NCBI GenBank assembly: GCA_027297435.1
Contig: JAPUIA010000107.1
Coordinates: forward strand, 1-54,799
Length of the DNA: 54,799 bases
Source of the DNA: Gammaproteobacteria bacterium
GTDB taxonomy: Bacteria > Pseudomonadota > Gammaproteobacteria > Pseudomonadales > Azotimanducaceae
Direction: 5' to 3'
The notes under the pieces were generated by a model, which did not search any database, was not told the DNA's origin, and worked only from the letters and a program-made list of their open reading frames with translations. How positions within the stretch are numbered: the first letter of the stretch is position 1; every line of letters starts with the position of its first letter. Of the stretch, positions 1 through 54,799 are shown piece by piece. The translations under genes and the position numbers were made by a program.

Positions 1-835
1 CCAGCACGCTGGCTTTCTTGTGGATAATCCATTCCGTAATCATCCAGCCCAACGCCGCACAGGCCGTGGCCACTTGTGTCACGAGCATCGCCATCCCGGC
101 CGTGCCATCCGCCGCCAATTGGCTACCGGCGTTGAATCCGAACCAGCCGACCCACAGCATCGCGGCGCCAATGACCGATAAGGTCAGGTTGTGAGGGGGC
201 ATTGGGGTACCCGGATAGCCTTTGCGTTTGCCTAAGACGAGCGCGGTCACGAGGGCCGCAATTCCAGCATTGATATGTACGACCGTACCGCCCGCGAAAT
301 CCAGGATGCCTCTTGCACCCAACCAACCGCCTTCGCCCCAAACCCAATGGGTTATGGGGGCGTAAACGAATGACACCCATAGCGCTACAAAGGCAAGCAG
401 CGCCGAGAACCTCATCCGGTCGACGAAGGCGCCGACGATCAGCGCTGGCGTAATAATCGCAAACGTCAATTGAAAGGTAATGAACACTGTCTCGGGAATC
501 GTTCCAGAAACCGAGTCGACCCCTACGCCAGCCAGGAACGTCTTGCTCAAGCCGCCCCAATAAGCGCCTTCACCACCGAACGCGAAGCTATAAGCCCAGC
601 ATATCCAGACCACGGTGACCAAACAGGTGATCGCAAAGCACTGCATCAATACCGACAGCACGTTCTTCACGCGAACCATCCCTGCATAGAACAGGGATAG
701 ACCCGGAATGGTCATGAACAACACGAGCGCGGTAGCCGTCAACATCCATGCCGTATCACCCGCGTTGACTCCATCCGAAGCAAATACGGGTGCGGCGATC
801 AGGCCTACACTTAAGCCCAAGATCCAGCGTTTCAT
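1..835 (-). CDS. amt: Ammonium transporter, Amt/MEP family (partial, 3' end outside window)
   Basis: Conducts ammonium/ammonia across the inner membrane. The visible 278 codons start with an ATG preceded by an AAGGGGA-type Shine-Dalgarno and a signal-like leader ending VFASDG, as in AmtB precursors. Family hallmarks are present: the FYAGMVR segment after the first helix, PITHWVWG, and FAGGTVVHINAG, which holds the first of the two pore histidines. The second pore histidine lies beyond the window edge. No glnK gene lies directly upstream, although glnK-amtB linkage is common. A sigma-54 promoter and an NtrC-like palindrome sit upstream, which fits induction under nitrogen limitation. The family assignment is very secure; the reading frame is open to base 1. 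Confidence 0.95.
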   Translation of the reverse strand, partial: MKRWILGLSVGLIAAPVFASDGVNAGDTAWMLTATALVLFMTIPGLSLFYAGMVRVKNVLSVLMQCFAITCLVTVVWICWAYSFAFGGEGAYWGGLSKTFLAGVGVDSVSGTIPETVFITFQLTFAIITPALIVGAFVDRMRFSALLAFVALWVSFVYAPITHWVWGEGGWLGARGILDFAGGTVVHINAGIAALVTALVLGKRKGYPGTPMPPHNLTLSVIGAAMLWVGWFGFNAGSQLAADGTAGMAMLVTQVATACAALGWMITEWIIHKKASVL

Positions 836-917
836 TGTTATCGTTCCCCTTTGATTAGACGTTGAGTCAGTGCTTGATTTTTTTAGACGTCAAACGGCGT
901 CCGAGCCTTTAAGATGA

Positions 918-933
918 AGCAAATGCCGTGCCA
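918..933 (-). promoter_or_regulatory. Sigma-54 (RpoN) promoter of amt
   Basis: On the minus strand the sequence reads TGGCACGGCATTTGCT. This matches the -24/-12 consensus TGGCAC-N5-TTGCW at every conserved position. The predicted start of transcription is near base 907, giving a leader of about 72 nt before the amt ATG at 835. RpoN control of amt genes is well established in proteobacteria. Confidence 0.85.
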
Positions 934-984
934 TCAAGAAATAGGCCCGAAACGCCCTAAATGGGTTGGTTACGCAACCCGCCC

Positions 985-1001
985 TGCACTCTTTTCGTGC
1001 A
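985..1001 (-). promoter_or_regulatory. Probable NtrC enhancer site
   Basis: The 17-bp element TGCACTCTTTTCGTGCA agrees with the NtrC consensus TGCACC-N5-GGTGCA in 10 of 12 fixed positions and has perfect TGCAC/GTGCA arms. It lies about 85 bp upstream of the predicted sigma-54 transcription start, a usual enhancer distance. A second inverted repeat, GGGTTG-N6-CAACCC at 963-980, lies between it and the promoter and has no assigned role. Confidence 0.7.
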
Positions 1002-1215
1002 ACGTTAGGTAGCGCGCCTCTTTTTAGTGCGTAGGGACGATTGCATCTCTGCGAATACCGTTTTCAAGACAAGGAGAACCGGGCGTATCGGTGACCGTGA
1101 TCCGAGATAGCTATTTGATGCTTTAAGGAACCGTAGCGATGTTTTTGCCAGTGGGCCATCGACGTCGCGGGATGTGCCGTAGACTTTTGATCGCAGCGCG
1201 ACGAGGTCATCAAGA

Positions 1216-1244
1216 TTATCCTACGAACGAGACAGATGTATAAA
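1216..1244 (+). promoter_or_regulatory. Candidate sigma-70 promoter for the multicopper oxidase operon
   Basis: A good -10 hexamer, TATAAA (1239-1244), follows a weak -35, TTATCC (1216-1221), with a 17-bp spacer. Transcription would begin near 1251, about 55 bases before the first translated ATG. The -35 matches only three of six positions, so the call is tentative. Confidence 0.35.
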
Positions 1245-1305
1245 ATTTCTCGTGGAGTCCTGTAGTGCCGGCGAGCAAAGCGACGAGCAATCCAGGAGCA
1301 ATACG

Positions 1306-1338
1306 ATGATCGTTAATGTGGGTATCATTGCGGACTAA
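1306..1338 (+). CDS. Ten-residue leader ORF upstream of the multicopper oxidase
   Basis: The frame encodes MIVNVGIIAD and has the best ribosome-binding site of the region, AGGAG at 1294-1298, seven bases before its ATG. Its stop is followed one base later by the ATG at 1340 (TAAGATG), which is in frame with the oxidase. The oxidase starts themselves (1316 or 1340) lack a well-spaced Shine-Dalgarno. The arrangement suggests translational coupling or a regulatory leader peptide. This is inferred from spacing only, and the peptide has no recognisable function. Confidence 0.4.
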   Translation: MIVNVGIIAD

Positions 1339-1339
1339 G

Positions 1340-3079
1340 ATGTCGCAGACCAACCAGCACAGGCACCAATTGCCGGGCCGCGTTGTCGGACTCGGTTGGC
1401 TGGTTGTAATGCTCATCACGCTGAGTATCGCGTTGACGGTACTCATTCCGCCAGTTTGGCTTCCACCAAGCCTGCAGCAACTTCGCTATTCCTGGTTGGG
1501 GGAGCCTGATTTCGTCGAACTTCCAGCGAATCAGCCGCGGGAGCTCAATCTGCCGGAGCTGCCGTGCGACCCCATCATTGCCGCGCGCGGTGAAGCGCGG
1601 GAGATCGAAGGGCTGCAGATAATGCGGTCACCGAGTTGCAATCCAGATCACCCCGCCGATGTCGCTGCATTCGTCAAGGGCACCAACAACATTTCGGCAG
1701 CGACATTAATGGAGACGCTACTGACAGTCGATGCGGTGGACAAGCGTGATGATCTGGATGGTGACGGCGATCCTGATCGAATACACATTCGCCTAGAGGT
1801 CGTCGAGCTCAACGGCAAGTCGCCCGAAATGAGTCAGACAGTGCCTCGATTCGAGATTGCACCGGGGATTGCACCTGGGTTTTGGGTTTTTGCGCCGAAA
1901 ACTCGTGGCATGTCGACGACGAATTTCGGAAGCCTCGAGGCCAATCGACTGTTGCGGATGCCATCGCCGGTAATCCGTGTAGAAGCGGGTGATGAGATCA
2001 GCATCACTTTGGAAAACACACACTACCTACCACACACGATTCATTTGCATGGTGTTGACCATCCTTTCCGTGATGCCAGTGGTGAAGGTAACGACGGTGT
2101 ACCCGGTGTCAGCGAGCGAATGGTTTTCCCTGGCGAGGCGCGCACTTACGAATTCAAGGCTCGACAGACTGGAACGATGTTCTATCACTGTCACGTTCAG
2201 CCGCAAGTTCACGTTATGATGGGATTGAACGGTATGCTCGTTGTCGAGGAGAACCGTCCCGACAACTGGCTGCAAACGCTCAATGTTGGTGCCGGACATG
2301 TTCGTTACCCTTCGGTCGCAAGCCGCGAGGCGTACGACCGAGAGTACGATCTCCATTATTTCGACGTTGACAAGGATCTCAACGATCTCATCAAGGAATA
2401 CAACGATCCGCGACTGATCGCCAAGGCGACCAACCGGGGCTACAACGCGACTCAGCGAACTGCCGAATACTATTTGCTCAATGGCAGGTCGTTCCCCTTT
2501 ACCTTGCTAGAGTCAGCAGTGGTCGTCGATACCGGAGAACATATCAAACTGAGAGTCTTAAATGGCGGTTTGGAGCCGGTGTCTCTGCATACCCACGGAC
2601 ATAAAGTCCGGATTACGCATTATGATGGGGTGGAACAAAACCCTCTGGCGCAAATCACGCGGGACGTAGTTTTCCTGTCGAGCGCCCAACGACTCGATCT
2701 TCTGCTCGACACCAAAAACGACGGGTTGCACAGCTATGGCAGCGGGATCTGGTTACTGCACGATCACCGCGAGCAGGCTGTGACAACCGATGGCATCAAT
2801 CCAGGGGGCGACATTGGCGTTATCGTTTACGAAGACTATCTGGCGGCCAATGGCTGGCCTCGTTTCTTCGGCGATATGCGCCTGTATTTCAGTCCCGACT
2901 ACTATGCAGGTCGTATACCGGTTTGGAGCGCCAGCGACCCTGAAGGACGATTCGGCGAGCCGGAAAACCAACCGGTTACGACAGTGCGATTGGCACTACT
3001 CGGGCTGGTTGGGTTTCTTCTGTTCGGTACGCTGGTGATACTCAGTCGCAGGTTGGTTCGTAGTGTCAAAGCTAGATAG
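1340..3079 (+). CDS. Membrane-anchored multicopper oxidase
   Basis: Oxidises a substrate, possibly a metal ion or a small redox protein, and reduces oxygen through a type 1 copper and a trinuclear cluster. The 579-residue protein has an N-terminal membrane segment (about 14-40) and a C-terminal one (about 551-573), so the catalytic part is likely periplasmic. Four HxH pairs that can supply the trinuclear ligands are visible: HLH 235-237, HCH 283-285, HTH 417-419 and HDH 474-476. The type 1 cysteine (C284) is in the first, N-terminal pair region (HCHVQ, then H291), and the last motif has Asp instead of Cys. That resembles two-domain oxidases with type 1 copper in domain 1, not CopA or CueO. 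Start 1340 is chosen for its coupling to the leader ORF; 1316 is an in-frame alternative. It overlaps the following cupredoxin gene by 17 bases. Confidence 0.85.
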   Translation: MSQTNQHRHQLPGRVVGLGWLVVMLITLSIALTVLIPPVWLPPSLQQLRYSWLGEPDFVELPANQPRELNLPELPCDPIIAARGEAREIEGLQIMRSPSCNPDHPADVAAFVKGTNNISAATLMETLLTVDAVDKRDDLDGDGDPDRIHIRLEVVELNGKSPEMSQTVPRFEIAPGIAPGFWVFAPKTRGMSTTNFGSLEANRLLRMPSPVIRVEAGDEISITLENTHYLPHTIHLHGVDHPFRDASGEGNDGVPGVSERMVFPGEARTYEFKARQTGTMFYHCHVQPQVHVMMGLNGMLVVEENRPDNWLQTLNVGAGHVRYPSVASREAYDREYDLHYFDVDKDLNDLIKEYNDPRLIAKATNRGYNATQRTAEYYLLNGRSFPFTLLESAVVVDTGEHIKLRVLNGGLEPVSLHTHGHKVRITHYDGVEQNPLAQITRDVVFLSSAQRLDLLLDTKNDGLHSYGSGIWLLHDHREQAVTTDGINPGGDIGVIVYEDYLAANGWPRFFGDMRLYFSPDYYAGRIPVWSASDPEGRFGEPENQPVTTVRLALLGLVGFLLFGTLVILSRRLVRSVKAR

Positions 3080-3671
3080 AGGCTTGATCGACGTTATCGC
3101 CTTCACAGCGCTGATAGCCTTTGCGACGGCGCCGGCCGGCGGTGGAGCGCAGGTAAACGACGAGCGTGCGCATCACCGGCAAAAGGATCACAGCGATCAC
3201 AGAATGGTTATAGATGCCGACGGCATGGTCATGAACTACAACGAGAACGAACTGCCGCGCGATTGTGCACAACTTGGCGAAGATGTGACGTTTGACGTTC
3301 ATGTGGGCGTTCGGTATGCGCGCCGAGGGGCCGCGTTCGGATTTGATCTGAACGAATGGCAAGTACCACCGTGCGCTCGAGTGGCCGTGACGCTGATCAA
3401 CGACGACAGCGTTCGTCACCAATGGATGGTGCATGGATTACCGCGCTACCTTTACCCGCAAGGTATGTTTCATTTGGAGGCAAACGGTGGCAGTCGGAAG
3501 ACCGGTAAATTCATCGTTCCGAGTGATGATCGCACCTATCTCGTGCACTGCGATATGGCTCACCACATGGAGAAAGGGCTGAAGGGCCAATTGAAAGTGG
3601 GGAGTGGTTCGGGCGACTTGCCGAGCGTTCCTGGTATCACCGGTGCGCGCCGGCCGGACCGCTATCTCTGA
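3063..3671 (+). CDS. Single-domain cupredoxin with N-terminal signal or anchor
   Basis: A small blue-copper-like protein of 202 residues, probably a periplasmic electron carrier for the overlapping multicopper oxidase. Residues about 8-29 form a hydrophobic export segment, followed by a His-rich stretch (HHRQKDHSDH). The type 1 site is recognisable: H119 in VRHQW, C163 in VHCD and H168. At C+10, where azurins and plastocyanin-like proteins carry the axial Met, the residue is Leu (L173). Starts at GTG inside the end of the upstream gene, so translation is probably coupled. The exact partner and substrate are unknown. Confidence 0.75.
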   Translation: MSKLDRGLIDVIAFTALIAFATAPAGGGAQVNDERAHHRQKDHSDHRMVIDADGMVMNYNENELPRDCAQLGEDVTFDVHVGVRYARRGAAFGFDLNEWQVPPCARVAVTLINDDSVRHQWMVHGLPRYLYPQGMFHLEANGGSRKTGKFIVPSDDRTYLVHCDMAHHMEKGLKGQLKVGSGSGDLPSVPGITGARRPDRYL

Positions 3672-3844
3672 GCGTCAAAGACTATCCTATTCAGTTTTCC
3701 TCGCGGTAGCGCGACCGTGTTAGAACGCTTCGGCCGCACCACGGACGTTGAGAAAGAACTGAACGACAACGTCGTTTAGACCCGGGCTGCTGCGTGACGA
3801 AACACTGAGCCGGGTACGGCCGTCATCGGATCGCTCAAATAATG

Positions 3845-4210
3845 CTAGGGTTCACGGCGCTGCGCCAACAGCGCCGTGAACCATTCACCTGCAACCTGTT
3901 GGCTCTCGCCCTTGCACCTGATCAGGTACGGCTTTCCGCTCGTTGCGCTTTGGCTTGCAATTTTTTCGATGAACTCTTCGGTGCTGTCGATAAGGTGCGC
4001 GTTGCGCCTTCTTTTGGATTTCAGGTGCGCACGGGCACCTTTCCCCGTGAGTCTGTTGCCATTGCGAACGAACGTACAACCACCTTTGCCCACCGAGCTG
4101 ATTAAATAGTCGATCTCTTCGTTCATCGAGCCCGCTGAAGATGCAGCGGGCTGTGACACAAAAACGAGTAACAGACCGCAAAGCAAACGGCCGCCTGAAC
4201 TCTTAAGCAT
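3845..4210 (-). CDS. DUF5329 family exported protein
   Basis: A 121-residue protein with a signal peptide (about 1-26, cleavage near ASSAGS). The mature part matches the DUF5329 pattern as I know it: I-DYLI-S-V--GGCTFVRNG, then AHL--K, a TEEFI helix, SATSGKPYLIRC and a W-L-R ending. Two cysteines (in GGC and IRC) could form a disulfide. The function of the family is unknown. It starts five bases after the stop of the PQQ dehydrogenase gene and is probably co-transcribed with it. Confidence 0.75.
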   Translation of the reverse strand: MLKSSGGRLLCGLLLVFVSQPAASSAGSMNEEIDYLISSVGKGGCTFVRNGNRLTGKGARAHLKSKRRRNAHLIDSTEEFIEKIASQSATSGKPYLIRCKGESQQVAGEWFTALLAQRREP

Positions 4211-4215
4211 CGAAG

Positions 4216-6141
4216 TTACTCGGCGACCCCAGAGTCAGCGGGTAGCGCGTATGCGACTAAACTGTCGCCTAAGTTGCCGGGTATGGGGATGCGCCCGAAA
4301 CCACCGGCCGCGATGACGACGACCTGCCGACCGTCGATGCGGTAGCTCATCGGTATCGCTTGGCCGCCGGCAGGCAGCGACGCTTCCCACAAGACCTCGC
4401 CGGTCTCGATGTCGAACGCTCGAAAGGTAGAGTCGAAGGTTGCCGCCAGGAACACCAAGCCGCTCTTCGTGACGAGAGGACCGCCCATGTTGGGTAGGCC
4501 GATGGTTCCGACCAGCGGGAGATCGCCGATCGGGACGCTCCAGCGCAAGTCTCCCGTCTCTAGGTCCACGGCATGCAACGTACCCCACGGCGGCGGGTTG
4601 CACGGCAGGAAGAAGTTGGATAAGAAAAACTCCCGACGCATGCCCCAAGGGGTGCCTTCCTGGCGTCCGTGCTCCACATCGGGTTGCTCTGCGCGAGCGT
4701 CCTCGAACTGGGCGCGCGGGAACAGGGTGACGACCCAAGGCAAATCCATCACGTTCGCGACCAGCAGTTGACGCTCCGGATCGACGGCGACGCCGCCCCA
4801 GTTCGTGCCGCCGGCGTTGCCGGGTATCATGATCGTGCCCTGGGTCGTCGGCGGCGTGAAAGCGCCGTCGAAACGGAGCCTTTCGACCTGCTCCCGACAA
4901 TAGCCACGATCCCAGAACGTGAGGCCCCACACGTCCTCGGGCGTGATACTCAAACGCATGAGGGGTGGCGGCCTAACGGGAAAGGGCTGGGTTGGCGAGA
5001 GTACGAAGTCGTCCTCGCCACCCTGTGGTACCGGTCGCTCCTCCACTGGAATCAGCGGCTCACCGGTCTCGCGATCGAGGATGAACAGGTGGCTCGACTT
5101 GGTGGATTGCACCACCGCCGGAATCATTTGGTCGCCGCGGCGCAGCGGAAACAAAACCGGCTGTGATGCAACGTCGAGATCCCACACGTCGTGGTGCACG
5201 GTTTGGAAGGACCAAGCCACCTCTCCCGTACGGGCATGCAAGGCGACGGTGCTACTGCCGTAGTAGTCGAGACCCTGGCGATGCGCGTTGGCATAGTCGG
5301 GCGTGGGGTTGCCGGTCGGAACGAATAGCAGGTCGCGTTCCGGATCGTACGACATGGGTGCCCAGACGTTCGGCGTCGAGAGCATCCAACCGCTGTCCGG
5401 GTCGCGCTTGCCGCCAGGCTCGTCAGGCGGCGCCAAGTCCCAAGCCCAGGCCATCTCGCCCGTGCGCACGTCGAAAGCGCGGATGACGCCGGAAGGGGCT
5501 TCGATGCGGGCGTTGTCGCCGATCGCCGAACCCACCACCACCAAGTCGCCGGCCAGCGTCGGCGCCGAGGTCAGCTGATACTCGCCCTTCCAGCGTTGAT
5601 CACCGACGCCGGGGTTCAGATCGACGCTGCCTCCCTCGCCGAAGTCGGTGCACGGCGTCCCGGTGCCAGCGTCGATTGCGAACAGTCGAGCGTCGACGGT
5701 GTTGGTGAGTATTCGGTGGCGGCAACGCGCGCCGACCTCGGCCACCGGATCGATCCAGCTGGCGACGCCTCGGCACACGAGTTGGTTGGACCACCCCGCA
5801 TGCTTGTCGATCTCCGGATCGAAGATCCAAAGCTCCTTGCCGGTGAGCGGGTCCAGCGCGAATACTCGATTGAAGGGAGTGCAGCCGTACAGCGTGCCTT
5901 CCACTAGGAGCGGCGTCAGCTCGAAGGCGCTCGTCGTCCTGAAGGGCGGCGTTTGATCGGAGAGGTCGCCGTGGCGCCAGGTCCAGAGCTCCTCCAGTTG
6001 ATCGACGTTCTCGGGCGTGATCTGGTCGAGCTCTGCGTAGCGCATGCCACCCGGGTCGCCGCCCCAATGTGTCCACGACGCATCCTGCCCCGAAGCGCTG
6101 ATGGCCGGGAGGAGCAGAACGATCAGGGCGATCCAGTGCAT
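4216..6141 (-). CDS. PQQ-dependent dehydrogenase, membrane glucose/quinate dehydrogenase type
   Basis: A periplasmic quinoprotein that oxidises a sugar, polyol or cyclic acid and passes electrons to quinone. The beta-propeller of the glucose/quinate/shikimate group is clear: WTHWGGDPGGMRY at the N-terminus, TPFNRVFALDPLTGKELW, the HHDVWDLD segment, GGTNWGGVAVDP, and a C-terminal segment ending VVIAAGG. The start at 6141 gives a good signal peptide (MHWIALIVLLLPAISASGQ) and a GGGGTAAG box; the longer frame to 6303 has no such features. Unlike true membrane glucose dehydrogenases it has no five-helix N-terminal membrane domain, so it is soluble or peripheral. The 641-residue length fits the propeller alone. 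The substrate is not predictable. Confidence 0.87.
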   Translation of the reverse strand: MHWIALIVLLLPAISASGQDASWTHWGGDPGGMRYAELDQITPENVDQLEELWTWRHGDLSDQTPPFRTTSAFELTPLLVEGTLYGCTPFNRVFALDPLTGKELWIFDPEIDKHAGWSNQLVCRGVASWIDPVAEVGARCRHRILTNTVDARLFAIDAGTGTPCTDFGEGGSVDLNPGVGDQRWKGEYQLTSAPTLAGDLVVVGSAIGDNARIEAPSGVIRAFDVRTGEMAWAWDLAPPDEPGGKRDPDSGWMLSTPNVWAPMSYDPERDLLFVPTGNPTPDYANAHRQGLDYYGSSTVALHARTGEVAWSFQTVHHDVWDLDVASQPVLFPLRRGDQMIPAVVQSTKSSHLFILDRETGEPLIPVEERPVPQGGEDDFVLSPTQPFPVRPPPLMRLSITPEDVWGLTFWDRGYCREQVERLRFDGAFTPPTTQGTIMIPGNAGGTNWGGVAVDPERQLLVANVMDLPWVVTLFPRAQFEDARAEQPDVEHGRQEGTPWGMRREFFLSNFFLPCNPPPWGTLHAVDLETGDLRWSVPIGDLPLVGTIGLPNMGGPLVTKSGLVFLAATFDSTFRAFDIETGEVLWEASLPAGGQAIPMSYRIDGRQVVVIAAGGFGRIPIPGNLGDSLVAYALPADSGVAE

Positions 6142-6507
6142 ATGTCTTACCCCGCTCGGTGGCGAACGTTCGTTGTCGACACATCGATCCAGCGGCAGGG
6201 GCATCGCGCCAGCATCTCCGAATGTTTCGTGTGCAGTTTGCATGGGCGATGAGGCCGCTCCGACTGATCGCTCGAGTCTACCTAAAATGGGGCGTCGAAA
6301 CATGATTGGCTAATGGCGAGTCCGGATCCTGTGCGGAAGTTCAGACCTATAACGGGGCTTACATAGCGCGTAAAGCACAGATGGTAGGGGTTTTGGAACG
6401 CCCACTTTCCGCGGAAGAATTTTTCGGGCCAGTGTCCTACGAAGCGTTAGGCCGTTTTCCCACACAGCGTGTGTATGCTGTTTATGCGTCCCGCTGGTTG
6501 AATAAAG
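6142..6507. other. Intergenic region upstream of the PQQ dehydrogenase
   Basis: This 366-bp stretch should hold the promoter of the PQQ dehydrogenase gene and the 3' flank of the MFS gene. Two small perfect palindromic elements are visible: TTCCGCGGAA at 6407-6416 and CACAC-AGC-GTGTG at 6461-6473. Either may be an operator, but no known consensus is matched. No convincing gene was seen. Confidence 0.4.
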
Positions 6508-7857
6508 CTACACCTCCCTCAGATTGCGCTGGTACGTTTCGGATAACAGAAAGACGGACAAGAACGTCAGTCCGCAGGCGACAGCGATATACACCGATAT
6601 GCCGAGCGTGCTGCCATAGGTCGCGAGAATGGCAGTTGCGATGATCGGTGCCAAGGCTCCACCGAGTATCGCGCCCAATTGATACCCGAGCGAGGCACCG
6701 GAATAGCGCACGTGCGTGCTGAACATCTCTGTCAGAAACGCCGCCTGCGGCCCGTACATCATTCCGATGAGGATCAGACCTACGGACACGCCTACCGTGA
6801 TCCATAGAAACGAACCCGTATCCACGAGTGGAAACAGGACGAACCCCCACACGCCCATGAGGGCCGCGCCGAGCATGTAGACGCCACGCCTACCGTGTTT
6901 GTCCGAATACATCGCGGCCATGAACTGCGTGGGAATCTGTACGACCGACGCAAGCAGCACCGCCGCTAGCATTGTGCCGCGCGGTAGGCCAAGCCCAGCC
7001 GGGTCGGTGCCGTAGGCAATGACGAATGTGATCATGATGTAGAAGGTCACCTGCGCGGCTAGAAACGCACCTGCTGCCAAGGCGATTTGTTTTGGATAGG
7101 TCGTGATGGCCTCGAGTACGGGTGATCGGCGCGCGACCACCTGCTCCACGACGGTATCGGTCGGGAGATTCGGAGTCGCGGTCAAAGCTTGCAGCTCGCG
7201 GAACGCAGGCGTGTCTTCGAGGCGCAGCTGCACGTACAAACTCAAGCCGATCAGCGAGACGCTCGCGACGAACGGGATGCGCCAACCCCAGGCCATGAAT
7301 GCCTCTTGAGACACGCTAGCCGTCACGATCAAAAACGCTAGGTTGGCGAGGATCAGGCCGACGGGTGCGCCGGCCTGCGCGAACGCTCCATAGAAGCCGC
7401 GTTTGTCGGGCGGCGCGTTTTCGGTCACCAGCAACATCGCGCCGCCCCATTGGCCGCCCACCGCAAGCCCTTGCACGAACCTGAGCAGTACCAATGAGAC
7501 GGGCGCAAACGCGCCGATCATCGCGTAGGTGGGCAGGAGACCGATAAGTGTCGTCGCCACCCCCATCATCATGAGGGCGACCACCAACGTTTTTTTGCGC
7601 CCAACCCGATCGCCGAAGTGACCGAACACGACGGCGCCGATTGGTCGGGCAAGGAACCCCACTGCAAAGGTGCTGAACGAGGCGATTAAACTGGCGTAGG
7701 GCGGCATGTCTGCTGCGAAGAACACGGTTGGAAACACCAACGCCGCTGCGGTGGCGTACAGAAAGAAATCGAACCACTCGATGCTGGTCCCGGCCAAAGC
7801 CGTGAGCGCCACACGGCGCATAGAACCGCTGGGCGCGGTGACCGTGGCACTAGACAT
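6508..7857 (-). CDS. MFS transporter, metabolite:H+ symporter (MHS) family
   Basis: A 449-residue inner-membrane symporter with 12 predicted helices, probably importing an organic acid or similar metabolite with protons. MHS hallmarks are the IEWFDFFLYATAAALVF helix 1, the cytoplasmic loop GHFGDRVGRKKTL, RFVQGLAVGGQWGGA in helix 4, and WGWRIPFVASV in helix 6. Relatives include ShiA (shikimate), KgtP and ProP. A GAGAGG ribosome-binding site precedes the ATG. It is separated from the downstream PQQ gene by 366 bp and from the upstream GFA gene by 66 bp, so it may be a single transcription unit. The substrate is unknown. Confidence 0.9.
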   Translation of the reverse strand: MSSATVTAPSGSMRRVALTALAGTSIEWFDFFLYATAAALVFPTVFFAADMPPYASLIASFSTFAVGFLARPIGAVVFGHFGDRVGRKKTLVVALMMMGVATTLIGLLPTYAMIGAFAPVSLVLLRFVQGLAVGGQWGGAMLLVTENAPPDKRGFYGAFAQAGAPVGLILANLAFLIVTASVSQEAFMAWGWRIPFVASVSLIGLSLYVQLRLEDTPAFRELQALTATPNLPTDTVVEQVVARRSPVLEAITTYPKQIALAAGAFLAAQVTFYIMITFVIAYGTDPAGLGLPRGTMLAAVLLASVVQIPTQFMAAMYSDKHGRRGVYMLGAALMGVWGFVLFPLVDTGSFLWITVGVSVGLILIGMMYGPQAAFLTEMFSTHVRYSGASLGYQLGAILGGALAPIIATAILATYGSTLGISVYIAVACGLTFLSVFLLSETYQRNLREV

Positions 7858-7923
7858 GGACCTCTCCCCGGGGGTGTTTTTGTTGTTCTAGAGCTGAAGC
7901 ATACCAGCAAGCCGCCGGAAGGT

Positions 7924-8346
7924 TTACTTGCGAGACGGTTTGAAGTCGCTGGCATCCGGTAGGTGTTCGTCGAGGTGCAACCATTCGATCTTGCTGTCGC
8001 GGTAGTCATGAAAACCGGCCGGAAAAGCGTCCGGATCGTCGAACGCACCGATCGTGACGTAGATGCGTTCCGGCCGCGGATTGAACCCGAAGCACAGGCT
8101 GGTGCCGCAGCGGGAGCAAAAGCCACGCCAAGCCGCTTCGCTCGAGTCGTAGCGTGCCAGTTTGCCAATCCACCGCACTTTGTCGCTCTCGAATGTGGCG
8201 AAGGTCGCCACCGCTGCGCCGACGGCGCGTCGACACATCGTACAGTGACAGTGGGTGACTCGGCGGGGCGCGGTTGACGCTTCGAACTTGACCGCACCGC
8301 AGAGACAAGATCCGTTGACGCTCACCTTTGCGCGGTCATCGGTCAT
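7924..8346 (-). CDS. GFA family (Mss4-like) zinc protein
   Basis: A 140-residue zinc-binding protein of the glutathione-dependent formaldehyde-activating enzyme fold; most members have no proven activity. Zinc and structural cysteines are visible in order: CLCGAV, CHCTMC, and CSRCGTSL. The family-typical VTIGAFDDPDAF and WLHLDEHLPD segments close the domain. The start at 8346 (MTDDRAK) is preferred because AAGGA lies six bases upstream; a GTG at 8364 has no ribosome-binding site. It is the first of a run of separate minus-strand genes, with no obvious operon partner. Confidence 0.88.
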   Translation of the reverse strand: MTDDRAKVSVNGSCLCGAVKFEASTAPRRVTHCHCTMCRRAVGAAVATFATFESDKVRWIGKLARYDSSEAAWRGFCSRCGTSLCFGFNPRPERIYVTIGAFDDPDAFPAGFHDYRDSKIEWLHLDEHLPDASDFKPSRK

Positions 8347-8476
8347 GTATCGTCCTTGGGGCACCTCTAAAAGCCTCTCACGTACTCAGCGCATTTATGC
8401 GGGGCCTGAGGCAAGGCGCGGCTGCAGGTAATGGTCGGTCCCATTGGCAAGAGCCGCGACGATGGCACAAGTGCCC

Positions 8477-8830
8477 TTAGTCGGCCGCGGTAAAGAAATT
8501 GGCCCTCGGCGTTCGGGTCTCATCGTAGACCGGTTCTTTGAGGTCGCAGCGGAACTTGTTGTTGTCCGCGTTGGCCAACCCTATCTCGTTCAACATCGCA
8601 CCCATGTTCAAATAGTTCTGGTGCTCGAAGTGGGCAGCGAGAGAAGCCTCGTCGTCCCATAGTTCGTAGACGATGATTCGACCGGTGACGCAAGGGTCTA
8701 CAGAAAACACATAGGCACGACACCCGGGTTCGTCATCCCTGGTGGCTTGTTGTAGTGGTTTGGCTCTGTCGATGGCTTCGTCGATTCGAGCCGGATCGGC
8801 AAGGTCGATTGTGCCGGCGATTATGATCAT
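8477..8830 (-). CDS. Antibiotic biosynthesis monooxygenase (ABM) domain protein
   Basis: A 117-residue ferredoxin-like alpha/beta-barrel protein of the ABM/YgiN type; such proteins are often cofactor-free quinol monooxygenases or heme-binding, but many have unknown roles. The conserved core is visible: MIIIAGTIDL start, EPGCRAYVFS, the YELWDDEASLAAHFEH strand-helix unit and the following QNYLNMG. It lies 27 bases downstream of the class V aminotransferase on the same strand, so the two may be co-transcribed. A second, more distant ABM protein is at 30205-30507. Confidence 0.82.
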   Translation of the reverse strand: MIIIAGTIDLADPARIDEAIDRAKPLQQATRDDEPGCRAYVFSVDPCVTGRIIVYELWDDEASLAAHFEHQNYLNMGAMLNEIGLANADNNKFRCDLKEPVYDETRTPRANFFTAAD

Positions 8831-8857
8831 GGTGCCCAGCGTCCTTTGTGGCTGCGG

Positions 8858-10141
8858 TTAGGCGATTTCTCGCAACACCGCGACGGCTTCGTCTATCTCT
8901 TCGGTGGAGTTCAAGATTCCTGGCGACATGCGTACGACCGGTCCGGCATCACGATCGGCGGGACTCACGATAATCTTGCGCGCCTGCATGACACGTTGAA
9001 CGTCCTCGGCGCTGTGCTTGGCAACCCGGAAGAACGTGAAACCGGATGAAAACTCGGTACTCATCGGCGTCACCAGCTCCACGCCGCCGATTTCTTGCAA
9101 GCGATTCTTGAGATAGGTATTCAAAAAGTGAATGCGCGATTGCACGTTGTCCTTACCCAGATTGAGATGAAATTCGAAGGCCTTTCTGAGCGCCCAACGG
9201 TGCTCGAAGGTGTGGAAACCGCCCGGCGTCATCATCGGCCCAAACGCGGGATCTTCGGCCAGGTTGAACGGGGGTATCGTCGGGTCGATGAATGCCAGGT
9301 CCGTTCGGCGGCTGCAGATGATGCCCGTACCGCGCGGCCCGAACATCCACTTGTGCGTGCCGGCGACAAAAAAGTCGCAGGCCATCTCGTCGAAATTCAG
9401 GTTCTCGACGCCGAATCCATGCACGCCGTCGACGCAAAACAGAATGCGGTCGTCGTCACCGCGGCCGGCGTTGAGTTCCGCGACCAGTGCACCGATTGCG
9501 GGTATGTCGAGCTTGACGCTGCTGCCGGAATGCACCCAAGTTAGTGCGAGGACGCGGGTCTTTTTGTTTACGTGCTGCTTGATCCGTTTGAGTACTTCAT
9601 CCGTCGAGACGTCCCTCGGTTCTTCGTAAAAACGGATGGTGTTGACCTTGAAGCCTTCTCGCTGCGCGCGGTAGCGCAGCGACGTTTGCACCGAATAGTG
9701 CTCGTGTTCCGTCGTGAGCACCTCTTGTCCGGGTTTGATGCTGATCCCGTTGTACAACGTCGCCAGTCCCATCGTCGTGCTGTCGGTCAGCGCTATCTGC
9801 CCCGCGGTCACCCCAAAATAGTCGCCGGCTTTTTGGCGGGTTTCATCGCCGTAACCCCATCCTTCGACAAGGTAATTGGCCGGGTTGCGGTTGAACCCGT
9901 GTCGATGGCGTTGAATGTCCTGCTCAACGACGCGTGGATGTGAAGCGAAGAGGAACCCGGCGAAATTTCGCCAGCTGTAATCAAGGTCGAACTCGTCGCG
10001 CAAGCGTTCCCAGTTCTCGAACTCGAAGGACGCGCCCGAGACCGCCGGTTGGGTTGACGTTGCGCTCAGCGCGGTGTGAAAGGGCAGCCCCCCAGCCAGC
10101 AGCCCGGCGCCCTTGAGTAGTCTGCGGCGAGACGTGTCCAT
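8858..10141 (-). CDS. Tat-targeted class V aminotransferase (isopenicillin N epimerase-like)
   Basis: A PLP-dependent enzyme of the cysteine desulfurase/isopenicillin epimerase fold, 427 residues. The PLP lysine is in VAGTHKWMFGP; the cofactor aspartate region reads CVDGVHGFG, and the substrate arginine is likely the one near PVVRMSPG. The N-terminus MDTSRRRLLKGAG is a twin-arginine signal, so the enzyme is probably exported folded with its cofactor. The start at 10141 has GGAGG eight bases upstream and puts the arginines at the right place. The substrate is unknown. The MITE-like element lies just upstream (10205-10360). Confidence 0.85.
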   Translation of the reverse strand: MDTSRRRLLKGAGLLAGGLPFHTALSATSTQPAVSGASFEFENWERLRDEFDLDYSWRNFAGFLFASHPRVVEQDIQRHRHGFNRNPANYLVEGWGYGDETRQKAGDYFGVTAGQIALTDSTTMGLATLYNGISIKPGQEVLTTEHEHYSVQTSLRYRAQREGFKVNTIRFYEEPRDVSTDEVLKRIKQHVNKKTRVLALTWVHSGSSVKLDIPAIGALVAELNAGRGDDDRILFCVDGVHGFGVENLNFDEMACDFFVAGTHKWMFGPRGTGIICSRRTDLAFIDPTIPPFNLAEDPAFGPMMTPGGFHTFEHRWALRKAFEFHLNLGKDNVQSRIHFLNTYLKNRLQEIGGVELVTPMSTEFSSGFTFFRVAKHSAEDVQRVMQARKIIVSPADRDAGPVVRMSPGILNSTEEIDEAVAVLREIA

Positions 10142-10204
10142 CAGCGTGTCCTCCGGGTAGCCGACGATCATAGCAGCGACGTCATGGCCGCGCATGATGC
10201 GTTG

Positions 10205-10360
10205 TTAACCCTAATTCGACATAAATGTGCGAGCGCAGACGTTCTAGAACATGCAAACTGCGTCGAGTTCGCTACGCGAACTCGCCAAGTGCGTAGATTG
10301 CCTGTTGTAGAACGAGCCGAAGGCGGTGTGCGCCGTAGCTTTATGTCGAATTAGGGTTAA
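10205..10360. mobile_element. 156-bp MITE-like element with 21-bp perfect terminal inverted repeats
   Basis: The arms 10205-10225 and 10340-10360 are exact reverse complements over 21 bp; they begin TTAACCCTAATTCG. The interior has a second perfect palindrome, CGAGTTCGC-TAC-GCGAACTCG (10264-10284). There is no coding capacity. The outermost TTAA is itself palindromic and could be a 4-bp target duplication, which would leave 17-bp TIRs. The right end overlaps the last bases of the DUF3604 gene: its TAA stop (10357-10359) lies inside the terminal TTAA. No matching transposase was seen in the window. Confidence 0.72.
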
Positions 10361-12366
10361 GGGTTAGCGCCTGGTCGATACCAGATAGGCGACGTCCAAG
10401 CCATCTCCTGAATCGTCGAAGGGTAGGAACCATCGCTGCAAACGGCCGGCCGCTCGGACTCAGCGATGCGTTGACAGTCGTATACGCTCCACCGGGCACT
10501 GGGGTTTTCCACTACGCGTAGGTAGTAGTAGGCGGATTGGTCGCGATCGAACGACTCGTCCCGATAGACGCTACAAAGCGTATCGTGGCCAGTGCCGACG
10601 GCCGGTGCACCCGCGATGGTGATGACCGTATTGTGCATCTGGCCGTCGCCGTCGATCCAGCCTTTGACGAGTTGCAGCTGTTGCAAGGGGGTCGAGTTCT
10701 CGCCCGGGTCGCGCGCGGCGTAGGCGACGAATATAGGTGACGCGCCGGTAGGTGCGACGGTGAGATCTCCACCCATGGGGACGCCTGCCTGATAGCCCTG
10801 TTCAACCAGGGTCGGGTTTTCGCAAAGGTCGTCATCGTACTCCCAGCCGCCGAAAAACCGCGGCACGATACGCGGGCCGGACGTGCCGAACACTTCCTTG
10901 CGTTTCATGGCATCGAATATCGCGTCGCGAGAATTCTCGACCGCCCAGATACCCGCGAGCCCGCCTGGATTGCCGTCGATGCCGCTCGTCAGCAGTCCGG
11001 GTTGCAAGCGTTCTTGCGGCGTGGCCTCGCCCGACACCGCACCTCGCCAATCGCTTTCGAGAACCGCGCCGGGTGTGGCGGCGTGGGTATCGGTGGCGGC
11101 GATCATGCCGAGCTTGATGGGATTGACGCCAATAGCCCGCTCTTCGGTAAGGCCGACCAACAGGCCAGAGCGGATGAAGTCGGTCTCGTGAATGCAACCG
11201 GCACCCAGCATGCCGTTGCTGCCGATGCCGTCGCCACACGAGACGGTTGTCTCTGTGGCTTCCCCGGTAACGAGTTGGCTACCCTCGATGATGCGCGTAA
11301 CGTAGGTTTCTGATCGACCCATGACCCGCACCGCTTCCACGTCGCAAAGCTCATCCGGTGCGGCCAGTACACTCGATAGACCGTTGACGCATTCCGACCC
11401 GCCCTTGTGTTGGAAGATCTCCATGATGGGTTCGCGGCGCAGACGTTGATTTGCGTATGCGCGCTTGTTATCGAGGGTGCGTTCCATGGCCATGTAGGGC
11501 GCCATCCGGCCATTGGCGAGATTGGAATTGTGGGGGATGGTAAGGTAGTCGCAACCGTCGTCCTCTCGACAGACTTCATCCAGAGCGGCCCAGAGTTTGC
11601 TGTCGATGGGCGCGTCGATATATGAAACCGGTAGTTCCGGTACGTTGCCGTTCCGAAAGATGACGTTGCGGTGGTAGTTGGACGTTCCTGGCGTACCCGT
11701 GTATTCGTAGGCGACGAAACTCGTGAACTCGCATCGTTCGCTGCGGTCGTATGCCTCTTCCGCGGCCCGCACGATCTTCTGCCAAGGCGGCTTGGCGTAG
11801 TCGCGGCAGAGCTGCCCGTCCTCGCCGCACAGCTCGGGAATGCGTGATGGTGTTTCGGTAGTTATCACGGCAGCCATCATCATCATGCCTTGCCGTTCGC
11901 TAACCCGCGTGCCTTGACAAAAAGCGCTATCGTAACGGGGCGAATCCGGATCTCGGCACAGCGCCCGTTCGCCTAGGAATTCGCCATGGTCCGTGACGGC
12001 GAGGAAGTCGAGCGGGCGATCGATTCGGAACGTGCCGGCAGGATTTCCGTCGGGCCCGATCGGCCAGAACGGTATGGCTTCGCCACGCGCAAAGTTGTGT
12101 GCATCCACCGGGGTCCCACCGGTCGTGTTGGCTGCCGCGTCAAACGAGAAGCTGGTGTGCACGTGCAGGTCGCCAAACAGCGGTTTCCTCAGTGGTGTGT
12201 AATCCAGGCAAGGCTCGCGCGGTTCGCTGTAGACGATCGGATGCTCCGCGAGAGCTACGGAAGCGGGCGCGATGTCGGACTGCGGAACGTCCGTTGGTTC
12301 GCCGCTGCAGCCATTTAGCGTTACCAGCGCGAAAGTAAACGCGGCGCAAACTGACACGGTTCTCAT
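10357..12366 (-). CDS. DUF3604 lipoprotein with PHP-like metal site
   Basis: A 669-residue predicted lipoprotein: signal peptide with lipobox LNGC at about residues 17-20. The domain opens with LFGDLHVHTSFSFDA, a PHP-type metal-binding HxH motif, followed by FLAVTDHGEF, both typical of DUF3604. Further conserved parts are TIPHNSN, the MEIFQHKGGSEC segment and IAATDTHAATPG. The family is predicted to be metal-dependent hydrolases of unknown substrate. The start at 12366 has GGAGG six bases upstream. The stop codon lies in the end of the MITE-like element, so the C-terminus may have been altered by the insertion. Confidence 0.88.
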   Translation of the reverse strand: MRTVSVCAAFTFALVTLNGCSGEPTDVPQSDIAPASVALAEHPIVYSEPREPCLDYTPLRKPLFGDLHVHTSFSFDAAANTTGGTPVDAHNFARGEAIPFWPIGPDGNPAGTFRIDRPLDFLAVTDHGEFLGERALCRDPDSPRYDSAFCQGTRVSERQGMMMMAAVITTETPSRIPELCGEDGQLCRDYAKPPWQKIVRAAEEAYDRSERCEFTSFVAYEYTGTPGTSNYHRNVIFRNGNVPELPVSYIDAPIDSKLWAALDEVCREDDGCDYLTIPHNSNLANGRMAPYMAMERTLDNKRAYANQRLRREPIMEIFQHKGGSECVNGLSSVLAAPDELCDVEAVRVMGRSETYVTRIIEGSQLVTGEATETTVSCGDGIGSNGMLGAGCIHETDFIRSGLLVGLTEERAIGVNPIKLGMIAATDTHAATPGAVLESDWRGAVSGEATPQERLQPGLLTSGIDGNPGGLAGIWAVENSRDAIFDAMKRKEVFGTSGPRIVPRFFGGWEYDDDLCENPTLVEQGYQAGVPMGGDLTVAPTGASPIFVAYAARDPGENSTPLQQLQLVKGWIDGDGQMHNTVITIAGAPAVGTGHDTLCSVYRDESFDRDQSAYYYLRVVENPSARWSVYDCQRIAESERPAVCSDGSYPSTIQEMAWTSPIWYRPGANP

Positions 12367-12420
12367 TGTGGTCCTCCCCAGGCTCGCTAGCCGCATGTTA
12401 CGGCCAGCCTGCGCCCTAAG

Positions 12421-12885
12421 CTACTCCCGGTCTGTAGATCTGGGGGCTCGGGCCAGGTATTTGTCCAACCCGTTGGCGAAGGCTTGCGTATGGGTCTTGT
12501 CGAACGCCGACGGCCCGCCGGTCTGAATGCCGGTGGAACGCAACTCGTCCATCCTGTCGCGGCGGGCGAGATGCTCCTTGATATTGTTTGGGGTGTATAG
12601 GGTACCCCTGGGGTTCAGGGCCGCTGCGCCCGCCGCGATCACTTCCGCAGCCAGCGGTATGTCCTGAGTGACGACGAGGTCGTCCGCCTGCAAGTGTTGC
12701 AGAATGTGGTTATCGGCGATGTCGAACCCTCGCCCGACTTGCACGACACGGATGTGGGGCGATTTAGGCGCGCGGAGGAAGTGGTTGGCGACCAGCGTTG
12801 TTGCGATCTCGAGTCGATTGGCGGCGCGAAAGATGATCTCTTTGATTGGCCCCGGGCAGGCATCGGCGTCCACCCAGATGTGCAT
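12421..12885 (-). CDS. yaiI: YaiI/YqxD family protein (DUF188)
   Basis: A 154-residue cytoplasmic protein of the UPF0178/DUF188 family with a PIN-like fold; its function is unproven. The start MHIWVDADACPGPIKEII is diagnostic, followed by VVQVGRGFDIADNHI, LVVTQDIPLAAEVI and the TPNNIKEHLARRD segment. It begins four bases after the stop of the cupin gene and is likely translated from the same transcript. The length is normal for the family. Confidence 0.93.
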   Translation of the reverse strand: MHIWVDADACPGPIKEIIFRAANRLEIATTLVANHFLRAPKSPHIRVVQVGRGFDIADNHILQHLQADDLVVTQDIPLAAEVIAAGAAALNPRGTLYTPNNIKEHLARRDRMDELRSTGIQTGGPSAFDKTHTQAFANGLDKYLARAPRSTDRE

Positions 12886-12889
12886 CGCG

Positions 12890-13252
12890 CTATATCCACT
12901 GGTCGTTGGGGGCGGTGCGGTCGCTCGACGTGTCTCCGGTATTTGTGACCCCTTTGGGTTCGATCAGCATCACTTCGCATTCTTGGTCTGCGCTCGGCTT
13001 GTGGCGCATGCCCTTCGGTACGACGAATAGCTCGCCCGCTTTGAGCGAAACCTTGTCGGAGGGCATTTCTATCGACATCTCACCCTTTAAGCAGACGAAC
13101 AACTCGTCCGTATCGTCGTGTTGGTGCCACACGAACTCACCAACGATTTTGACGAGTTTCACCTGATAATCGTTTATCTCGGCGATGACCTTTGGCGTCC
13201 AATGTTCAGAGAAACGCTGCAGCTTGTCGTCGAGGTTTATCGGGTTGGCCAC
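12890..13252 (-). CDS. Small cupin protein
   Basis: A 120-residue single-domain cupin with metal-binding motif 1, WHQHDDTDELFVCLKGEM (two His, Glu), and motif 2, GELFVVPKGMRHKP (His). Such proteins can be isomerases, dioxygenases or sensors; the substrate cannot be inferred. Starts with GTG. It lies directly upstream of yaiI (four-base gap) and divergently from the tandem PQQ alcohol dehydrogenases; the 178-bp gap between them should contain both promoters. Confidence 0.85.
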   Translation of the reverse strand: MANPINLDDKLQRFSEHWTPKVIAEINDYQVKLVKIVGEFVWHQHDDTDELFVCLKGEMSIEMPSDKVSLKAGELFVVPKGMRHKPSADQECEVMLIEPKGVTNTGDTSSDRTAPNDQWI

Positions 13253-13430
13253 CGATACGCTCGCAATTGCTTACTCATCACCCGCTTGTCCAAAATCGTT
13301 GACAAAGTGTTCCGCAAAGTTTCGGAGAGGTATTGTAACGAGGCTCGATCGAGCATTCTGCCACTAAAATGGCGCTTCCTATCCCGTCTCACCAGGGTAT
13401 TATCTGCCGCAACGAAGGGGAGATTTGAAC

Positions 13431-15647
13431 ATGCGTGCACTGATTTGGCTCGTCGCGGCGGTCGCGGTCGCCGCACTGATTTATTTTCTGTCGACCCGGG
13501 AGACGCAGGAGACGCCGCAGACGCAAGAATCGGAGCCCGCCGTTGAAATTCTGGCCCCCAGCATCGGACTCATCGACGATGCTCGTATCAATAATGCGGC
13601 GAGCGAACCCGGCAATTGGCTCGCTTATGGCCGCACCTACGAAGAGCAACGCTTCTCGCCCCTGACCCAGATCAATCGTGACAACGTCGCCGATCTGAGC
13701 CTTGCGTGGTATCGGGACATGGGTACCAATCGCGCCCAAGAGGCCACGCCAATCGTGGTTGACGGCATCATGTTCTTTACCAGTTCCTGGAGCCGGGTGT
13801 TTGCGATCACTGCCGCGACCGGTGAAGAAGTGTGGTCTTACGACCCGAAGGTACCGGGTGAGTATGGGCGGCGTGCTTGTTGTGACGTGGTGAATCGTGG
13901 CGTGGCGGTCTACAACGGCCGTGTCTACTTCGGCAGTCTCGATGGCCGGCTCATCGCGTTGGACGCCGCGACCGGCGAGGAAGTCTGGCAGGTCAATACG
14001 ATCATTGACCCCGACCGCTTCTACACCATCACCGGCGCACCGCGTGCCGCCAAGGGCAAGATTTTCATTGGCAACGGCGGGGCCGAGTTCGGCGTGCGTG
14101 GTTATGTGACCGCATACGATGCCGAAACCGGTGACCAGGTGTGGCGGTTCTACACCGTGCCGGGCGATCCGTCCCTGCCGTTCGAACACCCCGAGATGGA
14201 GATGGCCGCTGACACTTGGAAGGGTGGCGAGTGGTGGGAGATCGGGGGTGGCGGTACCGTGTGGAACTCGATTGTCTACGATCCCGATTTTGATCAGGTA
14301 TATCTCGGCGTCGGCAACGGTTCTCCCTGGACGCGCGTGATTCGGTCGCCGGGTGGCGGCGACAACCTGTTTTTGTCCTCGATTGTCGCGCTCGATGTCG
14401 ATACCGGCTCGATGAATTGGTACTACCAGACCACACCTGGCGACAACTGGGACTACACGGCGGTTCAAGACATGGCGTTGGCAGACATGGAAGTGGACGG
14501 TGTCATGCGCAAGGTGCTGTTGCAGGCACCGAAGAATGGATTCTTCTACGTCATCGATCGCGAGAACGGCGAGTTGCTGCGAGCCAATCCGTTTGCCACG
14601 GTCACCTGGGCGAGCCATATCGACATGGAGACGGGCAGGCCAGTGGAAAACCCGGATCTCGACTTCAGCGAAGATGAAAAGTGGGTGCTTCCCGGGCCCC
14701 TTGGTGCACACAACTGGCAGGCGATGTCCGTCGACGTCGATGCCGGGGTCGTGTACCTGCCCGCGCAAGACAATCCGTTCATCTACGGCATGTCGGACGA
14801 GTGGAAACAAACGGGCGTTTACAAGCGCAATCCCGGAGCCTTCAACTTGGGCGTAGAGCTTGGTGGGCTGGCTCAGCTGGTGGTCAACAACATCGACTCG
14901 CAACCGACACCCAAGGGCTATCTCAAAGCCTTTGATCCGCTGACGGGTGACGACAAGTGGGTGGTGGAGATTCCCCACTACTGGAACGGCGGCGTGCTCG
15001 GTACTGCTGGCGGTCTCGTGTTCCACGGCGATGCCCTGGGGCACCTGACGGCCTACGACAAGGACAACGGCGAGGCGCTCTGGCAGTTCAACACCTACAC
15101 ATCGATGTTGGCGCCGCCCATTACGTTCGAGATCGATGGCGTGCAGTACGTCTCGATTCTCACCGGCAGTGGCGGAGGCGATCTGTTTGCCGGGGAACCG
15201 ATGCCGCCGGTCGCGATACCTGCGTCACTCACCTACGGCAATTTCGGCAAGATGTTGGTGTTCAAGCTTGGCGGCGAAGCCGAGCTGCCGATTCCCAACG
15301 CGGTCAGCCGCACCATACCGGAGCAGACGCTCAGCAGCGTTGGCGATGAGGAAATTGCGAGGGGCGAGCGCCTATATGGCGCCTACTGCAGTGTTTGCCA
15401 TGGCCTGGTCGCACGCTCAGGAGGTGTCATCGCGGATCTCAGACACATGAGCGAGGGTTCGCACGTTGCGTTCAATCAAATCGTGTTGGAAGGCTTGTTA
15501 TCGGCGCAGGGCATGGCGGCGTTCAGCGATAGTCTTGCCGAAGAGGATGCCGATAGCATTCACGAATACGTACGCCGGCGCGCGCACGAAGACCGCGAGC
15601 TGGCGATGGGCAAAAAGGAAGCTGCTCGACTGACTTGGCTGCAGTAG
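13431..15647 (+). CDS. PQQ-dependent alcohol dehydrogenase fused to cytochrome c (quinohemoprotein 1)
   Basis: A 738-residue periplasmic enzyme that oxidises an alcohol and passes electrons from PQQ to its own heme c. An N-terminal anchor (about 5-22) is followed by an eight-bladed propeller with repeated AxDxxTGExxW motifs. Active-site parts: vicinal cysteines C150-C151 (RRACCD), the Glu of GGAEFGVRGY, and the Asp of TPGDNWDYT, the general base. Thr, not Asp, lies two residues after that Asp, which points to calcium, not a lanthanide. The C-terminal domain has CSVCH (about 653-657) and a candidate axial Met in AQGMAAF. AAGGGGAG precedes the ATG by about eight bases. A tandem paralog follows after 29 bases. 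Confidence 0.92.
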   Translation: MRALIWLVAAVAVAALIYFLSTRETQETPQTQESEPAVEILAPSIGLIDDARINNAASEPGNWLAYGRTYEEQRFSPLTQINRDNVADLSLAWYRDMGTNRAQEATPIVVDGIMFFTSSWSRVFAITAATGEEVWSYDPKVPGEYGRRACCDVVNRGVAVYNGRVYFGSLDGRLIALDAATGEEVWQVNTIIDPDRFYTITGAPRAAKGKIFIGNGGAEFGVRGYVTAYDAETGDQVWRFYTVPGDPSLPFEHPEMEMAADTWKGGEWWEIGGGGTVWNSIVYDPDFDQVYLGVGNGSPWTRVIRSPGGGDNLFLSSIVALDVDTGSMNWYYQTTPGDNWDYTAVQDMALADMEVDGVMRKVLLQAPKNGFFYVIDRENGELLRANPFATVTWASHIDMETGRPVENPDLDFSEDEKWVLPGPLGAHNWQAMSVDVDAGVVYLPAQDNPFIYGMSDEWKQTGVYKRNPGAFNLGVELGGLAQLVVNNIDSQPTPKGYLKAFDPLTGDDKWVVEIPHYWNGGVLGTAGGLVFHGDALGHLTAYDKDNGEALWQFNTYTSMLAPPITFEIDGVQYVSILTGSGGGDLFAGEPMPPVAIPASLTYGNFGKMLVFKLGGEAELPIPNAVSRTIPEQTLSSVGDEEIARGERLYGAYCSVCHGLVARSGGVIADLRHMSEGSHVAFNQIVLEGLLSAQGMAAFSDSLAEEDADSIHEYVRRRAHEDRELAMGKKEAARLTWLQ

Positions 15648-15676
15648 CAGCCCAACGAATCATAGAAGGGGGGTTT

Positions 15677-17866
15677 GTGAAAGCGTTCAGCATCTTGATT
15701 GCCGTCGTGTTGCTGGCGGCGCTTGCGTGGTTCGTTACCCGGCAGGCGGAAGCACCTCCGCCAACCGCAGACGTGGAAGAGCCCGCAGTGGTACCGGCCC
15801 CGTCGATCGGCATGGTCGACGATGCGCGCATCGAGAATGCGCTCGTTGACGAACCCGGCAGTTGGATGGCGCACGGCATCGACTTCACCGAACGGCGTTT
15901 TTCACCGCTGACCCAGATCAATCGCGACAACGTCAGCGACCTTGGTCTGGTGTGGCGCAAAGACCTTGGCACATTTCACGCCCAGGAAGCGACACCGCTC
16001 GTGGTCGACGGCCTCATGATCTTTCCGAGCGCTTGGAACATCGTCTACGCGCTCGATGCGGTAACGGGAGAAACCCGTTGGGTCTACGATCCGAAAGTCG
16101 ATCGCGGTCGAATCGGTACCATCTGGGCGCCCTTTAGCCGCGGCATCGCCATATATAAGGGTCGGGTTTATGTCGCCACCATCGACGGCTATCTCGCCGC
16201 AGTCGATGCGGCGACCGGGCAGGAGGTCTGGAAGATCGACACGATCGTTGATCGTGCCATTCCGTACTTCATCAGCGGCGCCCCCAGGGTTGGCGGCGGC
16301 CACGTCTACATCGGCAACGGTGGTTCGGAGTGGGGCACGCGCGGCTATACGACTGCCTACGATGCCGAGACCGGAGAGCAAGTCTGGCGGTTCTGGTCGG
16401 TGCCGGGAGATCCGTCACTGCCGTTCGAGCATCCTGAAATGGAGATGGCCGCCAAGACTTGGAAGGGCGGTGAGTGGTGGAAGTACGGCGGGGGTGGCAA
16501 CGTTTGGAACTCCATCGTCTACGACGCCGAGCTAAATCAAGTGTATTTGGGTATGGGCAACGCAGCGCCTTGGGCGCGCGTGATTCGCTCACCCGGCGGC
16601 GGCGACAACCTGTTCGCGGCGGCGATCGTTGCGGTCGATGCGGACACGGGTCGGATGAACTGGTATTACCAGACGACCCCTGGTGACAACTGGGACTTTA
16701 CCGCGGTGCAGGACATGGCGTTGGTCGACCTCGAAGTCGATGGTGCGATGCGCAAGGTCATCCTGCAGGCGCCCAAGAACGGCTTCTTCTATGTCATCGA
16801 TCGCACCAACGGTGAGCTGCTGCGGGCACATCCCTTTGCAACGGTCACCTGGGCATCCCACGTCGACATGGAAACGGGTCGCCCGGTTGAGCTTGAACAA
16901 GGCAACTACAACGACGAGGCCAAGTGGGTGTTGCCAGGTCCGCTCGGCGCCCACAACTGGCAGGCGATGAGCGTCGATCCCGGCACCGGCGTGGTGTACA
17001 TGTCGACACACGATTACGCTTGGTGGTACAAGATCGATCCTAGCTTCCAAGAGACCGGCATCTACAAGTGGCAGGTCGGTCAGATGAATCTCGGCCTCGA
17101 TCCGGAAACCGCCGACCTGTTGGAAGGGGTAACTTCGCCCGCCGCAGAGGGCTATCTCACTGCTTTTGACCCGCTCACGGGGGACGTGAAATGGCAAAAC
17201 GAGCTAGATCACCATTGGAATGGTGGCGTGGTCGCCACCGCCGGCGGCTTGGTGTTTCAGGGTGAAGGCATGGGCCACATTTACGCGTACGATAAAGACA
17301 ACGGCGAGCGCCTATGGGGGTTCAACACCTATACGTCGATCATCGCACCCCCCATCACCTATCAGATCGATGATACCCAGTTTGTCGCCATCATCACCGG
17401 TTCTGGTGGGGCGGAAAGCTTCATCGGTAAGGCCGCGGATACCGCAACCGATACCTACGGTAATCATCCGCAAATGCTGGTGTTCGCGCTAGGTGGTACC
17501 GAGCAGCTCGAGGAGCCTGACAAGGTCGCACAAATACCGCCTGAGCAGCCGTTGCTGTCAACGGAGCGCCACGAGCTGCGCCGTGGCAGCGTGCTCTATC
17601 ACGATTTCTGTGCCGCTTGCCACGGTGGCCAGGCTAAGAGCTTCGGCGTAGTGCCGGACCTACGGTTCATGGAAGCCTCGGTCCGGGAAATCTTCGATCA
17701 GATCGTGTTGGGCGGAGCGTTGGAACCGGTCGGTATGGGTAGTTTTGCCGAGTGGCTGAGCGAAGCAGATGCCAAGCGCGTGCTCGGTTACATCTTGTAC
17801 CGCGCGAACGCCGATCGGGACAAGGCCCTCATGGAGGGAGAGACGGAGGAACAGGCAGGACCTTAG
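15677..17866 (+). CDS. PQQ-dependent alcohol dehydrogenase fused to cytochrome c (quinohemoprotein 2), vicinal disulfide missing
   Basis: A 729-residue tandem paralog of the preceding gene with the same plan: N-terminal anchor (about 2-19), propeller, and C-terminal heme c domain with CAACH (about 644-648) and Met in PVGMGSF. Catalytic parts GGSEWGTRGY and TPGDNWDFT are kept, again with Thr at the lanthanide-indicator position. The adjacent cysteine pair of copy 1 is absent: the matching stretch reads GTIWAPFSRG. GTG at 15677 is chosen because AAGGGGGG lies just upstream and the anchor follows at once. Probably an operon with copy 1. The substrate ranges of the two may differ. Confidence 0.9.
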   Translation: MKAFSILIAVVLLAALAWFVTRQAEAPPPTADVEEPAVVPAPSIGMVDDARIENALVDEPGSWMAHGIDFTERRFSPLTQINRDNVSDLGLVWRKDLGTFHAQEATPLVVDGLMIFPSAWNIVYALDAVTGETRWVYDPKVDRGRIGTIWAPFSRGIAIYKGRVYVATIDGYLAAVDAATGQEVWKIDTIVDRAIPYFISGAPRVGGGHVYIGNGGSEWGTRGYTTAYDAETGEQVWRFWSVPGDPSLPFEHPEMEMAAKTWKGGEWWKYGGGGNVWNSIVYDAELNQVYLGMGNAAPWARVIRSPGGGDNLFAAAIVAVDADTGRMNWYYQTTPGDNWDFTAVQDMALVDLEVDGAMRKVILQAPKNGFFYVIDRTNGELLRAHPFATVTWASHVDMETGRPVELEQGNYNDEAKWVLPGPLGAHNWQAMSVDPGTGVVYMSTHDYAWWYKIDPSFQETGIYKWQVGQMNLGLDPETADLLEGVTSPAAEGYLTAFDPLTGDVKWQNELDHHWNGGVVATAGGLVFQGEGMGHIYAYDKDNGERLWGFNTYTSIIAPPITYQIDDTQFVAIITGSGGAESFIGKAADTATDTYGNHPQMLVFALGGTEQLEEPDKVAQIPPEQPLLSTERHELRRGSVLYHDFCAACHGGQAKSFGVVPDLRFMEASVREIFDQIVLGGALEPVGMGSFAEWLSEADAKRVLGYILYRANADRDKALMEGETEEQAGP

Positions 17867-17870
17867 ACTT

Positions 17871-18437
17871 CTAAACCTCGGGTACCGCCTTGGGGGGCAA
17901 AGCCGGTGGCGGTACCCGGCTGAACTCGAATCGCGGCCGAAAACCGTCGCTGCCGGACAGTGCGGGCGCGCCTGCATAGTCGAGTCCTTCCTGGGGTGGC
18001 GGCTCTTCTTCCGCCAATACCTGCCGACTCATGCGCCCGTTCAACGGCTCGCCTTTTTCTAACGTCTGAAGCGCTTCTTGAGCAGCTTCGGCCGTGTCTT
18101 CGTCCCAAGGCACGCGGTGCGCGCGCGGTTCGCTTGCCGGTAGCCCGGCCTGATCGAGTTCGCGCACCCAAAAGAAGATACTACCGTCCTCGCCCGTCCG
18201 TTTGTCCGGCTCGTCGATGGTTATCCAATGCACGCGAAATTCTTCGGGCATGGCACCCGGGGTAGCCCACCCGAGCAGCGCTTGATGACCCTGCCACGCA
18301 CCGATGTAGAGACCGCTGACGAGTAGGATGGCGCCGGTTTTGACCGCGCCGCTCCAACGCGTAGCAAGATTGAGGTTCAACAGCAATGCAGCGACGGCGG
18401 CATAGGCAATGGAGAGAACCACGATGACGGTAGTCAT
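17871..18437 (-). CDS. Membrane protein of unknown function, third gene of the ExbB/ExbD-like operon
   Basis: Not recognised. The 188-residue protein has two predicted membrane helices (about 2-22 and 31-50), then a hydrophilic part with VHWITIDEPDK, GSIFFWVRELD and an acidic, then proline-rich C-terminus (PPPALPPKAVPEV). Its ATG overlaps the stop of the ExbD-like gene (ATGA, four bases), a strong sign of translational coupling and a shared complex. Its stop is only four bases from the stop of the convergent PQQ dehydrogenase. It may be a periplasmic or cytoplasmic accessory of the putative ion-driven motor. Confidence 0.7.
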   Translation of the reverse strand: MTTVIVVLSIAYAAVAALLLNLNLATRWSGAVKTGAILLVSGLYIGAWQGHQALLGWATPGAMPEEFRVHWITIDEPDKRTGEDGSIFFWVRELDQAGLPASEPRAHRVPWDEDTAEAAQEALQTLEKGEPLNGRMSRQVLAEEEPPPQEGLDYAGAPALSGSDGFRPRFEFSRVPPPALPPKAVPEV

Positions 18438-19051
18438 AGCTTGGAATTCACCGCTTTTGTCAACAAGCGTTTGGTGGGCGTGTTGGTGTTCGTGACATTG
18501 CCGTCCGCGCCGATCGTAAAGCGAACGGCCGTTTGCTCATCGCCCACTCCGGTGAGTTCGTAGGTGCCGTAGAATACGAGTGTCACCGACGGGTTCAACT
18601 TCTCCACCTTCACCGAAACCGGTAGGGGCTCCGTGTAGTTGGCTTGGTAGTGCAACAGATTGACGACGTATTCGCCGGACTTCAGGGCGCGCACGGTGAC
18701 CGTTTCTTGGTTGATGGGATTGGAAACCTCGATACCGTTCAAAACGACGCGGTCTTGAAAGAGCCCGCGGTCGTCACGATCGAGGTGCATCAGTCCGGTA
18801 TCCCGGTTGTGGTACCAGACCATATTGCCCTGCGGATCTTCGACCAGCGTGTCGACGTCGTCCGGGTGTCGGTCTGCCCAACGCACGGTAATCAAGATTT
18901 CGGCCTTCGATTCGATATTGCCGCCTTCGGTCGGGTCGGCCATCAACGAAAAGGCCACCACGAACATGAAAGCGAAACCCAGCAAAGCGTTGAACAACAA
19001 GTCGGTAAACGCGTCTTGCGATTCGTTTTGTTTGTACAGGCTATGACGCAT
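18434..19051 (-). CDS. ExbD/MotB-like stator protein with a DUF2135-like domain
   Basis: A 205-residue protein with a short cytoplasmic N-terminus and one membrane helix (about 18-37). The segment QDAFTDLLFNALLGFAF places an Asp (D17) at the helix start, as the proton-carrying Asp of ExbD, TolR and MotB. The periplasmic part is unlike standard ExbD: VRWADRHPDDVDTLVEDPQG, then MVWYHNRDTG and LDRDDRG resemble the DUF2135/YfaP-type beta domain. Overlaps the ExbB-like gene by 11 bases and the third gene by four. Inference: an ion-driven stator unit whose output domain is new. It could also be a degenerate Tol/Exb relative. Confidence 0.65.
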   Translation of the reverse strand: MRHSLYKQNESQDAFTDLLFNALLGFAFMFVVAFSLMADPTEGGNIESKAEILITVRWADRHPDDVDTLVEDPQGNMVWYHNRDTGLMHLDRDDRGLFQDRVVLNGIEVSNPINQETVTVRALKSGEYVVNLLHYQANYTEPLPVSVKVEKLNPSVTLVFYGTYELTGVGDEQTAVRFTIGADGNVTNTNTPTKRLLTKAVNSKL

Positions 19052-19718
19052 CGCGGGTGATATGTAGTTCAGTGAGCACCGAAAGGCGGGTTGCTAGATC
19101 AGCCGCTGACGCATCGAGAATGTGGTACTGCAGCTTCAAGAGCGTGCTCGTAATCAGCCCGGCAAGCGTTGTATAGAGCGCCACCGCCATCCCACCGCTC
19201 ATCGCTGACAGTAGTTGTTGGACGATGCTCGGGTCGAACTCTTCGATCTCACCGACCGGCAGCAACATCAAGATAAAACCAACGACCGTGCCCAGTAGTC
19301 CAAGCTTCAACAGGGCGTCGCTGGTGAAGTGGCCCAACGCGTGGCGGTTGGTGAGCTCATCACCAAAAGCCGTAAGCAATGCCGCCGGGTCGCTACCCTC
19401 GCCCTTGGTACGCCAATTGGCAATGAATCGTCCGAGCAGGCTGGTGTCGTTGGTGCTCGGCGCGCGTTCGTTGCACTTGAGTTCGGTCTCGAGTGTGGTG
19501 AATCGGGTACGCTCTCGGCCAAGCGTGTAGGTCAGCCATAGCCAGTGGCCGCTCGCGAGCAGGTAGATGCCGAAGATCACGTAGGAGATGTAGCTTCGGT
19601 CGGAGCTCAATGCCAGCATCAACAGGCCCCGGTCAGCTGCCAGGTAAACCCCGAAAGCGATTAGGCCTACAATGATGAGCGCACGAAATACGAGGTTGGA
19701 ATCGGTCGGTGGTTGCAT
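19041..19718 (-). CDS. MotA/TolQ/ExbB-like proton channel protein
   Basis: A 225-residue inner-membrane protein, likely the ring-forming subunit of a proton-driven complex. Four hydrophobic segments are predicted near residues 8-28, 43-63, 138-158 and 172-195. The family signature is clear: LGLLGTVVGFILMLLP in the third helix and SGGMAVALYTTLAGLITS in the fourth. A cytoplasmic loop of about 70 residues lies between helices two and three. It is the first gene of a tightly overlapping three-gene operon. No TonB, TolA or flagellar gene is nearby, so the partner system is unknown. Confidence 0.85.
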   Translation of the reverse strand: MQPPTDSNLVFRALIIVGLIAFGVYLAADRGLLMLALSSDRSYISYVIFGIYLLASGHWLWLTYTLGRERTRFTTLETELKCNERAPSTNDTSLLGRFIANWRTKGEGSDPAALLTAFGDELTNRHALGHFTSDALLKLGLLGTVVGFILMLLPVGEIEEFDPSIVQQLLSAMSGGMAVALYTTLAGLITSTLLKLQYHILDASAADLATRLSVLTELHITRDAS

Positions 19719-19743
19719 GAATTCTTTGGGTTCGGCTTTTACC

Positions 19744-20703
19744 CTACACCACGATGGCCTTGCCGATCACCTGTCGGTCGATGATCAGTTGCAAGGCGTC
19801 CGCCGTTTGTTCGAGCGGTAGTCGGTGTGAGATGTACGGGTGGATGCGTCCCGATGCCAGCCAATCCACCAGCACCTGCCCGTTACGTTTGGCCCACTCC
19901 GGATGATGACGTTGCAGCCCACCGACCGTGTAGCCGATGAGGGAGGCATCCTTGACCAGTAGGTGGTTGGTTTTGGCGAGCGCGGCCCGTCCGCCCGTAA
20001 ATCCGACGATGAGGATGCGGCCGAACGGAGCGATGCAGCGCATGGATTCATCGAACACGTCGCCGCCGACCGGGTCGTAAATCACGTCCGCGCCTCGGCC
20101 GCCGGTCAGTTCCTTGACCTCGTCACGGAAACCATCGCTGTAGTTGATGCCGTGGTCCGCACCAAGTTGCTTCACCACTGCGAGCTTCTCCGCCGTGCTC
20201 GCGGTGCCAATCACGCGAGCGCCCATGAGCTTGCCGATGTCTACGGCGGCTAGTCCGACGCCCCCTGCTGCCCCGTGCACCAACAAGGTTTCGCCCGCTT
20301 GGAGGTTGGCTCTTTGCATTCCATAAAGTGCCGTGGCGTAGTTGCCGCGGAACGAAGCTGCGGCCTCGAGATCGGTACCGGGTGGTAGAAAAGTCGCGCG
20401 TGATGCGTGAATTACCACCTCTTCCACGCAACCACCAGGTGCGAGTACCGCGTCCCCCACCGCCAGCTCAGTCACGTTGGCGCCGACTTCGGTGATCGTG
20501 CCCGCCCCTTCGCCGCCCACAATGAAAGGTAGTTCCGGTTTTACTTGGTACTCACCCTTGACCATGAGCACATCGGTAAACGCAACCCCGCGGGCTTGCA
20601 AGGCCACCTTGATCTCGCCCTCTTTTGGGGACGCCGGTGAGTCTATCTCACGAGTGACCAGATCATGGTGCGAGCCCAGTTTTTCGCAGAATACGGCTTT
20701 CAT
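19744..20703 (-). CDS. NADPH:quinone oxidoreductase family MDR protein
   Basis: A 319-residue zinc-free medium-chain reductase that likely reduces quinones or enones with NADPH. Hallmarks: GVAFTDVLMVKGEYQ, FIVGGEGAGTITEVG, the nucleotide-binding LVHGAAGGVGLAAVDIGK, VIGTAS and YDPVGGDVFD. Zinc ligands of alcohol dehydrogenases are absent, as expected for the quinone reductase branch. The start at 20703 (MKAVFCEKLG) fits the family; the frame extends upstream without homology. Divergent from the small lipoprotein gene at 20796. Confidence 0.9.
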   Translation of the reverse strand: MKAVFCEKLGSHHDLVTREIDSPASPKEGEIKVALQARGVAFTDVLMVKGEYQVKPELPFIVGGEGAGTITEVGANVTELAVGDAVLAPGGCVEEVVIHASRATFLPPGTDLEAAASFRGNYATALYGMQRANLQAGETLLVHGAAGGVGLAAVDIGKLMGARVIGTASTAEKLAVVKQLGADHGINYSDGFRDEVKELTGGRGADVIYDPVGGDVFDESMRCIAPFGRILIVGFTGGRAALAKTNHLLVKDASLIGYTVGGLQRHHPEWAKRNGQVLVDWLASGRIHPYISHRLPLEQTADALQLIIDRQVIGKAIVV

Positions 20704-20795
20704 GTGTGTCCCATCCAACCCAGTCCTCAAAGATAGACGCAAAGCGCCGAGCGCGCTATACAATGTCAGCAGGGCAAGATGTGCGGAAGGTGGGT

Positions 20796-21245
20796 GTGAA
20801 TAAGATAGTTGCGATCCTGGCGATATGGGTGCTGGCGGGTTGCGAACCAGAGAACAGGACGCCCGGCCTCTGGCTCAGCGGCAACCTGCAACCGCTTCCG
20901 GATGATTGGAGCTTTAGCCAAGCGCATCGGGAGATCGCCATGGAGGTGGCCACCCCATACTTCATTCCGCACTCGATAACGATCTGGTGTGCGGATTTTG
21001 AAGGAGACCTTTATGTGGGTGCTGCTGCTCCGGAGACCAAGAATTGGCCTGGCTGGGTCATGGACAATCCGGATGTCGTGCTCAAGGTTGGCGATGAGAT
21101 TTATGAGGCACGCCTGACGCGGCTGAGCGAACCAGAACACATTGACCGCGTACGCAGCGTATATGCGGCCAAATATGATTTGGCTCCACAGGGCGACTAC
21201 ATAGGGTGGATTTGGAGCGTGGGTCCGCGGGGTGAGTCTCAATGA
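20796..21245 (+). CDS. Small lipoprotein, split-beta-barrel-like (paralog of 52621-53082)
   Basis: A 149-residue predicted lipoprotein: signal VNKIVAILAIWVLAGC with lipobox LAGC. The mature part contains WPGWVMDNPDVVLKVGD, followed by IYEARLTRL and a terminal SVYAAKYD helix. This order of strand, NP-V-L-VG turn and helix is reminiscent of the DUF385/deazaflavin-dependent nitroreductase split barrel, but this is inference. A clearly related lipoprotein lies at the other end of the window. GTG at 20796 is chosen for GGAAGG upstream and a normal-length signal; an ATG at 20763 is possible. Its stop overlaps the gpsA start by four bases. Confidence 0.7.
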   Translation: MNKIVAILAIWVLAGCEPENRTPGLWLSGNLQPLPDDWSFSQAHREIAMEVATPYFIPHSITIWCADFEGDLYVGAAAPETKNWPGWVMDNPDVVLKVGDEIYEARLTRLSEPEHIDRVRSVYAAKYDLAPQGDYIGWIWSVGPRGESQ

Positions 21246-22234
21246 CCAATATTGCCGTCCTGGGGCTCGGTAACTTTGGTACGGCGTTAGCGCTCAATTG
21301 GGTCAGCCACGGCAAGTCGGTCAACGGCTGGACCGTGGAAGACGAGGTGTTCGAGAGCATTCAATCGAGCGGTATCAATACCAAGTACCTGCCGGATTTC
21401 GACCTGCCCGGTTTGATCGTGACGATGGAACTCGAAGCGGCGCTGGATGGCGCAGAGATCATCGCACTGGCGCTGCCGTCGCACGTCGTGCTGTCGGTGG
21501 TGGACGACATCGTAGGATTACTGGGTCCGGACCAAATATTGTTGGATCTGGCAAAGGGGCTGGCGCCGGGGGAACAACTTGTCTCCAAGGCCATTCACGA
21601 AAAACTGGATGCGCGCAAACTGACGAACTCGGTGGCCGTGATGACGGGCCCGACCATCGCTCCAGAACTGGCTGCCGGCGTGCTGACAACGGCGTTGGTT
21701 GCGTGCGAACACGAAACGGTCGCTCGTGCGTTGGCGACGCAACTCTCGACACCCACCTTCCAGGTTCGTCACGCGAATGACCCTTTAGGTGTCGAGCTTT
21801 GGGGAGCATTCAAAAACATCATTGCGCTGGCGTGCGGTGTTTCCGATGGGCTCAAACAGGTGAGTGGGTTGGGCGGCGACAATTTGAAGGCGGCGATCTT
21901 CACCGTTGGATTTACGGAAGGTTGCCGATTGCTCGCTCGTCTTGGGGCCGATCCAGATACCGCGTTGAGCCCTGCGGGCGTCGGCGATCTCTTCGTTACT
22001 GCGACGTCTCCACACGGTCGCAATCGCCGCACGGGCGAGTTGTTGGGTTCCGGTCAAGATTTGCAAGAAGCACTGGGCAGCACCGTCATGGTATCCGAAG
22101 GCGTTCGTGCGACACGCATGTTTGCCGAACGTGCCCGCGTAGAGCACCTTGACGCGCCGTTTGTCGCGACGGTGCTGCGGCTGCTCGACGGGGAACTGAG
22201 CGCTGAAGACTGCGTCAGGCAATTGCTGGCATAG
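21242..22234 (+). CDS. gpsA: Glycerol-3-phosphate dehydrogenase [NAD(P)+]
   Basis: Reduces dihydroxyacetone phosphate to sn-glycerol-3-phosphate for phospholipid synthesis. The 330-residue cytoplasmic enzyme begins with a Rossmann fingerprint GLGNFGTALA, then ALALPSHVVLSVV, LDLAKGLAPGE, the MTGPTIAPELAAG segment and the catalytic lysine region ELWGAFKNIIALACGVSDGL. GVGDLFVTATSPHGRNR in the C-terminal helical domain is conserved. Length and motif order are normal. ATG overlaps the upstream lipoprotein stop (ATGA), so the two are translationally coupled. Confidence 0.93.
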   Translation: MTNIAVLGLGNFGTALALNWVSHGKSVNGWTVEDEVFESIQSSGINTKYLPDFDLPGLIVTMELEAALDGAEIIALALPSHVVLSVVDDIVGLLGPDQILLDLAKGLAPGEQLVSKAIHEKLDARKLTNSVAVMTGPTIAPELAAGVLTTALVACEHETVARALATQLSTPTFQVRHANDPLGVELWGAFKNIIALACGVSDGLKQVSGLGGDNLKAAIFTVGFTEGCRLLARLGADPDTALSPAGVGDLFVTATSPHGRNRRTGELLGSGQDLQEALGSTVMVSEGVRATRMFAERARVEHLDAPFVATVLRLLDGELSAEDCVRQLLA

Positions 22235-22258
22235 TCGTTCGACGTTGGTCGCCAACGG

Positions 22259-24688
22259 TTAGCAATGGGCCTTGGGGTCGACGGTTGCGTTGCTTGGATC
22301 GAACAATGCTCGAAGCGAAATCTGCGCGGGAATGCGGCGCTCGGCAACCTCTATCGCGTACTGGCTTGCCAGGAGCGAGCGACCCGTCAACGGCTCATCC
22401 GCAGTGACGTAACCGAAACCGAGTGCGGCGCCGACCGTGTGGCCGTAAGCACCCGAACGCAGATAACCGACGGGCTGCCCATCGCGCCAGATCGGTTCGT
22501 CGCGGAACAGCAGCGCATCCGGGTCGTCGAGCTTGAAGAGTGCCAGACGCTTGACCACACCCTGTCGTTTTTGTCGCTCTAACGCGTCGCGTCCGATGAA
22601 GCCGTCCGGTTTGTTCCAATCCGCAGTAAAGCTCAGGCCGGCTTCCACGGGCGTGTCTTCGTCGGTGATGTCGTGGCCCCAATGGCGGTAAGCCTTCTCT
22701 ATCCGCAGGCTGTCCAGGGCGTGGTACCCGGCGTGTTGGATCGGCGCAACGACGAGCGCCCGGTAAACGTCGCGCGCGTGCCGGTTGGCAACGTATAGCT
22801 CCCAGCCGAGGGCGCCAACGTAGGTCAACCGCGTCGCGCGTACCTCCGCGCCGGCCACCTCGATGATGGACGAAGTCGCAAAAGGGAAATGACTCTGCGA
22901 AAGATCCGCTTGGGTCAACCGTTGCAACCGTTCGCGCGCTTGGGGCCCCATGATGCTGAATACGGCGACCGACTCCGTGAAGTCGAGTATCTCGACATCG
23001 AATCCGGGTCTATGCCGAGCCATCCAGGCGAGGTCACGCGTCTGACAGGGCGCGGCGGATATTACCCAATACCGATCTTTAGCTATACGCGTGATGGTGA
23101 TGTCTGCTTCGATGCCCGCGCGTTCGTTGAGCCACTGGCAGTAAATCACCCGCCCGTCCGGCATATCGATATTGGCGGTGCTCAAGCGATTGAGGAAGCG
23201 GCACGCATCCGGGCCCACAACCTCGTATTTCGCAAAGCTCGTCTGATCGAAGAGGGCTGCCGTTTCCCGTACCGCCCGGTGCTCTCCGGCTGATGCTTCA
23301 AACCAGTTCTGGCGCTCGAAGCTATATTGATAGCGGGGTTCAGACCCAGGCAGGTCGTACCAGTTGGCTCGCTCCCAACCGGCGAGCTCGCCAAAACAGG
23401 CGCCGTTTGCGGCGAGCAAGTCGTGAATCGGCGAGCGGCGTTGTCCTCGCGCGCTTGCGTATTGCCGGTACGGCCAGTGCATGTCGTAGAGCAGCCCGAG
23501 ACTCTCGGCCGTGCGCGGTACGAGAAAGCCGGGATCGTTGTGAAAGGGCAGGAAGCGCTTTACGTCGACTTCCCAGAGATCCATCGGTGCATGTCCCTGG
23601 ACGATCCATTGGGCCATGACCCTACCGACGCCTCCCGCGGATTGAATGCCGATGGAATTGAATCCGGCCGCGACGAATAGACCGCCTATTTCCGGCGTTT
23701 CACCCAGAATGTAGCGACCGTCGGGGGTGAAGCTTTCCGGCCCGTTGAACCACGTGCGAATACCCGTATCGTTCAACGCGGGTATGCGTTTGACCGCGTG
23801 CTCGAGGTAGGGCGTGAAATGGTCGAGATCGAACGGCAACTCGTCGAAGGCGAAATCTACCGGCAGAGATTTTGGGTCGAGCGGTTTGGCGACTTTTTCG
23901 AAACAACCCACCAGCAGGCGTCCGGCATCCGGCTTGAGATAGATGCCGTGATCGGGATCGCGCACGATGGGCGAGCCATCCGGGATGTCGATGGGTTCCG
24001 ACACCACGTAGAAGTGTTCCGACGGGTACAGCGGCACGCGGGCGCCGGCACGCAGCGCGAGATCTCGGCTCCAAAGCCCGGCGGCGAGCAAGACCTGGTT
24101 GCAGCGTATCTCTCCCTGGTCGGTAGCCACGCGTGTAATGCGGCCGTGTTCGGTGTGGATGTCCAACACTTCGACGTTTTCCAACACCCTCGCACCGCTT
24201 GCCTTTGCCAACCTGGCCAGTGCTTGAGTCGTGTCGACGGGATTGGTCTGTCCGTCTCGAGGCATGTATATGCCGCCTTCGATGTCGCCGAGATAGAGGT
24301 GCGGCCAGCGATCGGCGAGGTCGTTTGTCGTGAGCCACCGACAATCCACCGAGTTGTTGCGTGCCATGGCGGCTTGTCGTTTGAGCTCTATCGCGCGCCC
24401 CTGGGTGGCGGCCAGAGTCACCGCGCCCACGCGGCGGTAGCCGATGGGATTGCCGGTGGTTTCTAGCTTCTCGTAGAGTTCGGTGGTATAGCGGGCGAGC
24501 CTCGTCAGGTTGGCCGAGGCTCGAACCTCGCCAACCAATCCGGCGGCGTGCCAGGTCGTACCGCAGGTCAGCGACTTACGCTCCAGCAGGCAGACGTCGA
24601 TATCACGGGTTTCGGTCAGATGGTAAGCGACGCTGGTGCCGATGATACCGCCGCCGATGATGACCACCTCTGCAGTCTCGGGTATCAC
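22259..24688 (-). CDS. FAD-dependent dehydrogenase with GcvT domain (dimethylglycine/sarcosine dehydrogenase-like)
   Basis: An 809-residue enzyme that probably demethylates an N-methylated amine and passes one carbon to tetrahydrofolate. The N-terminal DAO domain has the FAD fingerprint GGGIIGTSVAYHL and the flavin-attachment-like segment CGTTWHAAGLVGE. The C-terminal half is a GcvT aminomethyltransferase fold with YCQWLNERAGIEADITITR and ALGWELYV. Usual length for the DMGDH group. It starts at GTG 24688 without a clear Shine-Dalgarno, so the start is uncertain. Faces gpsA tail to tail across 24 bases and is divergent from the Bax-inhibitor gene. Confidence 0.9.
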   Translation of the reverse strand: MIPETAEVVIIGGGIIGTSVAYHLTETRDIDVCLLERKSLTCGTTWHAAGLVGEVRASANLTRLARYTTELYEKLETTGNPIGYRRVGAVTLAATQGRAIELKRQAAMARNNSVDCRWLTTNDLADRWPHLYLGDIEGGIYMPRDGQTNPVDTTQALARLAKASGARVLENVEVLDIHTEHGRITRVATDQGEIRCNQVLLAAGLWSRDLALRAGARVPLYPSEHFYVVSEPIDIPDGSPIVRDPDHGIYLKPDAGRLLVGCFEKVAKPLDPKSLPVDFAFDELPFDLDHFTPYLEHAVKRIPALNDTGIRTWFNGPESFTPDGRYILGETPEIGGLFVAAGFNSIGIQSAGGVGRVMAQWIVQGHAPMDLWEVDVKRFLPFHNDPGFLVPRTAESLGLLYDMHWPYRQYASARGQRRSPIHDLLAANGACFGELAGWERANWYDLPGSEPRYQYSFERQNWFEASAGEHRAVRETAALFDQTSFAKYEVVGPDACRFLNRLSTANIDMPDGRVIYCQWLNERAGIEADITITRIAKDRYWVISAAPCQTRDLAWMARHRPGFDVEILDFTESVAVFSIMGPQARERLQRLTQADLSQSHFPFATSSIIEVAGAEVRATRLTYVGALGWELYVANRHARDVYRALVVAPIQHAGYHALDSLRIEKAYRHWGHDITDEDTPVEAGLSFTADWNKPDGFIGRDALERQKRQGVVKRLALFKLDDPDALLFRDEPIWRDGQPVGYLRSGAYGHTVGAALGFGYVTADEPLTGRSLLASQYAIEVAERRIPAQISLRALFDPSNATVDPKAHC

Positions 24689-24767
24689 GACTTATGACCG
24701 GTGCACTTGAAAAAGTGGTCGAGATTCCCTATATACCAAGTATTGACTGAACAATTGAGGTACGGAC

Positions 24768-25424
24768 ATGGCTGACCCGAATGTAATTGCCGCGCGCGGC
24801 GCACCGGCCGTCGAGGTCAACAAAGTACTACGCAACACCTACCTGTTGCTAGGCATGACGTTGGCCTTCAGCGCGCTGATGGCGTACACGGCGATGGCCG
24901 TCAACGCTCCCTATTTGGGGCTCTGGACGCTCCTCGGCTGGGTAGGGTTGCTCTACGCGATACACAAAACGGCTGATAGCGTCTGGGGGCTTGTCTCGGT
25001 GTTTGCCTTCACCGGATTCCTCGGCTTCACCATCGGTCCAGTGATTGGATTTTACCTGCAGATGCCCAATGGCGGGGACATCGTGAGCATGGCACTCGGC
25101 AGCACTGCTGCTGCGTTTGTCGGTCTCTCGGCCTTTGCGCTGATTACGCGCAAAGATTTCAGCTTCCTGACCGGTTTCCTGACGGTGGGGATCATCGCCC
25201 TGTTTTGCGTGGTGATGCTCAGTTGGTTCTTGGATCTGAGCGCGTTCTACGGCGCCATCGGCGGTGCGGTCGTGCTGTTGATGAGCGGACTGATCCTGTG
25301 GCAGACGAGTGCGATCATCCACGGTGGTCAAACCAATTACATTCTGGCGACCACGACGCTGTACATGTCGATCTACAACATGTTCAGCTGGTTGCTGCTG
25401 CTGATTGGCATGGGCGACGACTGA
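24768..25424 (+). CDS. Bax inhibitor-1/YccA family membrane protein
   Basis: A 218-residue inner-membrane protein with seven predicted helices, of the BI-1/YccA/YbhL group. E. coli YccA modulates the FtsH protease; others are pH-gated calcium leak channels. The pattern VNKVLRNTYLLLGMTLAFSA at the N-terminus, FTGFLGFTIGPVIGFYL in the middle, and ATTTLYMSIYNMFSWLL at the end is typical. Followed by a stem-loop (25429-25447) that may terminate transcription. Single gene, divergent from the FAD/GcvT gene. Confidence 0.93.
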   Translation: MADPNVIAARGAPAVEVNKVLRNTYLLLGMTLAFSALMAYTAMAVNAPYLGLWTLLGWVGLLYAIHKTADSVWGLVSVFAFTGFLGFTIGPVIGFYLQMPNGGDIVSMALGSTAAAFVGLSAFALITRKDFSFLTGFLTVGIIALFCVVMLSWFLDLSAFYGAIGGAVVLLMSGLILWQTSAIIHGGQTNYILATTTLYMSIYNMFSWLLLLIGMGDD

Positions 25425-25428
25425 TCCC

Positions 25429-25447
25429 GGGCCGACTTCGTCGGCCC
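25429..25447 (+). terminator. Stem-loop after the Bax-inhibitor gene, possible terminator
   Basis: GGGCCGA-CTTCG-TCGGCCC forms a perfect 7-bp, GC-rich stem with a UUCG-type loop starting five bases after the stop codon. It is not followed by a clean T run; a REP fragment comes next, so termination may rely on both structures. Confidence 0.55.
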
Positions 25448-25475
25448 TTCGCGGCTAAAGCCGCGATTCCTTTGT
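25448..25475. repeat. REP-type palindrome fragment
   Basis: CGCGGCT-AA-AGCCGCG (25450-25465) followed by ATTCCTTTG matches the core of the REP copies at 29450-29549 and 46588-46701, but lacks the outer GTAGGAG arm. It lies between convergent genes, a usual REP position. Confidence 0.7.
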
Positions 25476-25485
25476 ATTTTGGACC

Positions 25486-27450
25486 CTAACCCGTCAGCGC
25501 GGTATAAACCTTCGACAGCGCCGACGGTAGATCTTCCACTTCTTCGATCACCATGTAGCGTGAGTCGGGGCACATGCGTTTCAGGTAATCGTGTCCCGAT
25601 GAATCGACGGTAACGCAGAACGTTTCGATACCCTTCTGATGCGCTTCGCGCAGGGCTTTGGCGGTGTCCTGCAGGCCGTATTCATGGTCGCCGCGTTCCG
25701 GGCCATAGTCGCTGTCTTGAGGGAACCCGTCGCTGATCACCAGCAGCACTTTCAATGCGTTGCCCGAGTCGGTGAGTTTGCGCACGGTGTGGCGGATGGC
25801 GGGTCCCATGCGGGTACTGCGTTTGGGCTGCATGGCCGCGATCGCTTTGAGCGTTTGTGTGTTCAGGGCTTGGCGAATGTCTTTGGCAACGAAGTACTCG
25901 ACGCACTCCCGGCCATAGCCGGAAAAGCCGTAGATGCCGTAGCTGTCGCCGAGCTGCTCTAAAGCGGCTGCCATGACCAGCACAGATTCCCGCTGCACGT
26001 CGATAATGCGACGCTTCGGTGCTTCTGGCTCGGGTGCTGCTGCCCATCGATATGGATCGTCGTCGTAGGGGTCGCGCAGGTTGGGTACCGGGCCAGAGGG
26101 GTTGGCGGTAGCCGAGGTCTGCGGTGATTCGATAGGGTCGTCCGTTGACGCGGATAGGTCGACCAACAAAGCGGCACAAACATCACGGTGGATGCGTTGC
26201 CGGCGGCTGTAGAGTCTATCGTCCGGTGGCCGACCGGCTTTGACGTCTTGCCGGGCGCGAATGACGGCGTCGATATCGATTTCGTCGCCGTCCGTTTGGC
26301 CCCGCACCCGTTGATAGCCAAGTGGTTTGATCTGCTCTAGTTGTTGTTGTACGGGATAGCGCCACTTCTGCACCACAGACTTCAAGGCGTCCAGGTCTTC
26401 ATCGCCACCGGGTTCGATCGCGGCCTCGAACAACCGGCACCACCTCTTTCGGTACCGATGCGCCAGGTAGTCCCATTCATCGTATCGGTAGCTGCGTGCG
26501 GCCGGGTTAGTGTCGCCGAGCGCATCGCGAATTGCGGAGCGCTCCATGTCCAGACGCCGAGCCAACTGATCACGCTGATCGACCAGTGATTTGATGTCGA
26601 TCGACTCCTCGCGAACGCTGCCGCCCGCGTTTTCACTGCGTAGCGCATCGACTTGCTCGCTTTGCAGCATTTCCACTGCGAGCAGCCTACTGTCGAGGTC
26701 GTTCAATTCTTCCTGCCAATCTTCCAGCCGCGCCTCGCGGGTCGCCCACTCGACCGATGTCTCCTCGAATTTCACCAGCTCGTCGGCGTCTTCCCCCCAG
26801 GCGACGAGCGAGTAGGCCTCATAGGTAGCGCGCGCCGAGTCGTACACGTCTCGATCAGTTCGCGTCAGTGCTTCGGCCAGCGTGTAAACAGCTTCTTCTT
26901 GCGGTGTCGAAGCAGGCAATCCGACCTGGTATTTCTGCAGTACGTAACGTGCCCGGCCATCGGCCGAAAACCCTTGTTCGCGTTGATGTGAGTGGTAGCC
27001 GTCGAGATGGCGGCGAATGCCGGGATAGGCGCGCAGCATGCTGGCGTTGACGCGGATGGACTCGAAACCGGCAAATAGGTCCGCGGCAACCTTGGGCAAG
27101 CTAAAGTGGTGATAGAAAAGCGTTCGATCGCTTGGACGTCCGGCCAACTCCGGTATCGGTTGTTCGGTAAGTTCCGGAATGCGTTGGCGGGCGATATCTA
27201 GTCGAAAACGAAAGCTGCCGAATTCCCGTTTAGCGACTTGTTGCAATGCGAGCACTCGGTAGACGCTGGGCAGCTCGATGTCGATAGCGGTTGGCAGAAA
27301 CAACGTGTCCTGTGTTTGCGCATTTCCCTCGATCGCGATATTCAGGCGAGAAGAGTCAAACTCCTCGATCGGTTTGATGTGCAGGAACTCTCCCGCGATG
27401 CCTTCGACGAAGAGAGTTAGCTCTTGTTCGACATCTGCAAGCGCGATCAC
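25486..27450 (-). CDS. CbbO/NorD-type VWA domain protein
   Basis: A 654-residue partner of the AAA+ protein encoded just upstream; CbbQO and NorQD pairs act as activases that remodel or insert metal into RubisCO, NO reductase or similar targets. The C-terminal VWA domain has a MIDAS motif DLSAST (about residue 430), the conserved Thr in [10 protein letters not shown], and [12 protein letters not shown]. The N-terminal part is helical and charged. ATG overlaps the stop of the AAA+ gene (ATGA). Neither RubisCO nor norCB is in the window, so the client is unknown. Confidence 0.85.
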
Positions 27451-28286
27451 GGCAACACGGTGTCGACGATATCGGCTATGGCTTTTTGTACGATTCGATC
27501 GTCGGACACCGCGGTGACGATGGCTATCTCAGCGGCACGCCTTGGCTCGATGCCTTTGTTGACGAGTTCTGCCGCGTAAATCAACAAACGGGTGCTCACA
27601 CCCTCTTCGAAACCGTGCTCGCTCAAGTTGCGCACTTTCTCACCGATGACCGCCAATCGTTCCGCGTGTTGGAGATCGATGCCCGATTCGACGGAGATGA
27701 TCTCGGCTTCACGGTCGCGATCCGGGTAGTCGAACTCGAGACTTACGAAGCGTTGCCGAGTGCTGTGCTTAAGATCCTTGAGCACGCTTTGGTAACCCGG
27801 GTTGTAAGAGATGATCAACAGAAAGTCCGGGTGTGCGGAAATCAGCTCGCCGGTCTTGTCGATGGGTAAGATGCGGCGATGGTCGGTCAAGGAGTGAATG
27901 AGCACCGTTGTGTCTTTGCGCGCTTCGACGATTTCGTCGAGATAGCAGAGCGCGCCGGTACGCACCGCTCTGGTGAGCGGTCCGTCGCTCCACACCGTCG
28001 AGTCACCCTGCAGTAGGTAGCGGCCTACCATGTCCGTTGCGGTAAGGTCTTCATGGCAGCAAATCGTGACGAGCGGTACGTCGATGGATCTGGGTCTTTC
28101 GCGATAGAGGCGCCAAGTCATGTGCTCGATAAAGCGCGTCTTGCCGCACCCGGTAGGGCCCTTCAACAATACCGGCAAAGAAGCTCGATAGGCGGCGTCG
28201 AAGACCTCCAGCTCGTCCGCAAGCGGCAAGTAGTAGGGCTCGGCGTCGAGGGTAGCGAAGTTGACGGCTTCGCCCGGCTTGCTCAT
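27447..28286 (-). CDS. CbbQ/NirQ/NorQ/GpvN family AAA+ ATPase (MoxR type)
   Basis: A 279-residue MoxR-class ATPase. Walker A GPTGCGKT (43-50), Walker B region [11 protein letters not shown], sensor 1 [11 protein letters not shown] and the arginine-containing [15 protein letters not shown] are clear and typical of CbbQ. It forms hexamers that work with the VWA protein encoded immediately downstream through a four-base overlap. The gene is divergent from an esterase gene with 74 bp between the starts. No gene nearby identifies the target enzyme. Confidence 0.9.
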
Positions 28287-28360
28287 CAGATAACCGTAAT
28301 CAACCAGGTGGAAGAACCACTCTACTGAAACTGGTTAGACAAAACGAGTATATTGACCGC

Positions 28361-29449
28361 ATGGAAGGGGCGGACACCGATCGGCTGCTGGATGCCACCA
28401 TGGCCTTGGTGCCGCCGCTGCTCACCGCGCTGGACGCGCTCGGGCACGCCGGGCGTCACTTGCACCCTCCTACCATTGCACAAGTTGCCGAAGCGGTGGC
28501 TTCCCACCGGCAGTCGTTGGCCGACGGGTTGGCGATCTTCAAGGCGACGGACTGGCCCGACCATCTACAGAGGTTGGTCGGCCATTGCGAACAAGCGTCT
28601 GGGTTCGCGTTACAGGCGTTTGATGGACTGCAGAACGCGGCTTCCCTCAGCAACCCAATCATGGCTGCCTATCGGGCGATGGGACATACGACGCGCGCTG
28701 TTGAGGCGCTGTATCCGGTCTCTGCCATGTTGCCGCCCGTGAGCCGTTACTTCACGCATGAAGCGTATCGAGACGATGAGGCGTTGGCAGCGAAGTTCGC
28801 GAACGTGAATCCTGCGCGTGAGGAAGTGGGCGTGATGCATGCGAACAATGGTCCGGATGACCGGGGAGGGTTTTCCCTGTACGTGCCCGAATACTATGAC
28901 GGCGAAGCCATGCCTTTGGTCGTCGCGCTGCACGGGGGTAGCGGTCACGGCCGGTCGTTCTTGTGGACATGGTTGCGTGATGCCCGTACGCGCGGTGCGA
29001 TTGTCGTTAGCCCGTCTTCTCAGGAGGGCACTTGGTCGCTTATGGGCCCCGACGTCGATAGTGCCAACCTCGATGCGATCATCGAGCACGTCAAACAGCA
29101 TTGGAACGTCGACGCCGAGCGCGTGCTTTTGACCGGTATGTCCGACGGGGCCACGTTCAGCTATGTCTGCGGATTGCGAGACGCTACGGCGTATACCCAT
29201 CTCGCTCCGTGTTCGGCGTCGTTTCACCCGATGTTGCTGGAAATCGTGAGCGGGGATCGTCTGCGCGATCTACCGATTTATCTCATGCATGGGGCGCTCG
29301 ACTGGATGTTCCCGATCGACATGGCGCGTACGGCAAGAGACGCTTTCACCGCCGCGGGTGCTGCGGTGGAGTTTCGCGAGATCGATGACCTGTCGCACGC
29401 CTATCCGCGGGAAGAGAACGACCGAATTCTGGATTGGTTGTTCAATTAG
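28361..29449 (+). CDS. Alpha/beta hydrolase, phospholipase/carboxylesterase type, with helical N-terminal domain
   Basis: A 362-residue serine hydrolase. The C-terminal domain (from about residue 170) shows PLVVALHGGSGHG (oxyanion region), the nucleophile S261 in GMSDGATFS, D314 in GALDWMFP and H346 in DLSHAYP, a complete triad. The first 160 residues are a helical region with no family I recognise. No signal peptide, so it is probably cytoplasmic. Divergent from the AAA+ gene; no Shine-Dalgarno is evident before the ATG, so the start is a little uncertain. The substrate is unknown, perhaps a short-chain or acyl ester. Confidence 0.83.
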   Translation: MEGADTDRLLDATMALVPPLLTALDALGHAGRHLHPPTIAQVAEAVASHRQSLADGLAIFKATDWPDHLQRLVGHCEQASGFALQAFDGLQNAASLSNPIMAAYRAMGHTTRAVEALYPVSAMLPPVSRYFTHEAYRDDEALAAKFANVNPAREEVGVMHANNGPDDRGGFSLYVPEYYDGEAMPLVVALHGGSGHGRSFLWTWLRDARTRGAIVVSPSSQEGTWSLMGPDVDSANLDAIIEHVKQHWNVDAERVLLTGMSDGATFSYVCGLRDATAYTHLAPCSASFHPMLLEIVSGDRLRDLPIYLMHGALDWMFPIDMARTARDAFTAAGAAVEFREIDDLSHAYPREENDRILDWLFN

Positions 29450-29549
29450 GTAGGAGCGGCTTCAGCCGCGATTTCCTTTGTCCATCTAAGGAAGGAATCG
29501 CGGCTAAAGCCGCTCCTACCCCACTAAATCGCGGCTGAAGCCGCCCTAC
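29450..29549. repeat. Cluster of three REP-type palindromes
   Basis: Three copies of one imperfect palindrome: a forward copy at 29450-29478 (starts GTAGGAGCGGCTTCAGCC), an inverted copy at 29492-29519, and a second inverted copy at 29527-29549. Each has a GCGGCT-AGCCGC stem. The first two copies pair with each other into a larger hairpin with AAGGAA/TTCCTT arms. They fill the gap between two convergent genes and may also act as terminator or mRNA stabiliser. Confidence 0.85.
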
Positions 29550-29572
29550 CAAGGGGCCTTTCGGCGTCTCCG

Positions 29573-30208
29573 TCATCCACCCGGCGAGATGGAGAAGTTC
29601 AACTTTGCCGCACGTTTGAAGGCATCGCGTTCGGTGTTGCGATCGGCGTAGGCTTGAAGTGTGTCCGATATTTCCACGCCGTAGGCGCTAGCCCACGTCA
29701 GGCAACTCGTCAGTAATATATCGGCGCCGGTGAACGCGTCCCCCACGAGGTACTCTCTGCCGTCGAGACCCTGGTCGGCGAACCGCAACTGTTTGGTAAA
29801 ACCTTCGATAGCCGCGTCGACCGCGGCGGGCGCGTCACCGTATAGGCTGGCGAGGTCGCGGTGCTTACGGATTACATATAGCGTGTGCGCATCAAGTTCC
29901 ATCTGTACGTACGACGACCACTCGTTGTATTTCGCGCGTTGCGGGGTGTACGGCTTGGGCACGAGGCCGGTATCCGGACCGTAGGTGTCACCGAGGTAGG
30001 TGACGATGGCGGCACTTTCGGTCAACACGAGATGATCGTCGACCAAAACCGGTATCTTCTCCTTGACGTTGAGCTTAACGAACGCCTCGCTCTGTGTTTC
30101 GCCGGTACGCGATCCGATCAGTTTGGGCTCGTACTCGACGCCAAGCTCGCACAGCATCCAATGTGGTCTTAGTGTGCGCGCGGTAGCGCCGCCCCAGATC
30201 GTGATCAT
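29573..30208 (-). CDS. Glutathione S-transferase family protein
   Basis: A 211-residue cytoplasmic protein with an N-terminal thioredoxin-like domain: VLVDDHLVLTESAAIVTYLGDTYG holds the glutathione-binding ES pair after a cis-Pro (IPVLVDD). The C-terminal helical domain contains GREYLVGDAFTGADILLTSCL, the conserved N-capping box of GSTs. The N-terminal active residue is probably a Ser or Thr in GGATART. Last gene of the minus-strand operon, coupled to the ABM gene by a four-base overlap. The substrate is unknown. Confidence 0.9.
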   Translation of the reverse strand: MITIWGGATARTLRPHWMLCELGVEYEPKLIGSRTGETQSEAFVKLNVKEKIPVLVDDHLVLTESAAIVTYLGDTYGPDTGLVPKPYTPQRAKYNEWSSYVQMELDAHTLYVIRKHRDLASLYGDAPAAVDAAIEGFTKQLRFADQGLDGREYLVGDAFTGADILLTSCLTWASAYGVEISDTLQAYADRNTERDAFKRAAKLNFSISPGG

Positions 30209-30507
30209 TGCGGCATGTCGATTTCGGTCGCCTCGTAGAAATGCGGGGTCACGTTTCCAGGGGGGTGGGCTTGCATGGCTGCCTGGAAGGTGGCCATGTG
30301 CGGTGTTTGAAAATGCGCACTCAAGGCTTCTTTACTGGTCCAGCGTTCGGTAATACGCAGCGCCCCGGGGTTGGCGAGTTCGACGCTGAACGCGTAGTCT
30401 TCGCAACCTTCCTCCTCCAGCGTCGCGGCTTGCATGGTCAGAATGGATTCACGCAGGGCTTCAACCGTTTCCGGGTTGGATTCTATTCGGACGTTGACGA
30501 TGATCAT
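30205..30507 (-). CDS. ABM/YgiN-type monooxygenase
   Basis: A 100-residue dimeric ferredoxin-like protein, probable quinol or aromatic monooxygenase. Features: MIIVNVRIESNPE start, EEGCEDYAFSVEL, ITERWTSKEALSAHFQTPH and the final HFYEATEI strand. ATG overlaps the ATP-grasp gene stop by four bases, and its own stop overlaps the GST start by four bases. The pair ABM-GST thus forms the tail of the osmotic-stress-like cluster. Distantly related to the ABM protein at 8477-8830. Confidence 0.88.
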   Translation of the reverse strand: MIIVNVRIESNPETVEALRESILTMQAATLEEEGCEDYAFSVELANPGALRITERWTSKEALSAHFQTPHMATFQAAMQAHPPGNVTPHFYEATEIDMPQ

Positions 30508-31514
30508 GTCGATGCTTCTCCTCTTGCTGATCTAGACTTGGGTCCCCCCGGCTGGGTTGTTTGCTGGGGATCGTATTGGGCGAAATGCCTCATCGCGTAC
30601 TCGACTCTGGCATCGAGGCTAGGTGCAAACTCATCGATACTCTCGATCTGGTTCAGGCGTGGTAGCAGGCCTTGATCGTTGGCGATCTGAATGCTCAGAC
30701 CCGGGCGCGCGTTGAGTTCCAACAGGAGTGGACCTCGATGCTCGTCGATGACGATGTCGCAACCGAGGTAGCCAAGCTGGGTGACTTCATAGCAGCGAGC
30801 GGCGAGCCGGAGCAACACTGTCCAGTAAGGCACGGTGATATCGGTGAGTGGTACCCCGGTATCGGGGTGGTGGGTGATACGGCGGTCGTGCTGGACGGCT
30901 GCGAGGCTGCGCCCGGAGCCGATGTCCAATCCTACACCGATTGCGCCTTGGTGCAGGTTGGCTTTGCCGTCGGAGGCCTTGGTGGCCAGACGCAACATCC
31001 CCATGATGGGATAGCCTTTGAAGACGATGAGACGAATGTCGGGGACACCTTCATGACTGATGTGCTCGAACAACGGGTTGACGCGAACCAACGCTTCGAT
31101 AATGGCGACGTCGGTACGGCCCCCGAGCGAGTGCAGGCCGCTAATGATATTGGTGAGGTGGCGTTTGACGTCGAGCAGGCCGATCTTTACACCGCTGCTC
31201 TTGGTGTAGCCGTCGTCGTCTTGGTCGAGGATGACCAATATGCCTTTTCCGCCACTGCCCTGGGCCGGTTTGATCACGAATTCGGAAAGCTCGCGCAGGC
31301 TTGGTTCGATCGACTCGATCTCGTATTGCGCTGATACGACGTGGAGCAGATCGGGCACGGGTAGCCCGGCTTTTTGTGCGATGAGTTTCGTGCGCAGTTT
31401 GTTGTCGACCAGCGGGTAGAGTCGTCGGGGGTTGAATCGGTTGATGTATTCGACATTGCGTTTGTTCATCCCGAGAATTCCGAGATCGCGCAACCGTCGC
31501 GCGCTAATGAACAT
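30504..31514 (-). CDS. RimK-like ATP-grasp protein (alpha-L-glutamate ligase-like)
   Basis: A 336-residue ATP-grasp enzyme of the RimK-related group that always travels with the transglutaminase-7TM and retropepsin genes. ATP-grasp parts: FVIKPAQGSGGKGILVI (glycine-rich loop), LVRVNPLFEHISHEGVPDIRLIV, GCDIVIDEHRGPLLLELNARPGLSIQIAN (metal-binding Glu and Asn). It presumably ligates amino acids to an unknown acceptor. Overlaps the transglutaminase-like gene by 11 bases and the ABM gene by four. Confidence 0.9.
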   Translation of the reverse strand: MFISARRLRDLGILGMNKRNVEYINRFNPRRLYPLVDNKLRTKLIAQKAGLPVPDLLHVVSAQYEIESIEPSLRELSEFVIKPAQGSGGKGILVILDQDDDGYTKSSGVKIGLLDVKRHLTNIISGLHSLGGRTDVAIIEALVRVNPLFEHISHEGVPDIRLIVFKGYPIMGMLRLATKASDGKANLHQGAIGVGLDIGSGRSLAAVQHDRRITHHPDTGVPLTDITVPYWTVLLRLAARCYEVTQLGYLGCDIVIDEHRGPLLLELNARPGLSIQIANDQGLLPRLNQIESIDEFAPSLDARVEYAMRHFAQYDPQQTTQPGGPKSRSARGEAST

Positions 31515-33021
31515 CTTCGCGTCGACCTCTAGCGTTGTCGTCCAGGGCGCCGAATCGATGCAGCTCCAGCAATCGATATCCCGTGTAGCGTCCGATCACC
31601 ATGATGGCGGCGAGTAGGCACAAATGTAGCTCAGGAAAGTTGAATGCCAGGTGCGCGACCGTCGCCTGATTCATCAACACGTACGCCAACACGGCGACCA
31701 GCAGACTGCCACCCCCCTGAATCAAAACCTCTCGCGGGCCCTCTTCCTCCCATAGTATCGACATGCGCTCGATGGTCCATGCCAGAATGATCATGGGGAA
31801 AAACGTGATGGTCTGCCCAGCTATGAGGCCTAGCCGATAGCTGATGACGGCGAAGACGCTGACGATGCCAATGACGATCACGACAATGGTGGCGATCCGG
31901 GCGACGAGGAGGAGGTTCATGGCGGAGAGATACGATCTCAGCATCAGACCGACGCTTACGACCAGCACCAAGCTGATGATGCCGGGCACCAGCTCGGTTT
32001 GCAGGAAGGTCAACGCGATCAGAATCGGCATAAAGGTACCTGAGGTTCGTATCCCGACGAGAAGCCGCATGATCACCACGACCAGCGCGCCGACCGGCAG
32101 CAACAGGATGAGTTTGAACATGCCTTGCTCGGCAATGGGTAGGCTGTATAAGGAAAAGCTGGACGCTTCTTGTCCAGTCGCGAGCCCCATCGTGGAGCGT
32201 GTCTGACTGATCATCGAAAAAGTGACGCGGCTGCGTGTGCCGCCGATGACTTCGAGTACCGATGGCGTGTCGGTTTGCCATAGCAGGAGGTTATCTGTAT
32301 TCGAAACGAGTCCGGTATTCGGATCGAACAGCAACCACCGACCTTCGTGCCAAACTTGCAAAAAGTCCGTCAGTGATTGTCGACGACGCCCGTCTTCTAG
32401 TGGCAGTACTTTCACGGTACGGGCTGGTATACCTGCCACCATGAGCAGTCGAGATAGGAGTCGCTGCGCCCGGTAGCGATCCAATAAGAGGTTCATGTTT
32501 TGGTCGAGCGGCACCGTGTTGATTTTGAGAATGATCTGCTGCGCCAAGCTCCGGGCGTCGGCGGTGATGGGCAATAAAGCGGTCAGCACCTGACTCGCCG
32601 CCGTGCGATACGGTTCGTCAAAGGGCACCGGAACGACTCGAGCGGGTGCTTCGGCCGCCACCTCGTAATCGGGGTCTTGTACCAGATCCAGCTTGTAGAA
32701 CAGCATCTGATTTCCAAGCGCAGTGCGCTTCGTCCAGTGGGCGCGGGGTTGCCGACCCGATCTATCGACAGCGAAGCCGTAACCAGGGGATGGGTGGCTT
32801 TCACTCACGATCCTAAAACCGCTCTGCTTTGGCGGTAGCGTCAAGAAGGCCTGGACAGTGCCGTCAGCCGAAAACTCGACCTGGGCCTCGACTTGCCACA
32901 CAAGTTGCTGAGCACCAGGAAGTAGGGGAATGCCGAGATCGACATGTCGAAACCAGGCCGTACCGGCACCAGCGATGAACAACAGGGCCACGGAGAACAG
33001 GAATGGCCCGCGCTGTGTCAT
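31504..33021 (-). CDS. Inactive transglutaminase fused to seven transmembrane helices
   Basis: A 505-residue inner-membrane protein. After an N-terminal signal anchor (about 8-24), a periplasmic transglutaminase-like domain contains LMVAGIPARTVKVLPL and FDPNTG but no catalytic Cys at the usual place. From about residue 300, seven hydrophobic helices follow. This architecture is specific to the conserved cluster with a retropepsin-like protease and an ATP-grasp ligase, linked in some gammaproteobacteria to osmotic tolerance. Begins eight bases after the protease gene. Confidence 0.9.
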   Translation of the reverse strand: MTQRGPFLFSVALLFIAGAGTAWFRHVDLGIPLLPGAQQLVWQVEAQVEFSADGTVQAFLTLPPKQSGFRIVSESHPSPGYGFAVDRSGRQPRAHWTKRTALGNQMLFYKLDLVQDPDYEVAAEAPARVVPVPFDEPYRTAASQVLTALLPITADARSLAQQIILKINTVPLDQNMNLLLDRYRAQRLLSRLLMVAGIPARTVKVLPLEDGRRRQSLTDFLQVWHEGRWLLFDPNTGLVSNTDNLLLWQTDTPSVLEVIGGTRSRVTFSMISQTRSTMGLATGQEASSFSLYSLPIAEQGMFKLILLLPVGALVVVIMRLLVGIRTSGTFMPILIALTFLQTELVPGIISLVLVVSVGLMLRSYLSAMNLLLVARIATIVVIVIGIVSVFAVISYRLGLIAGQTITFFPMIILAWTIERMSILWEEEGPREVLIQGGGSLLVAVLAYVLMNQATVAHLAFNFPELHLCLLAAIMVIGRYTGYRLLELHRFGALDDNARGRREDVH

Positions 33022-33029
33022 GCGTCAAC

Positions 33030-33791
33030 TTAGTTTCCGGGTTCGAAGGCAGGCTGAACGAATTGCCTTCCGACGTCAATCAACGCGATATCGGTCAGGA
33101 AATTGCGTCCCAGAATCGATTGGTACTCTAGATGTGATCGGTCGGCCAAGGTGAAGTCGAAGCTGCCTTGAACGTTGCCAAGGAGGAGCCGTATGGAGAC
33201 GACCAGGCGTCGGCTGCCTTCCGGATCGGCTTGCTGCACCACCCTGACGTAGCGGACCACCTCACGTTCGAGGGTCGTCGACTGTTCTTTGACCACCACG
33301 TCGAAACGTACCCAATCGTCGCCGTCTCGTTCGAATTCGACGAGATTTTCGGCGCTCAGCGAGCTGGATTGGGCGCCGGTATCGATGCGTGCGACCATAG
33401 TCATTCCCGGCGGATCCACCCAGATGCGCTCGAGCGCTCCGACCAGAATTTTGTCATCGCCGATGATCACTGTCCGAATCGTGCTGTTTGACTCGCATTC
33501 AGGGACGGGGACAGGGACAGGGACAGGCGATGGAGCGGGGCGTTCGCAAGCTGCATCGACTATGTCCGGCAGCCCCGAGACCATCATTGACAGCTGGCCA
33601 ATCTGCAGCGCGATGGCATTTTTTTGATCGGTCTGGAAATCGGAGAGAGCATCCATGCTCGCTTGCGTCGATTCGAGTTGGTCGTGAATAAGCTGCACGT
33701 CTCGGCCGAGTTCGTCCAGCGTCGCTTGTTGTTGTTCGAACGCGCTACACCCGGCCAACAACGGCAGGTAGACCATCCAGCGGTTTTTCAT
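33030..33791 (-). CDS. Retropepsin-like aspartic endopeptidase (RimB/Zn_protease family) lipoprotein
   Basis: A 253-residue predicted lipoprotein: signal with lipobox LAGC near residue 15, a coiled coil (about 20-75) rich in Q, E and D, a Pro-Val linker, and a C-terminal retropepsin-type domain. The catalytic motif is RIDTGAQSSSLSA; the second half has SILGRNFLTDIALIDVG. The family was once called ATP-dependent zinc protease. The linker is encoded by a hexanucleotide tandem repeat. First gene of a five-gene operon; its promoter region holds a LexA box shared with the divergent radical SAM gene. Confidence 0.9.
   Translation of the reverse strand: MKNRWMVYLPLLAGCSAFEQQQATLDELGRDVQLIHDQLESTQASMDALSDFQTDQKNAIALQIGQLSMMVSGLPDIVDAACERPAPSPVPVPVPVPECESNSTIRTVIIGDDKILVGALERIWVDPPGMTMVARIDTGAQSSSLSAENLVEFERDGDDWVRFDVVVKEQSTTLEREVVRYVRVVQQADPEGSRRLVVSIRLLLGNVQGSFDFTLADRSHLEYQSILGRNFLTDIALIDVGRQFVQPAFEPGN
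33502..33525. repeat. Hexanucleotide tandem repeat inside the retropepsin gene
   Basis: Four consecutive copies of GGGAC(A/G) on the plus strand encode the PVPVPV linker on the minus strand. The unit keeps the frame, so copy number changes would only lengthen or shorten the linker by Pro-Val steps. Confidence 0.75.
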
Positions 33792-33848
33792 GCGTACCCA
33801 GTCCTACCACGAGCGGCGTAGTCTAAAGTTCGGTCAAAGCCCTTGATA

Positions 33849-33864
33849 CTGTATATACATACAG
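33849..33864. promoter_or_regulatory. LexA (SOS) box
   Basis: CTGTATATACATACAG matches the gammaproteobacterial LexA consensus CTGT-N8-ACAG exactly, with an AT-rich alternating core and flanks TA/TTA close to the E. coli ideal. It lies 46 bp before the radical SAM start and 57 bp before the protease start. A -35-like TTGATA overlaps its left end (33843-33848). In Pseudomonas aeruginosa the homologous gene PA0069 is in the LexA regulon, as I recall. Confidence 0.88.
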
Positions 33865-33910
33865 TTAAGCTGATTGGCCCCCGAATGTCGGGGCCATCTG
33901 TGGCGGATCT

Positions 33911-34975
33911 GTGGCCTATCAAAAGGGACGTGGCGCGACCATAAATCCAGCGAGCCGTTACCTCGCGACGACGTCTGTCAGCGTCGAGGATGGGTGGGAC
34001 TTGCCAATTGAGCCGTGCTCGGCACCACGCACACAGTTTTTCGCCGATCGCACGGTGCAAATCATCACCCGCAACACTTCCCCAGACGTTCCGTTCGATA
34101 GATCCATCAATGCCTACAAAGGCTGCGAGCACGGCTGCATATATTGTTTTGCACGGCCCACCCACGCCTATTTGGATCTGTCCCCTGGGCTCGATTTCGA
34201 GACTAAGATCTTCTACAAGACCAATGTTCGAGCGCACTTGATCGACGAGCTGGCACGCCCAAAGTATCGCTGCAGGACCATAGCGATGGGGACCAACACC
34301 GATCCTTACCAACCGGTCGAACGCAAGCTCAAGATCACTCGAGAAATTCTAGAGGTCGCGCTCGAGTGTAAACACCCGGTCAGCATCGTCACCAAGAGCC
34401 ACCTCGTATTGCGGGATGTCGATCTGTTGCGCGAGCTTGCCAGGTTGCGGCTCGTATCGGTCATGATCAGCGTCACGACATTGTCCAACGAGCTAAAAAC
34501 CAAACTGGAGCCGCGCACGGCAGGTCCTGCGGCGCGACTTAGGACGATAGGCAAGCTCCGGGACGAGGGTATTCCCGTAGGTTCGCTGATTGCGCCCGTG
34601 ATTCCGTTCATCAACGACCATGAATTAGAAGCCATAGTCGCTGCGGTGGCCGATGTGGGCGCGTTGGCCGCGCACTATATTCTGTTGCGGTTGCCGCTTG
34701 AAGTGAAAGAATTGTTCGAACATTGGTTGAGCGAACACTATCCGTTGAAAGCGGAACGGGTGATGAGTGTCGTTCGCGATACTCGAGGTGGCAAGGCCTA
34801 CGATTCGACGTGGGGCCAGCGCATGCGCGGCACAGGTGTTTTTGCTGACTTGTTGCGAACGAGGTTCGATGTTGCGATGGAAAAGCACGGCCTAAGGAAC
34901 GCTTCGCTTCCGAAGCTGCGTACCGATCTATTCGAGCCTCCCACCAAAGCGACACCTCAACTCAGTCTCTGGTAA
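33911..34975 (+). CDS. PA0069-type radical SAM protein (spore photoproduct lyase-like)
   Basis: A 354-residue radical SAM enzyme with the 4Fe-4S motif C72-x3-C76-x2-C79 (CEHGCIYC), preceded by the family signature FDRSINAYKG. Later conserved parts are GTNTDPYQPVERKLKITR and APVIPFINDHE. Spore photoproduct lyases share this superfamily, and a DNA-repair role fits the LexA box just upstream, but the substrate is unproven. GTG start at 33911; an ATG alternative is not nearby. Monocistronic or followed by the symporter gene 39 bases downstream. Confidence 0.92.
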   Translation: MAYQKGRGATINPASRYLATTSVSVEDGWDLPIEPCSAPRTQFFADRTVQIITRNTSPDVPFDRSINAYKGCEHGCIYCFARPTHAYLDLSPGLDFETKIFYKTNVRAHLIDELARPKYRCRTIAMGTNTDPYQPVERKLKITREILEVALECKHPVSIVTKSHLVLRDVDLLRELARLRLVSVMISVTTLSNELKTKLEPRTAGPAARLRTIGKLRDEGIPVGSLIAPVIPFINDHELEAIVAAVADVGALAAHYILLRLPLEVKELFEHWLSEHYPLKAERVMSVVRDTRGGKAYDSTWGQRMRGTGVFADLLRTRFDVAMEKHGLRNASLPKLRTDLFEPPTKATPQLSLW

Positions 34976-35014
34976 CCTCGTCTCTCGGAAGAGGCAGGTT
35001 GGGGTGAGGTTCGC

Positions 35015-36595
35015 GTGGATCTTGTTAGTTGGTCCTGGACGTTCCTGGTCGTCTATATCGGCGTAATGATCGCCTTTGGTGTTTGGGGGCGGTTGAGGGT
35101 CAAAAACGCAGATGACTTTGCCACGGCGCGTGGTGCCTACGGGCCTGTGTTTCTGGCGTTTGCCTTCGCGGCGACAACGGCTAGCGGAGCCACTTTCGTG
35201 GGTTTCCCCGGCATCGTGTACGAAGCGGGATTCGCCGCGGTCTGGTCTGTGTTTCTGTACCCCATCGGTATATACGTCGGTGTATTGGTGTGCATGAAGG
35301 TGGTCAGCAACAGTGGCCATGCGTTCGGCAACCGATCGATTCCCGAATACCTGGGTAGTCGATATCAGTCTGACGTCGTACGCATCATGGTCTCGGTGTT
35401 CTCGTTGTTGTTGTTCTTTTATCTCGCCGGCCAGCTGGTTTCAGGCATCGTCATGTTCGAGTTGATGCTGGGCGTACCACCAGAGTGGGCTCTGGGCATC
35501 ACGGCGGTGGTGCTGATGACTTACGTCGTATTGGGTGGTGCGCACGCGGACATACTCACGGACGGCGTGCAGGGATTCATCATGGTGGCGATCGGCGCCG
35601 CGTTGGTGGTGATGTTTTTGACCGGTTTTGGCGTGGAAGGTGGATTCTCGGGATTGGTGAACAGCCTGAGGGCGCAAGACCCCAACCTCGTCGGTTGGAT
35701 CAACCCCGATTCCGACCTGTATCACTCTTGGTGGTCTATCTTGGCGATATTGTTGGCACATATTCCGTTGGGCATGCTGCCACACATAGGCAACAAGCTT
35801 TGGGCGTTGAAAGAACCGAAACAACAGAGGCGGTTTATTCAGCTGGCATTTACGTTCGGGTTGACGTTGGGCATGTTGGGGTTGGGCGGACTGCTGGCGC
35901 GCGCGGTGCTCGGTGATGCGCTGACCATGGAAGGAGCATCCACCAACAGCGCGTTGGCGCTGTTGTTCATCGAGCTGTTTCCGGGTTGGTTGGCGGCCTT
36001 GCTCGGTATTGGAATTTTGGCTGCAGTGATGTCGACGGCGGACGGGTTGGTCGTGTCTAGCTCCCAAATCATCGCCAACGATCTGTATCGATGCAGCTAC
36101 GTGCCGCGGTTTGCAAAACACCTCGACGAAGCCACCATCGATCGCCGGGTGTTGGCGATTAGCCGCGTCGGTACGATCGTGGTCATGTTGATCTGCACGT
36201 GGATGGCTTGGCTGCTGATGGATCGCAACGTCGCACTCATCGTCTGGATGGGCACCGGCGGTATGATGGCGGCCTTTGCGGGACCATTGGTCGTCGGCGC
36301 GGTGTGGCGCGGGGTGACCACGGCAGGAGCCTTTGCCGGGCTGATCGGTGGCGTCGCGGTATTCGCGATCACGTACGGTGGCGTCATCAATCCGGAATGG
36401 TTTGCGCCTGGTGCGTTACGCGATGTCGCGGTTTGGCTGGAGCGTGAATCGAACAATCCGTGGTCTTGCGCGTCGATGGGCGAGATATTCTCGGTGGCGT
36501 TGACATGGGGCGTCTCGAAATTGACCCAGCCGCTACCGCAAGATCACTTGAACCTGCTATTTGGGGCGATGGGCGAAGAACAACAGACCGCCTAA
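35015..36595 (+). CDS. Sodium:solute symporter family protein (SSS)
   Basis: A 526-residue Na+-coupled importer with about 13 hydrophobic helices. SSS features: DDFATARGAYGPVFLAFAFAATTASGATFVGFPG (helix 1-2 region with the sodium site), GNRSIPEYLGSRY, GGAHADILTDGVQG (signature region) and GILAAVMSTADGLVVSSSQII. The substrate is not predictable. GTG start with a GAGG box upstream. The last 39 bases overlap the convergent APC permease gene. Confidence 0.9.
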   Translation: MDLVSWSWTFLVVYIGVMIAFGVWGRLRVKNADDFATARGAYGPVFLAFAFAATTASGATFVGFPGIVYEAGFAAVWSVFLYPIGIYVGVLVCMKVVSNSGHAFGNRSIPEYLGSRYQSDVVRIMVSVFSLLLFFYLAGQLVSGIVMFELMLGVPPEWALGITAVVLMTYVVLGGAHADILTDGVQGFIMVAIGAALVVMFLTGFGVEGGFSGLVNSLRAQDPNLVGWINPDSDLYHSWWSILAILLAHIPLGMLPHIGNKLWALKEPKQQRRFIQLAFTFGLTLGMLGLGGLLARAVLGDALTMEGASTNSALALLFIELFPGWLAALLGIGILAAVMSTADGLVVSSSQIIANDLYRCSYVPRFAKHLDEATIDRRVLAISRVGTIVVMLICTWMAWLLMDRNVALIVWMGTGGMMAAFAGPLVVGAVWRGVTTAGAFAGLIGGVAVFAITYGGVINPEWFAPGALRDVAVWLERESNNPWSCASMGEIFSVALTWGVSKLTQPLPQDHLNLLFGAMGEEQQTA

Positions 36596-37924
36596 CACGG
36601 ACCAGACCAGGATCATCAGCCACTCGTAGGGCCAGATCAGCGCGGAAGGGCTCCAGGGTAGGTAGGCCGAGAGCAGTGCGATAGACAATACGATCGCCCC
36701 ATAGCCCACGGCTTTCCCGTACTTCACGCGAAACGGTCGCTCGAGCTCGGGTTCGTTGTTGCGGAGCGCGATAAACGCAATGGCCACGAACAGGAAGGCG
36801 ATCATGACGGCGAAGCTGCTAGCGTCTATCAGCCACACCAAGATCGTCCTGCCAAACAGCGGCGAGATACAAGAAACCAGACCGATGGTGAGTACCCCGA
36901 CGTAGGGGGTTTGATACTTGGGGTGCAGGCGCGCAAAGGCTTTGGGCACGTATCCCGATTCGGCCAACGCGAATAGCACCCGGCTGGCGCCGATGATGAA
37001 CGCGTTCCAGCTGGTCAAGATGCCGCCGATCCCGCCAAGCACCAAAGCTGTACCTGCCCACCCTCCACCCCACAATGCGCTGGCAGCGTCACCGGTTGCC
37101 ATCGTGGATTGCTCGAGTTGTTGTGGGTCGAGCGCCAACGCTACCGACAGGGCGATAGCGACGTACCAAGCGACTGCGAGAAGCACCGAGATGATCAACA
37201 ACTTGCCGATTCGCGCGGCCGGCAAGTCGATTTCTTCCGCTGATTGGGGGATGACGTCGAAGCCGACGAGCATCGCGGGCACCATGATCAGCACGCTCAA
37301 GATACCGGTGGCAGGCGTCGCGATCAGGGGTTTGGTGAAGTCCGGATTGCCGTACGCGACGGCGCCGCTCAAAAGGATCGCGCCGGCAGCGAAGATCATC
37401 AGCATCACGGCATTCTGCAGGCGTGCGGCGGACTTGATGCCGCGGACGTTGGCGAACGTGATGACGATGGCACCGCCCGCGCCGATGAGCACAAATCCCA
37501 GATCGACGTCCGATCCGAGCACCTGCCAGAGGGTGCCGATCCTGATAGCGGGTGCCAGGTACTCTATGGCCGTAGGCAAGGCTACCGCTTCGAATAGACA
37601 CACCGCCACGTATGCAAACAACAACGCCCACGTGCAGACGAACGACCATCGTGCACCCAGCGCCCGGTGCGTGTACACGTGTTCACCGCCGGCCTTGGGC
37701 ATCGCTGAGGCCAACTCGCTATAAGTCAGGCCAATCATCGCGATGGCAAGCCCCCCGGCCGTGAATGCGATCAACGTGCCGAGGGATCCAGCGGTTTGAA
37801 CCCAGAAGCCGGTCATGAGCACCCAGCTCCACCCGATCATGGCGCCAAAGGACAACGCGATGACGTCTCGGGTTTTCAGTACTTTGGCAAACCTACCCGT
37901 ATCGGCCTTCGGTTGTGACGACAT
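36557..37924 (-). CDS. APC family amino acid permease
   Basis: A 455-residue inner-membrane transporter with 12 predicted helices, likely for an amino acid or amine. Family marks: IALSFGAMIGWSWVLMTGFWVQTAG (helix 1, with the substrate-binding GxG-like turn), YSELASAMPKAGGEHVYTHRALG, and VGFDVIPQSAEEIDLPAARIGKLL. Its 3' end overlaps the sodium symporter gene by 39 bases on the other strand. Divergent from the small conserved gene at 37978. Confidence 0.9.
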   Translation of the reverse strand: MSSQPKADTGRFAKVLKTRDVIALSFGAMIGWSWVLMTGFWVQTAGSLGTLIAFTAGGLAIAMIGLTYSELASAMPKAGGEHVYTHRALGARWSFVCTWALLFAYVAVCLFEAVALPTAIEYLAPAIRIGTLWQVLGSDVDLGFVLIGAGGAIVITFANVRGIKSAARLQNAVMLMIFAAGAILLSGAVAYGNPDFTKPLIATPATGILSVLIMVPAMLVGFDVIPQSAEEIDLPAARIGKLLIISVLLAVAWYVAIALSVALALDPQQLEQSTMATGDAASALWGGGWAGTALVLGGIGGILTSWNAFIIGASRVLFALAESGYVPKAFARLHPKYQTPYVGVLTIGLVSCISPLFGRTILVWLIDASSFAVMIAFLFVAIAFIALRNNEPELERPFRVKYGKAVGYGAIVLSIALLSAYLPWSPSALIWPYEWLMILVWSVLGGLLFFAHRPK

Positions 37925-37977
37925 GTTCCGCTTGTCAGAATAGGTGTTGGGCCGACATTAACATCATCGAATCAAGC

Positions 37978-38253
37978 ATGAGAGCCACCTACCGGTTCCA
38001 GCATCGAAACAAAGGCTTCGAGTTACGTCTCTTGGACGACGGGGCGTTGCAGCTTTGTCTCGACGACGTAGTGCGCAAAGAGCGCCGCGCATCCCTCCGA
38101 GAGCCGCAATACGTCTGGACCAACGTGGAATTGGAGTGGGAGGAGCATCATTATGTCGAGGCTCGCTACTGGGCCAGCAACGACCGGTTAGCCGTTACCA
38201 TCAATGGCGAGATGGTCTATGAGGGTGGCTTGGTAAAGAAGGCCATAGGTTAG
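37978..38253 (+). CDS. Small conserved-looking protein of unknown function
   Basis: Not recognised. The 91-residue product is soluble, with alternating strands and aromatic residues (FQHRNKGFELRLLDDGALQL, EPQYVWTNVELEWEEHHYVEARYW, RLAVTINGEMVYEGG), which suggests a compact beta sandwich or barrel. Start 37978 is preferred; the frame extends 21 codons upstream into the permease promoter region. Its start region is only 53 bases from the divergent permease start. Codon use resembles the neighbours, which supports it as real. Confidence 0.6.
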   Translation: MRATYRFQHRNKGFELRLLDDGALQLCLDDVVRKERRASLREPQYVWTNVELEWEEHHYVEARYWASNDRLAVTINGEMVYEGGLVKKAIG

Positions 38254-38266
38254 GTCCCGCGCACAG

Positions 38267-39289
38267 TTACGCGCTAGGTTGGACGACTATTTTCCCGTGG
38301 TGCTCCGGAGTGCGCAACGCATCGAACGCGGTTGCAACGTCATCCAAGCCGATTCTTCCCGTGATGAGGGTTTGTACGGAGAACGTACCCTCAGTGATGA
38401 ATTCAAGCGTTTCTTTGAACTCTTTCAAGCTATAACCTAACACGTACTGAACGTTGAGCTCCTTGTTCACGGCTATGAGTGGACGGGCGTGATCCATCTG
38501 TAAGCATACGCCGACCACGACGATGCGCGCGTTCTGCGGCGCACCGAGATATACCTGGTCCAGCATACCGGGCACACCGACACACTCGAATATCACTACG
38601 TTCTCCGGTTTTCTAAGATCCGCATGGTCGAACGGATCGGCAATTTTGGGATCGACCGTTGAATCGGCGCCCTGCAGCTCTGCAAATCCACGACGGCCCG
38701 TTGAGAAGTCTGCGGCAACGATGGGTGCGATACCGATCGCCTTCAAGGCGGTAATGACGGCGAGGCCGACGGGGCCGCAGCCCAGCACCAACACGGCTTC
38801 GTGACCACTGAGGCCGGCTTTGCGTACCGCGTGCAGACCGACAGCCATGGGCTCGGTCAGGGCTGCCGCGTCGGCCGCCGTACCCTGTGGTACGGGTAGC
38901 AGGAGGCGTTCGGACAGCAGAAAGTATTCGGCGAACCCGCCGTGCACTTCGTCGGAATAGCCGATGGGTAATCCGGGTTGGCGTGACAAAACGGGGACCG
39001 AGCATACGACGGTTCCCGGTTTCAAGGTATGTTGCGTGTCGGGACCGAAATCGACGATCTCGGCGGAGAACTCGTGACCGAGTACCACCGGTGCAAACGT
39101 CGTCAGCTTGAACGCGCCTCCTGCCTCGCGGCTTGTTTCGACGAACTCCTCAGTGTGTTGTGCAGCATGTAGGTCGGACCCGCAGATACCGCAAGCGAGC
39201 GTTTTGACCAATACCTCGCCGGGGCCGGGTTGCGGGGTGGCAACCTCGTCGACCCAGATTTTGCCTCGCTGCATCAGCGCCGCACGCAT
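38267..39289 (-). CDS. Zinc-type medium-chain alcohol dehydrogenase without structural zinc lobe
   Basis: A 340-residue NAD(P)-dependent MDR dehydrogenase. The catalytic zinc site is visible: Cys in CGICGSD, HE in VLGHEFS, and Glu in LTEPMAVGLHAV. The Rossmann fold has VLVLGCGPVGLAVI. The usual four-cysteine structural zinc lobe is missing; that place reads VPVLSRQPGLPIGYSDEVHG. Divergent from the coniferyl-type aldehyde dehydrogenase gene with 62 bases between starts, so the two may handle an alcohol and its aldehyde. The substrate is unknown. Confidence 0.88.
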   Translation of the reverse strand: MRAALMQRGKIWVDEVATPQPGPGEVLVKTLACGICGSDLHAAQHTEEFVETSREAGGAFKLTTFAPVVLGHEFSAEIVDFGPDTQHTLKPGTVVCSVPVLSRQPGLPIGYSDEVHGGFAEYFLLSERLLLPVPQGTAADAAALTEPMAVGLHAVRKAGLSGHEAVLVLGCGPVGLAVITALKAIGIAPIVAADFSTGRRGFAELQGADSTVDPKIADPFDHADLRKPENVVIFECVGVPGMLDQVYLGAPQNARIVVVGVCLQMDHARPLIAVNKELNVQYVLGYSLKEFKETLEFITEGTFSVQTLITGRIGLDDVATAFDALRTPEHHGKIVVQPSA

Positions 39290-39351
39290 CGGTTGTGCTC
39301 GTGACTAAAGCGGTATGATGGCTAGTCCAAGGTCCATTTGAAAGGTGAATC

Positions 39352-40791
39352 ATGACGATGCAAGAAACCCCTCGAGCCCGGATGTTGGAGGTGTTGGAAA
39401 AGAGCCGAGAAGACTATCTACGCTCCGGGGCGCCGAGTGTTGAGGTGCGCTTTGACCGATTGCAGCGCGCGATAGACTTGCTCAAAACCCACGAAGCGCG
39501 GTTGGTCGCGGCGATGAACGATGATTTCGGACATCGCAGCTCGCATCAGTCGTTGTTTACGGACATTGCGGCCAGTATCGGACCGCTTAAGCATGCTCAG
39601 CAATATTTGAGCCAGTGGATGAAACCGCAGAAGCGCAAGGTTGGACCGTTTCCCCTGAACCTGCTGGGTGCCAAAGCTCGTATCGAATTTCAGCCATTAG
39701 GCGTCGTCGGTGTCATCAGCCCGTGGAACTTCCCGGTCAACCTGACGTTCACTCCGTTGGCGGGCATATTGGCGGCGGGCAATCGGTGCATGATCAAGCC
39801 GAGCGAATATACGCCGGCAACCTCCGATGCCATGGCCGAGGTCATCGCAGCAGCTTTCGATGAGGTGGAGATTGCCGTCATCACCGGGGGCCCGCAAACG
39901 GGGGCGGATTTTTCCGGATTGCCTTTCGATCATCTGTTGTTCACCGGTGCCACGTCGATTGCGCGACACGTCATGCGCGCTGCATCCGAAAACCTCGTGC
40001 CGGTGACGCTGGAGTTAGGCGGCAAATCACCGGTGATTGTCGGCAGATCGAGCAACATGCAGAAAACCACGGATGCCATCATGGCCGGAAAGATGATGAA
40101 TGCGGGGCAGATCTGTTTGGCCCCAGACTACGTTTTCGTGCCGGACGACGCCGTTGGCGAGTTCGTATCGTCGACCAAGCGTTCGGTGGCAAAGATGTTC
40201 CCAAGTTTGCTCGACAATCCGGACTACACGTCGGTGATCAACGAACGTCACTTTGAGCGTATCAACGGGTATCTGGAAGATGCCAAGGCCAAAGGTGCGG
40301 AAATTGTAGAGGTGAACCCGGCGGACGAAGATTTTCGCCAGCAGCCCAACTATAAGATTCCACCAACGTTGGTTTTGAATCCGACCGATGACATGCAGGT
40401 GATGCAGGACGAGATATTCGGCCCGGTCATGCCGGTCAAGTCGTACCAAGACATTAATGAGGCCGTGGACTACATCAACCACAAGCCTCGGCCCTTGGGA
40501 CTCTACTACTTCGGCGACGATGCGGCCGAAGAGCAACGCGTCCTATCGCGTACAACCTCGGGCGGCGTCACGGTCAACGACGTTGTCATGCACGTCGCGC
40601 AGGAAGATCTACCGTTCGGCGGCGTCGGACCTTCTGGGATGGGCGCCTATCATGGTCTTGATGGTTTCAGAACCTTCAGTCATGCCAAGGCGATATTCAA
40701 GCAGAGTAAGATCAACGTGGCTGAGATGGCGGGCCTCAGACCACCGTACGGCGAAAAGCTATTGAAAACTATCCGGCAGCAGATGCGCTGA
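39352..40791 (+). CDS. calB: Coniferyl aldehyde dehydrogenase-like protein
   Basis: A 479-residue NAD(P)-dependent aldehyde dehydrogenase closest by pattern to CalB, which oxidises coniferyl aldehyde to ferulate. The nucleotide-binding part includes GVVGVISPWNFPVNL, and the general base E221 in LELGGKSP and nucleophile C255 in NAGQICLAPDY are present. The family-typical ending GLRPPYG follows a segment ISxAK-like (SHAKAIFKQS). Such family members are also known to act on medium-chain aliphatic aldehydes. The 3' end overlaps the RND pump gene by 23 bases. Confidence 0.88.
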   Translation: MTMQETPRARMLEVLEKSREDYLRSGAPSVEVRFDRLQRAIDLLKTHEARLVAAMNDDFGHRSSHQSLFTDIAASIGPLKHAQQYLSQWMKPQKRKVGPFPLNLLGAKARIEFQPLGVVGVISPWNFPVNLTFTPLAGILAAGNRCMIKPSEYTPATSDAMAEVIAAAFDEVEIAVITGGPQTGADFSGLPFDHLLFTGATSIARHVMRAASENLVPVTLELGGKSPVIVGRSSNMQKTTDAIMAGKMMNAGQICLAPDYVFVPDDAVGEFVSSTKRSVAKMFPSLLDNPDYTSVINERHFERINGYLEDAKAKGAEIVEVNPADEDFRQQPNYKIPPTLVLNPTDDMQVMQDEIFGPVMPVKSYQDINEAVDYINHKPRPLGLYYFGDDAAEEQRVLSRTTSGGVTVNDVVMHVAQEDLPFGGVGPSGMGAYHGLDGFRTFSHAKAIFKQSKINVAEMAGLRPPYGEKLLKTIRQQMR

Positions 40792-43700
40792 TTTTTCCGA
40801 ACCCAAACCACGATCTTACGTCGTCCGAGATGACGTAAAGGGTAGGAACTAGGATCAGGGTAATCAACGTGGCGAACAAGATGCCAAACGCCATCGACAC
40901 TGCCATTGGAATGACCATCTGCGCGTGAGCGCTTGTTTCCAGCGCGATGGGGATCAGTCCGAAGAAAGTCGTCAGAGACGTGAGCATGATAGCGCGAAAG
41001 CGTGCGGCACCCGATTGTATTGCGGCCTCCGACGGTGTAGCGCCCTGTGCGACGGCCTTGTTGACGAAATCCACCATGATCAGGCTGTCGTTCACCACGA
41101 CCCCGGACAAGGCAATCATGCCTAGCATAGAGATCGAACTCACGGAGATGTCGAACACGAGATGGCCGACCACCGCACCGACGATGCCAAACGGTATGAC
41201 GCCCATGATGATCAGGGGTTGGACGTAGGATTTCAGAGGGATCGCCATCAGCGCGTAGATGCCGAACAGCGAGATAGCGAATCCGATCAATATCTGATCG
41301 AACGCCATGACCTCTTCGCGGGCGCTGCCGGTGACAGCCGTGCTGATGCCTGGGTACTTGGCCTGAAGTTGTGGCAGGAACGTCGTGTTGACCTCGCGTG
41401 TGACTTGCGCGGGTTGCACCACCAACGTGTCTGAATCTGCGGTAATCGTTATCGCACGGACACCATTCACTCGTTGAATGCTGTCGTAGCCGCGATCGAG
41501 CCGATAGTCGGCGATGGCAGAAAACGGCAATTCCCGTCCGTCCGGGGTACGCACCCACATGTTTTCGAGATTGCCGATGGATTGGCGTTCAGAGCGTGGG
41601 TAGCGGACCATGACCTTGACTTCTTGATCGCCGCGTTGGATGCGTTGCGCCTCGGCGCCGTAAAAGGCGGTGCGCACCTGGCGCCCGAGATCTGCCAGGG
41701 TGATGCCGGAAGCCTCGGCTTCTGGTTTGATGGCAAGCTGGATTTCCGCTGGCCCGGCATTGGCTGATACCAGCACTTCGAAGACGCCCACGAAGTCGTT
41801 GAGATACGCTTCCAATTCCGCGGCCGCGCGCTCCAACTGTGGATAGTTTCGCCCCGTCAGCTTGAAGGCGATGGGTGGACCGCCACCGGAGTGCATCCCC
41901 GAAACGAACTTGAGTTCCTTGGTCCCGGCGATGTCACCGACCGTAGCGCGCCAACGTTCCTTAAGGTCTTTGGGCGTCACCGTGCGGTTTTCGTTCCGCG
42001 TGAGTTCCACCCGGAACTGGCCCTTCCGACCATCTTCGATATAGGTGAACACGTTTCCGACGATGTCCTCGTCGCTGCCCGATTCTGCTTTCAACTGATC
42101 GTTTGCCAAGCGCAAAGAGGCGTTCATGTGCTCGACCATCTGCGTAATGAGAGATTCGGGCGCACCGTCGTAGAGTTCGAGATTGGCCCGTACGAAGTCG
42201 TCTTCAATCTCCGGAAAGAAGTTGTAGCGCACTTGACCACCGACGACCAAACCGACGGCGATAATGAGAAGGCCGATGAAACACGCGACCGTCGTATGGC
42301 GGTGGGCAAGTGCGGCCTGCAGAAACGGCTTGTAAACGTCGTTGATGAAACGCGCCAGCCAGCGGTCGACATGATCGGCGACGCCTTGCTTGCTGTGGGA
42401 CGAACGCATGGCGGCGAGATGGGAGGGTAGGATCAGCTTGGACTCGATCAACGAGAACGCCAGACACAGGATCACGACCCAAGCTATCGCGCCGGACATA
42501 GTGGCGACCGGACCGCCGACGAATAGCATCGGCAGGAAAGCCATGATGGTTGTCAGCACGCCGAAAGTGGCGGGTACCGCGACTCGCCGAGCGCCGGCGA
42601 CGATGGTGGACAAGTTGTAGCCGTGCTTCTCGGTTTCAGAGTACACCGACTCGGCGATGACGATGGCATCGTCGACGACGATGCCGAGCACCAGTATGAA
42701 GCCGAATGTGCTCAGCACGTTGAGACTGACGTCGATGCCGGGTAGCGGCAGCATCATCATGGCGCCGAGGAATGCGACAGGCAGGCCCACGATTACCCAT
42801 ATCGCGAATTTCAGATGCAGGAAGAGACTCAAGATTACGAGTACGAATATCACCCCCATAACCATGTTCTCGGTCATCATGGTCATGCGGTCTGCCATGT
42901 AGAAGCTCATGTCGGTCCAGGTCTGAAACTGCACACCCGGCGGTAACGAATGTTGACGCTCCGCGACGTAGGCGTTGACCGCAGCGGCGACGTCGAGCTC
43001 GTTTTCCGTATCGGTGCTCAACACGGCGATGCCAAAGCTGCGCCTGCCGTTGAAGAATGCGTAGCTTTCGATCTCCGCGAAGCCGTCCGTGATGGTCGCG
43101 AGGTCCCCGAGCAGCACGCGCGTGCCGTCCTCGCGGGTGATCAACACGATCTTTTCGAATTCTTCGCCGGTGTATGCCTGGCCCTTGGTACGCAAACGAA
43201 TGTCGCCGCCCTTGGTGCGGATATTGCCCCCCGGCACGTCGACGGACCAACCGCGGATGGTTTGAGCGACCTGATCGAGAGTGAGCCCGTATTGACGCAG
43301 CGTTAGCTCGGATATCTCCACCGATATTTCGTAGGGCCGTGCGCCCTGCACTTCTGCAAAGCTGACTTCCGGCAGCGCCATGATCTCTTCTTTGAACCGA
43401 TCGGCGAGTTCCTTCATCGCCCGTTCGTCCATGTCGCCTGTCACCTGAACGGTGATCGCACCGCGGCGAAAGCGGAACTTACTGATAACGGGACGTTCGG
43501 TTTCGCTGGGGAACGTCGATATCCCATCGACGGCCAGCTTGACCTCGTTCATCACATCGCCCAGGTCATAACCGTCGAGGATATTGAGCGTCACTCGGCC
43601 CATGCCTTCGAAGGCGAAACCGTGAATCTCCTTGATGCCCTCGACGTTTTCGACCGCTTCCTCAATCTTGATGACGACACCCTCTTCGACCTCGGTGGGC

Positions 43701-43903
43701 GCGGCCCCCAGATAGGCAACCTGTACGTTGATTTGATCGAACTGAACGTTCGGCATGGTTTCGAGGGTGATGCGGTAAGCGCCGTACACCCCCATGATGA
43801 TGATGAACACCATCAGTAGGTTTGCGGCAACATGGTTGTGCGCGAACCAGTGAATGATTCCTCTTTGGCCGGCAGGGTTGGAAGTTTGGTCGGAGTCCGT
43901 CAT
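40769..43903 (-). CDS. RND efflux permease (HAE1/AcrB-type)
   Basis: A 1044-residue inner-membrane proton antiporter subunit of a tripartite efflux pump. Twelve helices and two large periplasmic loops are present. The proton relay is kept: the aspartate pair in VLGIVVDDAIVIAE. Helix 4 region ISxxGFILVLG and porter domain repeats LRQYGLTLDQVAQTIRG are typical. It is coupled to its adaptor gene by a four-base overlap. No outer membrane factor is nearby; a TolC-like protein elsewhere must be assumed. Substrates are unknown. Confidence 0.93.
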   Translation of the reverse strand: MTDSDQTSNPAGQRGIIHWFAHNHVAANLLMVFIIIMGVYGAYRITLETMPNVQFDQINVQVAYLGAAPTEVEEGVVIKIEEAVENVEGIKEIHGFAFEGMGRVTLNILDGYDLGDVMNEVKLAVDGISTFPSETERPVISKFRFRRGAITVQVTGDMDERAMKELADRFKEEIMALPEVSFAEVQGARPYEISVEISELTLRQYGLTLDQVAQTIRGWSVDVPGGNIRTKGGDIRLRTKGQAYTGEEFEKIVLITREDGTRVLLGDLATITDGFAEIESYAFFNGRRSFGIAVLSTDTENELDVAAAVNAYVAERQHSLPPGVQFQTWTDMSFYMADRMTMMTENMVMGVIFVLVILSLFLHLKFAIWVIVGLPVAFLGAMMMLPLPGIDVSLNVLSTFGFILVLGIVVDDAIVIAESVYSETEKHGYNLSTIVAGARRVAVPATFGVLTTIMAFLPMLFVGGPVATMSGAIAWVVILCLAFSLIESKLILPSHLAAMRSSHSKQGVADHVDRWLARFINDVYKPFLQAALAHRHTTVACFIGLLIIAVGLVVGGQVRYNFFPEIEDDFVRANLELYDGAPESLITQMVEHMNASLRLANDQLKAESGSDEDIVGNVFTYIEDGRKGQFRVELTRNENRTVTPKDLKERWRATVGDIAGTKELKFVSGMHSGGGPPIAFKLTGRNYPQLERAAAELEAYLNDFVGVFEVLVSANAGPAEIQLAIKPEAEASGITLADLGRQVRTAFYGAEAQRIQRGDQEVKVMVRYPRSERQSIGNLENMWVRTPDGRELPFSAIADYRLDRGYDSIQRVNGVRAITITADSDTLVVQPAQVTREVNTTFLPQLQAKYPGISTAVTGSAREEVMAFDQILIGFAISLFGIYALMAIPLKSYVQPLIIMGVIPFGIVGAVVGHLVFDISVSSISMLGMIALSGVVVNDSLIMVDFVNKAVAQGATPSEAAIQSGAARFRAIMLTSLTTFFGLIPIALETSAHAQMVIPMAVSMAFGILFATLITLILVPTLYVISDDVRSWFGFGKISASAAG

Positions 43904-45045
43904 GTACGCACAGGCATACCGGGCATTGGGGTTTCAATCGGTGTAATGCAAATTCGGTCGCCTTCGGACAAACCGCCGTCTATGTAGACGCTTTCGGTAT
44001 CCGAACGAACCACGGAAACTGCTACTGGTTGCAGTTGGTTGGTGTCGCTGACGAGCCAGAGTTGGTTGCCGCGACGCATCGCATAGCGCGGAATCGAGAA
44101 CAGAAGGCCTGCGTCGCGCCCCTGGATTTCGGCGCTGACGAAGGTACCTATGCGCAACGGCTCGGAAAGCTCGGTCGTCAAGCCATAAGGGTCTTGAACT
44201 TGCGCGACGGCGTACAACACGCGGGTGCGCGTATCGAATACGCCTTCGGTGCGCGTGATCTCGGCTTGCCAGTGATGGGTAGCACCGGCGATGTCTGCAC
44301 TCAGCGCTACCGGAACGGTTTTCGCGTTGGTCGGCGAAGGCAGATCGAGAAACTGCAAGTCATGCTGGGTAAGCGGCAAACGGACCTCCGCATAGTCCGT
44401 CGCATAAGTGGTTGCTAGCTCGCCGCCAGGGTTGACAAACTGACCCACGTCGGCGTGTTTTTTGCGGACCAGGCCATCGTACGGCGCACGTATGAAGGTA
44501 CGATCCAGGTCTCCTCTGGCCTGTTCGAGATCGGCTTCTGCCGATTCGAGCGCAGCCAAAACGGCGGCGAGTTGTGGTTTGCGCAACATGAGGTCCGATG
44601 CCGGTCTGTCTGCAGCGTCGAGACCCCGCAAGCGTTGCCAGTCCTCCAGCGCGTAACCGGCCAGTGCGTTTTCCGTCGCGACTTGAGTGCGGGCTTGCGC
44701 GACGGCGGCCCGAGCGCGTTTGAGTTGGGTCTCGTAGATGCGGGGATCAATTCGCACCAGTAGGTCATCTTGCTTGAAAAATCCACCGCTGACGAAGGTG
44801 TCTGCGACGCTGATGATTCGACCGCTCACTTCCGACACGAGGGTTGTCTCGGTTCGCGGGGAGACCTCACCCTGGGCGTTGACGGTAAAGATTGTGTGGA
44901 CCTTGGTCGCGGTGATGGTTTCAACGAACGGCACCGGTGGCGGTTTGGGCTGATGCATCGCCTGTGGACGGTTTTGGATGAGTACGAAGGCGACACCGAT
45001 GGCAATGACCAGCACGGTAAGTGGAACTAGCGTCTTCGCCAACAT
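43900..45045 (-). CDS. RND efflux periplasmic adaptor (HlyD/AcrA type)
   Basis: A 381-residue membrane fusion protein linking the RND pump to an outer membrane channel. N-terminal signal anchor (MLAKTLVPLTVLVIAIGVA), lipoyl half with GEVSPRTETTLVSEVSGRI, alpha-helical hairpin (ARAAVAQARTQVA to ESAEADLEQARGDLD), then TFIRAPYDGLVRKKHADVGQ, a strong adaptor signature. The start at 45045 is chosen for AAGGA upstream and the signal; the frame runs on to 45114. Divergent from the PhyH gene. Confidence 0.9.
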   Translation of the reverse strand: MLAKTLVPLTVLVIAIGVAFVLIQNRPQAMHQPKPPPVPFVETITATKVHTIFTVNAQGEVSPRTETTLVSEVSGRIISVADTFVSGGFFKQDDLLVRIDPRIYETQLKRARAAVAQARTQVATENALAGYALEDWQRLRGLDAADRPASDLMLRKPQLAAVLAALESAEADLEQARGDLDRTFIRAPYDGLVRKKHADVGQFVNPGGELATTYATDYAEVRLPLTQHDLQFLDLPSPTNAKTVPVALSADIAGATHHWQAEITRTEGVFDTRTRVLYAVAQVQDPYGLTTELSEPLRIGTFVSAEIQGRDAGLLFSIPRYAMRRGNQLWLVSDTNQLQPVAVSVVRSDTESVYIDGGLSEGDRICITPIETPMPGMPVRT

Positions 45046-45186
45046 CTCGCGTCCTTGGGGCCCGTTACGTGTTGCAACCAACGGAGCCGGGCAGTATAGC
45101 GTGCTTCGATGCATGCGTATGTGCGCTTACGCAACGGTAGAGGGATGGCGTTTGACAACGATAGGGGAGGGCTGCTTACTCGTCGA

Positions 45187-45981
45187 ATGGACGATGAATC
45201 CAAACTCGAGACACCCGAATCTTCAGATTCTGCGGAGTTCGCACGCGCGCAATTTGCGCGCGACGGCTATGTGGTGGTACGTGGTCTGGTCGACATTGAG
45301 ACGTGCCGGCACGCGCGCCGTTCAGTCATGGATGCACTCGACCCGCTCTTGGGTCCCGCCGAGTTCGAGGCGGACGTCGGCTACCCCGGTGCCCCGTCAA
45401 GTCGCGACGTTGCGGGCGGTCGCACCCCTCGCAGATTGTTCAACGCAGCTTCACGGTTTCCTATGCTCGCCGAGTGGGCTACCGGGGCAGCGGTTCGACG
45501 CGAACTCAGTGGCCTGTTCGGGCGTCGCGACGTCTGGCTCTCACAGTGCCATCACAATTGCATCATGACCAAGTATCCAGGTTATAGCAGTGCCACGTTG
45601 TGGCACCAAGATATTCGCTATTGGTCTTTCGACCGACCGGAACTCATCTCGGTTTGGGCAGCTCTCGGCGACGAGACGCGAGACAACGGGGCGCTGAAGA
45701 TCATCCCCGGTAGTCACCGGTTGGATTTGGACCGGGGGCGATTCGACCGTGGTCTGTTTCTACGCCCGGACCTGCCGGAGAACAAAATGCTCATCGATCG
45801 GGCAGAGGACGTGATCATGGCGCCGAGTGACGTGTTGTTCTTTCACTGCCGGACGTTCCACGCGGCAGGCAAGAACCGCACCGATACCGTGAAGTTGTCC
45901 GGTGTGTTCACGTACCACACGGAGGACAATCGACCCATCCCCGGCACTCGATCAGATCTGCTTCCGAGTTTGCCGCTGTGA
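45187..45981 (+). CDS. Phytanoyl-CoA dioxygenase (PhyH) family protein
   Basis: A Fe(II)/2-oxoglutarate-dependent oxygenase, 264 residues from ATG 45187. Iron ligands: H140 and D142 in LWHQDIRYW and H225 in RTFHAAG; the 2-oxoglutarate arginine is probably R231 in GKNRT. GALKIIPGSH is a further hallmark. The substrate is not predictable and such enzymes often act in secondary metabolism. Two upstream in-frame starts (45109, 45145) are possible, but they precede the usual family N-terminus. Its stop overlaps the GTG of the Smr gene by four bases. Confidence 0.85.
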   Translation: MDDESKLETPESSDSAEFARAQFARDGYVVVRGLVDIETCRHARRSVMDALDPLLGPAEFEADVGYPGAPSSRDVAGGRTPRRLFNAASRFPMLAEWATGAAVRRELSGLFGRRDVWLSQCHHNCIMTKYPGYSSATLWHQDIRYWSFDRPELISVWAALGDETRDNGALKIIPGSHRLDLDRGRFDRGLFLRPDLPENKMLIDRAEDVIMAPSDVLFFHCRTFHAAGKNRTDTVKLSGVFTYHTEDNRPIPGTRSDLLPSLPL

Positions 45982-46586
45982 ATGCCGATGACGAGTCGTT
46001 TCGCGAAGCCATGCAGGACGTAGCACCTCTCGAACAACGGCGCGTTAACCAGACAAAGCTAGTCGGTGAGGCAACGATCGGACAAAGGCAACGGCGCGAG
46101 GCTGCGGTTGGTGCCACCGCCGATGGGGCGGATGTCAACTTTCTGACGTCTGCCGAAGTGCCACAGCTCGATCCACGCGCGATCGTTGCGTGGAAGAAGG
46201 ACGGTGTGCAGGATGAGGTGTTTCGCAAACTGCGGTCAGGCAAATACAAGATCGAAGGTGAATTGGACTTGCATGGCAAAACGGTACAGGAAGCACGATC
46301 GGCGGTCTTCGAATTCTTGAAACTCGTTCGAGCGAAGGGTTGGCGTAGCGTTTTGATCGCCCACGGCCGCGGTGAGCAGAGTGAGACGCCGGCCCGGTTG
46401 AAGAGCTATGCGGCTCACTGGTTGGCGGAGCATCCGGACGTCAACGCGTTTCACAGCGCCGAACGTCGCCATGGTGGGACCGGCGCCGTTTACGTGCTTG
46501 TCAAGAAATCGCCGTTGCAACGAGATCAGAATCGCGAGCAGTACGGAGGCAAAGGGACACCAGATCCCAAACAAACTCAATGTTAG
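45978..46586 (+). CDS. Smr/MutS2-type endonuclease domain protein
   Basis: A 202-residue protein with a C-terminal Smr domain: ELDLHGKTVQEAR, LIAHGRGEQSETPARLKSYAAHWL and GGTGAVYVLVKK, the complete LDxHG, HGxG and GGxGAxxVxL set of active Smr nucleases (YdaL/SmrA-like). The N-terminal 90 residues are charged and helical. Starts at GTG overlapping the dioxygenase stop, so they are likely translated together. Followed by the REP pair. Confidence 0.92.
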   Translation: MNADDESFREAMQDVAPLEQRRVNQTKLVGEATIGQRQRREAAVGATADGADVNFLTSAEVPQLDPRAIVAWKKDGVQDEVFRKLRSGKYKIEGELDLHGKTVQEARSAVFEFLKLVRAKGWRSVLIAHGRGEQSETPARLKSYAAHWLAEHPDVNAFHSAERRHGGTGAVYVLVKKSPLQRDQNREQYGGKGTPDPKQTQC

Positions 46587-46587
46587 G

Positions 46588-46701
46588 GTAGGAGCGGCTT
46601 TAGCCGCGAAGGGCATGGCGCCCGCCATGCCCGGTATCGAAACCGCTCGGCGTCGCGTCCTTAAGGACGCGCCCTCGCTTCGCGGCTAAAGCCACTCCTA
46701 C
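46588..46701. repeat. BIME-like pair of inverted REPs enclosing two further palindromes
   Basis: A forward REP (46588-46610, starts GTAGGAGCGGCTTTAGCC) and an inverted REP (46679-46701) flank two perfect palindromes: GGGCATGGCG-CC-CGCCATGCCC (46611-46632) and GCGTCCTTAAGGACGC (46655-46670). The whole can fold into one long cruciform. It occupies the gap between convergent genes. Family identity with the copies at 25448 and 29450 is clear. Confidence 0.85.
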
Positions 46702-46715
46702 CCGTTTTTCAGGCA

Positions 46716-47045
46716 TCAGTCCGAACGACACCGATATGCGTTGAAACTTTGTTCGCCGCCATCGCGCTCCGCAATAGGAACGATGGTGTCGGCGCCAAGC
46801 CCGGCAGCCTCGTTTCTACCCAGTACGGTCAATTCTTCCTGCACCTTCGCCGAACCGCGTTGCAAACCCACACGATCCCGCGTTCGGGTGCTGACGATGC
46901 CCACGCGTTCGCAGTTGGCGATGTCGGCTTCGGTAGCCTGGTTGACGCCAGCACCCGCATCGGTCAGCTTCACGAAGGTACAGCCGGTTAGCAGCGCGAC
47001 GGTGCATGCGGCTATACAAAAGGTGATTGGTCTCATAGCTTTCAT
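46716..47045 (-). CDS. DUF4156 family lipoprotein
   Basis: A 109-residue predicted outer- or inner-membrane lipoprotein: signal with lipobox LTGC near residue 21, then FVKLTDAGAGVNQA, ANCERVGIVSTRTRDRVG and a late GADTIVP segment, typical of DUF4156. Two cysteines (in ANCERVG and YRCRSD) may form a disulfide. The start at 47045 has AAGGA upstream and shares one base with the acyl-CoA dehydrogenase stop (TGATG), so it is last in a five-gene operon. Function unknown. Confidence 0.83.
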   Translation of the reverse strand: MKAMRPITFCIAACTVALLTGCTFVKLTDAGAGVNQATEADIANCERVGIVSTRTRDRVGLQRGSAKVQEELTVLGRNEAAGLGADTIVPIAERDGGEQSFNAYRCRSD

Positions 47046-48142
47046 CAAAGAATTCCTTTGTCTAGGTCGAGTTTGCCGCGCGCCAGGTTGAGGCGCAGCA
47101 CGTCTGACGCGCCTTCCGCCAACCGCCAAGCGCGTACCCGACGATACAAGGCTTCGAGCGGGTGTCCAACCACCAACGCATTGCCACCGACGAGTTGGAT
47201 CGCCGCGTCGACGACGCTGGTAATCATGTCGGTGGCAAACACCTTACACGCGATACCTTCGTTGACGATGTTGTCGCCGGCATCCGCCAGCCGCGCAGTA
47301 CGGTACAACATGCTGCGTGCTGCATAGGTTTGAATCCGCATGTCGGCATAACGTAGACGAACTCCCTCCTTGTCGCCACGCGGCTCACCGGTTCGATCGG
47401 GTTGGGCAAGGTGCTGGGTCGTGAAGTCGATTGTCCAACGAGCGAGGCCGACGCATTGAGCCGCAATCAGCAAGCGCGTGTCGACGATTTGTCGCATCGC
47501 TCGTGGCAGGCCGTCGCCGGGCTTGCCGATAATGTTGCTCGTGGGTACGCGGGCCTCATCGAATGTAAAAGCCGCGTGATGGCTGCCGTCCAACGACTCG
47601 AAGCGTTCGGTCAGCGTAACGCCAGGCGTGTCGGTATCGATGACGACCATGGCCGGACCGTGGTCATCGAGGCGCACCATCGTGTTGATGAAATCGGCAT
47701 CCGCGCCACCGGTGACATAGGACTTGCAGCCTGTGACGACAACGACGTCGCCATCGATGCGACCGAGCGTGGGGTGTTCGTCCGGTTCGGTGAATCCGAA
47801 TGCACCTCGCTTCTCGCCGCGCAGCATCGGCACGAGATATTCACTGGCCAGCGGTTCACCGCAACCGGCCAACACGCCGGGACCCGGCCCAAAGACAGAT
47901 TCGAGGTAGGGGGGGTTGTGTGCTGCAAGTTCCTCGCGCACGACGGTCAATTCCAAGGCAGACGCCGCCGACCCGCCGTGGGCTTTGGGTTGCGTCATTT
48001 GATGGAACCCAATGGCTTGGGAGGCATTGGCGACCTCGCGACCTTCGCCCGTCGTGCCTGCCCTGGGCAGTAGCACGGTTTCGGCAAAGCGTGTCGCGCT
48101 GTCCTTGAGTTTGAGATGGGCTTTGGAGAGTTGTTCAGGCAT
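47045..48142 (-). CDS. Acyl-CoA dehydrogenase family protein
   Basis: A 365-residue FAD enzyme that likely oxidises an acyl-CoA or related thioester. Conserved segments: EKRGAFGFTEPDEHPTLG (flavin and substrate loop), VVVVTGCKSYVTGGADADFI, FDEARVPTSNIIG, and AWRLAEGASDVLRLNLARG, which carries the probable catalytic Glu. The start at 48142 (MPEQLSKAH) follows the upstream gene stop by two bases. It is unusual as a neighbour of cmoAB, and no other beta-oxidation gene is nearby. Confidence 0.88.
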   Translation of the reverse strand: MPEQLSKAHLKLKDSATRFAETVLLPRAGTTGEGREVANASQAIGFHQMTQPKAHGGSAASALELTVVREELAAHNPPYLESVFGPGPGVLAGCGEPLASEYLVPMLRGEKRGAFGFTEPDEHPTLGRIDGDVVVVTGCKSYVTGGADADFINTMVRLDDHGPAMVVIDTDTPGVTLTERFESLDGSHHAAFTFDEARVPTSNIIGKPGDGLPRAMRQIVDTRLLIAAQCVGLARWTIDFTTQHLAQPDRTGEPRGDKEGVRLRYADMRIQTYAARSMLYRTARLADAGDNIVNEGIACKVFATDMITSVVDAAIQLVGGNALVVGHPLEALYRRVRAWRLAEGASDVLRLNLARGKLDLDKGIL

Positions 48143-48144
48143 GG

Positions 48145-48621
48145 CTATAACACGGGTCCGATGAGGATGACGACGATGAGCAGTGCACACAACACCATGG
48201 TACCGACGGCATAGAGTACTAGGCTTTCCATACGTGCTGATCGGACGAGAAATTGTTGAATCTCGTCGGGTTGTTTAACCGTTGACGTGCTCGTCAACCG
48301 GTAGCGGGTGATGCCATCGGGTCGTTTTGGTAGCCGGATGAAGAGTTCCGGCGTCGCATCGAGAAATTTCACGGTGTCCGCCATACTCATCCCTGTGTGG
48401 CGCGAAATTTGGGAGGGGTGCAGTCCTACACCCGGATGGGTCAAAAAGCACTGATAGATGTCGAACAGCCTCCGGATCTTGCCCCGGAAGCGAAACGTAT
48501 AGGGTATGAGTCCGAACATCTCGTTAGCTAGTTCCTTATCCTGAAGTTCACGGCCGATGTGAATTTCTGGTCCAAAATACCAATTCGGACAACGACTAGC
48601 CAACCGCCCGCCCTGGATCAA
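48145..48621 (-). CDS. Unknown protein with winged-helix-like region and C-terminal membrane helix
   Basis: Not recognised. The 158-residue product has a region at about 48-107 (IRRLFDIYQCFLTHPG, LHPSQISRHTGMSMADTVKFLD, YRLTSTST) with the helix-turn-helix and wing pattern of a winged-helix domain, then one membrane helix near the C-terminus (about 133-155). Tail-anchored arrangement is suggested. ATG overlaps the cmoB stop by four bases (ATGA), and the acyl-CoA dehydrogenase starts two bases after its stop. Possibly a membrane-bound regulator. Confidence 0.65.
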   Translation of the reverse strand: MIQGGRLASRCPNWYFGPEIHIGRELQDKELANEMFGLIPYTFRFRGKIRRLFDIYQCFLTHPGVGLHPSQISRHTGMSMADTVKFLDATPELFIRLPKRPDGITRYRLTSTSTVKQPDEIQQFLVRSARMESLVLYAVGTMVLCALLIVVILIGPVL

Positions 48622-49562
48622 CTTTTTGTTCGGGCCGTGATCGTACAGCGAGTGGGTGCGGGATATCCCTCGATCGTCAGTTCCGGGCTTTCAGGGTCTA
48701 GGCTCTCTTGCAGCGATTCGAAATGCATCCAGTCGGTAGAGCGTTGCTCGATGCGTGTGGTCGGCGTGATATCGAGGATCTCGGCGCCGGTAAATCCGGA
48801 TTGTCGCAACCACTGACATAGCAGTTGCGGCGTAGGTACGTGCCGAACGTTGCGCATTCTGGCGTAATGCTGCCTGGGCGCCAACGATGGCGGGTCCACG
48901 ACAACGAGAGATTCGAGCACGACACGACCGCCCGGCACCAGACAACGTCGGATATGGTCGAGGTGCTCGAGTGGCTCGCGGCGGTGGTAGATGACGCCCA
49001 TACTAAACACCGTATCGAAACAACCCGCGCAAAAGGATTCCCCTAGATCTTCGAACGCGAGCGGCAGCACCCAATTGGCCTCGCTCTGAATGAAGTGATT
49101 GATGGCTTGGTGTTGCATGCAGAACAACACCGTGGGGTCTATTCCGATGACCCATCGCGCGCCCGCTGCCAACATGCGCCAACCGAAGTAACCATTGCTA
49201 CTGCCGATGTCGAGCACGCGGTGACCTTCTAGATCCACATGTGGAGCAACACGTTGCCATTTGAAATCGGAGCGCCATTCACTGTCGATGTGAATATCGA
49301 ACAGAGCAAAGGGACCTTTGCGCCAGGGGTGTAGTTCCAGGAGCAGAGCGCGTAGCTTTTGCTTTTCGGCGTCGTTCAGATCACCGCTGATGGTGACCGT
49401 ATCACCAAACGACGGCGGGACAATATCCAGAACGGGTAGCTCGTCGATGACTCGCCTCCAGTGCGGGTAGTCACCGTGACGTTCGAGCCTTGCTTGCAGC
49501 AACGCGACCAGCTCCGTCCAATGGGGTAGGTGCCGCAACAGCGGTTCGTATCCGCCGTTCAT
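48618..49562 (-). CDS. cmoB: tRNA U34 carboxymethyltransferase
   Basis: Transfers a carboxymethyl group from carboxy-SAM to 5-hydroxyuridine-34 of tRNA, giving cmo5U, which widens decoding at the wobble position. The 314-residue enzyme has the family N-terminus and a SAM-type Rossmann fold (VLDIGSSNGYFGWRMLAAGA, IGIDPTVLFCMQH), then FDTVFSMGVIYHRREPLEHL and LVVVDPPSLAPRQHYARMRNV. Near the E. coli length of about 323. Coupled to cmoA upstream by a four-base overlap. Confidence 0.95.
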   Translation of the reverse strand: MNGGYEPLLRHLPHWTELVALLQARLERHGDYPHWRRVIDELPVLDIVPPSFGDTVTISGDLNDAEKQKLRALLLELHPWRKGPFALFDIHIDSEWRSDFKWQRVAPHVDLEGHRVLDIGSSNGYFGWRMLAAGARWVIGIDPTVLFCMQHQAINHFIQSEANWVLPLAFEDLGESFCAGCFDTVFSMGVIYHRREPLEHLDHIRRCLVPGGRVVLESLVVVDPPSLAPRQHYARMRNVRHVPTPQLLCQWLRQSGFTGAEILDITPTTRIEQRSTDWMHFESLQESLDPESPELTIEGYPAPTRCTITARTKS

Positions 49563-50275
49563 CGGTAGGCTAGATAGGAAACCCAGTTGAGACAGCGAAA
49601 CCAGCTGTCGACGCGCCGAAAACCGGCTCGTGCCAGGCGGCGTCGGTGCTCTGCTTCGCTGTCGATGATCATCACGTTTTCGAGTGCCGTGCGTTTTTGG
49701 CTGATCTCCAGCTCGCTGTAGCCGTTGGCCTTCTTGTACGCCAAGTGCGTCGCGTCGTAGAACGATTGATCCTCATCGGATTCGTAGCGGATTTTCTCGG
49801 AAAGAATCAATAGTCCGTCCGGTGCCATGTCGTGACAAAGGTTGGTGAGTAGCTCGGTGCGGGCGCCGGGCTCGATGAATTGCAGAACGTAGTTCATCAG
49901 TATCACGTTAGCGCCTGTCACGTCTGTGTGTTGAAGATCTTCGCAGCGGAATGTCACCCGGTCGTCAGGTATGAGTTGCTTTGCCCGATCGAGCATGGCC
50001 TGGGAATTGTCCACCGCGAGCAAATGCACGGGTTGCTCGCCCAACTGGCGCAACACGGCTAACGTGGTCGCTCCGAGCGAGCAACCGAGATCGCAGACAA
50101 GCCCATCCACCGGCACGTGACGCGCGGCGATCAGTCCGGTGATCGGCACGACGGTTTCGTATCCGGGGACCGATCGACGGATCATATCGGGGAAAACTTC
50201 GGCAACGGCATCATCGAACGTGAAATCGACAATTTGCTGCTGCGGAGCTCGAAAAACCTGGTCTTTTCTCGGCAT
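49559..50275 (-). CDS. cmoA: Carboxy-S-adenosyl-L-methionine synthase
   Basis: Makes carboxy-SAM from SAM and prephenate, the donor used by CmoB. The 238-residue protein has the SAM pocket VCDLGCSLGATTLAVL, a later VDNSQAMLDRA segment, NVILMNYVLQFIEPG, and SEKIRYESDEDQSFYDATHLAYKKANGYSELEISQKR, all diagnostic. First gene of the operon; its promoter lies in the 67-bp gap shared with the divergent polyphosphate kinase gene. Confidence 0.95.
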   Translation of the reverse strand: MPRKDQVFRAPQQQIVDFTFDDAVAEVFPDMIRRSVPGYETVVPITGLIAARHVPVDGLVCDLGCSLGATTLAVLRQLGEQPVHLLAVDNSQAMLDRAKQLIPDDRVTFRCEDLQHTDVTGANVILMNYVLQFIEPGARTELLTNLCHDMAPDGLLILSEKIRYESDEDQSFYDATHLAYKKANGYSELEISQKRTALENVMIIDSEAEHRRRLARAGFRRVDSWFRCLNWVSYLAYR

Positions 50276-50342
50276 AACGGTGTCCGGAAATGAGCGTGCT
50301 ACACTCGAAAGTTCGACTGCGCTAGGGCCATTGTAGCCTCAC

Positions 50343-52415
50343 ATGGAAGCCGACCCGCTTACCAAATCGGAACTTTACATCAACCGGGAACTCTCGTTTT
50401 TGGAGTTCCATCGTCGCGTCTTGGCGCAAGCTCACGACGAGACGCTACCGCTGTTGGAGCGCCTGCGTTTTTTGTGCATTTCGAGTTCGGTGTTGGACGA
50501 ATTCTTCGAGATTCGCGTCGCTGGGTTAAAACAGCAGGAAGCCTATGGCGCCGAGCAACGCGGGCCGGACAATATGTCGCCCTCGGAGCAGTTGCGGCAC
50601 ATCGCACGTGTCGTTCGCAATGTCATCGACGAGCAATACCATGTGCTGAACGATGTCCTCATACCCAAGCTCGACATCCAAGGCATCAGGTTTATCAACC
50701 ACGAAGATTGGAACGACAAGCAGGCGCAATGGATCAAGCGTTTTTTCGATCGCGAGCTTGCGCCCATCATGAACCCGGTGGGCTTGGATCCTGCGCATCC
50801 CTTTCCAGAGCCGTTGAACAAGAGCCTGACTTTCATCGTGATGCTCGAGGGCAAGGATGCGTTTGGCCGTAACAGCGGCAAGGCGATCGTGCAGGCGCCC
50901 AGATCTTCACCGCGTGTGGTGCGCCTACCAGATTCCTGTGCAGCGAGCCCTAACGAATTCGTATTGTTATCGTCGATCATCCATGCCCACGTGTCCGAGT
51001 TGTTCCCCGGCATGAAGGCGATCGGTTGCTATCAATTTCGGGTTACGCGCAACAGCGATCTGTTTGTCGACGACGAGGAAGTCGATGATTTGCTGCGGGC
51101 GCTGGAAGGCGAGTTGTCGTCGACTAGATTTGGCGATGCCGTGCGGTTGGAAGTTGCGCAAGATTGCCCGGATGAGTTGGAGACCTTTCTGTCGACGCAG
51201 TTTCATCTAACCCGCGACGAAGTTTATCGTTGCAACGGACCGGTCAACCTCATGCGTCTCGCTGCAGTGCCCGATCTGGTTGACCGACCCGATTTGAAGT
51301 ACCCGGGCTTCACGCCAGGCGTGCCGGACCAGATACGCTTGGCGTCCGATATGTTCGAGGCGATCCGCAATGGTGACATCTTGCTGCACCATCCGTTTGA
51401 ATCGTTCGCACCATTCGTTGAGTTTCTACGCCAAGCGGCGGTGGACCCGAACGTATTGTCGATTCGCCAGACGCTATATCGAACCGGTACGGAATCAGCG
51501 GTCGTCGAAGCTCTCACGGACGCGGCTGGCAACGGCAAGGAGGTGATGGTCGTCATCGAACTCCGGGCACGCTTTGACGAGGCAGCCAACATCGAGCTAG
51601 CCAACCACTTGCAATCCGCGGGAGCACAGGTGGTCTATGGCGTTGTGGGGCACAAAACCCATGCCAAGATGAGCATGGTCATTCGGCGTGAGGGACGTGG
51701 TCTGAAACGCTATGTGCACCTCGGTACCGGCAACTACCATATGCGCACGACGCGCCTATATACCGATTACGGTTTGTTCACCTGCGACGACGCCGTGGGC
51801 GATGATGTGCATCAGGTGTTTCAGCAGCTGACGGCTATGGGAAGAGCGGGTCGCTTGAAGAAACTACTGCTATCACCGTTCACGATGCACAAATCCATGA
51901 TCGAGTTCATCGATCGCGAAGCAGAGAATGCCAAGCGCAAGAAAGCCGCTCGGATCATCGCCAAGATGAACTCGCTCGTAGAGCCGCAGATCATTCAGGC
52001 GCTGTATCGTGCCAGCCAAGCGGGCGTCAAGATCGACTTGATCGTTCGTGGAGTCTGTGCGCTGCGCCCCGGGGTCAAGGGGTTTTCGGAGAACATCAAG
52101 GTGCGCTCCATCATCGGTCGCTTTCTCGAACACACACGCATCTTCTATTTCGAAAACGGCGACGACGCATTGCTGTATCTATCCAGCGCGGACTGGATGG
52201 GACGTAACTTCTTCAACCGTGTAGAAACTTGTTTTCCCGTTGAAGACGAGGAGTTGAAAAGGCGAATCTTGCGCGAGGGGCTGCAGAACTACCGGACCGA
52301 CAATTGCCAAGCTTGGATCCTCCAGAGCGACGGGGGTTACAAGCCGGTGAAGAGCCAAGGGCGGCGCAAGAGCGCTCAAGACATCTTGCTGGCTACGCTG
52401 GCCGACGAGTCATAA
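50343..52415 (+). CDS. ppk1: Polyphosphate kinase 1
   Basis: Polymerises ATP gamma-phosphate into polyphosphate. The 690-residue enzyme begins YINRELSFLEFHRRVL (N-domain), has PFPEPLNKSLTF, the phosphorylated His440 in KTHAKMSMVIRREG, RYVHLGTGNYH, and a second key His (about 597) in LEHTRIFYFENG, then LSSADWMGRNFFNRVE. Length is normal. No ppx gene adjoins it. Single gene, divergent from cmoA. Confidence 0.96.
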   Translation: MEADPLTKSELYINRELSFLEFHRRVLAQAHDETLPLLERLRFLCISSSVLDEFFEIRVAGLKQQEAYGAEQRGPDNMSPSEQLRHIARVVRNVIDEQYHVLNDVLIPKLDIQGIRFINHEDWNDKQAQWIKRFFDRELAPIMNPVGLDPAHPFPEPLNKSLTFIVMLEGKDAFGRNSGKAIVQAPRSSPRVVRLPDSCAASPNEFVLLSSIIHAHVSELFPGMKAIGCYQFRVTRNSDLFVDDEEVDDLLRALEGELSSTRFGDAVRLEVAQDCPDELETFLSTQFHLTRDEVYRCNGPVNLMRLAAVPDLVDRPDLKYPGFTPGVPDQIRLASDMFEAIRNGDILLHHPFESFAPFVEFLRQAAVDPNVLSIRQTLYRTGTESAVVEALTDAAGNGKEVMVVIELRARFDEAANIELANHLQSAGAQVVYGVVGHKTHAKMSMVIRREGRGLKRYVHLGTGNYHMRTTRLYTDYGLFTCDDAVGDDVHQVFQQLTAMGRAGRLKKLLLSPFTMHKSMIEFIDREAENAKRKKAARIIAKMNSLVEPQIIQALYRASQAGVKIDLIVRGVCALRPGVKGFSENIKVRSIIGRFLEHTRIFYFENGDDALLYLSSADWMGRNFFNRVETCFPVEDEELKRRILREGLQNYRTDNCQAWILQSDGGYKPVKSQGRRKSAQDILLATLADES

Positions 52416-52620
52416 GCGCGCCTCCAGATACCTACCTCGAAGCCGTTGAAAGCGGCGCTTCATGCCCTTTGCTGCCGGATCGTCGTGCGCGCCAGCAGGA
52501 AGCGCGTCACAAGTCGCGGACATTCGCCCAAGGAGTTGGCAAACGTTTGCCGCAGGGTTCTCGGCGTGGATGTGAAACTCAATGCCCGCGACTTGTTAAT
52601 GGCAACCACAGCAAACACGG

Positions 52621-53082
52621 CTAGTACGGGGTGAACCGAATCAGGTCGCTCATATCTTCAATGGTTCCGGGCCGGCCGAGTATCTCTTCGAGCTGCGGTC
52701 CGTATTTTGCGATGTAGGTATCGAACACTCGCTGCGTTTCCTCGGCGTCATTCACGTTGGCTGCAGTCAATTTGTAACGGGCGTCCCCGACGCGCAACAA
52801 CACGGTGGGGTCATCAATGATGCGGGCGCGCCAACTCGCGCCGGGCACGCCGATCGCATAGATACCGTCGCCGATTCCAACCCCCCAGATATGATGAACC
52901 TGAGGCAACCATCCACCGAAAAAAGTTCTGATCAAGATTAGATCATGATCTTGGACGAACTCGAAATTGTCGGGGGCGGCCTGTTCCTCCCCGCCGATGG
53001 CCAGTCCGGGCATAGGACCGATGGGTCCGCAACCGGCGGACATCAGAACCACGGCCAGCGGTACAAGGAAACGCATCTTCAT
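52621..53082 (-). CDS. Small lipoprotein, split-beta-barrel-like (paralog of 20796-21245)
   Basis: A 153-residue lipoprotein with signal ending SAGC. Mature sequence shares the plan of the lipoprotein upstream of gpsA: PGLAIGG near the N-terminus, P-DN-EF, an IWG turn, WRARIIDDPTVLLRVGD, then YKLTAANV and a VFDTYIAKYG helix. The NP/DP-V-L-VGD element is the most conserved part. A lipid-anchored relative of flavin- or deazaflavin-binding split barrels is possible, but no cofactor motif is certain. An in-frame Met is at 53076. Confidence 0.72.
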   Translation of the reverse strand: MKMRFLVPLAVVLMSAGCGPIGPMPGLAIGGEEQAAPDNFEFVQDHDLILIRTFFGGWLPQVHHIWGVGIGDGIYAIGVPGASWRARIIDDPTVLLRVGDARYKLTAANVNDAEETQRVFDTYIAKYGPQLEEILGRPGTIEDMSDLIRFTPY

Positions 53083-53513
53083 CGTGCTGCCCTATATCTG
53101 TTTCACCGAAGTGTATCCTACGGTGATCGTTCCGCTTTAGAAAACCAAAAAACTCAGGCTGTTCGAAGTCGGCTAACCGACAACTCGAGCGGCGGCTATC
53201 CGAACCGCTGCTGACATCACTTTCTCATCGGCAAAAAACGTCGCTAAGACAGTCACTGACCTCGACTGATCTTTAGCCGGGGCAACAGGGACGGCGCAGC
53301 AGTCGGGTCATTTGCCCGGTTTTTCCCATGTCGCCGTCGTATCCCACGCGTGCGCAGGCCGTGTCGAACTTGGCTTGGTCATGCGCAAATCGCAGGAAAA
53401 GGCCAATTGCAGGTGCCGAAGCTGTTTGTCAACGGGGTACGATGATCCGGATTGCACGCACGAGGGGTGCCAATGGTAGGATCACTGGTTCAGACAACGA
53501 GGGAGCGATATTG
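53083..53513. other. Intergenic region upstream of the HD-domain gene
   Basis: This 431-bp gap contains a small hairpin GTCGG-CTAA-CCGAC (53168-53181) and one copy of a degenerate direct repeat (53192-53215) whose partner lies after the HD gene (54392-54415). Promoters for the two divergent genes should be here, but no confident hexamers were found. No gene was recognised. Confidence 0.45.
53192..53215. repeat. Degenerate direct repeat, copy 1
   Basis: GCGGCTATCCGAACCG followed by CTGCTGAC matches 54392-54415 at 20 of 24 positions. The copies lie about 1.2 kb apart and bracket the HD-domain gene. Confidence 0.45.
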
Positions 53514-54308
53514 ATGGACCGCCGCCGGTTTCTCGCGCGCGCTTCTGCGGTCGCCGCCGCATCTATGACGAGCAGCATGAGCTTCGCGCAGAAGGCCGAG
53601 ACCCTCGAGCACGCCATGTCTGATGAACTGGACAAGGCAGCGCTCGCGAAGGAGGCCGTCGAGCCGTGGTTTTGCCATGTGGGTGACGGTGGTCAAGGTC
53701 TCAGCTTGGGCGTTAAGCTCATGGGAGACGACCCGAGGCTGCCGAAGATGCCGGCGGCGCCGACGCTCATGGACTTCTACGAGCTGCGCTTTGCGCCGGC
53801 CCGGCACGTGCTGCAGAGCGCCGACTTGGCGCTTGAAAACGGTTATCCGGAGAAGATCGTGATGGCCTGTCTGCTGCACGACATTGCGGTCGGCAACTTC
53901 ATCCGCACCGACCACGGGTACTGGTGCGCGCAGATGATGGAACCCTACGTGGATGAGGAGGTTTGCTGGGCGATCCGTAACCATCAGGCGTTGCGCTTCT
54001 ATCCCGACGATTCGGTCGGTTACGGCTACCCGGAGCTGTACGATCGCCTCTTCGGCGAAGATTACCGGCCCGAGCCCTACATCGAGGCAGCCTACCGCGC
54101 CGCGCGCAACCACAAGTGGTACATGACCTCTCGGCTGATCACCGTCAACGACCTGTACTCGTTCGACCCGGACAAGGACGTGGAGGTCGAGAGGTTCACC
54201 GACATCATGGGGCGCAATTTCAAGCACCCGAAAGAAGGACTCGGGTTCGACGGCACGCCGGTTGCGCACATGTGGCGCAGCATCATCTGGCCCAACAATT
54301 TCTTGTAG
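53514..54308 (+). CDS. Tat-targeted HD-domain protein with PhnZ-like diiron ligand set
   Basis: A 264-residue protein. The N-terminus MDRRRFLARASAVAAAS is a twin-arginine signal with predicted cleavage near SFAQ, so it is likely exported. Residues H98, H122, D123, H134, H157 and D213 have the order of mixed-valent diiron HD oxygenases; spacings H-24-HD, H-23-H and H-56-D are close to those I recall for PhnZ (24, 24, 57). It could be an HD oxygenase, or an HD hydrolase. ATG 53514 is preferred because GGGAG lies eight bases upstream. Bracketed by the degenerate repeats. Substrate unknown. Confidence 0.78.
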   Translation: MDRRRFLARASAVAAASMTSSMSFAQKAETLEHAMSDELDKAALAKEAVEPWFCHVGDGGQGLSLGVKLMGDDPRLPKMPAAPTLMDFYELRFAPARHVLQSADLALENGYPEKIVMACLLHDIAVGNFIRTDHGYWCAQMMEPYVDEEVCWAIRNHQALRFYPDDSVGYGYPELYDRLFGEDYRPEPYIEAAYRAARNHKWYMTSRLITVNDLYSFDPDKDVEVERFTDIMGRNFKHPKEGLGFDGTPVAHMWRSIIWPNNFL

Positions 54309-54391
54309 GGAGACATGTCCGACGGGTCATCTCCCGCTGAATACGGGCTCGTAGTTCTCACTCATAGAGCTTGAGGTCGGACTTTTGAGTG

Positions 54392-54415
54392 GCGGCTAAG
54401 CGAACCGTTGCCGAC
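54392..54415. repeat. Degenerate direct repeat, copy 2
   Basis: GCGGCTAAGCGAACCG followed by TTGCCGAC; partner of the copy at 53192-53215. The similarity runs a few bases further upstream (TGAGTGGC versus CGAGCGGC). Confidence 0.45.
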
Positions 54416-54551
54416 GAAACCGTTGAAAGCCACCGAACGTCGTTTTGTGCCCATAAGAGACATTCAAAGAAGTCAGTTACACTGCGTTGGCTTGATCTGT
54501 TCGAGATGTCGACCGCCCGTCGGCTTGCGGCCGCCTGGGTCTATCGCAGGT

Positions 54552-54799
54552 TCACAACGGTTTCGTCATCCGAACGGACAATGACGGTATGAACCAGAGC
54601 TTCGGCCACTCCGACTCGACGTTCCATCCGCGGCGCTCGTAGAATCGGCGAGCCACCTCATTCTTAGTTGAAACGTCCAGGGATAGTCGAGTCGATCCGC
54701 TCGCGCGAGCCTGCTCTTCAAAGGAGTCCATCAAGACGGAGCCGACCCCAACGCCGCCAAGGCCCTTTATGATGATAGCCCCCGCGGCCTGTGGGGTTC
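54552..54799 (-). CDS. GNAT family N-acetyltransferase (partial, 5' end outside window)
   Basis: The C-terminal part of an acetyl-CoA-dependent acetyltransferase. The open frame runs off the window end; motif A is visible as GLGGVGVGSVLMDSF (a variant of the acetyl-CoA loop Q/RxxGxG/A), followed by the LSLDVSTKNEVARRFYERRGW segment typical of GNAT motif B. An internal ATG at 54731 is not a real start because motif A lies upstream of it. Substrate unknown. Confidence 0.8.
   Translation of the reverse strand, partial: TPQAAGAIIIKGLGGVGVGSVLMDSFEEQARASGSTRLSLDVSTKNEVARRFYERRGWNVESEWPKLWFIPSLSVRMTKPL

Follow-up and report, generated by a model that had tools for sequence, protein, structure and literature searches.

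The stretch of DNA analysed here, which we call the window, is 54,799 nucleotides of one contig from a gammaproteobacterium of the Azotimanducaceae. Three overlapping minus-strand genes, ORF3, ORF2 and ORF1 (the trio), lie beside two plus-strand quinoprotein genes:

13425..15647, plus strand: PQ1, a PQQ-dependent alcohol dehydrogenase with a C-terminal cytochrome c and an N-terminal hydrophobic segment (PF01011, 8.2e-79)
15635..17866, plus strand: PQ2, in tandem with its paralogue PQ1 (identity about 60%); it converges on ORF1, and its end lies 5 bases from that gene
17871..18437, minus strand: ORF1, 188 aa, a two-helix protein with a small alpha/beta domain (AlphaFold2; no family match)
18434..19051, minus strand: ORF2, 205 aa, an axle-type protein with one helix (residues 9-37) and an all-beta domain (AlphaFold2, family survey)
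18620..18901, minus strand: the DUF2135/YfaP-like part of ORF2, residues 51-144 (hhalign, Pfam)
19001..19003, minus strand: the codon of ORF2 Asp17, a putative proton-binding residue (alignment conservation)
19041..19718, minus strand: ORF3, 225 aa, an ExbB/TolQ/MotA-family ring protein (Pfam MotA_ExbB, invariant motif residues)

A preliminary description had read the minus-strand genes as an unrecognized operon resembling ExbB/ExbD, citing overlaps of 11 bases (ORF3/ORF2) and 4 bases (ORF2/ORF1), which we find as described, all on the minus strand. Its assignment of ORF3 to the MotA/TolQ/ExbB proteins also holds: the sequences LGLLGTVVGF and GGMAVALYTTLAGL are present, and Pfam MotA_ExbB matches at 2.1e-8 (PF01618, 34.4 bits against a curated cut-off of 22.9, covering profile positions 59-124 of 127). 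Residues G140, L141, G143, T144, T183 and T184 are invariant in a 57-row ORF3 alignment, and the GLxGT and ALxTTxxGL motifs align with three MotA/ExbB-family proteins of the same genome. Crude hydropathy gives three helices in the window's ORF3; four are likely. One 268-aa SAR86 protein collected as an ORF3 relative was set aside, as it resembles an enoyl-CoA hydratase and was probably linked through a miscalled long ORF (L037, judged by eye).

ORF2 was expected to carry a single helix bearing Asp17, and the AlphaFold2 model (mean pLDDT 79.5) places that helix at residues 9-37. It thus has the acidic axle-helix residue found in 5:2 ion-driven motors. This Asp is invariant in 43 ORF2 rows of type C, which form one clade in the ORF2 tree (support 99; the phage label requires three changes on that tree), and is present in at least 90% of 54 diverse members including phages, most phage rows among them. 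It is absent from one subclade, which comprises L151, L154 and L155 and 7 of 12 members of a further locus set (L267-L272 and L275); there a Lys follows a few residues later. The trios lacking this Asp may not be proton driven, or another residue may serve. L151, L154 and L155 each also carry two copies of ORF1.

After its helix, ORF2 is modeled as an all-beta domain; ten-residue blocks from residue 51 to 200 have pLDDT 54-95, with 11 of the 15 above 80. As anticipated, this is not a normal ExbD/TolR domain: PF02472 does not match ORF2, a search of the genome with that profile finds four other places, and when the ORF2 family (A5) is compared by hhalign with those four ExbD-family proteins, 13 columns around the Asp align at a probability of 1%. 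The suggested likeness to DUF2135/YfaP finds support in a single hhalign comparison of A5 with a true YfaP (columns 52-145; E 5.9e-5, probability 65%). DUF2135 (PF09906) is the Pfam family most often matched among ORF2 members, yet it reaches E values up to 0.1 in only 3 of 54; one member exceeds its cut-off (22.3 versus 22 bits), and the window's ORF2 has no match to it. YfaP and ORF2 share a DxD..V..P.G core, a later Glu and a G-Y strand pattern, whereas the YfaP that we examined looks secreted and lacks a motor helix.

ORF1, predicted earlier to be a two-helix protein of no known family, is modeled (mean pLDDT 79.1) with helices at residues 2-25 and 30-55 and a small alpha/beta domain. Its C-terminus is proline-rich, and it matched none of the families searched. 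In Pfam and NCBIfam, neither ORF1 nor ORF2 reaches a curated cut-off. Weak matches to Pfam WHH and Flavi_NS1 and to NCBIfam ZmpD, all below cut-off, were discarded. PDB sequence searches with queries A1, A2 and A3 returned no match, and PDB fold searches gave no meaningful match to either the ORF2 or the ORF1 model: leucocidin-like Foldseek matches of ORF2 had an rmsd of about 20 A, and those of ORF1 were likewise rejected. The best ORF2 match in a viral structure library is a 713-aa Cellulophaga phage protein (E 1.2e-5), and PHROGs yields one weak match to a family of unknown function (phrog_1735, 7.9e-4).

A scan of a contig database revealed 180 places encoding ORF2 relatives, with Pseudomonadales, SAR86 and Myxococcota bins among the carriers. 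The best 80 of these and the 23 loci found among 97 relatives (the window's own genome included) together make 103 loci; the two sources overlap and partly represent the same genomes. ORF2 and ORF1 occur in 103/103 of these loci and ORF3 in 100/103, so that the complete trio is present in 100, which rules out a chance arrangement and confirms the conservation for which the preliminary description had proposed a survey. Two of the loci lacking ORF3 lie at contig ends (L085 and L088), and the third is unexplained (L017). Spacing or an additional gene separates ORF3 from ORF2 in L103 and L014/L047; in L103 an acylase-like gene (5674-7956, labeled by eye) occupies the junction. An AAA_21-type ATPase gene is inserted at the same position in one genome (L146, 9112-10386). 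In wider samples, the ORF2 family was found in 35 of 321 genomes of the class, own genome included, and in 17 of 398 genomes of the phylum; among 30 class loci that include the window's, 29 have ORF3 and all 30 ORF1. Seven records of Azospirillum megaplasmids each show two distant ORF2-like places per plasmid. The trio is real, widespread and conserved, and, as far as our literature searches show, undescribed so far. Gene calls in these surveys were mechanical ORFs, making neighbor labels rough.

The trio is best read as an undescribed branch of ExbBD/MotAB-like motors. With ExbB-ExbD and TolQ-TolR it shares the ring motifs and Thr positions of ORF3 and the single Asp-bearing N-terminal helix of ORF2; it differs from them in the DUF2135-like head, the extra two-helix subunit and the lack of conserved TonB, TolA, TolB or Pal neighbors. 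None of the neighborhoods examined is a Tol or Ton cluster, in agreement with the earlier reading, and the most widely shared neighbor is instead a PQQ dehydrogenase. The genome's own four ExbD-family places and four other MotA/ExbB-family places lie elsewhere, the ExbD-family ones on other contigs. MotA-MotB also pairs a ring with an Asp-bearing axle; in the trio, however, we found no OmpA-like peptidoglycan domain and no long cytoplasmic region. A Zorya-like defense function, or in phages a counter-defense or exclusion device, might be proposed from the weak matches of PADLOC ZorA profiles to ORF3 (best 2.8e-5) and from the existence of phage copies. We consider it very improbable, given that the 225-aa ORF3 has no long ZorA tail, that PADLOC and Pfam scans of the three trio proteins show neither another Zor protein nor an OmpA-like domain, and that many loci have metabolic neighbors.

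In 86 of the 103 loci, ORF1 faces a convergent gene for a PQQ/heme-c alcohol dehydrogenase; two of the 17 loci without one have no room for it, which leaves 86 of 101. PQ1 has a cytochrome c match of 1.7e-8 and scores above the TIGR03075 cut-off. In the window PQ2 is the gene nearest ORF1, but the convergent genes of other loci are closer to PQ1. By eye, most PQ1 proteins have at their start either a helix that looks uncleaved or a lipobox-like Cys. The association extends beyond neighborhood: among the 97 genomes, a PQ1 orthologue of at least 64% identity, a cut chosen after the lists were seen, is found in 23/23 trio genomes (one cut by a contig end, in G029) and at full length in 1 of the 74 others (G001; Fisher 2e-21, relatedness of genomes ignored). 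This count omits partial PQ1-like matches of 61%-66% in trio-negative genomes (G055, G010, G060 and others); the one that was placed in a tree, a 66% match from G055 (73% complete), falls outside the PQ1 clade. Trio and PQ1 lie within 3 kb of each other in 17 of the 23 genomes, 15 kb apart in one and on different contigs in five. In the PQ1 tree, the six unlinked copies fall inside the clade of linked ones (support 91), while six further paralogues of trio genomes fall outside it. The loci L055, L060, L083 and L095 group together as a single clade whether the tree is that of ORF2 or that of PQ1, and the PQQ dehydrogenase beside the trio in L099 belongs to another paralogue clade.

Could trio and PQ1 simply have been inherited or transferred together without a shared function? 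Such hitchhiking would fit the close synteny seen in lineages such as SAR86, and also the relatedness of most counted genomes. All six unlinked cases come, like G001, from a single genus and a single PQ1 subclade, and unlinking with retention accordingly counts as one event; in G001, which has PQ1 alone, the trio was probably lost. Yet that genus keeps both trio and PQ1 although they are unlinked, and the PQQ dehydrogenase stays in place while other neighbors change between lineages. On this evidence we regard hitchhiking as improbable.

We instead give slight preference, at barely better than even confidence, to a PMF-driven inner-membrane machine of the ExbBD/MotAB kind whose client in this clade is the membrane-tethered PQQ/heme-c alcohol dehydrogenase PQ1. 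In this model ORF3 would form the ring, ORF2 would supply the Asp-bearing axle and a DUF2135-like periplasmic head, ORF1 would be a constant third membrane subunit, and the proton-motive force would drive the assembly. As first choice for the output, we tentatively suggest mechanical help in maturing PQ1 or loading it with PQQ and/or a metal ion. A comparable system is that of the MoxR/VWA accessory proteins of methanol dehydrogenase, machinery that likewise serves a periplasmic quinoprotein, and one trio branch has a VWA partner as well; those proteins are ATP driven, whereas the trio would use protons. Several observations count against this model. The enzyme gene is convergent and not co-transcribed with the trio, PQ1 occurs without the trio in G001, and the unlinked cases and G001 may represent a single event. 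The L099 paralogue, the Asp-less subclade, the wider loci, most of which have no PQQ dehydrogenase nearby, and the absence of a PDB fold match point the same way.

PQQ itself suggests another role, in which the trio acts like TonB-associated energizers and powers uptake of PQQ or of alcohol substrates across the outer membrane for PQ1. A PqqE model, our sole criterion for PQQ synthesis, matches 7 of the 97 genomes, none of the 23 trio genomes and thus not the window's, suggesting that PQQ is imported. PQQ import in E. coli is TonB-dependent (PMC12124388). The proline-rich C-terminus of ORF1 and TonB-receptor-like genes seen by eye near some trio loci are compatible with this role. However, 39 of the 74 trio-negative genomes also have PQQ dehydrogenases without PqqE, which argues that PQQ import is independent of the trio. 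Moreover, the trio is associated with a single clade of enzymes, the genome also encodes ordinary ExbB/ExbD-family proteins, and trio neighborhoods have no receptor-like family widely in common. Energized uptake is thus rather unlikely in our estimation. The window's genome, which has four further PQQ dehydrogenase matches beyond the tandem pair at 13425-17866, is probably a multi-quinoprotein PQQ auxotroph.

Outside the PQ1 clade, branches of the trio are associated instead with VWA-FHA proteins, a protein phosphatase or phages. Among 37 wider loci of the class, a fam13 gene lies at or near ORF1 in six (DUF3108-like in the two members scanned, one above cut-off), and a PQQ dehydrogenase occurs within 8 kb in 5 of these 6 versus 0 of the 31 others (p 1.4e-5). 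Such an enzyme is thus not near the trio in 32 of the 37, nor is it in 10 of 12 further loci. This second trio clade adjoins ped/exa-type quinoprotein genes. Scanned neighbors include a PedF cytochrome and a quinoprotein-associated SoxYZ-like carrier in L150 and a quinoprotein relay hydrolase in L163, and by clustering L153 has some of the same quinoprotein-associated neighbors. The enzyme in L139 is a PQQ alcohol dehydrogenase that is not close to the ped type, and the ORF2 of that locus groups with the VWA-FHA type. A ped-type enzyme lies about 7 kb from the trio in L266 and 16 kb away in L276, the same locus as L161. The trio is present in 6 of 10 genomes with a close ped-type enzyme (p 1.7e-4), counted with a 66% cut chosen after the lists were seen.

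Other wider loci carry different genes. A VWA-FHA family gene is present in 12 of the 37 (assigned by clustering, with two members scanned and some members short), a PP2C-FGE gene in L158 and L159 (one scanned) and a DUF302 gene upstream of the trio in several; a kinase-like gene adjoins several of the 12 further loci (by eye). Given these VWA-FHA, PP2C-FGE and AAA_21 genes, a quinoprotein appears to be the partner of some branches and not of the whole family. The VWA-FHA, PP2C-FGE, DUF302 and kinase-like genes, and the viral copies described below, would be in keeping with a general envelope motor for wall or outer-membrane upkeep or phospho-signaling, its link to PQ1 being regulatory or metabolic and not physical. 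This we consider somewhat unlikely, since it would lead one to expect neither an association with a single quinoprotein clade nor the quinoprotein neighborhood of the other clade.

Reduced versions of the trio genes occur in large phages, and the motor families compared here offer no explanation for them. By tblastn, ORF2 is found in 27 Rhizobium/Sinorhizobium phage records, a number that includes GenBank/RefSeq pairs of one phage (best identity 39%, E 2e-29). In four phages examined, the ORF3 profile matches a 141-148-aa ORF just before ORF2 (E 2e-8 to 2e-5), and the next ORF after it, 144-153 aa long, has one or two crude helices; the ORF1 profile has no significant match in these four (E 0.02-0.08). 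Their trio lies among DNA-replication and repair genes. Viral contigs, some of 80-340 kb, contain ORF2 relatives in 47 of 60 candidate stretches. Across 51 viral loci (L171-L221), 45 have a match to the ORF3 profile immediately upstream of ORF2, and 31 match the ORF1 profile downstream of it; an upstream GxxG[TSA]-type motif is seen in 46, and 48 have a downstream ORF with an N-terminal helix. The strictest count is 33 of 51; it requires the motif together with at least three crude helices upstream, and a helix downstream. By crude hydropathy, the viral ORF3-like ORFs mostly have two to four helices. Ten viral neighbor proteins compared with PHROGs were mostly unknowns with some DNA-metabolism genes, and no quinoprotein was found among the viral neighbors looked at. 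In the open-licence literature, including the available parts of PMC9389320 and PMC12505986, we found no report of phage-encoded versions of this motor class. A broader and doubtful scenario would make the trio a separate proton-motor branch of bacteria and large phages, with an axle that terminates in a DUF2135-like head, in which the bacterial form draws on the proton gradient to load or remodel periplasmic quinoproteins and phages have the smallest three-gene versions.

Motors of this class are known to serve flagellar rotation, Ton, Tol, gliding and Zorya, but to our knowledge no quinoprotein. If the trio does serve PQ1, this would be a new job for proton-driven motors and would give the PQQ enzymes of SAR86 and other marine bacteria an accessory factor. 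Structural studies would also gain very small natural motors whose ring protein has about 150 residues. Because the trio is tied to a single enzyme clade, its function can be tested.
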